From NCBI GenBank assembly GCA_029261475.1, contig JAJDBG010000022.1, positions 1 to 44,406 on the forward strand: a stretch of 44,406 bases of DNA. The letters are read 5' to 3'. Shown here piece by piece: positions 1-44,406 of this stretch (position 1 is the stretch's first letter; the number at the start of each line of letters is the position of its first letter). Under the pieces are notes generated by a model. That model saw only the letters and a program-made list of their open reading frames with translations. It did not search any database and was not told the DNA's origin. The position numbers and the translations under genes are program-made. The stretch is from Nitrospinaceae bacterium. GTDB lineage: Bacteria; Nitrospinota; Nitrospinia; Nitrospinales; VA-1.

Positions 1-929
1 TTGCCCGATTCCCCGATCTGTTGACCTGCTCGAACGTACTCTCCGCGTTTTACCTTAACTCGGCTCATGTGAAGATAACGCGTCACCACGCCTTTAGAGG
101 GATGGTCGATCTCTATGCAATAACCATTGTTGCGAATATTCCATTGGGTTCTCAAGACCTTGCCTGCAAAACTGGAATAGACAGGCGTGCCGACATCGGC
201 TTTAAAGTCAGATCCCGTGTGCCCTAGCCGTCGCCCTTTGCGCAATTCTCCAGGAAGGGCTGTGATCTCAATATAATCGCGGATGGGTGATTCCTTTCCA
301 ACGATACGCAAGGCAATCTCTACACCATTTTGATCGAAATATGCGCCATACTTCATGTCTTCCGCTTTGTAGAAATTGGCGTGGTATGTTTTGTCGAATA
401 AGGTGCTTTCGTAGGAAAGTTTTAATATTTTCACTGATTCGATATCATCAGGCTTCTCATAAATTAGCGTCAAGCCGTCTCCTTTACGGGGACTGCTGTT
501 GACATCAAAAAACCATGCCATCAGACGAGCTAGCTGTGCGGCTAAAATCCGGCACTCAGTTTGATCCTTCACTTCGTCACAAATCGTGTGGGTGAGTGTG
601 TTGTGGACCTTTGTCTGAAGGAGATGTAAGGATTGGCTTGGGGAGTTTGATGATATTTCGGTGACTTGATTTTCTGTTGGAGCTGGGGATTCGGAAATCA
701 TTTCTTCCAGCGACACTGTTTCTTGATTGGCAATATTGACAATCGTCTCGTTGGGAGCAGAAATTAAAGCCACTTCAACTTGTTCTGCCTGTCCAGGGGA
801 TTCGTAGAAGAAAACAACGCTCCCCAAACCCAGTGACAACAGCAAAGTCAGGTTCAATAACTTGCGTCTAAAATGCTTTTTAGGTGTGTGAATTTTTTGA
901 TCGACCAGAAAGGTTGGCAAATCGTGCAT
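1..929 (-). CDS. M23-family (MepM/LytM-like) peptidoglycan endopeptidase, C-terminus beyond window
   Basis: An open frame runs from an ATG at 929 to the left edge (309 codons) with no stop, so the gene is partial. The product has a basic N-terminus, one membrane anchor (about residues 26-42), a Thr/Ser/Glu-rich spacer, a middle region like that of MepM/YebA (RKGDGLTLIYE, then a YFDQNG strand), and the start of the peptidase domain. Visible zinc-site elements are GHTGSDFKADVGTPV (His and Asp ligands) and RYLHMSRV. The final HxH motif would lie outside the window. Family members cut peptide cross-links in the periplasm during wall growth. It is the last gene in the minus-strand run, 196 bases after the TPR gene, so it may have its own promoter. 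The family call is firm; the substrate is inferred. Confidence 0.88.
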   Translation of the reverse strand, partial: MHDLPTFLVDQKIHTPKKHFRRKLLNLTLLLSLGLGSVVFFYESPGQAEQVEVALISAPNETIVNIANQETVSLEEMISESPAPTENQVTEISSNSPSQSLHLLQTKVHNTLTHTICDEVKDQTECRILAAQLARLMAWFFDVNSSPRKGDGLTLIYEKPDDIESVKILKLSYESTLFDKTYHANFYKAEDMKYGAYFDQNGVEIALRIVGKESPIRDYIEITALPGELRKGRRLGHTGSDFKADVGTPVYSSFAGKVLRTQWNIRNNGYCIEIDHPSKGVVTRYLHMSRVKVKRGEYVRAGQQIGESG

Positions 930-1125
930 ATTGAAAAACCTGAGGAAAATTAAGTGCTGATATAAAACCAATAAAATACGCGCTTTTTCAAAGGAAAAGA
1001 GCACCTAATTTAATGAGTTTTCTTTGAAGTGTGTTTTAAATCAATGAGTTATGATTATCTCAGATCACGAGGGCAAGTGCAAGGGCTAATGTGATTGTTC
1101 CCTGTTTTGATGCTGAAATTTTCTG

Positions 1126-2904
1126 TTACTTGGCTTTTTTATTGCTCAATAACTGGCGAATTTTTTCGGCACCTTCCTGCAATGGGTCTAGCATCAACGA
1201 ACGTTTGAAAAAAGCTTCTCCTTCTCGAAATTTTTGTAGCTTGAAATAATGCAAAACGCCTAAATTGCGAAAAGCCGTAGCCGATTTTGGGTTTATCTCG
1301 ACGGCTTGTCTTAGAGATTGGTTGGCTAGCTCAAGATGTCCCAATTCCAGATAGATTTCTCCCAGGCGGGCATGTGTTTCCGGGAACGAAGGTTCTAGCT
1401 CGCGTGCTCGCAAGAAGAGCTGAAGCGCATCTTCTTTTCTTCCTTTTTGGTAATACAAATCTCCAAGGTTGTAGTTTGCAAAAAATATATTCGGGTTGAT
1501 CGTTAAAGCACGTTCGTAATAAACAATGGATTCGTCCCAACGTCTTTCCGTTGAATAGCCGCGGGCGAGGTTCACAATGGGCCTGAGCAGGCGAGGCGAT
1601 TTCTTCGTCGCATCACTCCACAATCGAGACTCGCTGGACCAGACGGTGCTTCGTTTCAGGGTGACTGCGCCGAGAATCAATAGTATCAACGCACTCAAAA
1701 AAACATAACGTCGATAGTTCCAAATACTTTTTCCCTGCGCGATGACCTTGCAAAAAAGGAAGGAGGACATGAAACAAAATCCAAATGAGGACAGGTAGAC
1801 TCGGTGCTCGGCCGCTAAATCGTGCAAGGTTATGATTGAAGACGATGGAGAAATGACGATCAACAGCCAGGCGAGGCAGAACAGATAAACAGAATGGCCT
1901 TTGGAAAATTGGCGATAGGCTAAAACTATCAAAATAGCAATGATTGCCCCTGCACCCCAAAATGCGGGATCTGTGAACGATGTCGTTATGGGGATGTCGG
2001 GATCGACATTCAGATTGAAAGGAAATAGGGCGAGTCGAAAATAATAAAAAATCAAAACCGAAGGTTGCGATAGCATGTAGTTTTTTCGGCCTATCGCTTC
2101 TCCCGCGTCAGAATAGCCGATGAGAAATGCTTCGTCTGAAAATAGTTTCCAGAACAATATGCCCAAAAATAAAATAGCAATGGTTCCAATTAAAACGCGC
2201 CATTTTTTAATCAGACGAAAAAAAACGGCTTCTCGTTCCAAACAGCAGGCGTAATAAATCAGGATCATGCAAGGTAGAGTGATGATGGTTTGCTTGAATC
2301 CCGCGCCAATAAAAAAACACAATACGATTCCCAGAGAAGCAATAAGTTTTTGGATTTTTTGCCAATGCGCTTTGTGCTCTATCAGATTTTGAAATATCAA
2401 AAAGGCAGATAGATAAAAGAATCCGGCGATCATCCCCGCCCGACTCATGATCATGATGACGGACTCGGTTTGCAGGGGATGGACCAAAAATAATAAGGCC
2501 GTAAATAAGGCGCAGGCGTTTCGCCAAGGCTTATTTTCACCGAGCAGTTGAAAGGCTTTGCATAATTTCAGGCTGATAAAATAAATTAGTAGCGAATTGA
2601 GAATATGAACCGCCAGATTCAATAGGCGAAATCCAAACGGGTCGAATCCACCCCACTGAACATTGAGGGCGAGAGAACTCATCAAGAATGCCCGCCGAGT
2701 GTATTCCTTCCAAAGGTAATCAAAGGATAATAAAAACTCGGGTTCGTTCAGGAGTGGATTGTTGGGGATGTAACGAATGCTATCGAATTGGAACGGATAG
2801 CTCAGGCAATGGGCATACAGCAAAACACCGACGATAACGATCATCAGGCAAGGGAGCGTGTGGTTGAATTTACTCCAAAAGGAATTTTCGTTGTCGCTTG
2901 TCAT
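1126..2904 (-). CDS. TMTC-like multi-pass membrane protein with C-terminal TPRs (paralogue 1)
   Basis: 592 residues: about ten hydrophobic segments over residues 1-430, then TPR repeats from about 445 to 575 (for example ANYNLGDLYYQKGRKEDAL). The membrane part has TMTC/DUF1736-type features: a first-loop acidic site, FDPFGFRLLNLAVHILNSLL after the second loop, LALFPFNLNVDPDIP, and the AAEHRVYLSSFGF block. TMTC proteins are GT-C-fold transferases, and the eukaryotic ones O-mannosylate proteins. A transferase role here is inferred only. The first-loop pair reads D41-S42 where the two neighbouring paralogues have Asp-Asp, so this copy may be inactive or altered. The ATG overlaps the stop of the upstream gene (ATGA at 2901-2904), which implies translational coupling. 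Confidence 0.85.
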   Translation of the reverse strand: MTSDNENSFWSKFNHTLPCLMIVIVGVLLYAHCLSYPFQFDSIRYIPNNPLLNEPEFLLSFDYLWKEYTRRAFLMSSLALNVQWGGFDPFGFRLLNLAVHILNSLLIYFISLKLCKAFQLLGENKPWRNACALFTALLFLVHPLQTESVIMIMSRAGMIAGFFYLSAFLIFQNLIEHKAHWQKIQKLIASLGIVLCFFIGAGFKQTIITLPCMILIYYACCLEREAVFFRLIKKWRVLIGTIAILFLGILFWKLFSDEAFLIGYSDAGEAIGRKNYMLSQPSVLIFYYFRLALFPFNLNVDPDIPITTSFTDPAFWGAGAIIAILIVLAYRQFSKGHSVYLFCLAWLLIVISPSSSIITLHDLAAEHRVYLSSFGFCFMSSFLFCKVIAQGKSIWNYRRYVFLSALILLILGAVTLKRSTVWSSESRLWSDATKKSPRLLRPIVNLARGYSTERRWDESIVYYERALTINPNIFFANYNLGDLYYQKGRKEDALQLFLRARELEPSFPETHARLGEIYLELGHLELANQSLRQAVEINPKSATAFRNLGVLHYFKLQKFREGEAFFKRSLMLDPLQEGAEKIRQLLSNKKAK

Positions 2905-4841
2905 TGTGCCTTGCTGGTAGCAGAAGGTTCTTTCCCGGGTTTCATTTTTTGGTACAGCTCTCGAAGTTGCGCGAGGCGAGGGCTTTGAGGACGCATTTCT
3001 TCCAAACGCTTTAAATGAACGAGAGCTTTTTCTGGGCGGCCAGTTACCAGATACAAGCTGGCCAGATTGCCGTGAACTTCAGGATATTTTTCTTCTTCTT
3101 GCAGAGCTAGCAAAAATTCTCTTTCGGCGAGAGCGTAGTCTTTCAGGTTCCAAAAGATGACACCTATATTATTGCGAGCTTCAACATGCTTTGGATTTCT
3201 ACGAGCCAGAATGCGGTATTGCAAAATAGCGTTGTCGTAATTTTTTATTTCCCGATAAGCATTGCCGAGTTGAAAACGATAACCCTCATTGTTCGGTTTT
3301 AATCCCACTGCTTTAACGAGAAGAGGGATGGCTTCATTAGGTTGCCCTGATTGCAAGCGAACCAGACCAGCATTATAAAAAACCTCAGGCCTTTCCGATC
3401 CCAATTCCAAAGCACGATCAAAATAAGGGAGTGCTTCGTTGGTTTTTTTCTGCCGCACCAGTATATGCCCTAGATTGATGTAGGCGTTAGAATACAGTGG
3501 ATCTAGTTTGACGACAGCTTCAAGCTCGTTCTTTGCCAGGTCCAGTCGGTTTTCTGCCAGATAAGCGGTTGCCAGGTTATTTCGTACTAAAGGTTTTCGT
3601 GGTGATTTTAGAGCGGTATCTTCCCACAATATAACCCTGCTTCGAAAATCAAGGCTTCGAGCAATTGTCAGAGATGAGAATAGAGCCAGAACAATCACCC
3701 CCATTCCCACTCCCCAGCGCATTTTAGGTGTCATGTTGAAAGCCGCCCAGACAATAAAGAGTTCTACACCAAAGCTCGACAAATAGGCTCGGTGTTCAAC
3801 GGCGATCTGATTCAAAGGGACGATGCTGGATGTCGGTAGAATGGCAAGCAAGGCCCAGAGTGCAGAGAATTTAGCCAATCGCGAGGATTGGAAATAAAAC
3901 ACCAGTCCCAGGGTCAATGCGGTTATAACGGCGGCAATGCAGGCCGGGTCAGAAAAATTCTCTACCAGAACCATGTCTGGTTCAAAATTCAAATTGATAG
4001 GGAATAGTAGCTTGTTCAGGTAATAGGAAATCCAGACCTTTATTTGTGTGAAAAAATAAAACCAGCGGTTGAGTTCTGCCGAGGCAGGGTCGGCTGTTGC
4101 TGTGAGTATTGCCCCTTGGCGAACATAGCGGAGTGCCAGGTATCCACAAAAGAAGATGCCGGCATAGAGGAGCGGTGCGAATAATTTTTTTCGATCTTCT
4201 GCATTGGTTTTCAGCCAAAGGTAACACCCTGCGAGTAAGGGAAGGGTCAATACAATTTCTTTTGCTCCAAGGCCCAGGAAAAAACACAGAATCATCGTCA
4301 CAAAATATCCTGCTTCTTTCAACGGTCCCCTCTGCTCTTTTTTAAAATAAAGAATAATCGCGTAAAAGGTCAGCAGGTAGAAAAACGAAGCGAGCAGTGA
4401 AGAGCGGCTAGAAAGATAGATCACAGGCTCTACAGCAATAGGATTGACCGTGTGCAAAGCGGCTGATAGTAATGGGAGATTTTTCAAACGCGATTGTTTT
4501 TCTTTGCGCTCCAACTGTATCAACTCAAGGGCAATGCAGTAAAAAACAATTCCAGAAAAAAGATGGAGGGTGGTGTTGACCAGGTGATAACCGAAAACAG
4601 ATTGCCCGCCCAATTCGTAGTTGATGGCAAAGCTTAAAAGAAGTACGGAGCGGTTGAAGATATTTTCTATACCCACCAAAGTTTGAAATTGTGACAGATC
4701 CTTTATGTATTGATTTTCTACGATGGCGTGAAGATCATCGTAAAGAAATGGCGACTGAAGTCCTGCAAAGAAAACAAGCGACGCTAGAAATGAAAGCGAT
4801 AAGACTGCGCCCAAATGTCGTTTGTGAGGTGACAAAAACAT
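2901..4841 (-). CDS. TMTC-like multi-pass membrane protein with C-terminal TPRs (paralogue 2)
   Basis: 646 residues, homologous to both flanking genes. The first loop carries the acidic pair D35-D36 (FLYDDLHAI), the position of the GT-C catalytic Asp-Asp/Glu motif. Further family blocks are FGYHLVNTTLHLFSGIVFY, LLFPINLNFEPDMV and QIAVEHRAYLSSFG. TPR units fill residues 420 to 630 (NNLATAYLAENRLDLAKNEL and later copies), and the tail is basic and Ser/Lys-rich. The membrane domain probably sits in the inner membrane, with the TPRs possibly docking a partner. It lies in the middle of a three-gene unit: a four-base overlap with the downstream paralogue and a 79-base gap after the upstream one. 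A glycosyltransferase role is plausible, but donor and acceptor cannot be read from the sequence. Confidence 0.86.
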   Translation of the reverse strand: MFLSPHKRHLGAVLSLSFLASLVFFAGLQSPFLYDDLHAIVENQYIKDLSQFQTLVGIENIFNRSVLLLSFAINYELGGQSVFGYHLVNTTLHLFSGIVFYCIALELIQLERKEKQSRLKNLPLLSAALHTVNPIAVEPVIYLSSRSSLLASFFYLLTFYAIILYFKKEQRGPLKEAGYFVTMILCFFLGLGAKEIVLTLPLLAGCYLWLKTNAEDRKKLFAPLLYAGIFFCGYLALRYVRQGAILTATADPASAELNRWFYFFTQIKVWISYYLNKLLFPINLNFEPDMVLVENFSDPACIAAVITALTLGLVFYFQSSRLAKFSALWALLAILPTSSIVPLNQIAVEHRAYLSSFGVELFIVWAAFNMTPKMRWGVGMGVIVLALFSSLTIARSLDFRSRVILWEDTALKSPRKPLVRNNLATAYLAENRLDLAKNELEAVVKLDPLYSNAYINLGHILVRQKKTNEALPYFDRALELGSERPEVFYNAGLVRLQSGQPNEAIPLLVKAVGLKPNNEGYRFQLGNAYREIKNYDNAILQYRILARRNPKHVEARNNIGVIFWNLKDYALAEREFLLALQEEEKYPEVHGNLASLYLVTGRPEKALVHLKRLEEMRPQSPRLAQLRELYQKMKPGKEPSATSKAQ

Positions 4842-4920
4842 CGTTAAGAAAGCTTTCTGAGAATTGCGTGTTTTGTGGTTCTAATGAAAAAATGGATTTT
4901 AATTTTTTGTTGCCCCAACT

Positions 4921-6768
4921 TCATTGCGACCGGATGGCACGTAAAATTCCCTTCTGGGCAAGTGCAAAATTGGGATTCAATTCCAGGGCCTTGCGAAAGG
5001 CTTGCTCCGCTTCGACGGGACGCTTTGTGGCCAGGTAGGCCATCCCCAAGTTGTACTGTGCCTGAAATAAGGATGGATCATGTTGCAAAGCAATTTCAAA
5101 TTCGGTGATGGCTTGAGAAAATCGACCCGTCTTGCCAAAAATTTCACCCCGGTTCAGTCGTGCGAGAGGATAGTCTGCGCCGGGGAATCTTTTGTTGCGC
5201 CATTCTAGAGCGCGGTCAAAAAAACTTAATGCTTTATCAAAGTGGCCTTTTTGATTATGAACCGAGCCTAGGCCCAAAGCCGATTGAAAATCTCTTGGAT
5301 TGATTTGGAGTGCGGCTTCATACTCCCTTTGCGCTTCCTCCAGGCGACCCAAATCCAAATACAAGTTTGCAATATTATAATGTGGCTCGGCAATGTTCCA
5401 GTCCTTCCTGTGATTTGTCAGGGAAAGATTTTTAACCGCCAGAGTCAAATGTTTTTCTGCCAACAACAAGTTCCCGTCTTCGTAATAGGATCGGCCCAGA
5501 TTATTATGAGGTCTGGGAGAATGGGGATTCTTGATGGACGCATCTTGCCACAAATGAATTTCGCTAGACCAGACCTGATTTCTTTGTGTGGTCAGAGTCG
5601 ACATCCAAAGCAATAGAATTAAAAAAAACATGATTTTGCGCTTTGGCAAAAAACGTTGCGTTGCCCAGCCACCGAGAAGGCAGAGGCCCAGTGTCATTGG
5701 TAAATAAGTTCGGTGCTCTACAGCTAAATCATTCAATGGAATAAAACTGGAAGTGGGGGCCAGTGTGATAATAAACCAGACCGTCGCGCTCCGTGTCCAA
5801 ATATTTCCCCATTTCCAAACCGCAAAACAGGCCCCCGCAAAGAACAGGATGGATAAGGCAATTGCGGGATCGTTGTTAATTTTTGTGAGAGGAAAACCAG
5901 GGTCAACGTTGAGATTGAAAGGGAATAAAAAGAGTTTCAGGTAGTATAAAACAATCACTTTCGCTTGACTCAACAAATAGGAATGCCTGCCGTAAAAATC
6001 CATCCCATGGTCGCGTGGGCTATAAATCCATTCCGGGAAAAAAATGAGGGGAATCGTGCATAGCAGGATGAAAATGCCGCAAATCCAATACATTTTAGGT
6101 CTAAGGGCTTGCTTCGTCCAATGTGGAAATTGGCGGGGCCCAATGATAAAGAGAAAGGCCAGTAAAAGAATGAGCGGCAAGGTTGCTGAGATCAATTTCG
6201 AAGCCAGTCCCAAATAAAAGATGATTGCGAGGCCTCCAAAGCCAGCAATCAGGCGAGCCGGGTTTCTGAAAATTGAAGGGAACGAAAAAATGTAAGTGAA
6301 TGCATACAGGGCAGACAAATAAAAAAATGTGGCGAGAAGTGAAGAACGTGATGAAATATAAGAGACTGCGTCGACGTTTAGAGGATGGATAGAAAATAAT
6401 ATTGCCGTAATGAATGGAATTGAAGATCCATCTTTTGTTCCAGAGCATACAAATTTGCGAATCCTTTTTAGAATGAAAAAAACCAAAAGAGAAATTGCGC
6501 AGTGAAGAAATAGATTGATGCTGTGGAAACCGAAAGTGTTGTCAGATGAAAGTTGATTGTTTATAGCAAATGAAAACAACAAAGTGGGGCGATTGCCCAA
6601 GGCTCCCCATTCCACGTTTTTACCGAATGCATGGGTATCGGCAAGCCAGGGTTTGTGTAACAGTTCCTTGTCGTCGAATTGGAACTCGCCTTTGAGCGAA
6701 TTAAAATAACAAAGAAGCGTTATCAGAATAATTATAAAAATTTGTCGGATCATTGTTTTGAAGGGCAA
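4921..6768 (-). CDS. TMTC-like multi-pass membrane protein with C-terminal TPRs (paralogue 3, first gene of operon)
   Basis: 615 residues. The first periplasmic loop has D32-D33 (FQFDDKELL), retaining the acidic pair of GT-C enzymes. Other family blocks are FGFHSINLFLHCAISLLVF, SYISSRSSLLATFFYLSAL, LFLFPFNLNVDPGFP and DLAVEHRTYLPMTLG. TPRs occupy about residues 410-610 (NNLGRSYYEDGNLLLAEKHL and four or so further units). It is the promoter-proximal gene of the minus-strand trio and diverges from the sigma-54 activator gene at 7128. A TATAAT-like element lies 24-29 bases before the ATG. No clear Shine-Dalgarno is seen. Membrane topology and family are well supported; enzymatic activity is not shown. 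Confidence 0.86.
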   Translation of the reverse strand: MPFKTMIRQIFIIILITLLCYFNSLKGEFQFDDKELLHKPWLADTHAFGKNVEWGALGNRPTLLFSFAINNQLSSDNTFGFHSINLFLHCAISLLVFFILKRIRKFVCSGTKDGSSIPFITAILFSIHPLNVDAVSYISSRSSLLATFFYLSALYAFTYIFSFPSIFRNPARLIAGFGGLAIIFYLGLASKLISATLPLILLLAFLFIIGPRQFPHWTKQALRPKMYWICGIFILLCTIPLIFFPEWIYSPRDHGMDFYGRHSYLLSQAKVIVLYYLKLFLFPFNLNVDPGFPLTKINNDPAIALSILFFAGACFAVWKWGNIWTRSATVWFIITLAPTSSFIPLNDLAVEHRTYLPMTLGLCLLGGWATQRFLPKRKIMFFLILLLWMSTLTTQRNQVWSSEIHLWQDASIKNPHSPRPHNNLGRSYYEDGNLLLAEKHLTLAVKNLSLTNHRKDWNIAEPHYNIANLYLDLGRLEEAQREYEAALQINPRDFQSALGLGSVHNQKGHFDKALSFFDRALEWRNKRFPGADYPLARLNRGEIFGKTGRFSQAITEFEIALQHDPSLFQAQYNLGMAYLATKRPVEAEQAFRKALELNPNFALAQKGILRAIRSQ

Positions 6769-7127
6769 AACATAAAAACCTTTTATGGCTAATTATAAGT
6801 CAGAGAATTTTACCTCTTTGAGATGTCTATCATTCTGACATTTAAACAACTAAACTTAAAAATATTATTTAATTTTATCAGACAAAATAGGTTTTATGTC
6901 GGTTCGGTGTAATCAGCGACAGGTTTGTGTTTATTTTGTCTTGTCCCGTCTTGTTTATTAATTATTTTTAATGAAAAGGGGTGCATTCTGATAGTTTGTA
7001 GGATTTTTTTTTATTTAGGTTGATTTTTGAACAAAGGTTTATTTTTTTAATGTTTTTAAGCTATAATATGGCTACGGTTTGAAATTTTATAGATAATTTT
7101 TGCCCAATTTTGGGTATTGGATGATTA
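6769..7127. promoter_or_regulatory. 359-base AT-rich divergent promoter region
   Basis: No gene is seen here. The stretch is very AT-rich, with several T runs. On the minus strand a TATAAT sits at 6792-6797, placed to serve the TPR operon starting at 6768. On the plus strand a TATAAT sits at 7062-7067, upstream of the activator gene at 7128. Neither has a convincing -35 hexamer at 16-18 bases. I searched for a GG-N10-GC sigma-54 element on both strands and saw none. The -10 calls are motif matches only. Confidence 0.4.
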
Positions 7128-8630
7128 ATGAGGCATATAGATAGTCAGGCAAATATTCAAGCGGTTCGGAAAATTTCTTCATTGTTCAATGTAACCTCTT
7201 TGGAGATTGACGAGCTTTTAGGAACAGTCATTTATACGGCAGGAGAAATAGTCGGTGCGTGTAATACCTCTTTGCTGTTGATTCGTGATGGGAAAAAAAA
7301 GACTCTCCAATTTTATCAGGCATCTGGAGATAACAAGGGAAAGCTTGCTGATTTTGAGATACCTCCCAAAACGGGGATCAGTGGTTTGGTCGTTGAGTCG
7401 GGTAAGACCATAATCTCAAATGATGTTCAGAACGACCCACGATGGTACCGCGAGGTCAGCGAAAAAGTAAAACTTCAGGTCAAGTCCATTGCCTGCCTCC
7501 CCTTGATCGTTGAAGAGGAGGTCATTGGTGTTGTTCAATTTCTGGACAAAATTGATGACAGCCCATACAGCGAGCAGGATGCCAAAGTTCTCGAGAGGTT
7601 TTCAATATTGATTGCGAAGTTTTTTCAAATTACAAAAACCCGCGAAGTTTTGGGTGAGGAATTTGATCGGCTTCGAGATAAATATTTGCAACGTTATTTG
7701 ATTGTTGGTGAAAGCGAGCCAATACGAAATTGTATTCGTCTGGCTGAGAAAGTAGCTCCTGCAAAAGCGGCGATATTGATCACTGGAGAAAGTGGAACGG
7801 GAAAGGAATTGTTTGCTCATCTCGTTCACGATCAAAGTCCACGACAAAACAAGCCTTTTGTTTCAGTCAGTTGTGGTGCTCTCCCAGCGTCCATTCTGGA
7901 GCGTGAGCTTTTTGGACATGAGCGGGGGGCTTTTACCGGGGCCGACAGCAGAAAGATAGGTTTGTTCGAGGCGGCAGATACGGGCACTCTTTTTCTCGAT
8001 GAAATTGGAGAAATGCCTATAGACATGCAGGTCAAACTGCTCCGCGTTCTTCAGGAGGAATCTTTCATTCGATTGGGTGGCACCGAGAATATCAAGGTGG
8101 ATGTTCGCATCATCACCGCGACCAATCGCGATCTTGAGAAAATGACGCAAGAGGGAGATTTCAGGCAGGACTTATTTTACAGAATCAATGTCATCAATAT
8201 GAAGCTTCCATCGCTTCGAGAGAGAAAAGAAGATATTCCCGATCTGGTTTCTTATTTTATTAAAAAACATGCTACTGAGACAAATCCTACAAAAAAATAC
8301 AACAAAAGTCTCATCACGCATTTAATGAGTTACTCGTGGCCGGGGAATATTCGCGAATTGGAGAATTCCATCGAACGGGCTATCGTATTGTGCGAGCAGG
8401 ATGAATTGACGGTTGATTTATTTCCTCTGGAAGGCACTCAGGCTCCTGTGGAAATCAATGTCGGTTCCACTTTGAAGGATGCAAGTGATGCTTTCCGCAG
8501 GACATTCATAAAGAATACTTTGAAGACCACTCGTGGTAGCCGTACCAAAGCCGCACAGATTTTGGATATCCAACGTTCCTACCTGTCCCGCCTTCTCAAG
8601 GAACTCAATATCCGCGACGAAAAAATTTAG
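7128..8630 (+). CDS. Sigma-54-dependent transcriptional activator (GAF, AAA+, Fis-type HTH)
   Basis: 500 residues with three parts. An N-terminal GAF sensor spans about residues 20-165 (GISGLVVESGKTIISNDV, then PLIVEEEVIGVVQFLD). The AAA+ domain runs from about 185 to 420, with Walker A GESGTGKE near 220, the sigma-54 contact loop GAFTGA near 267 and Walker B LFLDEIGEMP near 290. A C-terminal Fis-type helix-turn-helix covers about 465-495 (AAQILDIQRSYLSRLL). It opens sigma-54 promoters using ATP, and the GAF domain is expected to sense a small ligand or redox signal. There is no receiver domain and no adjacent kinase. It diverges from the TMTC-like operon. The pilin promoter at 25930 is a possible target only by class. 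The gene starts at ATG 7128 because the upstream ATG at 7121 hits a stop after seven codons. Confidence 0.95.
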   Translation: MRHIDSQANIQAVRKISSLFNVTSLEIDELLGTVIYTAGEIVGACNTSLLLIRDGKKKTLQFYQASGDNKGKLADFEIPPKTGISGLVVESGKTIISNDVQNDPRWYREVSEKVKLQVKSIACLPLIVEEEVIGVVQFLDKIDDSPYSEQDAKVLERFSILIAKFFQITKTREVLGEEFDRLRDKYLQRYLIVGESEPIRNCIRLAEKVAPAKAAILITGESGTGKELFAHLVHDQSPRQNKPFVSVSCGALPASILERELFGHERGAFTGADSRKIGLFEAADTGTLFLDEIGEMPIDMQVKLLRVLQEESFIRLGGTENIKVDVRIITATNRDLEKMTQEGDFRQDLFYRINVINMKLPSLRERKEDIPDLVSYFIKKHATETNPTKKYNKSLITHLMSYSWPGNIRELENSIERAIVLCEQDELTVDLFPLEGTQAPVEINVGSTLKDASDAFRRTFIKNTLKTTRGSRTKAAQILDIQRSYLSRLLKELNIRDEKI

Positions 8631-8661
8631 GTATCTTTCCTCGAAATGAAGCAAGAAATCA

Positions 8662-8699
8662 TTGACAAATTTGCGTGGGCCTTTTAACGTAGGCCCATG
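8662..8699 (+). promoter_or_regulatory. Candidate folD promoter and start-codon hairpin
   Basis: A perfect TTGACA lies at 8662-8667, with TAACGT 17 bases on (8685-8690, weak -10). This would place the transcript start almost on the ATG at 8697. The same stretch holds an inverted repeat, 8674-8681 against 8692-8699, with one G-U pair and a 10-base loop; its right arm contains the ATG. No Shine-Dalgarno is visible. The two readings exclude each other: either the mRNA is nearly leaderless, or it starts upstream and the start codon sits in a stem. Confidence 0.4.
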
Positions 8700-9548
8700 C
8701 AAATCATCGACGGAAAAAAAGTTTCAGCAGAAATCATCGAACAAATAAAAATCGAAACCGAAGATCTAAAGCAATCCTCTGGCAAAACGCCGGGACTCGC
8801 TGTGGTGCTGGTCGGAGAAGACCCTGCATCGGCTGTTTATGTTCGTAATAAGGGAAGAGCCTGCGAGCGAGCGGGTTTCAGCTCTTTTGAGCACCGCTTG
8901 CCCGGTGACACTCCCGAGACCGATTTATTGGCACTGGTCAAAAAATTGAATGAGGATTCGGAGGTCAACGGCATCCTTGTGCAATTGCCCCTTCCAGAAG
9001 GTATGGATTCCCAAAAAGTTCTAGAAGCGATTGACCCAGCAAAGGACGTAGACGGGTTTCACCCTGTGAACGTGGGTGGTCTGGCTTCGGGGATTTCAGA
9101 TTTAGCACCCTGCACACCTGCGGGCATCATGGAATTATTAGATCACTACCAAATTCCTATCGAAGGTCAGGACGTGGTTGTTCTGGGAAGAAGCAATATT
9201 GTCGGCAAGCCGGCTGCATTGCTACTGTTAAAAAGAAATGCGACCGTTACGATTTGTCATTCCCGTACAAAAAATTTGAAAGATATCACAGCACGTGCAG
9301 ATATCCTCGTTTCCGCTATTGGCAGAGCGGGTTCTGTTACCGCCGACATGGTCAAGGAGGGTGCTACCGTGATAGACGTGGGCATCAACCGGGGGGTGGA
9401 TGGCAAATTGACAGGAGATGTCGATTTCGAGGCGGTTTCACCCAAAACTTCCTATATCACTCCCGTTCCAGGCGGAGTGGGTCCTATGACAATTGCTTTG
9501 CTGATGAAAAATACTCTGACCGCATTCAGAAAGCAAAACGGCCTGTAG
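8697..9548 (+). CDS. folD: Bifunctional methylenetetrahydrofolate dehydrogenase / methenyltetrahydrofolate cyclohydrolase FolD
   Basis: 283 residues, the normal FolD length. It interconverts 5,10-methylene-THF and 10-formyl-THF in the cytoplasm, supplying one-carbon units for purine and formyl-Met synthesis. Diagnostic motifs are the YxxxK catalytic pair (Y48, K52 in YVRNKGRACERAG), AIDPAKDVDGFHPVNVG, PCTPAGIMELL, the Rossmann segment VVVLGRSNIVGKPAALL and the C-terminal TPVPGGVGPMTIALLM. xseA follows 21 bases after the stop and has its own good ribosome site, so the two are probably cotranscribed. Purine genes purB and purC lie a few kilobases away. Confidence 0.97.
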   Translation: MQIIDGKKVSAEIIEQIKIETEDLKQSSGKTPGLAVVLVGEDPASAVYVRNKGRACERAGFSSFEHRLPGDTPETDLLALVKKLNEDSEVNGILVQLPLPEGMDSQKVLEAIDPAKDVDGFHPVNVGGLASGISDLAPCTPAGIMELLDHYQIPIEGQDVVVLGRSNIVGKPAALLLLKRNATVTICHSRTKNLKDITARADILVSAIGRAGSVTADMVKEGATVIDVGINRGVDGKLTGDVDFEAVSPKTSYITPVPGGVGPMTIALLMKNTLTAFRKQNGL

Positions 9549-9569
9549 TTCGGGCGGAGAAGGTTTCGC

Positions 9570-11045
9570 ATGGCGACCACCCCTCAGGAACAACCCAAAG
9601 TCTATTCCGTTCGCGAATTCACCAACGACACAAAAGCTATCCTTGAAGCCGCTTTCGATGCTGTATGGATCGAAGGGGAAATATCCAATTTACGCACACC
9701 CGCGTCGGGGCACTCCTATTTTGTTTTGAAAGACAGTGCTTCGCAGGTGCGTTGCGTGTTTTTCAAAGGCTATCGCAGTGGCCTCAAATACAAACCTGAG
9801 GACGGTGACCACGTTATATTATTTGGGCGTGTCACTGTATACAGCGCGCGCGGGGAATATCAAGTTATTGTCGAATCCGTCGAGCCGCACGGCCTGGGTG
9901 CCTTGCAGAAGGCATTCGAGCAGTTAAAGAAAAAGTTGGCTGATGAAGGTTTGTTTGACGACTCAAGAAAAAAAACGATTCCCGAGTTCCCATGGAAAGT
10001 GGGGGTCGTTACCTCATCCACAGGCGCGGCCATAAGGGATATCGTCAACGTGATACAAAGGCGAAATCCTAAAGTTTCGATTTTGCTTTATCCGGTCAAA
10101 GTGCAAGGCGAAGGCTCGGCTGAAGAAATAGCCCAGGGCATACGTGCGATGAATAAGATTCCTGGCATCGATGTCCTCATTGTCGGACGTGGCGGTGGCT
10201 CGCTGGAAGATTTATGGGCTTTTAACGAAGAAGTTGTTGCGCGTGCGATCGCAGGGTCGAAGCTCCCAATCGTTTCAGCAGTGGGGCATGAAGTGGATTT
10301 TACGATTGCAGATTTTTGTGCCGATTTGCGCGCTCCCACTCCCTCTGCGGGGGCTGAGCTGGTTGTCCCTGATTTGCGTGAGATCGAGTCCCGTTTGCGA
10401 ACACTGACTCGGCAGGCGATCTTGAATACGACCGATAAAATCAATGCCAGTAAAGAGCATTTGCGTCATTTGACGCGCAGACGAGTGTTCCAGAATCCGC
10501 AAGAAATCTTTGCTTTCAAAGCCCAGAGGATGGATGATTTCAACCGCCGATTACTCAGTAGTCTGGATCATTGGGCTCTCCTGCAAAGAGGAAGGCTGGA
10601 AGGCTGGAATCACCGGCTAGTACAATCTTCCCCGCAAAAAACGGTGGCTGTTCAAAGAGAGCGATTTGTTTCGTTCAGCAATCGTTTGAAAAGTGCCTCC
10701 CCTTCTAGAATGATTCCTCAGCAAAGAGAACGCGCGCAAGCACTTTCCAAACGCCTCAAGCGGCTTATCAAATCCAGTTTCCAGAATGTCAGCGAAAGGC
10801 GGCTGACGATTTCAAGCCGTTTAGCGATTCAAGCCGATCGCCATCTCCAGATTCAAAAGAAACGATTTGAAGGTGTCGTCAGACAGTTGAATGCTCTCAG
10901 TCCTTTGGCAGTGCTTGACCGGGGATACAGCATTTGCTTGCACGAAGGAAAAGCCGTTCTCGAGAGTAGCAAAATCTCACCCGGCGATTCCGTGCAGATC
11001 CGGCTTTCCAAAGGACAGCTCGACTGCGTCGTGAAAGAAACTTAG
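9570..11045 (+). CDS. xseA: Exodeoxyribonuclease VII large subunit
   Basis: 491 residues. XseA is the catalytic subunit of exonuclease VII, which degrades single-stranded DNA from both ends. The N-terminal OB-fold is clear (VWIEGEISNLRTPASGHSYF), followed by the nuclease core (WKVGVVTSSTGAAIRDI, VGRGGGSLEDLWAFNEE, SAVGHEVDFTIADFCADLR, APTPSAGAEL). A long basic coiled-coil region runs from about 270 to 430, with repeated QRERxxxxxxRL-type units, and the C-terminal segment LDRGYSICLHEG is conserved. A ribosome site (GGCGGAGAAGG) lies before the ATG. The partner xseB, often directly downstream, is not visible here and must be elsewhere if present. Confidence 0.96.
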   Translation: MATTPQEQPKVYSVREFTNDTKAILEAAFDAVWIEGEISNLRTPASGHSYFVLKDSASQVRCVFFKGYRSGLKYKPEDGDHVILFGRVTVYSARGEYQVIVESVEPHGLGALQKAFEQLKKKLADEGLFDDSRKKTIPEFPWKVGVVTSSTGAAIRDIVNVIQRRNPKVSILLYPVKVQGEGSAEEIAQGIRAMNKIPGIDVLIVGRGGGSLEDLWAFNEEVVARAIAGSKLPIVSAVGHEVDFTIADFCADLRAPTPSAGAELVVPDLREIESRLRTLTRQAILNTTDKINASKEHLRHLTRRRVFQNPQEIFAFKAQRMDDFNRRLLSSLDHWALLQRGRLEGWNHRLVQSSPQKTVAVQRERFVSFSNRLKSASPSRMIPQQRERAQALSKRLKRLIKSSFQNVSERRLTISSRLAIQADRHLQIQKKRFEGVVRQLNALSPLAVLDRGYSICLHEGKAVLESSKISPGDSVQIRLSKGQLDCVVKET

Positions 11046-11174
11046 AAGGAGTTTCCGCTGAGCCATTGATGCAAGAAGGCTAGTGTTTGAAATTGATTGC
11101 GTCGGTATTTATCCCGGCTGATGATCCCCTGTAACCTCGAAACCAAGCTAGCGAATTGAGCCCCCCTCCTCATT

Positions 11175-13583
11175 ATGCAACTATCGGAAAAGTTAAAGTG
11201 TTTTTGGATTTTCCTGATTTTTTCCATTGGTTTTAATTTTGATAAACTCCTCTTAGGGCCGCATGCTCTTGTTCGGCTTCACGATTCCTTTAATAGCGAA
11301 TTGATTCGCTATCTAGCTATTTCGCGTCATTTATCAGAGGGATTTTTTTCCTGGCTCCCAGATTTAGCTGGAGGTTCGCCTGTAAATGCATTCCATTTTG
11401 GTCCTGAATATTTGTTAGTTTTGGCATCATCTATTTTCCCTCCATGGTTCATTTATCATTTCGTTGCAATCCTGCTGATGTTTTTAGCTGGTTTTGGAAT
11501 GACCGTTTTATTGAAAAATTTTTTCAAACTGTCATTTGAAATTTCAGTTTTTGGTGGCTTGTTGTTTGCTTTTATTTCTCAATTTCAGGCAAACAGCTTG
11601 ATTCATACCGTGTTTAATCTCACATTCCCCTTTATTTTTGTTCTCTTGCACTCCGCTTATGGGAAAAGTTCAGGTATTTTCTTGTTTAAGGTATCAGGGC
11701 TGATTTTTATTTCCTGTTTGTCTTACCCTGTTTTAACGGGGCCTATGTTTCCTGCGCTTCACTTGGCCTTGATAGTGATTCTTGGTATGGAAAACAAAAG
11801 AATACTTTGGGTTTGGGGAAAGCAGTTTGTTCTCTTTTGGATGGGTTATGCGCTGTTATTCACTCCTAACCTGATTGCTCTTTTAAAGTTTGTTCCATTG
11901 GGTCAGAGAAATAGTAGGTTTAGTGAATCAAACAGAGGAGATTTTTTGACAAGCTTGTCCGACTTTTTCAGCGTTCTCTGGAAAGGAATTTTTATTGATA
12001 TATTTAGTATCACATTGCTTTTCCCTTTTGTTCTTGCAGGCATTATCCTCTCCAGTAAAAACAAAAAATTAGGTCGAATGGGGATATTACTTTTGGTTCT
12101 GATGGTAATTTCTGCGATTTTTACTTCCAAACTGTCAGGTTACTTTAGTGAGACTTTCCTGGCACGTATGGACTTGGGACATTTTATATGGACGATCCCG
12201 CCAGTGACGGTCTTATTTGCCATGTTGACGCTGGACGAATTTAATCGAAGTCGTCAAAAAATAAGACAACAGGTATTGCTATTGGGCGGGCTTGGTGCTT
12301 TTCTTCCATTGTTGCAAAATCCAGTCAACTTTAAGCTGTTAGGATTGAACTTGTTGATGATTGTGGGTATAGGGTATTACATCGTCATCAAGCAGGGTCG
12401 AGATTTTCCGATACTGAAGTTGTTTTCCAGATCTTTTCATTACCTCGTATTGGGGGCTATGGTTTTTGTAATGTTTTTAGGTGGGAAGGTTTTGCGAATG
12501 GTAGAAGGCGAACGGGTAGTTTATTCAAGCTACTTCCAGTCGCATCCTGCACTTAAATCTATAGAAGAGAAGAATAGGGGGGATATTTTTCGAGTTGCTA
12601 CTGTGGGCCTTCCTCCTGCTCTGGCCCAAAGCTATGGTTTTGAAACATTAGGGGCGCGAAGTCCATTGCTGAATGGGTACTTTAAAGATTATTTTGAACA
12701 AATCGTCGATCCTCAATTGGACAGTCAGGAAAAGAAAGACAGTTTTCGAAACTATCCCTATGATTTACTTCTGCAAATAGGATATCAGTCACACCCTGAA
12801 CATAAATTCATGCGTCGGCCAAAAGCTGAAGATTGGAACTGGCCCCTTTTGTATGCAGGCAATGTTCGATATATTATTTCCAATCGACAAATTTTAGGGA
12901 TGAAAGGGAAAGCTGTTTCCGTTCAGAAAGAGGAAGGCGACAAGTATGTTGAATTTGGCGGTTTGGGGTCCTTTCTGGATCGTCAACTTTCTAAATTGTC
13001 CCTTTTCAACTCAGGAAATATAGGACGAAGGAGACGGCCGATTCCCTTGTATATCTATGAATTAGGGGAGTGGTTGCCGCGAGCCTGGTTGACAAAAAAT
13101 GTAGAAGTTTTTGACGATCGCGAAAAAGTTTTAGATACCTTGAGGAAAGCGGACACTCAAACATTGAGCGAGGTTGCTTACATTTTTGACGAAGACGTTG
13201 ACTTGGCGGGTTTGGATCAATTGCGTGGAAAAAAAGGTAGAGGGAAAGCCGAAAATTTAAAGATCATAGATTATAGCGCAGATAGAATTGTTCTTTCCAC
13301 AAATGTTAAAGAAGCCCGACTGGCTATAATTTCAAATAATTACGATCCTCATTGGTCCGTTACGGTTAATGGCGAGGAAGCAAAAATATTTCGTGTCAAT
13401 CATGCATTTCAAGGCATTATTCTGCCAAAGCCTGGGGCTTATGAAATTGAATTGAAATACGAAGACGGCTCTAAAAAATATCTTTTGATTTCTATGCCGG
13501 TGGGATTCTTATTGATTTCGTTTTCGGTGTTTCCGTTACGTAAGAATCGAGCTATGAGGGTAGACCATGCGTCTGCGGGATAA
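11175..13583 (+). CDS. YfhO-like multi-pass membrane protein
   Basis: 802 residues. About a dozen transmembrane segments fill residues 10-440; a soluble portion of about 330 residues follows, and one more membrane helix lies near the C-terminus (YLLISMPVGFLLISFSVF). The C-terminal block AIISNNYDPHWSVTVNGEEA and the following beta-rich stretch to YEIELKYE match the tail of YfhO/DUF6541-type proteins, which belong to the GT-C-like membrane proteins linked to glycosylation of cell-envelope polymers. The first loop contains RLHDSFNSELIRYLA. The substrate is unknown. There is no Shine-Dalgarno; the bases before the ATG are a C/T run (11164-11170). A strong hairpin terminator follows the stop. It appears to be a single-gene unit. 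Confidence 0.75.
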   Translation: MQLSEKLKCFWIFLIFSIGFNFDKLLLGPHALVRLHDSFNSELIRYLAISRHLSEGFFSWLPDLAGGSPVNAFHFGPEYLLVLASSIFPPWFIYHFVAILLMFLAGFGMTVLLKNFFKLSFEISVFGGLLFAFISQFQANSLIHTVFNLTFPFIFVLLHSAYGKSSGIFLFKVSGLIFISCLSYPVLTGPMFPALHLALIVILGMENKRILWVWGKQFVLFWMGYALLFTPNLIALLKFVPLGQRNSRFSESNRGDFLTSLSDFFSVLWKGIFIDIFSITLLFPFVLAGIILSSKNKKLGRMGILLLVLMVISAIFTSKLSGYFSETFLARMDLGHFIWTIPPVTVLFAMLTLDEFNRSRQKIRQQVLLLGGLGAFLPLLQNPVNFKLLGLNLLMIVGIGYYIVIKQGRDFPILKLFSRSFHYLVLGAMVFVMFLGGKVLRMVEGERVVYSSYFQSHPALKSIEEKNRGDIFRVATVGLPPALAQSYGFETLGARSPLLNGYFKDYFEQIVDPQLDSQEKKDSFRNYPYDLLLQIGYQSHPEHKFMRRPKAEDWNWPLLYAGNVRYIISNRQILGMKGKAVSVQKEEGDKYVEFGGLGSFLDRQLSKLSLFNSGNIGRRRRPIPLYIYELGEWLPRAWLTKNVEVFDDREKVLDTLRKADTQTLSEVAYIFDEDVDLAGLDQLRGKKGRGKAENLKIIDYSADRIVLSTNVKEARLAIISNNYDPHWSVTVNGEEAKIFRVNHAFQGIILPKPGAYEIELKYEDGSKKYLLISMPVGFLLISFSVFPLRKNRAMRVDHASAG

Positions 13584-13597
13584 ATGATTAATAGGAG

Positions 13598-13655
13598 AGC
13601 TGATTACCTCATCTTTTGTGTCACAGACGAGATGAGGTAATCAGCTTTTCTTTTA
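13598..13655 (+). terminator. Strong intrinsic terminator between convergent genes
   Basis: The arms 13598-13613 and 13631-13646 form a perfect 16-base-pair stem with a 17-base loop, followed on the plus strand by a T-rich run (13645-13654). It ends the 802-residue gene transcript. The right flank runs into the purC stop codon at 13653. On the minus strand the stem could also act on purB-purC read-through, but there is no good T run on that side. Confidence 0.9.
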
Positions 13656-14360
13656 ATCCTTACAGACAAGATTGTAGATTTCCTGATATTTTTCCTCGAC
13701 GCTTCCCAAGTCGAAACGGAAACGGTCTTTGTCCATTTTTTCGTTGGTGTCCCAGTTCCATAGTCTGCATCCATCGGGACTGATTTCGTCTCCCAGTAAC
13801 ACCTCTCCGTTGTGCCGACCAAATTCCAGCTTGAAATCGACGAGACGTATTTTGCGTTCGCGGTAAAAATCGAAAAGCAATTTATTGATTTTCAAGCCTT
13901 GTTCTTTGAGTTGTGCCACTTCATCTTTCGTTGCCCATTTGAATATATCAATATGGCATTCATTGATCATGGGGTCCCCGAGATCATCGTTTTTATAGAA
14001 AAACTCCAATATGGGATCGGGAAATTCTAAACCCTCTTTGACTCCCAATCTCTTGCAAAGACTGCCAGCGGCCACATTTCGTAACACCACTTCAACGGGA
14101 ATGATATCCAGATGCTTCACTAACATTTCCCGGTCATTCAATTGTTCGACAAAATGTGTTTTCGTACCTTTGGTTTCCAGGTACTGAAACATTTTAGAAG
14201 ACACCGCATTGTTGATGCCGCCCTTGTCTACAATCGTTCCCTTTTTGACTCCGTTAAAAGCCGAGGCATCGTCTTTAAAATACTGGATCACCTGGTCGGG
14301 ATTGTCTGTTGCGTAAATGATCTTGGATTTGCCTTCGTACAATTGCTCTCTACGTTCCAT
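13653..14360 (-). CDS. purC: Phosphoribosylaminoimidazole-succinocarboxamide synthase
   Basis: SAICAR synthetase joins aspartate to CAIR with ATP hydrolysis, step eight of de novo purine synthesis. The ATG at 14360 gives 235 residues, the usual length. Motifs include the opening MERREQLYEGKSKIIYA, the EVVLRNVAAGSLCKRLG block, LVDFKLEFGRHNGEVLLGDE and ISPDGCRLWN. A GTG at 14366 in the same frame would add two residues. An AAGGA lies upstream (spacing 5 to the GTG, 11 to the ATG), so the start remains slightly uncertain. It lies about 50 bases after purB, making a purB-purC operon. Confidence 0.96.
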   Translation of the reverse strand: MERREQLYEGKSKIIYATDNPDQVIQYFKDDASAFNGVKKGTIVDKGGINNAVSSKMFQYLETKGTKTHFVEQLNDREMLVKHLDIIPVEVVLRNVAAGSLCKRLGVKEGLEFPDPILEFFYKNDDLGDPMINECHIDIFKWATKDEVAQLKEQGLKINKLLFDFYRERKIRLVDFKLEFGRHNGEVLLGDEISPDGCRLWNWDTNEKMDKDRFRFDLGSVEEKYQEIYNLVCKD

Positions 14361-14409
14361 GGGCACACATATCCTTTTTTTAACGAAGATTCTCGTTAGT
14401 AAATTTATA

Positions 14410-15705
14410 TTATTCTTTAAAAACTCTGCGAAAAATGGTGTCTACGTTTTTGAATTGAGATTTTAGTTTGAACGCGTGCTCAAGTTCCTTTGCGGTCAGG
14501 AATTTTTTTATGTCCTTATCTTTTTTGAGGAGAGGAAGGAAGTTTTCATTTTTCTCCCAAACTCGCATTGCGTTACGTTGAACCCAACGGTAGGCATCCT
14601 CACGTTGAGCGTTTTTTCGGACTAGGGCGAGCAAGACGCTTTGCGAAAAAATAAGGCCGCGTGTCTGTTCCAGATTCTTCATCATATTCTTAGGATAGAC
14701 CAGCAATTTTTCCATGAGCGTTGTCATTTTTCGCAACATATAATGCGCAAGGATCGAACTGTCGGGACCAATGATGCGTTCCACGGAGGAATGGCTGATG
14801 TCGCGTTCGTGCCACAGCGGCATATTTTCCATCGCTGCCATTGCATTGCCGCGCAGGATACGAGCGAGCCCACTCATTTGCTCGGATACGATGGGATTGC
14901 GCTTGTGTGGCATTGCTGACGATCCTTTTTGCTTGGCGGAGAAAAATTCCTCAGCCTCAAGAACTTCGGTGCGTTGCAAATGGCGGATTTCGGTAGCTAT
15001 TTTGTCGATGGTTCCTGTGAGAATGGCCAGGGCGGAAAAATACTCTGCGTGCCGATCTCTCTGGATGATTTGATTTGAAACTGGTGCGGGTTGGAGTCCC
15101 AGTTTTTTACAAACGTATTCTTCAACCTCAGGATCAATCGCTGAGAAAGTTCCTACCGCTCCAGATATTTGACCGACAGCGACGGATTTCCGTGCGCGTT
15201 TCAGACGCTCGAGATTTCGTTCCATCTCCGCATACCAGTTGGCTATTTTGAGCCCGAAGGTGATGGGTTCGCCATGAATCCCATGCGATCGTCCGATCAT
15301 GGGTGTTTCTTTATGTTCGAAGGCGCGTTTTTTAAGAGCGGCCAGAAAAGCATTGGCTTCTTTAATGATGAGGGTTGCCGACTGCTTCATCTGCACCGCC
15401 AGAGCGGTATCGAGCACGTCGGAAGAGGTCATCCCCATATGGATGTAACGCGATGAAGGGCCAACATACTCGCCCACACAAGTCAGAAAAGCGATAACGT
15501 CGTGTCTCACCTCGCGTTCGATTTCGTCAATTCGATCGATATTGAAATCTGCTTTCTGCTGAATTTGTTTCAAGTCAGAAGCTGGGATTTCGCCTCGTTT
15601 GGAAAGTGCTTCGCAAGCGAGAATTTCTATTTTAAGCCAAATATTGAACTTGTTTTGTGGTTCCCAGATGGCGGCCATCTCGGGTAAAGTATAACGAGGG
15701 ATCAT
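14410..15705 (-). CDS. purB: Adenylosuccinate lyase
   Basis: The enzyme releases fumarate from SAICAR and from adenylosuccinate, acting twice in purine synthesis. I place the start at ATG 15705 (431 residues, opening MIPRYTLPEMAAIW) because GAGGAAA lies just before it; an in-frame TTG at 15720 would add MKRKV and bury that ribosome site. Motifs are TSSDVLDTALA, IGRSHGIHGEPITFG, the fumarase/lyase signature GSSAMPHKRNP and HERDISHSSVERI. It is the first gene of the pair with purC, and both act in the same pathway. It diverges from the phosphatase gene at 15785. Confidence 0.97.
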   Translation of the reverse strand: MIPRYTLPEMAAIWEPQNKFNIWLKIEILACEALSKRGEIPASDLKQIQQKADFNIDRIDEIEREVRHDVIAFLTCVGEYVGPSSRYIHMGMTSSDVLDTALAVQMKQSATLIIKEANAFLAALKKRAFEHKETPMIGRSHGIHGEPITFGLKIANWYAEMERNLERLKRARKSVAVGQISGAVGTFSAIDPEVEEYVCKKLGLQPAPVSNQIIQRDRHAEYFSALAILTGTIDKIATEIRHLQRTEVLEAEEFFSAKQKGSSAMPHKRNPIVSEQMSGLARILRGNAMAAMENMPLWHERDISHSSVERIIGPDSSILAHYMLRKMTTLMEKLLVYPKNMMKNLEQTRGLIFSQSVLLALVRKNAQREDAYRWVQRNAMRVWEKNENFLPLLKKDKDIKKFLTAKELEHAFKLKSQFKNVDTIFRRVFKE

Positions 15706-15729
15706 TACTTTCCTCTTCAATTGGTGGAA

Positions 15730-15738
15730 TGTTACAAT
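15730..15738 (+). promoter_or_regulatory. Candidate extended -10 promoter
   Basis: TGTTACAAT at 15730-15738 matches an extended -10 element (TG-N-TATAAT, one mismatch). It lies 46 bases before the ATG of the phosphatase gene, between it and divergent purB. No -35 hexamer is evident. Confidence 0.35.
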
Positions 15739-15784
15739 GCCGAAAGAGGGTCCATATTAATCATAAATCAGGTCGAAATCAATC

Positions 15785-16276
15785 ATGGAAAAAAGCATTG
15801 TCTCCGTCAGTTTCGTTTGTTTGGGGAATATCTGCCGATCGCCCCTTGCTCAGGGCATTTTCGAAGATCTTTTAGAGCGTGAAGGACTGGTTGAAAAAGT
15901 GATGGTGTCTTCTGCGGGGGTGGGGCATTGGCATGTGGGTGCCGAACCCGACGCACGGATGCAAAAAACCGCTAATGATCGCGGTATTTCTTTGCAGAGC
16001 CGGGCGCAACAGATTCAGTCCTCCGACTTTCGCGGACTCGATCTCATTTTAGCGATGGATCAAAGCAATATGGATGCTCTCTTGCACACAGCTCCCTCTG
16101 ATTCGGCGCGGGAAAAACTCAAAATGTTTCGTTCTTTTGACCCCGAAGCCGATGGCGATTTGGATGTTCCAGACCCTTATTATGGGGGCGATAAAGGTTT
16201 TGATCTTGTTTTCAATATTGTGCATCGAACTTGCCCGAAGGTTTTAGAATACCTCCGGGAACAACACAATATTTGA
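15785..16276 (+). CDS. Low-molecular-weight protein-tyrosine phosphatase family protein
   Basis: 163 residues. The P-loop CLGNICR (C12 to R18, CX5R) is at the N-terminus and the general-acid loop DPYYGG has D130, both as in active enzymes. The reaction is a phosphocysteine-intermediate dephosphorylation in the cytoplasm. The adjacent fructosamine-kinase homologue begins three bases after this stop. Mammalian LMW-PTP-A acts on ribulosamine-5-phosphates, and bacterial LMW-PTP genes are often paired with fructosamine-kinase genes, so a role in sugar-adduct repair is at least as likely as tyrosine dephosphorylation. The gene starts at ATG 15785; the ribosome site is weak. Confidence 0.93.
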   Translation: MEKSIVSVSFVCLGNICRSPLAQGIFEDLLEREGLVEKVMVSSAGVGHWHVGAEPDARMQKTANDRGISLQSRAQQIQSSDFRGLDLILAMDQSNMDALLHTAPSDSAREKLKMFRSFDPEADGDLDVPDPYYGGDKGFDLVFNIVHRTCPKVLEYLREQHNI

Positions 16277-16278
16277 TC

Positions 16279-17160
16279 GTGCAAAAAGATCTGGTGGGTC
16301 GTCTGGAGAAAATTTTCGCCCGTCCTGTTTGCATTGAAAAAAAAATCCCTGTGAGCGGGGGATGTATCAATCAAACCCAAATTCTGGTGTTGGACAAGGG
16401 CGAGCGTGTTTTCATGAAGTCCAACGACAATGCGCCTGAAAATTTTTTCTGGGCCGAGGCGCAGGGACTGCTACTACTTTCCCAAGCGCAAGGGGGCCCA
16501 AAAATACCAGGTCCGCTGGAAACTCCTCCGGCTGATTCCAATTCTCTTCTTATTGAATATGTGGAAGAAACTCCCGCATCTTCTGACTATCCTGTTGTTT
16601 TTGCACAATCCCTTGCAAGTATGCACCGGGTCACGCAGGGGGTATACGGTTTGGACCATGATAATTTCATTGGGAAAACGAGGCAAATAAATGATCCCAA
16701 TGCAGACGGTTTGGCTTTTTTTAGAGATCAACGAATCGGGTTCCAGCAAGAACTGGCGCGAGAAAAAGGTCTTTTGCCAAAGGCAACGGATAAGGCTATT
16801 GATCGTTTGAAAGGGAAATTGAAGGAATTGCTTGATATCGAGGGCGAACGCCCCGCTCTTTTGCACGGAGACCTTTGGTCGGGCAATCATTTCCCTTCCA
16901 AGGGAGGTCCTTGTTTGTTTGATCCTGCGGTTTACTTTGGTTTTCGCGAGGCCGATTTGGCAATGACTCGATTGTTCGGGAGTCTTCCTGAAAGATTTTA
17001 TTCAGCCTATAGAGAAGTGTTCCCGCAGAATTCGGGGTGGGAGATGCGTGAGGATATTTTTAATTTGTACCATCTACTGAATCACCTCAACCTGTTTGGA
17101 GGATCCTATCTAGGATCGGTCAAGCAGATAGTCCAACGCTACGCAGGCAATGCTGGTTAG
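16279..17160 (+). CDS. Fructosamine/ribulosamine 3-kinase family protein
   Basis: Using GTG 16279 gives 293 residues, close to E. coli YniA. An in-frame TTG at 16231 would overlap the phosphatase gene and add residues not shared with the family. Motifs are PVSGGCINQT (nucleotide loop), the catalytic LHGDLWSGN (H196-D198 in this numbering) and FDPAVYFGFREADLAM (metal-binding Asp). FFRDQRIGFQQELAREKG is also family-typical. The enzyme phosphorylates the sugar moiety of glycated lysines, which destabilises the adduct. It sits directly after the LMW phosphatase and is convergent with accA. Substrate preference (ribulosamine or erythrulosamine rather than fructosamine) is inferred from the bacterial family. 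Confidence 0.92.
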   Translation: MQKDLVGRLEKIFARPVCIEKKIPVSGGCINQTQILVLDKGERVFMKSNDNAPENFFWAEAQGLLLLSQAQGGPKIPGPLETPPADSNSLLIEYVEETPASSDYPVVFAQSLASMHRVTQGVYGLDHDNFIGKTRQINDPNADGLAFFRDQRIGFQQELAREKGLLPKATDKAIDRLKGKLKELLDIEGERPALLHGDLWSGNHFPSKGGPCLFDPAVYFGFREADLAMTRLFGSLPERFYSAYREVFPQNSGWEMREDIFNLYHLLNHLNLFGGSYLGSVKQIVQRYAGNAG

Positions 17161-17199
17161 GTGTTGGATTTGCTGAGTTCTTAGTGGCTCACCGAGAAA

Positions 17200-18168
17200 T
17201 CATTTCTCCCCTTCGGTAAATTCTCCCATTCGTCGAAATTTTTCTTGTCGTAATTCCAGCAGTTCTTCCATGGAATGTTCTGCTATGAGTTTGAAATTAG
17301 CGCGCAAGGCTTTGCGTACGAAAGCCGCCGCTCGACGATGGTTGCGATGGGCACCGCCCAGAGGTTCCTTGATGATTTGATCGATAATGCTCAATTCCAG
17401 CAGTTCCTTGGAGGTCAAGCAGAGAGCTTTGGCGGCTTGGGAAACCTTGTTTTTATCGTCCCAAAGAATTGATGCGCATCCTTCAGGGGAGATTACCGAA
17501 TAAACTGAATGTTCCAGCATGAGTATGCGATCGGCGACACCCAAGGCCAAGGCACCGCCGGAGCCTCCTTCGCCTATGACCATTGCAATGATGGGGGTAT
17601 TGAGACCGGACATTTTGAAAAGGTTGTACGCGATGGCTTCAGATTGACCTTTTTCCTCAGCGTCGATACCGGGATAGGCACCTGGCGTATCGATCAATGT
17701 GATGACAGGAAGTCCAAATTTCTCCGCGACCTCCATCAGTCGCAAAGCTTTTCTGTAGCCTGCAGGTTGCGACATCCCGAAATTCCGGCGCAGTTTCTCT
17801 TCTGAAGTTCTGCCTTTCTGATGTCCAATTACCATGACAGATTGATTGTCAAATTTAGCGAGTCCTCCAACGATGGAAGGGCCATAGCCGCCACGTCGAT
17901 CACCATGCAACTCGTGAAAGTTTTTGAACATATGATTGATGTAATCAATCATATGAGGGCGGTCGGGGTGACGTGCGACCCTAGTCATTTGCCAACCATC
18001 GAGGTTTGCAAATACCTCCCGCTTCATTCGTCGTAATTTTTTGGTTCGTTTGGCAATTTCTTCCGTGATGTCACCGACGCTATCGTACATATGGGATAGC
18101 GAAACCAATTCGCGAATCTGACTTTCTTCGGCGAAAAGCTCTTTTTCAAAATCGAGTATTTGAACCAT
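17200..18168 (-). CDS. accA: Acetyl-CoA carboxylase carboxyltransferase subunit alpha
   Basis: 322 residues, typical of AccA. It forms the alpha2-beta2 carboxyltransferase with AccD, moving CO2 from biotin-BCCP to acetyl-CoA, the first step of fatty-acid synthesis. Recognisable parts are the N-terminal coiled stretch (QILDFEKELFAEESQIREL), GDRRGGYGPSIVGGLA, IGHQKGRTSEEKLRRNFG, LIDTPGAYPGIDAEEKGQ, the oxyanion segment GEGGSGGALALG and SVISPEGCASILW. It stands alone between the kinase gene (convergent) and the LRR gene, with 140 bases upstream for a promoter. A perfect palindrome at 17192-17206 covers its stop codon. Confidence 0.97.
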   Translation of the reverse strand: MVQILDFEKELFAEESQIRELVSLSHMYDSVGDITEEIAKRTKKLRRMKREVFANLDGWQMTRVARHPDRPHMIDYINHMFKNFHELHGDRRGGYGPSIVGGLAKFDNQSVMVIGHQKGRTSEEKLRRNFGMSQPAGYRKALRLMEVAEKFGLPVITLIDTPGAYPGIDAEEKGQSEAIAYNLFKMSGLNTPIIAMVIGEGGSGGALALGVADRILMLEHSVYSVISPEGCASILWDDKNKVSQAAKALCLTSKELLELSIIDQIIKEPLGGAHRNHRRAAAFVRKALRANFKLIAEHSMEELLELRQEKFRRMGEFTEGEK

Positions 18169-18308
18169 CGTTAAACCTGAGAAAAATTTTGGAAAGCGGT
18201 TATGAAAAAATTAGGGAATAGTGGCCCAATTTTTTATCTTTTATGGAAAACTCTTTTGAATAATACCATTATCTTGGTGGTTTTGCATTTTGCGGATCAG
18301 GATTTTTA

Positions 18309-19376
18309 CTAATAAAAACCGAATATAGGGTGGCGTAAACTCTTCAATGTTTCAGATTGTTCCAAGGCTCGGGACCCTTCTCCGCCTATGCGATTTTGCC
18401 CGAGTTTGAGTGACACTAGATTGGACAGGGCAACCGACTGTGCGATTGCAATGGCCCCTTTGTCGCCAATGCGGTTGAAATTTAAATTCAATCGTTTCAG
18501 GTTTTGCAGACCTTGGGTTTTGGCAAGTGCGATGGCTCCCATGTCATCAATATTATTCCCTGAAAGATCCAGATTTTCCAGTTTTTTCAGTTTTTTTGAT
18601 TTGGCAATTGCTATTGCGCTTGAATTACTCAGACCCGCATTTTTTAAGTCCAAGTTAAGCAGTTCTGAAGCGTAAGGTAAACTCAATAAAACTTCAATGC
18701 TCAAGTCGCCTGATAAAATTTGCCCGATATCTTGTAGTCGGTTTTCTTCAAAAGATTGCTGTATGGATTTTGCTATGATGAATCTTTCGTAAAGATTTTT
18801 CCCCTTTTTCCCAAATGGATTGTAGGCGAGATCGAGCTTACGCAGGTCTTTGAGATTTTTGGAGTGGGTCAGCCGCCAGACTCCCATATCACCTATTTGA
18901 TTGTAGTTGAGATTGAGTTCCGTCAAATTCACTAATAGGCGAGAACCCGCCAGAGACATAACGCCACGGTCTCCAATATTGTTATGGTGCAGGTTTAATT
19001 TCTTTAGTTTTGGGAACGCACTCGACTCGGAAATGATTTTAGCACCAAGGTCTGTTATCTGATCGGTTTCGATAGATAAAGATGTCAGCTTGGAGAAATG
19101 TTTGGACTTTGCCAACATCTTCACTCCCTTGTCCCCTATAGCCCCATTGTAAATGATGAGGGTTTCCACTGTATCCATCAAAGGCGATTCTGCAAGTGTA
19201 TGAGCACCCGGCTCACCTAAAAATTTGTCGTTCAGCTTGAGGACTGTGGGGTGGTGCTTGAGTTTTCTTTTAATGTACTTTTCGAGGTCTGCCCCAGCCA
19301 GAGGAGCGAGGTCTGCGGCTGAAAATATTATTAAAAGTGAAATCCAAATGACTGTGCCAAATAATGTTCGTGCCAT
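18309..19376 (-). CDS. Secreted leucine-rich-repeat protein (ribonuclease-inhibitor type)
   Basis: ATG 19376 gives 355 residues that begin with a plausible signal peptide (MARTLFGTVIWISLLIIF, cleavage near APLAGA). A TTG at 19445 in frame would bury this signal behind 23 extra residues, so I reject it. About nine repeats of roughly 24 residues follow the pattern LxxLxLxxNxIGDxGAxALAxS, as in the RI-like LRR class. The fold is a solenoid used for protein binding, probably in the periplasm or at the cell surface. There are no catalytic motifs. A second LRR protein of the same repeat class, without a signal, begins at 43826. Function unknown. Confidence 0.85.
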   Translation of the reverse strand: MARTLFGTVIWISLLIIFSAADLAPLAGADLEKYIKRKLKHHPTVLKLNDKFLGEPGAHTLAESPLMDTVETLIIYNGAIGDKGVKMLAKSKHFSKLTSLSIETDQITDLGAKIISESSAFPKLKKLNLHHNNIGDRGVMSLAGSRLLVNLTELNLNYNQIGDMGVWRLTHSKNLKDLRKLDLAYNPFGKKGKNLYERFIIAKSIQQSFEENRLQDIGQILSGDLSIEVLLSLPYASELLNLDLKNAGLSNSSAIAIAKSKKLKKLENLDLSGNNIDDMGAIALAKTQGLQNLKRLNLNFNRIGDKGAIAIAQSVALSNLVSLKLGQNRIGGEGSRALEQSETLKSLRHPIFGFY

Positions 19377-19553
19377 AGTGGTTTTGAAAGTGAAATTAAT
19401 AGAAGCTGGGTTGCGGCCCGGGAGAACATAAAAAACGATGCGCAACAGGGTGGAGCAAAAGTGTCAGCCTGTGAGGGGGAAGTGATAAAAAGCTATTTTG
19501 AACTTTTCCCCTGAAGAATCTAGGTTTTCGTAAAAGTATTTATAAAGATTATT

Positions 19554-20600
19554 CTACTTAGGATCATTCTTGTTTTCAACTTTGTTCAGGCGAGATTCAA
19601 GCTCGCGAATTTTGCGAACCATATTGGGCAGTTTTGGGAAGACGGCTACATATTTTCTCCAAATAGCGGCGGTTGCTGCGGGGAACCCACTGACCACCGA
19701 TCCGCTCGGAAAATTTTTTGTCACCGCTGTTTTGGCTGCAACAGTCACCTGATCGCCTAAAGTTATATGGTCTACCAAACCCGATTGGCCGGCTATAACG
19801 GTGTAACGTCCAAGCTTGCAACTGCCTGCCAACCCTGATTGTGCGACCAAAATAGAGTTTTCTCCAACCTCGCAGTTGTGAGCGATTTGTACGAGATTGT
19901 CGATTTTCGTCCCTGCTTTGACGACGGTAACTCCCAGACCTGCTCGGTCGATACAGGAATTTGCCCCCACTTCGACACGATCTTCAATCACAACTTTACC
20001 GATTTGATTGATTTTATAATGCTGACCGCTTTTGTCCAATGTGTAGCCGAACCCATCGGCACCGATGACAACGCCTGCGTGAAGAATGACATCAGCTCCA
20101 ATCTGCGTTTCTGGATACAAGGTCACATTGGGATGAAGTACGCTACCGCGTCCGATTCGGCAGTGTTCTCTTATGGTAGCACCCGACATGACGACGACCC
20201 CGTCTTCCAGGATGGAGTGATCTCCGATGCTTGCAAAAGCCGAAATGGATACATCCTTACCGAGCTGGACGTTTTTGCCGACATCTGCTTTAGGTGAAAT
20301 GCCCGGTGCGGGCTTTTTCAGTGGGTGAAATTCATTCACTAATTCGGCAAAGGCCAAGCCTGGATTGGTTGTTACGATCTGCTGAAGATCAATGTCGTAT
20401 TCGCAGTCGACCAGTACCGCAGAAGCATGGCTTCCTTCCAGGCGAGGTAGAAATTTTTTCTTTGATATGAAAACGATATCGCCGGGCTTTGCGCTTTCGG
20501 GGGTTGAAACACCGGTGATCATCGTTTCAGGGTTTCCCGTTGCTTTGCCTCCTACTGAATCTGCGATTGCAGAAATGCTGATTTTTTTTTGAGATGGCAT
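19554..20600 (-). CDS. lpxD: UDP-3-O-acylglucosamine N-acyltransferase
   Basis: ATG 20600 gives 348 residues and leaves a 10-base gap after lolD; a start at 20669 would overlap lolD and add a non-family extension. LpxD adds the second acyl chain to the lipid A precursor. Seen are the N-terminal uridine-binding domain (TGVSTPESAKPGDIVFISKKK), a left-handed beta-helix of hexapeptide repeats (residues about 110-290), the catalytic His region QIAHNCEVGENSIL, GADGFGYTLDKSGQHYKI, and the C-terminal helix RKIRELESRLNKVE. It is the last gene of the lolC/E-lolD-lpxD unit. Confidence 0.95.
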   Translation of the reverse strand: MPSQKKISISAIADSVGGKATGNPETMITGVSTPESAKPGDIVFISKKKFLPRLEGSHASAVLVDCEYDIDLQQIVTTNPGLAFAELVNEFHPLKKPAPGISPKADVGKNVQLGKDVSISAFASIGDHSILEDGVVVMSGATIREHCRIGRGSVLHPNVTLYPETQIGADVILHAGVVIGADGFGYTLDKSGQHYKINQIGKVVIEDRVEVGANSCIDRAGLGVTVVKAGTKIDNLVQIAHNCEVGENSILVAQSGLAGSCKLGRYTVIAGQSGLVDHITLGDQVTVAAKTAVTKNFPSGSVVSGFPAATAAIWRKYVAVFPKLPNMVRKIRELESRLNKVENKNDPK

Positions 20601-20610
20601 GGCTTTATTT

Positions 20611-21342
20611 TTAGAGGGTACTGTTTTTATCCAGTGGGCCGAGTTTCCCATCTGTAAGTTGAAGAACACGGTCGAGACTGCTAGCCAGTTTTTGGCTGTG
20701 GGTGACTATGATAAAAGTCTGATTTTTTTCCTTGTTTAACTTTCGAATCAATTCCATGAAGGCACCACCGGCCTTGGCGTCAAGGTTTCCCGTAGGTTCA
20801 TCCGCCAGAGTTAACTTTGGCTGGTTGATCAGGCCTCGCGCCAATGCAACGCGTTGCGTTTCCCCGCCTGATAACTCACTGGGTTTATGATGCAAACGTT
20901 CCTTAAGACCCATTTCAGTGAGTAGAGATTCTGCCTTTTCACGCGCTATTTTTTTGTTGTCACCGCGAATGAGTGCAGGAAACATTGTATTTTCCAATGC
21001 CGTAAAATCTGAAAGTAGATTGAACATTTGGAATACAAAGCCGACGTTGGTATTGCGAAACTTTTCAAGGTATCCTTTTTTCTGCTGAAATATATCGTTC
21101 CCTTCAAATAAAATTTTCCCCGCATCTGGGCGATCGACCCCTCCCAAAATATGGAGGAGTGTGCTTTTACCCACACCCGATGCACCGACGATTCCAAGCA
21201 TTTCCCCTTTTTGAACCTGTACGTCCATGCCTTGCAATACTTTTAATTCGCTGTGCAAGGTTTTGAACGATTTGTAAACCCCCCGCGCCTCTAACAGCGG
21301 AGAAGTATTTTGAGGGGCATCGGGGCGTTTCGCCTCACTCAT
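20611..21342 (-). CDS. lolD: Lipoprotein-releasing ABC transporter ATP-binding protein
   Basis: 243 residues. Walker A is GASGVGKST, the Q-loop [14 protein letters not shown], the signature [15 protein letters not shown] and Walker [15 protein letters not shown]. Together with the neighbouring permease it powers release of outer-membrane lipoproteins from the inner membrane to LolA. The start overlaps the permease stop by eight bases, so the two are translationally coupled. The family (LolD/MacB-type) could serve other FtsX-type exporters; the permease identity supports LolD. Confidence 0.92.
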
Positions 21343-22600
21343 AACGCAGACCTTCGGAGGGCTCCATGCGGGAAGCTTTCCAAGCAGGATAAAGCGATGC
21401 TGTGAAGCAAATCAATATTGAAAATAGGACGATGAGTGCTGAATCGGTGTATTGGATTTCTGATGGAAGTTGGTCGAGATAATAGATATCACTGGGGAAG
21501 GCGGTGATGCCAAAAATGCTTTCAATAAAGCCGACGATCTCGTTCAGATTGGGAACAATAGTGAAACCGCCAATGCATCCCAAAAAAGTTCCAACGAGAC
21601 CAATGATGAGTCCTTGCATGCTAAAGATTTTCATGATGCTGGCTTTGCTTGCCCCCATAGATTTTAGCACTGCAATCTCTTTTGACTTTTCCATGACAAT
21701 CATGAATAGGGTGCTGATGATATTGAATGCGGCTACTAATATTATAAGAATAAGAATGATGAACATGACGATTTTTTCCAGTTTGAGTGCTGAAAAAAGA
21801 TTCTTGTTCATTCTCATCCAGTCGCGAACATAAAAGGGAAACCCCAGTTTTTTCTGGAGTCTTTGCGCGATTTCGCCAGCTTGTTCTATGTCCTTAACGC
21901 GTATTTCGATTCCGGTGACTCTGTCACGCATGGCAAAAAACTTTTGCGCTGAGCTGAGCGAAATGAAGCCCAGGTTGGAATCGTATTCGTACATGCCAGA
22001 TTCGAAGGTTCCTACGACACGCAGGAATTTCATTTTTGGAATGAGTCCCATAGGGGTGATGCGTGGGGCAGGTGAGATCATGGACACGACGTCTCCCTTG
22101 GAAACGCCGAGACGGTTGGCGAGCTCTTTACCAAGAATGAGCCCATCTCTTCCTTCACCGTTTTTTGTCTTAGCAGGTGAGAGATCGGCTAAAGCTCCAG
22201 AGACCAGATTTTTTTCCAAATCGGAAACTTTGGCCTCTTGTTCGGGGTCGATGCCTCTCATAACAATTCCGGAAACTCTCCCGTTATGAGTCAGCATGAC
22301 TTGGTTCATGATGAATGGAGCGGCGGCTTCAATGCCTTCGGTGCTTACTGCCGCCTCAATGACCTGCCTGTATTCTTTGATTGGGGAACGATCAATCTGG
22401 GTGATGATGACATGACTGGTTGCGCCCAGGATTTTATCGCGCAAATCCTTGCTGAATCCAGACATGACTGCAATGACAACAATCAAGGCTAAAACGCCCA
22501 ATGCGACGCCGCCGATAGATATCCAAGTGTTCAGGGATATGAACTTCTGTCGATTTCTAACGCCAAGGTGTCTTAGACAAATGAATAGTTCGTAGGACAT
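21335..22600 (-). CDS. lolC: Lipoprotein-releasing ABC transporter permease (LolC/LolE family)
   Basis: 421 residues with four membrane helices: one near residues 28-50, a periplasmic domain to about 270, and three between about 275 and 410. Family features are the opening MSYELFICLRHLGVRNRQKFIS, GVALGVLALIVVIAVMSGF, the lipoprotein-recognition loop region near GRVSGIVMRGIDPE, and the tail [19 protein letters not shown]. Only one permease gene is present, so the transporter may be a homodimer (LolF-like use) or the second subunit is elsewhere. No Shine-Dalgarno is seen; an 11-base palindrome (22607-22617) sits seven bases before the ATG and could be an operator. Confidence 0.9.
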   Translation of the reverse strand: MSYELFICLRHLGVRNRQKFISLNTWISIGGVALGVLALIVVIAVMSGFSKDLRDKILGATSHVIITQIDRSPIKEYRQVIEAAVSTEGIEAAAPFIMNQVMLTHNGRVSGIVMRGIDPEQEAKVSDLEKNLVSGALADLSPAKTKNGEGRDGLILGKELANRLGVSKGDVVSMISPAPRITPMGLIPKMKFLRVVGTFESGMYEYDSNLGFISLSSAQKFFAMRDRVTGIEIRVKDIEQAGEIAQRLQKKLGFPFYVRDWMRMNKNLFSALKLEKIVMFIILILIILVAAFNIISTLFMIVMEKSKEIAVLKSMGASKASIMKIFSMQGLIIGLVGTFLGCIGGFTIVPNLNEIVGFIESIFGITAFPSDIYYLDQLPSEIQYTDSALIVLFSILICFTASLYPAWKASRMEPSEGLRYE

Positions 22601-22805
22601 GGCAAGCCGCTAAGCGGGTGTGGGTAGTGAATAAACGAAGAATACTTCCAGAATAATCTGCTCATAAAACTGCACCGGGATCCATTCGTTCGGTAAGCTG
22701 TTGAGCAAGTTACCATGAGGGAACTCCCGGTTCGTATCGATGGACTGTGTTATCTAAAGTCTGATCAATAACGGGGTTTCCCCATTGCTTCTGGACGATT
22801 CGATT

Positions 22806-24209
22806 TTATGAGGCTTGAGGTAGGGCTGGCACCTCTTGTTCGATATCGGTACTTTCTTCAATCACCGCGGGGACTTCTATGTTCTCAGGCAAACTGAACT
22901 GACAAACAAGGCTGTTCCAGCTGGAGCATTTTTCACAATGGTGAGCCCAGTCTTTTGTCACAGCACCACAATCACTGCAGACATACTCCAGGTTTTGATG
23001 GCGTGCCTTGAGTGATAGAGAAGATAAAATCTCTTCGGCCTCGGCATTGCTTCCTTGTTCTTGATAAGCAGATGCGAGCAATAGAGCTTGTTTCAAAGAG
23101 GTCGCTTCACCGTGAGTCTTCAAGGCTGCGATGGCCGCATCGACATTTCCATCGTCGAGATAAAACGCAACCAGCATCAGGACCAGATTTTCCTTGGAGG
23201 AAGAACTTGGATCTTTGATAGCGGTTTCGTAAGTTTTGATAACTTCACTTTGATAATTTTTGATGCCACTTTGTTTCATGGCAGATTGCCAACGTGCGAG
23301 GCAAGAAATAGATCCTGTTTGCTGAAATCCTGCCTTCCAGCTTTTAATGGCTTGAGCGATTTTCCCGGATTGCATGTGCGCATCACCAAGCTTGACATAT
23401 GCGGGGATGCAGTTAGGGTCGACTTTCAACGCACGCCGCAACTCATTTAGAGCGGTTTCATATTGAGCCGTTGAAAAATGATCCAGAGCTTTGTTGAATG
23501 TGTACTCTGCCAATTTGTGATTTGCCTGATTCCGCTCCGCACCTATTTTTGCTAGAGAAACGATTTTGTTTTGAATGTCGCATAATCCACGCCAGTCTTT
23601 ATTTTTCTCAAGAGCGGCTATCATACTAATCAAAGGTCGACTGGATCGGGTGTCCTTGTTACGGATTTTCTTCAGGGTTTGGACTTGCTCATCAATTTTT
23701 CCTGCACCCGCATAATCTTCAGCCAATTCATAAAGCGCGGCTAAATTATCTGGAGCACTTTCGCATAGGCTGGAATGAATATGAATTGCGCGGTCGTAAT
23801 CCTTTAAGTTTCGATACACTGTCCCCAGTTGCAAAAGGGCACCTGCGTGCGTAGGATTTTCGCTGATAATTTTTTTGAAAGCGTGTGCGGCCTGTTCATA
23901 GTTTTGGCATAGACTGGCATTGCTACCCTTTTCCATAAGGATATCCCATTGCAGTCGTTCTTTTTCTTTCCGTTTTCTAGTCATTGATTCTCCAACGTCG
24001 GAGATCGTTCGCTTGAATTGGGATATCCAGTATATGAGCAAGCTAGAGATAACTCCCGCCATGATAGAGCCCAATAAGAAAATGACCATGGGCATATGGA
24101 GCGTTTCGTGCTCGGTCAGGTGGAAATCAATTTTCTGAGGATTCAGAAATGCTACATAAATGGAAAGAAGCGTGAGAACCGTAATGGTGACTATGATTTT
24201 GATCGACAC
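22806..24209 (-). CDS. lapB: LapA-LapB fusion: membrane-anchored TPR protein with C-terminal rubredoxin-type metal site
   Basis: 467 residues. The first 75 resemble LapA (DUF1049): a helix, then FLNPQKIDFHL, then a second helix (VIFLLGSIMAGVISSLLIYW). About ten TPR units follow from residue 90 to 395. The C-terminus carries CSDCGAVTKDWAHHCEKC, the two CxxC pairs of the LapB rubredoxin-like knuckle. In E. coli LapB controls LPS by presenting LpxC to FtsH, and LapA is a separate adjacent gene. Here both appear in one chain. It lies upstream of lolC/E, lolD and lpxD on the same strand, with a 205-base gap without genes, fitting an LPS/lipoprotein neighbourhood. Confidence 0.85.
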   Translation of the reverse strand: MSIKIIVTITVLTLLSIYVAFLNPQKIDFHLTEHETLHMPMVIFLLGSIMAGVISSLLIYWISQFKRTISDVGESMTRKRKEKERLQWDILMEKGSNASLCQNYEQAAHAFKKIISENPTHAGALLQLGTVYRNLKDYDRAIHIHSSLCESAPDNLAALYELAEDYAGAGKIDEQVQTLKKIRNKDTRSSRPLISMIAALEKNKDWRGLCDIQNKIVSLAKIGAERNQANHKLAEYTFNKALDHFSTAQYETALNELRRALKVDPNCIPAYVKLGDAHMQSGKIAQAIKSWKAGFQQTGSISCLARWQSAMKQSGIKNYQSEVIKTYETAIKDPSSSSKENLVLMLVAFYLDDGNVDAAIAALKTHGEATSLKQALLLASAYQEQGSNAEAEEILSSLSLKARHQNLEYVCSDCGAVTKDWAHHCEKCSSWNSLVCQFSLPENIEVPAVIEESTDIEQEVPALPQAS

Positions 24210-24292
24210 GATTTATTTCTACCAATTTAAAGGTTAACGTATAGGTTGATGCGCTTTATTATAGATATAATTTATTAGTCTGCAAGGGATTC

Positions 24293-24670
24293 CTAAATCG
24301 TTGGCTCCTGTGGGAGTTTTCGATTTTCCTCTTCCAGCTTACTCAAGCATTGGACGCAATGTATGGCAAAGGGCATAACTTCCAGCCGAGCCTTAGGGAT
24401 CGGCTTTTCGCACTCAGTACAAATGCCATAGCAGTCGTTCTTAATATTTTCTATAGCCAGCTCAACGAGTTTGAGTTTTTGCCATTCTTGCTCGCCGATG
24501 TTCATCCGCAGTTCCTTCGAGTAAGTTTCCACTGCCTCGTCGGAAATATCTGCTGCAGGACCGCTTTCAAACTTCCTGTTTGCTGATTGTTTTGTTTCTG
24601 AGCCGCTGACTATAGAAGATTTTATTTCTAATAGTTTATTTAAAAATTGCTCTGACTGATTTTGTTTCAT
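24293..24670 (-). CDS. DksA/TraR-family zinc-finger transcriptional regulator
   Basis: 125 residues. The N-terminal part is helical with the acidic tip DISDEA (D41, D44, A46), matching the DxxDxA motif that DksA inserts into the RNA polymerase secondary channel. A C-terminal zinc finger has CTEC (C84, C87) and HCVQC (C105, C108). The finger opens with YGICTECEKPIPKARLE, typical of the family. It probably modulates rRNA and amino-acid promoters together with ppGpp. It sits 24 bases after rsfS in the nadD-rsfS unit. It is shorter than E. coli DksA (151), so true DksA versus a paralogue is uncertain. Confidence 0.88.
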   Translation of the reverse strand: MKQNQSEQFLNKLLEIKSSIVSGSETKQSANRKFESGPAADISDEAVETYSKELRMNIGEQEWQKLKLVELAIENIKNDCYGICTECEKPIPKARLEVMPFAIHCVQCLSKLEEENRKLPQEPTI

Positions 24671-24694
24671 AATTTATAAATGCTCCATCAGCCC

Positions 24695-25048
24695 TCAGCA
24701 TTCTGCTTCCCTGTATACAGGAGCATCTCCCCAGAGCCGTTCAAGGTCGTAAAATTCTCGGGCGTCCTTATGGAAAACATGGACAATAATATCCATGAAA
24801 TCAATTATCACCCAAGTGGCAGTCGTGTAGCCCTCGGTGAAGGACGGCTTCATACCAGCCAAAAGTGTTTTCTCTATCACCGCATCGGCAATTGCTTGCA
24901 CCTGTGCTTTGGAGGAACCACTACAGATCATAAAATAATCAGTTAAATCTGAACGTCCTCTTAAATCAAGAAGAACGACATCGATCGCCTTTTTTTCGAC
25001 AGCTGCCGAAAGGACGATTTGCTGCAAACCATCAAGAGTTTCTTTCAT
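24695..25048 (-). CDS. rsfS: Ribosomal silencing factor RsfS
   Basis: 117 residues from ATG 25048. RsfS binds uL14 on the large subunit and blocks subunit joining during starvation. Family blocks are DVVLLDLRGRSDLTDYFMIC, SGSSKAQVQAIADAV and WVIIDFMDIIVHVFHKDA, then FYDLERLWGDAP. A GTG at 25054 is also in frame, but it is part of the GAGGTG ribosome site before the ATG, so the ATG is preferred. It lies 18 bases after nadD, the common nadD-rsfS pairing. Confidence 0.95.
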   Translation of the reverse strand: MKETLDGLQQIVLSAAVEKKAIDVVLLDLRGRSDLTDYFMICSGSSKAQVQAIADAVIEKTLLAGMKPSFTEGYTTATWVIIDFMDIIVHVFHKDAREFYDLERLWGDAPVYREAEC

Positions 25049-25066
25049 TGCCACCTCAGGCAGGGG

Positions 25067-25738
25067 CTATAGATATAATCGTTCGTGAATAATATATTGT
25101 TCGACTTCACTGGGCAACATTTTTTTAACGGATATTCCTCGTTGAACATTTTCCCTAATGCGAGTGGAGGAAATATCCAGCAATGGACATTCAAAAAAAG
25201 TGACCGTTTTCCCGGTTTTATTATTTTTGAAGCCGATGGAATGGGGGCTTGTTTTGCAAGGAATCATTGCTCCCAGAGTGAGAAGGGGTATTTTTTGAGT
25301 CAAATCCTTGCTGGTTCCCCAAGAAAACCCTGGACGAGTGCCAATGATGAAGTTTGCGTACCCCATTAATTCCTTGGCATCCTTCCAAGTGTGGATTTGT
25401 TCAAATGTGTCGGCACCAAGAATCAAGTAGAGATCTTCTTTGCAAGATCGTGCATGGATTGCTTTGAGAGTTTCAATACTATATGTAACTTCTTTTTTCT
25501 GAAGCTCAATGTTGTCGAGCCTGAACTGTGGCTTTCCGGACAAGGCGTGTTGTAACATTTCCCAGCGAGCGGTTGGCGATGCCTGCCCTGCGGATTTATG
25601 CGGCGACTGGTGGGTAGGTATAAATAGGACTTGGTCCAGTAGAAAAAAATCGAGCGCGGACTGGGCTAAACTCAAGTGCCCCAAATGAACAGGATCGAAA
25701 GACCCTCCCAATATTCCTGTCTTTACTGTTTCACCCAT
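25067..25738 (-). CDS. nadD: Nicotinate-nucleotide adenylyltransferase
   Basis: 223 residues. NadD transfers AMP from ATP to nicotinate mononucleotide, the penultimate step of NAD synthesis. The nucleotidyltransferase motif GGSFDPVHLGH (residues 11-21, H18 and H21) and the second motif DISSTRIRENV are both intact, along with FIPTHQSPHK and LILGADTFEQIHTWKDA. It is the first gene of nadD-rsfS-dksA-like, on the minus strand, diverging from the pilin gene across 272 bases. Confidence 0.96.
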   Translation of the reverse strand: MGETVKTGILGGSFDPVHLGHLSLAQSALDFFLLDQVLFIPTHQSPHKSAGQASPTARWEMLQHALSGKPQFRLDNIELQKKEVTYSIETLKAIHARSCKEDLYLILGADTFEQIHTWKDAKELMGYANFIIGTRPGFSWGTSKDLTQKIPLLTLGAMIPCKTSPHSIGFKNNKTGKTVTFFECPLLDISSTRIRENVQRGISVKKMLPSEVEQYIIHERLYL

Positions 25739-25929
25739 CTGATTTTACAATTTGAAGTCTTGTTGGGCTGTTTTGGGGCCTTTTATTAACAAATAGCGGC
25801 ACAAATAGTGACGAAAAATGTCAGTTCTTTGTGTTTTTTTGAAGAGCTGTGAAGAATGTTGACCCTTTATTAGTTGCAACTTGCTTTTTATCAAGGCCTT
25901 TCAAACTATGTGGTCAATTAAGCCCAAAA

Positions 25930-25945
25930 AGGAATAACATTTGCT
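25930..25945 (+). promoter_or_regulatory. Candidate sigma-54 promoter of the pilin gene
   Basis: A GG at 25931-25932 and a GC at 25943-25944 are separated by exactly ten bases, and the -12 part reads TTGCT, matching the sigma-54 consensus TTGC[AT]. The -24 part (AGGAATA) keeps only the GG. It lies 66 bases before the pilin ATG and would start transcription near 25956. Pilins are often sigma-54/PilR-controlled, which supports the call. A GAGGAGA ribosome site is at about 25997-26003. Confidence 0.45.
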
Positions 25946-26010
25946 TATACCAGTGTAAACAAATTGTGTTTGAAAGAAAAGTTATAAACGAAAGAAGAGG
26001 AGATTAGAAC

Positions 26011-26388
26011 ATGCTTGCTAAATTGAATGAAGCAAAAAATCAAAAGGGTTTTACCTTGATCGAGCTGTTGATCGTTATTGCAATCATCGGTATTTTGGCC
26101 GCCGTTGCAATTCCCCAGTTCAGTCAGTACAAAAGACGAGCCTACCATTCGGATGCTAAAGCGAATCTGCACAATCTTTACCTTGCCTGCAAAGCGTATT
26201 GGGGAGATAACTCAGGTTCCGATGCTTGTTCCTTGACGGAAGCAAAGAAATCTACGTTTGGATATCAGCAGTCCACAAACGTGGATGTAACGATTGGTAC
26301 GACAAACGAGTCTGGTTTTGCCGCAACGTCTACGCATGACAGTGGAAACACTGTTTTCTCCATCGACTCTGCTGGTAACATCACTTAA
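26011..26388 (+). CDS. pilA: Type IV major pilin (PilA-like) prepilin
   Basis: 125 residues: a 13-residue positively charged leader, the prepilin peptidase site KG|FTLIELL, the canonical hydrophobic helix ([19 protein letters not shown]5 present), and a small C-terminal part of about 60 residues. The mature protein has C47 and C60, a possible disulfide. Mature residues F1, F24, Y27 and Y32 fall at the same positions as in Geobacter PilA, followed by Y44, Y50 and W51. Strong ribosome site. The gene ends with a very clear terminator, giving a monocistronic, probably abundant, mRNA. The main role is type IV pilus assembly (motility, attachment, DNA uptake). Confidence 0.93.
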
Positions 26389-26409
26389 TTTAGCACTTTT
26401 TGTGAAATG

Positions 26410-26448
26410 CCCCGTCCGGAGTATTCTCCGGGCGGGGTCTTTTTTCTT
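26410..26448 (+). terminator. Intrinsic terminator of the pilin gene
   Basis: The arms 26410-26421 and 26426-26437 form a 12-base-pair GC-rich stem with one G-U pair and a TATT loop, followed by TCTTTTTTCTT (26438-26448). The T run ends exactly where the next possible ATG (26449) begins. Confidence 0.93.
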
Positions 26449-28667
26449 ATGCTTCGAGAAAAAATCCAATTCCCTCCACCGTTTTTTTTTTAGTTCTTGT
26501 TCCTTGGTTCGCCTATCTGGCGACAATTTCCCCCACTGTAGGATATAAAGATTCACCCGAATTCATTGACACTGCATTTACCTTAGGTATCAGCCATCCC
26601 GCTGGATTTCCTACATATAACTTGCTTGCCAAGCTGGCGACTTTTTTACCTGTTGGTTCTATAGCGTTCAAGGTCAATTTATTTTCGGCCCTATTGGCCT
26701 GTTTCAGCTTGGGAATTCTTTATCTCACCTCGATTAAAATTCAATGCCTTGTTTTGGGGCGAAAAGGGGAGGCCTGTTACCGATGGATTGCGCTTATCCC
26801 GGCTGGTTTTTTGGCTTTTTGCCTACCTTTTTGGTCCAATGCGATCAAGGCTGAGGTTTATACTTTAAACGCTTTTTTTGTTTGTCTGATCATTTATCTT
26901 CTCTTGGCATGGAAGGAAAATAATGATGCTCGTTGCCTTTTTGCTGCCGCTTTCATTTATGGATTGTCAGCGGGAAACCACGCGACGGTTGGGCTTTTTC
27001 TTCCCGCAATCATCGCCCTTTATTGTTTTTGGAAACGTGAAGGCGCACCGGGTTGTCTTTCTCTTTGTACGGTATTTTTTCTGATTGGGTTTTCGGTTTA
27101 TGCTTACTTGCCCTTGCGTTCTTTCACCGAGCCATCTTTTGACTGGGGCAATCCAGAAACACTTGAAGGTTTCTTGTATCAGGTAACGGATCGTAAGGAT
27201 GCGAATGTGCATTTCTCCATTTTCAAAGGGGGAGATCCTTCCAAAGTGGAGGAGGCATCGAACGCCAGCAATGGTTTGCTCTTCATTGCTATTGGGATTT
27301 GGGAGACGGCGCGTTTTTTCATTCTTGATGTCTGGAATCGTTTGTCGCCTGTGGTTGCCATTGGAATGTTTGGTGGCGGATGGATTTGCCTGCGTAAAAA
27401 TCTGCCGCTCTTCATTTTTTTTACATGGCTCATTGGTATCAACGCGGTCTTTTTTAAAGATTGGGGTGGCGAGAGTTTCTTTCCTGCCTATGTTGCGGTC
27501 TGCTTATTGACATCTGTTTTTTTTGGTTTTTTATTTGCCGAAACCTTGGGTAGGGAAGCGGAGGAAAAAAAATCTTCCCGTCTATCCAATGAAAGTCGCT
27601 TTGGGGATTTGGATTGGAAGGGCTTGGGGAGTGTTGCTATGTTTCTATGGATTGTGACTGTAGGCATCATGCATTTTCCCAGGGTGGATCGTTCTGAATC
27701 CTATTCTGGCGAGACCCTATTGAAGCCGGTGTTTTTATCTTTGGAAAATGATGCGGTATTTCTGGCGGGTATTTCCTGGTTTCAATTTTTTTATCACAAT
27801 GATGTGGGACGTTTGCGGGACGATGTCGTTGGTGTTCGCGTGTGGGATTTTCTCGAATCAAATCCACCGTCATGGATCACCCCGCTTCGATTTCCAGAAC
27901 TTGTGCTTCCCGATCCGGGAATCCATCGTTTCGATTCACGGCAAAAATCCTGGAATTATCTTCTGGCGTTCATTCAGCTCAATCATAAAACTCGCCCGAT
28001 ATTGACCGATCAAAATATCGAACTTTTTGATCAATTTCCAATGGCGAGTCATTTCGTTCCCTATAAAAACGTACTGCTAAAATATTCGGACAGGAATGCG
28101 GGGGAGGGGCGGGAGAACGGCAATTTGAAAGCTTTTGAAGAATTTGAAAAGATCGTTCAAGTGGAAGCTTCGCAAGCAGGGATTTTACTGCACAAAAACT
28201 GGATCAATAAAATTGGTTATTACGTTCCTTCCTTTGCGGAATACTTCAAATCGCGCAATCGTTTTGAAGAGGAGGCTCAATCCTTGCGCTTGATGTATGA
28301 ATTCCTTGGGCAACGTGGAGCTGTTTGGCGGAAAAAAATGATAGCAAATCTCATTGCCAGAGGACAGGTAGATCAAGCGGATTCTCATTTGAAAATATTA
28401 AAACATGATTTTCCGCAGAGCTATGAAACACTCATGGCAGATGGATGGATGCAGGCTGTGAGGGGAAGGCCGGACTCCGCATTGACGGCTTTCCGGCAAG
28501 CTTCGGTAGTACAGCCTTGGAATTTTGAGCCACATCTGGAGGCGGCAAAAACTCTCCTTTCATTGGATCGCAAGTCGAGCGAAGCAAAAAAAGAACTGGA
28601 ACATGCCAGAGAAAAATCATCAAATTTAAAAGAACTGACTCGGGTTTTAGACGTGAAGAACGCTTAA
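26449..28667 (+). CDS. DUF2723-like membrane protein with TPR tail; N-terminus split by a frameshift in a T10 run
   Basis: The intact frame runs to 28667 and has no ATG, GTG or TTG before TTG 26622. Translating upstream in that frame still gives conserved family sequence (GYKDSPEFIDTAFTLGISHP, near 26541-26600), so TTG 26622 cannot be the true start. An ATG at 26449 opens MLREKIQFPPPFFF and stops at TAG 26491, just after a run of ten T (26482-26491). One extra T would join it to FLVLVPWFAYLATISPTVG in the downstream frame. So this is a sequencing error, a slippage-dependent gene or a recent mutation. The product has about ten helices, a soluble middle and a C-terminal TPR-like part (about 28350-28560). 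GT-C-like; function unknown. No Shine-Dalgarno is seen. Confidence 0.75.
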
Positions 28668-28797
28668 AATAAGGGTATCTGTGACGCTGTGTTCAGAAGG
28701 GGTGGTGAATAGGAAACGGCACTAGAGTTTTGTTTGGTTTTTTAGAGAACAAACTTTAAAGGGTCAAATCTTGAATTTTTATATTATGAGGTCCTGG

Positions 28798-30723
28798 TCA
28801 TTCCACTTTTTTTACAAGGCCAGACCAAACGTAGCCAAGTTTCCCATCGACTCGAACGATCAGCCAGGGTTTGTCGTCTAACATCACAGAAGCACTTCGC
28901 ACGACTTGCAACCGTTGGTTCCGGTTGACAGTCATCGTATCTTCAAAAATGGTTCCAGGTCCTTTTTTGATAGAAAGACCGTCCATGCGAGGAGTGACAA
29001 GTCCGCCTTTTCCTGTGTATTGTGGTGTTACTCCTTCGGGGCCGGAAAAACTGGGTGCTGTTGGTGATGAAACGGAAGGCCGGGATATTTCCGGTATTTG
29101 AAAGCGATCTTCTTGCATCCTCGCTGTTGAGCTTGTTGGCGATGATGGCGATTGTGGCATGGATGACATCGGCGATTGAGGGGATGAAACACTTGGGGCT
29201 CGTGGGTTTTCAATACCAGGCGTGTTGGTAGCAGATTCCTTCAGCCGAGCAACGTGCTCTTCCAGAGTACCAAAGCGGACGAAGATAGGGTTGGAACTCA
29301 GACGTTCAGTCTCTCCGACACTCACGTTGATTCTATAGTAGGAACGACCTCTCTTTTCAACTTCCTTGTCTTGCCATGAAAATTGATACGGAAGTGGGAC
29401 TGTTTCTTCTTTGATGATCGTTCCATTTCTAATGATAGTGACGATTGCGGACTTCTCGCCCCCATTTAGAGAACGTATGGAACCTCTCAGTTCGGGGTAA
29501 TCTTCAAGCGCGAGTTCTTGGCCCAAAGTAGCAACTCTTCCCGTATTTCTATCCAATAGTTTGAAATCGTCAAGAGAGAGTCGGTTATCATCCACCTGCC
29601 GCACTGCATACATACGACCGGATTTCATAGCGTCCAGAATAGCTTCCTGGCTACGTTCTCGGGCGAGGACGATGGTCCGTGTCTGGCCTAATGTTTGACC
29701 ATTCTCGCCATCGCAAGTGACGGGGTTGCCTCCCATCCCCCATAAGGGCTTGTCTCGTTTGTTGAGTATGTATTCCTTGAGGATGTGGTCCCACTCCATA
29801 CCCGATTCGATTTGGGGAGTGGCTTCGAAAGAAATCGACTCAAAGCCAGTGGCATTTTGGGATAAAACCAGGTCCTCTGGGTAGGGCATGGTCTCTAATT
29901 GCGTAGACCCCATTTTTCTATTGCCATTGGGCGCATTCAATCCAGTCCAAAAAACCAGACCACCCTCAGCATTTACATGATCGATCCATTCCTGGTAAGG
30001 AGCAATCCCTTGCGCTCCATGATACTGATCAAAAGAGGAGCTTTGAAAGGGGTGGTAATTAAAGGTGATCAGTAGGGCGGCAATGGCAAGTCCTACAGCC
30101 GCTTTTCTATAAATATCCTTGAACGCCATAAAGCCGCCAGCAAGGAAAAGTATTATGCCGCCCATGAAGTAGGGTGAGATGGAACCCGAAACCCTTTTTG
30201 AAAAGTTACTGTTTAGAACTGGAGTTTGCTCATAGTCTTCGGGACTTGTGAGTCCAAAGGCCCACAATCGTTTTTCAACATCATGTGCCACCAAGTCATC
30301 ACTGAAAACGCTTCCAGTCCAGTAATAAAATGGATTGGCTTCCATTCCCGGTATCAATAATATGTCTGGGTTTTTTTTGCCGATCGATTGAATTTCAGAA
30401 AGGTAACCCATCGTGCCATAGGATAAAATCGACGGCATCTCTTCTTTCTTACGGAAGATACGTTCGAAGGGAGCGATTCCATATTCCAGAGAGTCGCGGA
30501 GGAGGTCGGAGTACAAGACAACGTCCACGCCTCTTTGCCGGGCGAGTTCGGCAACTTCCTCGACGGTAGAGCAACCCGTAGAAAATCGTGTTTTAATACC
30601 TGTAACAGCATCCAGTTGCAAATAGTTTGCAGACACCGGATAGGGGAAAAGAACCAATAAAATGACGGATATCCCAAGCCATTGGGGGATACTTCGAAAA
30701 GTGAATTTAGGAAAAAGTCGCAT
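28798..30723 (-). CDS. Exported PHP-like protein lacking metal ligands, with C-terminal SH3 domain
   Basis: 641 residues. A signal peptide or anchor (1-32) is followed by a fold resembling CehA-type PHP domains: FSTGCSTVEEVAELARQRGV, then DVVLYSDLL, LLIPGMEANP, EGGLVFWTG, LWGMGGNP, and the tail AILDAMKSGRMYAVR. The metal-binding signatures of active PHP enzymes are changed: the HxH before FS is absent (residues 42-45 read GIKT), TDH reads SDL (72-74), and the DSH block reads GNPV. Two membrane helices are inserted at about 186-222. Residues about 500-570 are Pro/Ser-rich, and 580-641 look like a bacterial SH3 domain (WLIVRVDGKLGYVW). Probably a non-catalytic envelope or wall-binding protein. 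Confidence 0.75.
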   Translation of the reverse strand: MRLFPKFTFRSIPQWLGISVILLVLFPYPVSANYLQLDAVTGIKTRFSTGCSTVEEVAELARQRGVDVVLYSDLLRDSLEYGIAPFERIFRKKEEMPSILSYGTMGYLSEIQSIGKKNPDILLIPGMEANPFYYWTGSVFSDDLVAHDVEKRLWAFGLTSPEDYEQTPVLNSNFSKRVSGSISPYFMGGIILFLAGGFMAFKDIYRKAAVGLAIAALLITFNYHPFQSSSFDQYHGAQGIAPYQEWIDHVNAEGGLVFWTGLNAPNGNRKMGSTQLETMPYPEDLVLSQNATGFESISFEATPQIESGMEWDHILKEYILNKRDKPLWGMGGNPVTCDGENGQTLGQTRTIVLARERSQEAILDAMKSGRMYAVRQVDDNRLSLDDFKLLDRNTGRVATLGQELALEDYPELRGSIRSLNGGEKSAIVTIIRNGTIIKEETVPLPYQFSWQDKEVEKRGRSYYRINVSVGETERLSSNPIFVRFGTLEEHVARLKESATNTPGIENPRAPSVSSPQSPMSSMPQSPSSPTSSTARMQEDRFQIPEISRPSVSSPTAPSFSGPEGVTPQYTGKGGLVTPRMDGLSIKKGPGTIFEDTMTVNRNQRLQVVRSASVMLDDKPWLIVRVDGKLGYVWSGLVKKVE

Positions 30724-30887
30724 TAATTTTTTATACTTTTTATTTTGAAAATGAATCTGAACACTGATCTTTCAGATTGGCCTGGTAGATTTGAATATTA
30801 CATTATAGTCGTATTTTTCTATTACGGATAGATAGTCACCAAACCTTAGCGGTTGTTGGCAGAAATAACAACAGATTTGATAATTTA

Positions 30888-30896
30888 TGTTATACT
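30888..30896 (+). promoter_or_regulatory. Candidate extended -10 promoter for the receiver-protein gene
   Basis: TGTTATACT at 30888-30896 matches an extended -10 (TG-N-TATAAT, one mismatch), in the 276-base divergent gap before the gene at 31000. It would give a leader of about 97 bases. There is no matching -35. No other gene or structure stands out in the gap. Confidence 0.4.
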
Positions 30897-30999
30897 CTAA
30901 TCCGTTTTAATTTAATATGTTAGAGTTGCGTCTTGAAGTTTTTTTGGCGCCTGAATACGGTGGACGGCGACACATCGCGGTCCCATTCCAACTTTCCCG

Positions 31000-33057
31000 A
31001 TGACTGCAAAAATCCTAATTGCCGACGACAGTGCCACAATAAGAAAAATTGTAGCAATGGCTTTTGAGGCAGAAGACGAGGTCGTTGAAGGCGTTTCAAA
31101 TGGGCAAGAAGCACTGGATCGTATCCCGGAGTTTCAACCCGATATCTTGCTTGCTGATATTGAAATGCCCGAAATCAACGGCTTTGATTTGAGCCGCCAG
31201 GTGAAATCCAACCCCGAGTGGCAACACATCAAAATACTTTTACTCTCAAGCGATTTCGAAGAATTCAATCAGGAAAAGTTTTTAGAGTCTCGTGCTGATG
31301 GTCATATTGGCAAACCCTTCAAATCGGATGATGTCATACACAAAATACGAGGCCTGCTGTCGGGTGAGGCTGAAGTTGAAGAAGATACTGAAGAGACGGC
31401 CCTAGATCTGGCAATGGATACCATTGTCAACGAACCACCCGAAGAAGACATCATTGCTCTCGGTTTAACTGACGCTGTAACGGAAGAGAACGAAGAGGGG
31501 ACCGAAGAGGACGATGATGATGTGTTCGAGTTACCTGCTTCTGCAGAAATAAAGGTTTCGGAGGATGGAGAAGATACCTTTGATACGTCTGGCTCTGAGG
31601 AGGAAGAAGATATTTTTGAATTTCCCGCAGAGGATGAGCTCTTAGCTGAAGACGATGTGACAGAGAACGAGGAAACTCCTGAAAAAAGCGACTCCTTTGA
31701 GGAACCGGAGGCAGAAGAAACTGAAGCTGAGGGAACTGAGGATGATCTGGGTGATAGTCCTTGGCTTGCAGAAGAGGAAGCAGATGTTTTTGAACTTCCA
31801 GCCGAAACCGAGGCTGTTGAGGAAGGCACTGCGACAGTGGCGGAGGTTGTGCCTGAAAAGATAGATTTACCGGAGGAGCCTGTAGACGATGAAGTTGAAG
31901 CAGAAGCAGAAGCTGTTGAGCCAGAAGCCGCCGAATCAAGTGATGCTGAAAGTGAGTTGGAAGAAAGTCTCGAAGAATCCTCAGATGCATTCGATGAAAA
32001 ATCTTTTGATGAGTCATTAGATTCCATGTTTTCTTCGGAAACGTTTGGTATGGCCGATTCTGAATCGGAAAGCCCTCAATCAGAAACACCGAGTGAAGAA
32101 GAACTTTCATCCCGTCCTATTGAAGCGGCTTCAATCGAAGAGGTCCCCGATGAAGGCGAGGAGCGTAAGGAAGAGTTGCCCAAGCCGGAAGCTTTGGATG
32201 CAAACGAGCCGGAGCCAAGCCCGACATCTTTAGTCGAGAGCGAAGACAATTTAGAGATAGATAGCGAAGAGATTGAAGATTTAGTGGTAGAGGACGAAAA
32301 GGTATTGGTGGAGCCATCTGCATTGCAAGAGGATGTGGATGAACCCGTCATTTTCGAGGAGGAAAAAACAATTACGGAAGAAGAGAGAGCAGAGCAAGAC
32401 CGTAAGGTGATCGCAGGGATGGTGGAGAAATCAGAGATGATGAAAGAACTGAACGCACCGGACGAATCCTTCAGCGAAATGACAGGAGAACTGCCCGATT
32501 TTGATGAGGATCTGTCTGAAATCAACGTCAATGACATTGACGATGAATCTGATTTGGATCAGGCATTTTACGAATTTGAAAATGCCCTGAGTTCCGAGCC
32601 TATTGAAACTATGGAAACAACATCTGAAAATTCAAAGAATGACGATTCGCTAGATGATATTGTCGCAGAGCCAGAAGATCTTTTGGAGAAAATGGCCCCT
32701 TCCGCTTTTTCGTTGAAAGCGGGTGGACCTCCTCCAGAATCGATCAAGCAAGAGCAGGACGCTCCAGTTCAAGAGGAAGCGGCTCGTCCTCGATCACCTA
32801 CGCCCACACGCTTTCCGTCCCCGACTCCTGTTCCCCGTTTTCAGGCTGCAGAAGATCCCTTTGTAAAGGTTGTCGGCGAACGCATCAAGGGAATTTTGGA
32901 GCAATCGCTGGACACTTCCATCGAAAAAGAAGTCGATGGTTTATCAGAGATCATTGTGGCGTCGGTTCGGGAAATTGTAAGAGAAATCACACCTCATATC
33001 GCACGAGCTGTCATCAAGGAAGAAATAGAGCGAATCAAACAAAGCGAAGACCTCTGA
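31000..33057 (+). CDS. Response-regulator receiver protein with a long acidic linker and helical C-terminal domain
   Basis: 685 residues. The N-terminal receiver (1-120) is intact: acidic pair D9-D10, phosphoacceptor D53 in ILLADIEMPE, LLLSSDF and the GKPF lysine. Residues about 120-600 are low-complexity and very rich in Glu and Asp, with three copies of D-[VI]-F-E-[LF]-P-A (starting D174, D204, D262). A Pro/Arg-rich hinge (about 595-612) leads to a helical C-terminus (615-685: VREIVREITPHIARAVIKEE). There is no DNA-binding or enzymatic output domain. This layout (globular, acidic tether, oligomerising helices) recalls polar scaffold proteins such as PopZ, but homology is not established. 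No Shine-Dalgarno is visible. It may relate to chemotaxis or motility signalling. Confidence 0.85.
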   Translation: MTAKILIADDSATIRKIVAMAFEAEDEVVEGVSNGQEALDRIPEFQPDILLADIEMPEINGFDLSRQVKSNPEWQHIKILLLSSDFEEFNQEKFLESRADGHIGKPFKSDDVIHKIRGLLSGEAEVEEDTEETALDLAMDTIVNEPPEEDIIALGLTDAVTEENEEGTEEDDDDVFELPASAEIKVSEDGEDTFDTSGSEEEEDIFEFPAEDELLAEDDVTENEETPEKSDSFEEPEAEETEAEGTEDDLGDSPWLAEEEADVFELPAETEAVEEGTATVAEVVPEKIDLPEEPVDDEVEAEAEAVEPEAAESSDAESELEESLEESSDAFDEKSFDESLDSMFSSETFGMADSESESPQSETPSEEELSSRPIEAASIEEVPDEGEERKEELPKPEALDANEPEPSPTSLVESEDNLEIDSEEIEDLVVEDEKVLVEPSALQEDVDEPVIFEEEKTITEEERAEQDRKVIAGMVEKSEMMKELNAPDESFSEMTGELPDFDEDLSEINVNDIDDESDLDQAFYEFENALSSEPIETMETTSENSKNDDSLDDIVAEPEDLLEKMAPSAFSLKAGGPPPESIKQEQDAPVQEEAARPRSPTPTRFPSPTPVPRFQAAEDPFVKVVGERIKGILEQSLDTSIEKEVDGLSEIIVASVREIVREITPHIARAVIKEEIERIKQSEDL

Positions 33058-33089
33058 CCCGGTTCTTCACGAGCCAGAAGGACACGCCT

Positions 33090-33611
33090 CTATTTTTCCA
33101 GGAGTCGTGGCATCAACTCGACGAGATTGCAGGGTCTGTGTGTGCTGTCCATTTGATGCACGATGATTTGATCCCAACCGTCTTTACAAGCACCTGTGGA
33201 ACCGGGCAATGCGAATAGGAATGTACCATTAGCGACACCTCCTGTAGCTCGTGACTGGATGGTGGATGTTTTGATGTTCTGATAGCTGAGCATACGAAAC
33301 AATTCGCCAAAACCGGGAATGGGTTTATCGTACATTGCTTCAAAGGCCTCGGGGGTAACGTCTCTTCCTGTCACGCCTGTACCGCCTGTAGAAATCACAA
33401 CGTCCACATCATCACGTTCAATCCATTCCTTGAGAGCGGCTTTCAATAGAACGACTTCGTCCTTCACGATACGTTTTTCGACCAGGTTGTGTCCGGCATC
33501 CTTTACGCGGTCGACCAAGGTTTGGCCGGATTTATCGTCTGCTTCCGTGCGTGTGTCTGAAACGGTCATGACGACGATATTAACAACTTTCTTTTGTTGA
33601 GCCTCTTCCAT
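33090..33611 (-). CDS. moaB: MoaB/MogA-family molybdopterin adenylyltransferase-like protein
   Basis: ATG 33611 gives 174 residues and has GGAGA eight bases before it. A longer frame to 33794 would overlap the divergent reductase gene and lacks family sequence. Motifs are VMTVSDTRTEADDKSGQ, the MPT-binding STGGTGVTGRDVTPEA, GFGELFRMLSYQ and the C-terminal LPGSTGACKDGWD. Family members adenylate molybdopterin before molybdate insertion, although MoaB-type activity is debated in some bacteria. It diverges from the pteridine reductase-like gene across 100 bases, joining two pterin-related functions. Confidence 0.92.
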   Translation of the reverse strand: MEEAQQKKVVNIVVMTVSDTRTEADDKSGQTLVDRVKDAGHNLVEKRIVKDEVVLLKAALKEWIERDDVDVVISTGGTGVTGRDVTPEAFEAMYDKPIPGFGELFRMLSYQNIKTSTIQSRATGGVANGTFLFALPGSTGACKDGWDQIIVHQMDSTHRPCNLVELMPRLLEK

Positions 33612-33711
33612 GCGGGAATCTCCAGATAAAGTGGTAATGAGGGAAAAATTATCGTTAAATAGGCGATATAAAGTGAAGGAAGTATACCTGTATTGAGAAA
33701 GGTGTTCAAGC

Positions 33712-34422
33712 ATGCCCACAGCGATTGTTACCGGAGGAGCGGTGCGAATTGGTCGCGCCCTTGCCTTGCATTTGGCCGAAAGGGGATGGGACATCGCCCT
33801 GCACTACAGTGCTTCCAGAGAGTCGGCGCAATCTGTTCTTGATGAAATGACCGCACTCGGGCGACACTGCGAAGGTTTTCAATGTGATTTTGCAGACCCC
33901 GCATCGGTGGAAACATTGATAGAACGAGTGACTGATTCGTTTTCAGACATTCAGTTGCTTATCAACTCGGCTTCTATCTTCATCAATCAGGACATTGAAA
34001 ATAGCGAATCCAAAACATTGCAGGATACTTTGAACGTCAACCTTTCAGCACCGTATACACTCATGCGCGATTACAAGCGCAAGGTTGGAAAGGGGATGAT
34101 CGTCAATATTCTTGACGAGCGCGTGTTACGCAACGTGCCAGGTTTTTCTGCCTATTCCGTATCCAAGAAGGGCTTGGCGCACCTGACCGAGCTGGCGGCA
34201 TTGGAGTGGGGCGAGAGTTTGCGCGTCAATGCCATTGCACCGGGACTCATTCTCCCTCCCGCAAATGGTTCGCCAGACTACTTGGAACGGGCTTCCGTTC
34301 ATGTTCCGATGAAAACGCATGGTGATGTTGGAGACATTGCGCGTGGCTTGCAATATTTATTAGACAGCCCTTTTGTGAATGGTGAAACTCTTTTCATCGA
34401 CGGTGGTGAATCTAAAACTTAA
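33712..34422 (+). CDS. Short-chain dehydrogenase of the FolM/PTR1 pteridine-reductase type
   Basis: 236 residues. The nucleotide-binding turn is TGGAVRIG (residues 7-14); RIG is typical of FolM and PTR1 rather than the general TGxxxGIG. The active site has Y148-x3-K152 and D135 where most SDRs have Ser, again as in pteridine reductases. SAYSVSKKGLAHLTE, NAIAPGLILPP and the terminal GETLFIDGG complete the match. Likely substrates are dihydromonapterin or dihydrofolate with NADPH. FolM-type enzymes support pterin cofactors or an alternative tetrahydrofolate route. Its neighbour is moaB, divergent. Specificity is an inference. Confidence 0.87.
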   Translation: MPTAIVTGGAVRIGRALALHLAERGWDIALHYSASRESAQSVLDEMTALGRHCEGFQCDFADPASVETLIERVTDSFSDIQLLINSASIFINQDIENSESKTLQDTLNVNLSAPYTLMRDYKRKVGKGMIVNILDERVLRNVPGFSAYSVSKKGLAHLTELAALEWGESLRVNAIAPGLILPPANGSPDYLERASVHVPMKTHGDVGDIARGLQYLLDSPFVNGETLFIDGGESKT

Positions 34423-34513
34423 TAAGGTCTCTACAGGCTCAACAACTTTGCGTCAGGCTTTTGGAGCTGACACTATTCGTCTATGCTTTATGATTGGGCA
34501 TATTCATTGAAAA

Positions 34514-34522
34514 TGGTATGAT
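34514..34522 (+). promoter_or_regulatory. Candidate extended -10 promoter of the first radical SAM gene
   Basis: TGGTATGAT at 34514-34522 fits an extended -10. A partial -35 (TTGGGC, 34494-34499) lies 17 bases upstream. Transcription would start near 34529, almost at the ATG (34532), giving a leaderless or very short-leader mRNA. No Shine-Dalgarno is seen. Confidence 0.4.
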
Positions 34523-34531
34523 TTAGAACTC

Positions 34532-36334
34532 ATGAAAACTCTACTTATATTTCCATCGCAATGGTATCCGACGCAGCCCTATTTGAGCACCCCTTACCTG
34601 ACGGCCTATTTGAGGTCTAAAGGATGGGAGGTCGAGCAGAGGGATTTTAATATCGAGTCCTACGATCACTTCTTATCCGAACCAGTTATTAAGGGATTGG
34701 CGGCTAAAATAGAGCGCAAGCTGGAAGCACTGCGGTCTAAAGGAACATTCAGCATCAAAGATAAAACGATGATGGATGTGTTGTCGACCGGACTCAAATT
34801 TTCCAGCGTAATTGCCGGGCAAGTGGAAGACGCTAAAAATGTTTTGAGGACACCCGAACGATTTTTCGATTTCAATTCTTACCAACAAGCCGACCTCATC
34901 ATCAAGTCGGCCCTGAAATTGGTCTCCGACGTCTACGCTCCCACTGTCTTCAACCTTTCTACTTTTGAGAGTGGAACACGCTCCGAAGAATCCACGACCC
35001 GAGCCGCAGAATCGGCACGCGATCCAGAAACCAATCCTTTCATTGATTTATACGATCAGGTCTTATTGAAAACAGAAGATTGGTCGAGCTATCAGGTTGT
35101 GGGCATATCCATTGTAGGCATATCGCAAATCATTCCCGGTCTCACACTGGCGCGTATGCTCAAAGAGCGTTACCCCGAATTGCACATCACATTGGGCGGG
35201 CCTATTTTCAGCGTCAACTCCAATCAATTATTGGGCAAGCCCGACTTTTTTAAAGAATTCTGCCACAGCATTGTGACGTTTGAAGGAGAGGAGCCGCTCA
35301 ACCTGTTACTGGGAGCCTTGCAGAAAGGCGCGTCTCTATCGACCGTTCCTAATTTGATCTATGCCGAGAATGAAGAGGTGAAGATCAATCCCGAACGCGT
35401 TGAAATGCGTTTTGAGGAAGTTCCGCCACCGACCTTCGATGGTCTGCCGATGGATAAGTACCTGTCGCCTTATCCCATCATTCCCATCCTGCAAAGTAGG
35501 GGATGTTATTGGGGGAAGTGTACATTCTGTACACACAGCTATGTGTACGGCCACCGTTACGGCAAGCAGAAAACCGATCAGATGGTTTCCGAAATTGCGG
35601 CGCATTCCAAACGTTATAAAACAAAATATTTTACTTTTTCAGATGAAGCCGTTTCCCCGCATTCGTTGAACGATGTTTCCGACGCTCTGATCGAACAGGG
35701 TGTGGAAATCAAGTCACTTGCTCTTCTCAAATTTGAAAAAGTGATGGACGATACCTTGTTCAGAAAAATCAAAAAAGCGGGATTTATTTTCCTCATGTAC
35801 GGTCTGGAAAGTGCCAACGACCGAGTCCTTGCCTTGATAGACAAAGGCACGACCAAAGAAGCTGAGCGCGATGTATTAAAGAGAAGCCACAACGCCGGCA
35901 TCTGGAATCACGCTTTCCTCTTCTTTGGTTTCCCGACGGAAACGCGTGATGAGGCTCAGGAAACCATCGATTTCCTGAAAGACAATCTCGACTCCATTCA
36001 CTCGTTTGGGCCGGGAGTGTTCCTGCTGAATCGCGATTCAAGCTGTTACCAATTTCCTGACAAATATTCCATAAAGGAAATCGTTCAAGATCCTGTTGCC
36101 GACATTGCGATGAATCTGGACTTTGTTGCGGATAAAGGGATGAGCCGAGCCGAAGCCGTCGAAATGAATGACAAATGCATCAAGCTTGGAGAAGGCAATT
36201 TCCCATCGCTCCAATTATGGGGCACCTTGCCACGGGAACATTTTCTACTGTACCTTGACCATTTTGGCAAAGACCCATTGAACGGAAAAAAATCGGGCGC
36301 AGATAAAGAAGAAAAATCTTTGTGTCAGGCTTGA
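34532..36334 (+). CDS. B12-type radical SAM protein (tandem copy 1)
   Basis: 600 residues. The N-terminal half resembles cobalamin-binding Rossmann domains: TLLIFPSQWYPTQPYLS at the start and GISIVGISQIIPGLTLARML followed by ITLGGPIF near 190-225. The DxHxxG base-off cobalamin motif is absent. An insert rich in charged residues separates these segments. The radical SAM cluster motif is GCYWGKCTFC (C325, C330, C333), a CX4CX2C spacing instead of the usual CX3CX2C. Then come GLESANDRVLAL and the HAFLFFGFPTET strand. The protein probably binds a 4Fe-4S cluster and SAM, with an unknown substrate. It is followed 70 bases later by a diverged paralogue. Confidence 0.9.
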   Translation: MKTLLIFPSQWYPTQPYLSTPYLTAYLRSKGWEVEQRDFNIESYDHFLSEPVIKGLAAKIERKLEALRSKGTFSIKDKTMMDVLSTGLKFSSVIAGQVEDAKNVLRTPERFFDFNSYQQADLIIKSALKLVSDVYAPTVFNLSTFESGTRSEESTTRAAESARDPETNPFIDLYDQVLLKTEDWSSYQVVGISIVGISQIIPGLTLARMLKERYPELHITLGGPIFSVNSNQLLGKPDFFKEFCHSIVTFEGEEPLNLLLGALQKGASLSTVPNLIYAENEEVKINPERVEMRFEEVPPPTFDGLPMDKYLSPYPIIPILQSRGCYWGKCTFCTHSYVYGHRYGKQKTDQMVSEIAAHSKRYKTKYFTFSDEAVSPHSLNDVSDALIEQGVEIKSLALLKFEKVMDDTLFRKIKKAGFIFLMYGLESANDRVLALIDKGTTKEAERDVLKRSHNAGIWNHAFLFFGFPTETRDEAQETIDFLKDNLDSIHSFGPGVFLLNRDSSCYQFPDKYSIKEIVQDPVADIAMNLDFVADKGMSRAEAVEMNDKCIKLGEGNFPSLQLWGTLPREHFLLYLDHFGKDPLNGKKSGADKEEKSLCQA

Positions 36335-36404
36335 CCTGCGAGTTGCCTCAAAGACATTGCTGAAAGCAAACTCGAATGCAATTTTTTAAAGGAAATCTAC
36401 TTCC

Positions 36405-38219
36405 ATGAAAACGCTCCTGCTATTTCCTCCTGATTGGTTGCCATCAGAACCTTATCTGAGTCTGCCGTCGTTGACAGCTGTATTGCGACCCGCCGGTCAT
36501 GAAGTGGTTCAAATGGATGTCAACGTCGAAATGTACGAGATGTTTTTCAGTCGTTCGTTTTTGGAATACGTTGCCAAGCGCATTGACTTTGAATTGAATC
36601 ACCTGAGCCGTGAAGCTAAAACACGGAGTCTGGATGAGGAAGAGAGTGCTTTAAAAAGCCATCTGACAGCATGGACTCCTGATAGAGTCGAGAGAGTTAT
36701 TTGCGATGTCGAATCTGCCCTGAAAATTTTGCGTAGCGAAAGTTTTTACGAGATCGACAAGCTGGAATGGGCGACCGAACGCTTGCATGAGACCATGTCT
36801 TATATTTCTCTCGGTTACTATCCCGCACAAATTTGTTTCCCGCCGATCGAGACCGACCTCATTTACAAACCCTTCATGTCTAGCGAAGTGGAAGAGGCTC
36901 TGGACGATGAACAGATCAATGTTTATCGCGACGTGTACGAGCGTCTCATCCGCCCCGTCATGCAAAAGGAAAAGCCCGGTGTTGTCGGTATTTCACTGGT
37001 TCAGCAAAAGCAGGTCATAGCGGCTTTCACGTTTTGCAAAATGATCAAAGAGGAATTTCCCGAAACCCACATCACTCTGGGAGGGAATATTGTCACTCGC
37101 CTGCGTGACGAATTGAAGACCAACGAACGCTTGTTTCAATACTACGATTCGGCAATCATTTACGAAGGCGAGACGGCTTTCCTGCGATTGATAGAGGCCA
37201 TTGAAAAAGGCGAGAACGATTTTTCAAAGCTACCGAACTTGATCTACAAGTCACCAGAAGGCATTCGTGCGAACACCGAAGTTTGCGCCGAAGATATGGC
37301 GAAGTTGCCGCCTCCCGATTTTGATGGACTGCCTCTTGAAAAATATTTCGTGCCGCGTCTCATCCTGCCTTACCTCGCAACACGGGGTTGCTATTGGGGG
37401 CGCTGTACTTTTTGCGATCATTTTCAGGGATATGTTGAAGGCTTTCGCACGAAACAAGTGGCGCAGATTGTTGATGAAATCAAATTTCTAAAAAACAAAT
37501 ACGGTACGCGCTATATGCACTTTACCGACGAGTCTTACCCTCCTGCGCATTTCAGAAAACTGTCGCATGAATTGATCGCGCAAGACGTAGACATTGCCTG
37601 GACGACGCATATGCGTTTTGAGGAAAGTTTGCTCGATCAAGAGGTTTGGGACACTGCATCGAAGTCGGGTTGTCGTTATTTGCATTTTGGTTACGAGTCT
37701 GGCAATGAGCGTGTCTTGCGTCTCATGGACAAAGCCACGAATTTGGACGCTATCCGCACCAATCTCCGGCTGTCTTCAGAAGCGGGTATCTGGAATCACA
37801 TCATGGGATTTTTTGGGTTCCCTGGTGAGACGGAAGAGGAAACGGAAGACAGCAAACGGTTTTGTGAGGAAAACAAAGAGCATATCCATTCATTGGGATT
37901 CATGACTTTTGTTTTGGGCCGTTACAGTCCGGTCGCTTTCGAACCAGAAAAGTACGGTGTCGTTCCTTACAAAAATCCGGAATGGGATTTGGCGATGGAT
38001 TATTACTTCACCGTTGAGAAGGGTTTGAACATCAACGACGCGATGGAAGTGTTCAACAAATTTGAACGCGACCACGATCCGAAATGGGATTTGCGTACTT
38101 GCGTGCGGGAATACATCTTCCTCTACATTGATTATTTTGGCGACAATCGTTTGCAACAATTGCAAATGACAGCGGAGCAAAGGGCGCAAATGCGTCAATC
38201 CCCCGTAGGCATGGTCTAA
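36405..38219 (+). CDS. B12-type radical SAM protein (tandem copy 2)
   Basis: 604 residues, clearly a paralogue of the previous gene. It shares KTLLLFPPDWLPSEPYLSLP, VVGISLVQQKQVIAAFTF, ITLGGNIV, the cluster motif GCYWGRCTFC (C329, C334, C337; CX4CX2C) and GYESGNERVLRLMDKATN, with HIMGFFGFPGETEEE after it. The N-terminal Rossmann part likewise lacks DxHxxG. A ribosome site (AAAGGAAA) is present. The pair is probably cotranscribed. Divergence between the copies suggests different substrates or a heterodimer. No peptide precursor, methyltransferase or transporter gene is adjacent to hint at the substrate. Confidence 0.9.
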   Translation: MKTLLLFPPDWLPSEPYLSLPSLTAVLRPAGHEVVQMDVNVEMYEMFFSRSFLEYVAKRIDFELNHLSREAKTRSLDEEESALKSHLTAWTPDRVERVICDVESALKILRSESFYEIDKLEWATERLHETMSYISLGYYPAQICFPPIETDLIYKPFMSSEVEEALDDEQINVYRDVYERLIRPVMQKEKPGVVGISLVQQKQVIAAFTFCKMIKEEFPETHITLGGNIVTRLRDELKTNERLFQYYDSAIIYEGETAFLRLIEAIEKGENDFSKLPNLIYKSPEGIRANTEVCAEDMAKLPPPDFDGLPLEKYFVPRLILPYLATRGCYWGRCTFCDHFQGYVEGFRTKQVAQIVDEIKFLKNKYGTRYMHFTDESYPPAHFRKLSHELIAQDVDIAWTTHMRFEESLLDQEVWDTASKSGCRYLHFGYESGNERVLRLMDKATNLDAIRTNLRLSSEAGIWNHIMGFFGFPGETEEETEDSKRFCEENKEHIHSLGFMTFVLGRYSPVAFEPEKYGVVPYKNPEWDLAMDYYFTVEKGLNINDAMEVFNKFERDHDPKWDLRTCVREYIFLYIDYFGDNRLQQLQMTAEQRAQMRQSPVGMV

Positions 38220-38222
38220 CTC

Positions 38223-38274
38223 CTCGCCGGAGGGGCAATGGACTGCCCGGCGAGCCGCCGGTGGCAATGGGCTG
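38223..38274 (+). repeat. GC-rich inverted repeat and short imperfect direct repeat
   Basis: After the second radical SAM gene, CTCGCCGG (38223-38230) pairs with CCGGCGAG (38247-38254). A 20-base unit (38226-38245) is repeated imperfectly at 38257-38274. No T run follows, so it is a weak terminator at best. Confidence 0.45.
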
Positions 38275-38316
38275 TGCGTTTTTGAGTATGCGTTTCGAAT
38301 CGCCCTATCCAATGCT

Positions 38317-40890
38317 TCAAATGATTTGACGGATCGTTTTCCCCGGTCGATTTCTGATGGTGTCCAGACTCCCCAATATCCCCGTCACGACGACAGCCAG
38401 TACCGTGAGGCCGATTGCTGAAAAGATCGCTACTGGATGAAAATGCCAGGGAGCTTTCACCAGATATTTCATGACGGTCCAGGATAGTAGAATGGAAAGC
38501 CCACCTCCCGCCAAGCCGGCAAGGATTCCCAACACAGCATATTCAGTAGACAGGATGCGGACCACAGTGCCACGTCGCGCTCCGAGAATTTTTAGCACAG
38601 CCGTTTCCTTCATACGTCGATATTTAGTAGAAGCGATTGATCCTGAGAGGATGATGAGGCCGGCGAAGATGCTGAATCCCGACATGAAATCTACCAGCCC
38701 CGCTAGTTTTTCGGTGATGCTTTGCACGGTCTTGATGATATCGCTGGAACTGAGCGCGGTCACATTCGGAAGTTTGTTGACCACTGCCCGCCTGACAGCG
38801 ATTTCCTTGTCTGCCGGCACATGCGCTGTTGCAACATAAGTCACAGGTGCGCCTTCGAGTGCGGCAGATGAAAAGATCATATAAAAATTTGTTCGCATAT
38901 TTCGCCAGTCAACCTTGCGGATGTTGGTGACGGGCGCAGAAATCTGGATGCCCTGAATGTCTACCGTCAGGATTTCTCCTATATCAAGCCCCAAGCGTTT
39001 TGCGGCATCCTCTTCCAGCGAAACTTCTGCTTGTGTCAGGCCTTTGCCTCCCCACCATTTTCCTTCAATGATGCTGTTGCCTTCAGGAGGTGCTTCCTCA
39101 TCGCTGAAGGTCAGCACAAATTCTCGATTGATGAACCATTCTTCCTGGGCCTGATTTTTATAAACCCAGTCTTCGATTTTATTACCGTCTGCCGAGTAGA
39201 GTCGGGAGCGGATCAAAGGGGTCAAGTCTCGTTTTGCAGTGGGAGCGACAGAAGACATCGCTTCATTGAAAGCGGTGGTTTGATCGGATTGAATGTCGAT
39301 GAAAAAATAATTCGGTGGAGATTTTTCTGTATTCCCGTTCAACATGATGAGCACGTCGATTTGCGTCAGTCGCACTGTGAGCAATAGCATGACACCCAGC
39401 CCGAGACAGGAGATGATGGGTAAAGTCTGATTGTTGGGACGGTGCAGATTGGCGAGTCCGTAGCGAGTGCCAAGACTGCTTCGTGCGGGAAGTCTCTTGA
39501 GCAGGCGGATAGCAAGTAAGGCGGCACCACTTGAAATGAGGACTGAAACGAGTAAGGCCCCAAGGAAAACACCTGCTCTTTTGACCGAACCCGCCTGCCA
39601 ATAGGCGAGTAAAGAAAGGCCGCCGAGAAAGAATAGAATAGCAAGAGCGTGCTGTTTTTTACTTTCTGTGGGAGAAGATTCTTCAAAATTTCTTCTGAAA
39701 ATACGCAGGGGATTGGTGCGAGCGGCTTGTAATAAAGGCCAGGCGCAAAACAGAGCCGTTGTTCCCAAGCCCAGTAATAAGGCGCGTATCGCGGGTTCCC
39801 AATAAAATTCAGGCTCGACTTCCACTAGAAGCAGACCCGATAATTTTGCCGGCAAAATGTATTGAAATGCGTAGCCACCTCCCACTCCAATGAGGGAACC
39901 CATTGCTCCCAACAAGAGTGCTTGCATTAAATAAATCTTCCAGATATTTCCAGAACGTGCACCAAGGCATTTCATCACAGCAGTGGAATCGAGTTTTTGT
40001 GCCATGAAAGCATGCACGATCATAGCGACACCGATGCCGCCCATGAGCAAAGCGACGATGGCGAGAGAGCCAAGGTAGCGACCCATGCGGTCAATGGAAT
40101 CAGTCAAGGACGAACGTCTGTCTTTGTAAGTACGAATCGAGGCAGATTTGTCTTTTAACTCCTGCTCCAGGATCACCGAAATTTTGCCAAGATTAGCTGT
40201 TTTGGGCAAGGCTATGAGAAGCTTGTGGCGTACTCGGCTACCGGGTTGAATCAATTCAGATGCTTCTAAGGTTGCCAGCGAGACAAAGATGCGTGGGCCG
40301 ATACTGAAAGCGCGAGACAATCGATCGGGTTCGGACAGCACGATAGCACTGATGGTGGTCTCGATTTTCCCTAGTTGAAAGGTATCGCCTGCTTTCAATC
40401 CACTGCGTTCTAGGAATGAGGGTTCAACGACAGCCCCGCCTTTTGCAAGCAACTCTTCAATCGATTTTCCCGGTCGCATTTCCAGTTCCCCGTAAAGCGG
40501 GTAGCGCGGAGCCTGTAGAGGAACGGCTTTTAATTCTGCAAGTAGAGAGCCCGTTTCTCCCAGAGACTTAGGGTCGGGAAAGCGGGCCATCGCATGCAAT
40601 TCCTTGATAGAAACGATTTGCGAGCCGGGTGGCAGTGCATCGTTCATCCGCTTGCGATCTTCGGGACTTTGCTCCCAACTGCTTTTGATTTCAATGTCAG
40701 CGGCCAGCAAATTTTTCGACTCGTCGAGGACTGCATCCTGAAGAGAGATTGAAAAAGTGTTTATGACCGCGACGGCACCCACACCGACGGCTATGCAGAG
40801 GACGAAGAACCCGAGTCGTCCCCAGGCACCACGGCATTCGGCTAAAGCCAGGCGAAAAGATTGGGCGAGGTTGAGTCCTTGTGATTTCAT
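38317..40890 (-). CDS. ybbP: ABC transporter permease, YbbP-like (FtsX family)
   Basis: 857 residues, two FtsX modules. A first helix (about 25-50) and an extended periplasmic domain lead to three helices near 285-390. A middle pair of helices near 420-480 begins the second module, with its own periplasmic domain to about 725, and three helices end the chain. Family segments are SFRLALAECRGAWGRLGFF, VMKCLGARSGNIWKIYLMQA and ETAVLKILGARRGTVVRIL. It is partnered by the ATPase immediately upstream (four-base overlap). YbbAP-type complexes sit in the inner membrane; the cargo is unresolved, with lipids or lipid-anchored compounds suspected. The gene name follows similarity and the conserved tesA-ybbA-ybbP order. 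Confidence 0.88.
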   Translation of the reverse strand: MKSQGLNLAQSFRLALAECRGAWGRLGFFVLCIAVGVGAVAVINTFSISLQDAVLDESKNLLAADIEIKSSWEQSPEDRKRMNDALPPGSQIVSIKELHAMARFPDPKSLGETGSLLAELKAVPLQAPRYPLYGELEMRPGKSIEELLAKGGAVVEPSFLERSGLKAGDTFQLGKIETTISAIVLSEPDRLSRAFSIGPRIFVSLATLEASELIQPGSRVRHKLLIALPKTANLGKISVILEQELKDKSASIRTYKDRRSSLTDSIDRMGRYLGSLAIVALLMGGIGVAMIVHAFMAQKLDSTAVMKCLGARSGNIWKIYLMQALLLGAMGSLIGVGGGYAFQYILPAKLSGLLLVEVEPEFYWEPAIRALLLGLGTTALFCAWPLLQAARTNPLRIFRRNFEESSPTESKKQHALAILFFLGGLSLLAYWQAGSVKRAGVFLGALLVSVLISSGAALLAIRLLKRLPARSSLGTRYGLANLHRPNNQTLPIISCLGLGVMLLLTVRLTQIDVLIMLNGNTEKSPPNYFFIDIQSDQTTAFNEAMSSVAPTAKRDLTPLIRSRLYSADGNKIEDWVYKNQAQEEWFINREFVLTFSDEEAPPEGNSIIEGKWWGGKGLTQAEVSLEEDAAKRLGLDIGEILTVDIQGIQISAPVTNIRKVDWRNMRTNFYMIFSSAALEGAPVTYVATAHVPADKEIAVRRAVVNKLPNVTALSSSDIIKTVQSITEKLAGLVDFMSGFSIFAGLIILSGSIASTKYRRMKETAVLKILGARRGTVVRILSTEYAVLGILAGLAGGGLSILLSWTVMKYLVKAPWHFHPVAIFSAIGLTVLAVVVTGILGSLDTIRNRPGKTIRQII

Positions 40891-41585
40891 TCTGCGTTCT
40901 GAGGCGTAGCAGGTTTGATCAGAGAATCCTCAATGATTTGTCCGTCAGCCATGCGCAGTATGCGTTCTGTTTTCTCTGCGATATGTGCTTCGTGGGTGAC
41001 CATGACGATGGTGGTTTTTTGGGTTCGATGCAATTCCAGAATGAGCTCGAGAATATGTTCGCCATTTTTTGAATCGAGGTTCCCCGTCGGTTCGTCGGCC
41101 AGGATGATGTCTGGTTCGTTGACGAAGGCTCGGGCCAGTGCCAGGCGTTGTTGTTCGCCGCCTGACAGTTGTGCGGGGTAATGGTTCACCCGCTTGCCGA
41201 GGCCGACAGAGTTCAGCAAGTCGCTGGACTTTTCAAAAGCGTTTGCGGTCTGATTGAGTTCTGCCGCGAGAACGACATTTTCAATGGCTGTTAAAGTGGG
41301 GATCAAATTAAAGCTCTGGAAGATAAAACCGAACCTTTGACCTCGAAGGTCGGCGAGTTCGTCTTCGTTGAATTTCGTGATATTCTGTCCATCGATCAGG
41401 ATTTCTCCTTGAGATGGAGAGTCGAGTCCGGCGATCAAACCAAGCAGGGTGGTTTTCCCGCTTCCCGACGCGCCAGTGATGGCAATGAACTGTCCGTGCG
41501 GAACGATCAAATCGATTTTATTCAGGATGTCGACCCGGGCACCCCCGGCCATAAGGTGTTTGCTCAGATTTCTAATTTCAATCAA
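40887..41585 (-). CDS. ybbA: ABC transporter ATP-binding protein, YbbA-like
   Basis: 232 residues. Walker A is GASGSGKTTLLG, the Q-loop FIFQSFNLIPTLTAIENV, the signature LSGGEQQRLALARA and Walker [15 protein letters not shown]. It drives the YbbP-like permease whose gene overlaps its stop by four bases. It diverges from tesA with only 35 bases between the starts, so the two promoters must overlap. Homologous to LolD but distinguished by context and by pairing with a double-module permease. Confidence 0.92.
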   Translation of the reverse strand: MIEIRNLSKHLMAGGARVDILNKIDLIVPHGQFIAITGASGSGKTTLLGLIAGLDSPSQGEILIDGQNITKFNEDELADLRGQRFGFIFQSFNLIPTLTAIENVVLAAELNQTANAFEKSSDLLNSVGLGKRVNHYPAQLSGGEQQRLALARAFVNEPDIILADEPTGNLDSKNGEHILELILELHRTQKTTIVMVTHEAHIAEKTERILRMADGQIIEDSLIKPATPQNAE

Positions 41586-41620
41586 AATTTTATACCGTTC
41601 GTTTCCATGAGATTTTATTT

Positions 41621-42289
41621 ATGAATAGGATGACGCATGTACGTTATTGTTGCAGAATATGTATCAAATTGTCGGTATTTTTTTTCGCGGTATTTTTTCT
41701 GATGAGTAACAATATGAACGAAGCCAAGGCAGAAACCCCGCCAGTGATCCTGGCTTTTGGCGACAGTCTGACCGCAGGCTTTGGTGTTGCCGAAAAGGAG
41801 AACTATCCTTCACGCTTGCAGACTCTATTAGAGAAGGAAGGGTTTTCGTATCGAGTGGCCAACGGTGGTGTGAGTGGCGACACCACAGCGGGCGGTCTTC
41901 GGCGTATAAATTGGTTGATGAGGCTGAATCCTGAAATAGTCATCCTGGAACTGGGTGCGAATGATGGTTTGCGAGGCTTGTCGCTGGATGAAATGCGTCG
42001 CAACCTTGAAGAGATCATCGAGATTTGCAAAAAGAAGAATGCCCGCATATTACTGGCAGGCATGAAGATCCCGCCCAATTATGGAGAAGAGTACACTCAG
42101 GGTTTTGAAAAAGTATTTTTCTCTATCGCGGAGAAGTATAAAATACAGCTGATTCCTTTTTTTCTGGAAGGTGTGGCGGCGAAAAAGGAATGGACCCGGC
42201 CTGATGGTATTCATCCGACGGGAGAGGGTTACAAAGTGGTGGCCGAGACCGTTTGGGCAAAACTAAAGCCTATGCTGGCGAAACAATAA
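41621..42289 (+). CDS. tesA: SGNH-family lysophospholipase/arylesterase (TesA-like)
   Basis: 222 residues with an N-terminal hydrophobic segment and a likely signal cleavage near NEAKA. The catalytic blocks of the SGNH family are complete: GDSL (S49), G85 in GGVSGDT, GAND (N114) and DGIH (D194, H197). Enzymes of this type hydrolyse acyl-CoA, lysophospholipid and aryl esters in the periplasm. It is divergent to ybbA-ybbP, the same order as in E. coli, so a shared function in handling lipid-like compounds is plausible. Start at ATG 41621; GAGA lies eight bases upstream. Confidence 0.93.
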   Translation: MNRMTHVRYCCRICIKLSVFFFAVFFLMSNNMNEAKAETPPVILAFGDSLTAGFGVAEKENYPSRLQTLLEKEGFSYRVANGGVSGDTTAGGLRRINWLMRLNPEIVILELGANDGLRGLSLDEMRRNLEEIIEICKKKNARILLAGMKIPPNYGEEYTQGFEKVFFSIAEKYKIQLIPFFLEGVAAKKEWTRPDGIHPTGEGYKVVAETVWAKLKPMLAKQ

Positions 42290-42294
42290 TAGGG

Positions 42295-43062
42295 CTAAAT
42301 CAGTAATGCCGGCTCGATTGGGTTCTCGGGCGTTGTTTCAGCCGTAGGAGCATTTTCTTCCAGACTTTCTTTCAAGAGTTCTCCCACTTTGCTTCTCAGT
42401 AAGGCAGAGAGTTCTTCGAAGGTTGTCAGAGAGGCTTTGTCACCAAGCAACTGGTTTGCCTGTTTGTTCAAGGCTGTTTCTACAACAGAGCGAACGAGCC
42501 CCGCAATATCGCGGATATTGGAAGGAGGAGGCTGTTGTGGCGCGGGTTCTTCTTGTTGTAAGCTTTCGGCATTGAAATAGGGGTCGGATGCTGGTCCTCT
42601 GCTGTATCGAGATTCCCTGAACTCTGCTGTAATCGTTTGCCTTAATTCTACTTCAATTTCCTGTAAAACTCCCAAAGACGAAGTCAATGCGCTCCCTGTT
42701 TCTTCGAGATCGACATCACCCTCGTTGAAAAATCTATCCGCAAGGGGGGTGAAACGCGCGGCTAAATCTTCTATCGCTTTCAATTCCTCCTCATTCAGAT
42801 CACCTTGCACTTGAATGGAATACCTCGACGCGGCTAAGGATGTGCTGGAAAATTCCTCTACAACGACGCCATCTTCTGATGCCGACTTACTCTCAGAACC
42901 CTGCAATGAGTTTAGAGATGCCGATGAGAGGGTGACCAAGTCGCCTTCTTGAGTTCTTACACTCAAACGAGCTGAGTTGGAGACTTCTAGCTTACCTTGA
43001 AAAAGGTTTTGCTCCAGTAGAGACGAGGATTGCGATGATAGACCTGGGGTTTCCATATCCAA
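42295..43062 (-). CDS. Hypothetical protein, possibly DUF5610-like
   Basis: 255 residues, not recognised with certainty. The N-terminus is Ser-rich and polar (to about 65), then YSIQVQGDLNEEELKAIEDL and FTPLADRFFNEGDV resemble the DUF5610 region seen in some flagella-linked proteins. A Gln/Pro-rich linker (about 165-182) precedes a helical C-terminus. No signal peptide or membrane helix. An AAGG ribosome site lies before ATG 43062. The upstream gap carries a sigma-28-like promoter, which would fit expression with late flagellar genes. It is convergent with tesA, five bases apart. Confidence 0.65.
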   Translation of the reverse strand: MDMETPGLSSQSSSLLEQNLFQGKLEVSNSARLSVRTQEGDLVTLSSASLNSLQGSESKSASEDGVVVEEFSSTSLAASRYSIQVQGDLNEEELKAIEDLAARFTPLADRFFNEGDVDLEETGSALTSSLGVLQEIEVELRQTITAEFRESRYSRGPASDPYFNAESLQQEEPAPQQPPPSNIRDIAGLVRSVVETALNKQANQLLGDKASLTTFEELSALLRSKVGELLKESLEENAPTAETTPENPIEPALLI

Positions 43063-43142
43063 CCTTATTTGCGATCTTTTTGAGAAGTCCGAAAAAAATC
43101 TCTCTTGTTTGATTTAAAGACCCTTTATTGGATCTGATTTGT

Positions 43143-43169
43143 TTATCGACGCAAAAAGGCGAAAATTAA
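43143..43169 (-). promoter_or_regulatory. Candidate sigma-28 (FliA) promoter
   Basis: On the minus strand TTAATTTT (43162-43169) is followed after exactly 11 bases by GTCGATAA (43143-43150). Against the sigma-28 consensus TAAAGTTT-N11-GCCGATAA this is 6 of 8 and 7 of 8 matches. It would start transcription near 43135, about 73 bases before the ATG at 43062. Confidence 0.5.
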
Positions 43170-43309
43170 GTCAAGGTAAGAAGGAATTTTATGAAATCTC
43201 AGCAATAGATTGAAAATACGTTGGTTGCTGGATCAGAAAAATGTATTTGGAAAGAAAAAAATGGCGTTGAGGGAGTGCCGGAGTTGGGGAAGAAACTTTT
43301 GTGTCTGGG

Positions 43310-43606
43310 TCAGTGGATGAACCACTCGTCTGTTCCCTCGCCAGAATGGTGTTTCTTATCACTTTCCCAGGCGGTTATGAGATAGTCTAGATTGAAGAGC
43401 TTTTTGGTGACAGGGTTTTGCATATCGAAATAACGACGTCCGCAATAAGTGGGAATGTACTCTTCGATGCTGATTTTCTTGCAGGTTAGATTTTTCGATT
43501 CGGCCTCTTTTTGCAATCGTTGCAGAGAGGCTAGATCAGCAAATTCGATGATAACAGCGTATTCATCTTTCCCGACAACCAGGATAAAGCGGCTTCCTTG
43601 AGTCAT
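43310..43606 (-). CDS. Small hypothetical protein
   Basis: 98 residues from ATG 43606, chosen because AAAGG lies eight bases before it; a TTG at 43663 would add 19 residues. The sequence begins TQGSRFILVVGKDEYAVII, predicted beta-alpha, and ends in a His/Lys-rich tail. Two Cys residues are in the chain (CKK and YCGRRY). No membrane segment, signal or known motif was recognised. It stands alone between two plus/minus neighbours. Confidence 0.55.
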   Translation of the reverse strand: MTQGSRFILVVGKDEYAVIIEFADLASLQRLQKEAESKNLTCKKISIEEYIPTYCGRRYFDMQNPVTKKLFNLDYLITAWESDKKHHSGEGTDEWFIH

Positions 43607-43825
43607 TGGAACAACCTTTGTAAGGGGCAGGACTGTTAATTTGATGGGTTCTTTTTCACACAAAGAACATAAAGCACTATACTATGTCTTGGGAGCGAGG
43701 CGCAGAACAAATTTGCAGGTTTTTCTGATCCACTGTGAAGCTAAATGAAAGTTTTTTCCAGTTCGAGCTTTACATTTTCGCACGCGAATATACAATAAAC
43801 GTTTTATCTGAAATGGACGAGGTGA

Positions 43826-44406
43826 ATGGCGGACGATCTTTCATATATACGCAAGTGGTTGAGACGCGGTCGGACCAAGGATGGCAAGACCTTGGATTTA
43901 TCCAGCCGAAAAATCAATAATGAAATCTGCATGGAGCTGGCAGAGAATCTGGTAGTAGAAGGTCTGGAGATATTGTTTCTCCACACCAACGCTATTAAAG
44001 ACGAGGGACTCGAAGAGTTGGCAGGATGCGAGCTGTTCTCTTCTCTGAAAGAATTGTGGTTGTTTGAAAACCGCATAGGCGACGAAGGTATAAAAGCACT
44101 TGTCGACTCTCCCAACGTGACCAAACTGCGTTACCTCAGTCTGTACACGAATCGTGTGGGTGACGAGGGCGCAATCGCTTTGGCCGAGTCGGAATACCTG
44201 GGGCGGCTGGAGACGCTGGACTTATCCTTCAATCGTATTGGCGATGCAGGTGCCGTTGCTCTGGCGAAATCCAAAAATCTTTCTAAATTGAAAACCCTCC
44301 ATCTCGATGGCAATCGTATCGGGCGAGAGGGAATGACAGCTCTGGCCTCAGCCAAAGGTCTCGAAAGCTTGACCCACCTTCATATGCTTTATAATAAACT
44401 GGAGCC
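43826..44406 (+). CDS. Leucine-rich-repeat protein, C-terminus beyond window
   Basis: An open frame runs from ATG 43826 to the right edge (193 complete codons) without a stop, so the gene is partial. After a basic opening (MADDLSYIRKWLRRGR) it has at least six RI-type repeats of about 25 residues, such as ELWLFENRIGDEGIKALV and TLDLSFNRIGDAGAVALA. There is no signal peptide, so it is probably cytoplasmic, unlike the LRR protein at 18309. GAGG sits a few bases before the ATG. A protein-binding scaffold is the only safe functional statement. Confidence 0.85.
   Translation, partial: MADDLSYIRKWLRRGRTKDGKTLDLSSRKINNEICMELAENLVVEGLEILFLHTNAIKDEGLEELAGCELFSSLKELWLFENRIGDEGIKALVDSPNVTKLRYLSLYTNRVGDEGAIALAESEYLGRLETLDLSFNRIGDAGAVALAKSKNLSKLKTLHLDGNRIGREGMTALASAKGLESLTHLHMLYNKLE

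Follow-up and report, generated by a model that had tools for sequence, protein, structure and literature searches.

The membrane glycosyltransferase gene that follows a type IV pilin gene in the window, i.e. the analysed stretch of 44,406 nucleotides from a Nitrospinaceae draft genome (154 contigs, 87% complete, nearest relatives Nitrospinota), is split close to its start by a run of ten T. The gene probably carries a programmed slippage site at this position, and transcriptional slippage on runs of at least nine T is the best explanation for what is conserved around it. Two further glycosyltransferase genes of the same genome are interrupted in the same manner. Judging from these sequences, production of several sugar-transfer enzymes in Nitrospinota and related bacteria seems to require slippage of the polymerase or, less likely, of the ribosome.

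All features of the split gene lie on the forward strand. The leader (26449-26493) begins with ATG, comprises 11 codons up to the run, reads FFF in the run of exactly ten T (26482-26491; the proposed slippage site) and ends at TAG 26491-26493, which uses the last T of the run (MLREKIQFPPPFFF*). The leader frame contains another ATG further upstream (26407), where the terminator hairpin of the preceding pilin gene has its base. The body (26484-28667) is read in a different frame that is open back to TGA 26403-26405 and lacks its own start codon, as neither ATG, GTG nor TTG is present between this TGA and TTG 26622. It encodes a TMEM260-like protein with a C-terminal TPR-like part, and its match to PF11028, the TMEM260-like family formerly called DUF2723 (E 2.4e-35, 122 bits versus a gathering cutoff of 24), marks it as a membrane glycosyltransferase with putative protein O-mannosyltransferase activity. 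The domain match starts at model position 1 upstream of the TTG at 26622-26624 that was listed as start of the open reading frame. Initiation at this TTG is ruled out by the loss of conserved family sequence, namely Pfam model positions 1-24 together with the invariant residues D20, E23, F24 and H35-P40 (alignment A1). Addition of one T joins both parts into MLREKIQFPPPFFFLVLVPWFAYLATISPTVGYKDSPEF, and the leader is then likely the true N-terminus. A preliminary description of this DNA had already proposed a start split at T10 behind pilA, family sequence encoded ahead of 26622 and a sensible N-terminus upon addition of one T; all three proposals hold.

A TMEM260-like protein is found in about 30 of the 64 genomes of the order, and the named carriers comprise Nitrospinae CG11, the Nitrospina sp. 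SI-series, the Nitrospinaceae OFTM-series and assemblies from the Gulf of Mexico and from groundwater. In 18 species (the window and 17 other Nitrospinota) an ATG and a short leader precede a T9 or T10 run that leads into the wrong frame, and one additional T mends the gene. The ATG is located 21-34 nt ahead of the run, no start is conserved in the body frame, and the distance from the end of the run to a conserved Tyr is 22 nt (21 in one species). The comparison of T counts that the preliminary description had suggested has thus revealed the same offset throughout, and the unrelated N-terminus at the equivalent of 26622 which it had considered is seen in no relative. In a nineteenth genome (G008, locus L026) the run is T8 and another shift is needed; because a second frame break is present near an A run this locus may be an assembly error or a decaying copy. 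Ten orthologs have no run, and where the contig includes the 5' end (nine of them) the start codon is always in frame. With their N-termini (IRPVFFLI) the joined leader agrees best of the three frames in 16 of 17 cases, as exemplified by MNVFNIRPVFFLI versus MPTAHQIRPVFFLI. On the tree the presence of the run needs three label changes, e.g., one gain and two losses.

The codons of the run are conserved too. Among 95 fully conserved degenerate codon columns in the alignment of 18 species only two show an invariant codon, and both are the TTT (Phe) of the run. The third codon of the run region is TTA in 17 of 18 species, even in a genome where TTA accounts for 1 of the 100 Leu codons of the gene. 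Elsewhere in these genes none of 37 FF[L/F] tripeptides is coded as TTT TTT TT[A/T], and their remaining 37.6 kb (17 species) contain 31 T7 and 13 T8 runs with none of nine or more. These counts are not independent draws because the species are related, and the argument is carried by the controls inside the same alignments.

The T9+ and A9+ runs of the genome were screened from stretches around the sites, and among the 100 of 119 hits listed there are two further conserved breaks, both mended by one T, in a GT4 glycosyltransferase gene and in a gene for a PMT_2-type mannosyltransferase (a membrane glycosyltransferase). Other candidates were discarded, since L208 (A9) represents two adjacent genes and L214 a separate short gene with nearest relatives of 102-109 codons, and L116, L119, L189 and L207 were unconvincing when judged by eye only. 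The common theme of the three broken genes is, as predicted from their families, glycosyl transfer.

The GT4 run (G000:C24:16021-16029 = L132:16021-16029, minus strand; relatives L140-L168 and L246-L258) interrupts the reading ...DILHSHNYRNFPTDAGFF|FARLKRRPFVLNTHGSLLGYKKY and splits the Pfam domain Glyco_transf_4: positions 94-167 match after the run, and the part before it (positions 3-84) gives a weak match that stays under the gathering score. The run measures T9-T11 and occurs in 42 species, which belong to five families (f1, f2, f4, f5 and f6). Judged by flanking motif or DNA, 39 of these need one T, one lies at a contig edge and two are in frame at the DNA level (G045 with T11 and G039 with T10). 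For L152, L153, L252 and L256 a crude open-frame call gave "in-frame" since the frame stays open longer; the flanking motif or DNA assigned them to the group that needs one T. The gene of G038 has no run and is in frame. Across the 42 species 36 degenerate columns are conserved, and the codon itself is invariant only in three of them, the TTT codons formed by the run. The third of these Phe codons is TTT in 42 of 42, compared with 273 TTT to 202 TTC for the other Phe codons, and the codon before the run (GGT, GCT, TCT or AGT for Gly, Ala or Ser) has T as its last base in all 42. In the PMT_2-type gene the T9 run (G000:C41:4833-4841 = L180:1234-1242, minus strand; relatives L225-L228 and L234) calls for an additional T in six species (G000, G001, G002, G038, G041 and G045), and other homologs, which lack the run, are in frame. 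A run of at least nine T is found at the junction of two frames in all three genes (18, 42 and 6 species), with the T8 of G008 as the exception.

In other bacteria, runs of nine A or T are established slippage sites (PMC1088944, PMC5009743), and that RNA polymerase slips at the sites described here, and with what efficiency, we infer from the sequences. A faithful transcript would give rise to the leader peptide only (14 residues in the window, 10-22 across species), which terminates at the run or shortly behind it. Slippage of RNA polymerase on T9/T10 with insertion of one extra U (or another net change equal to +1 modulo 3) would place leader and body in one frame, and the full TMEM260-like enzyme could be translated from the slipped transcript. 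The same device would act in the GT4 and the PMT_2-type gene, the GT4 site being kept class-wide. By the criterion of PMC1088944, i.e. avoidance of such runs in coding sequence, slippage on T9 is not assured because T9 is not clearly avoided: in a 368 kb coding sample of the genome six T9 runs were seen versus 6.8 expected from synonymous shuffles, and several T9 runs of the genome sit inside apparently normal genes. The other long runs fall below expectation in this sample, with 0 versus 1.7 for T10+, 9 versus 17 for A9 and 1 versus 7.2 for A10+.

The main competing explanation yields an identical protein from a faithful mRNA, namely programmed -1 ribosomal frameshifting on U_UUU_UUU with a stop immediately behind, and we consider it unlikely but worth serious attention. 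All three genes have the heptamer in their leader frame, the leader-frame stop (TAA or TAG using the last T) directly follows the run in 14 of the 17 listed TMEM260-like cases mended by one T, and every sequence feature except run length would suit a shifting ribosome too. We favour the polymerase because the runs are held at nine or more, whereas a heptamer needs seven (and the third TTT of GT4 is invariant), because no stimulatory structure is found downstream (mean z of -0.33 for the TMEM260-like and -0.10 for the GT4 sites in pseudoknot-free folding), and because U_UUU_UUU is a much weaker -1 shift site than A_AAA_AAG in E. coli (PMC5009743).

T runs of such length are prone to mutation, and phase variation is typical of glycosyltransferase genes. 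A run length that shifts in the DNA of a population and switches the gene on and off would account for the two GT4 genes in frame (G045 and G039), but random phases would put about a third of the sequences in each frame and the same off state is encountered in 18 of 18 T9/T10 sequences of the TMEM260-like gene and in 39 of 41 judged GT4 genes. Moreover, run length is altered by substitution with the offset unchanged, as in the window (CCG-T10-A) versus its sister (CCG-G-T9-A), and phase variation appears very improbable. Still less can be said for a body-frame start at a non-standard codon or for re-initiation after the leader stop. The body frame of the window offers ATT 26469 with an equivalent in the sister, and terminating ribosomes could restart, but in L013, L014 and L024 the body frame has few codons ahead of the run, none of which is ATG, GTG or TTG. 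No non-standard start candidate is common to the species, and such a start fails to explain the GT4 gene, whose domain is cut mid-way by the run, as well as the invariant TTT codons. A homopolymer error of sequencing or assembly, or a degenerating pseudogene, would be conceivable for a draft genome; conservation across species rules both out for practical purposes. The preliminary description had listed a base-calling error and a real mutation besides slippage. Error and isolated mutation are rejected because the identical arrangement with its identical offset recurs in 17 other species from independent projects. Furthermore, the single-contig (closed) genome G002 shows both the GT4 and the PMT_2-type break, the body frames are intact over about 700 codons, and open frames surround other T9/A9 runs of the window genome. 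The remaining option of that description, slippage on the T run, is strongly supported by the conserved run, offset and codons.

The position of the gene behind a pilin gene is conserved as well. A pilA-like type IV pilin gene of 125 amino acids (26011-26388, forward strand; Pfam N_methyl, E=2e-11) is located directly upstream, and of 29 in-group loci 28 have a pilin ahead of the TMEM260-like gene, adjacent to it except in L021; at the 29th locus the contig edge is reached before the pilin position. The intrinsic terminator hairpin behind pilA (26409-26438, forward strand) is strong, with 13 pairs, a U tract at 26440-26445 and a fold z of -5.25. Because of this strong terminator and because a simple scan found no sigma-70-like promoter for the glycosyltransferase gene, read-through from the pilA terminator into this gene is plausible. 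In a small second AU hairpin (26440-26464; TTTTTTCT / AGAAAAAA) leader sequence pairs with the U tract of the terminator, and ATG 26449 is found in its loop or at the edge of its stem; a role in read-through or start control is possible. The slippage site would throttle the amount of enzyme, and the pilin terminator presumably lowers expression further. With read-through and polymerase slippage in series the enzyme would be scarce relative to pilin. A role of the enzyme in glycosylating the pilin is conjecture, based on gene position and protein family.

Programmed transcriptional slippage, in which the polymerase adds or drops bases, is known from Thermus dnaX (A9), Shigella mxiE/spa13 and Citrobacter tssM (PMC5009743, PMC1088944, PMC4256274), and the Nitrospinota sites resemble these in having a run of about nine A or T that opens a second frame. 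In contrast with dnaX, mxiE and tssM the run of the window gene lies within the first ~15 codons, which would make the entire protein dependent on slippage; such runs are present in three glycosyltransferase genes of a single genome, and one of the sites has persisted across families of a class. A frame change near the start that is needed for the whole protein and is widely kept with losses is also typical of prfB (PMC12421855), but there the ribosome shifts under autoregulation and no such signal is seen at the Nitrospinota sites. Slippage in IS elements (PMC1088944, PMC6211511) likewise combines an A/T run with a conserved ORF arrangement, whereas the Nitrospinota genes are cellular and non-mobile. 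With phase-variable glycosyltransferases they share a homopolymer in a gene of surface glycosylation, but their offset is fixed across species instead of varying. A search of the literature outside subscription journals found no report on these genes or this group; no paper links Nitrospina with transcriptional slippage or programmed frameshifting, and DUF2723 is named in none. The mechanism is of an already known kind, and its conserved use in several genes of one bacterial class appears to be undescribed in the literature covered.

Ordinary cellular genes rarely have deeply conserved slippage sites, and the published cases we found come for the most part from IS elements and viruses, from a single replication gene and from secretion systems. 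If true, three sites in one genome, one of which extends over five or more families, would rank with the broadest examples, and the proposal is directly testable. In all genomes with the runs, gene finders would wrongly call these enzymes truncated or treat their genes as pseudogenes. The Nitrospinota carriers are nitrite-oxidising bacteria and their relatives. Rather speculatively, slippage of RNA polymerase on T9 runs might in these organisms be a shared control of a set of cell-surface glycosyltransferases, by which polymerase fidelity or growth state would set surface and pilin glycosylation together.
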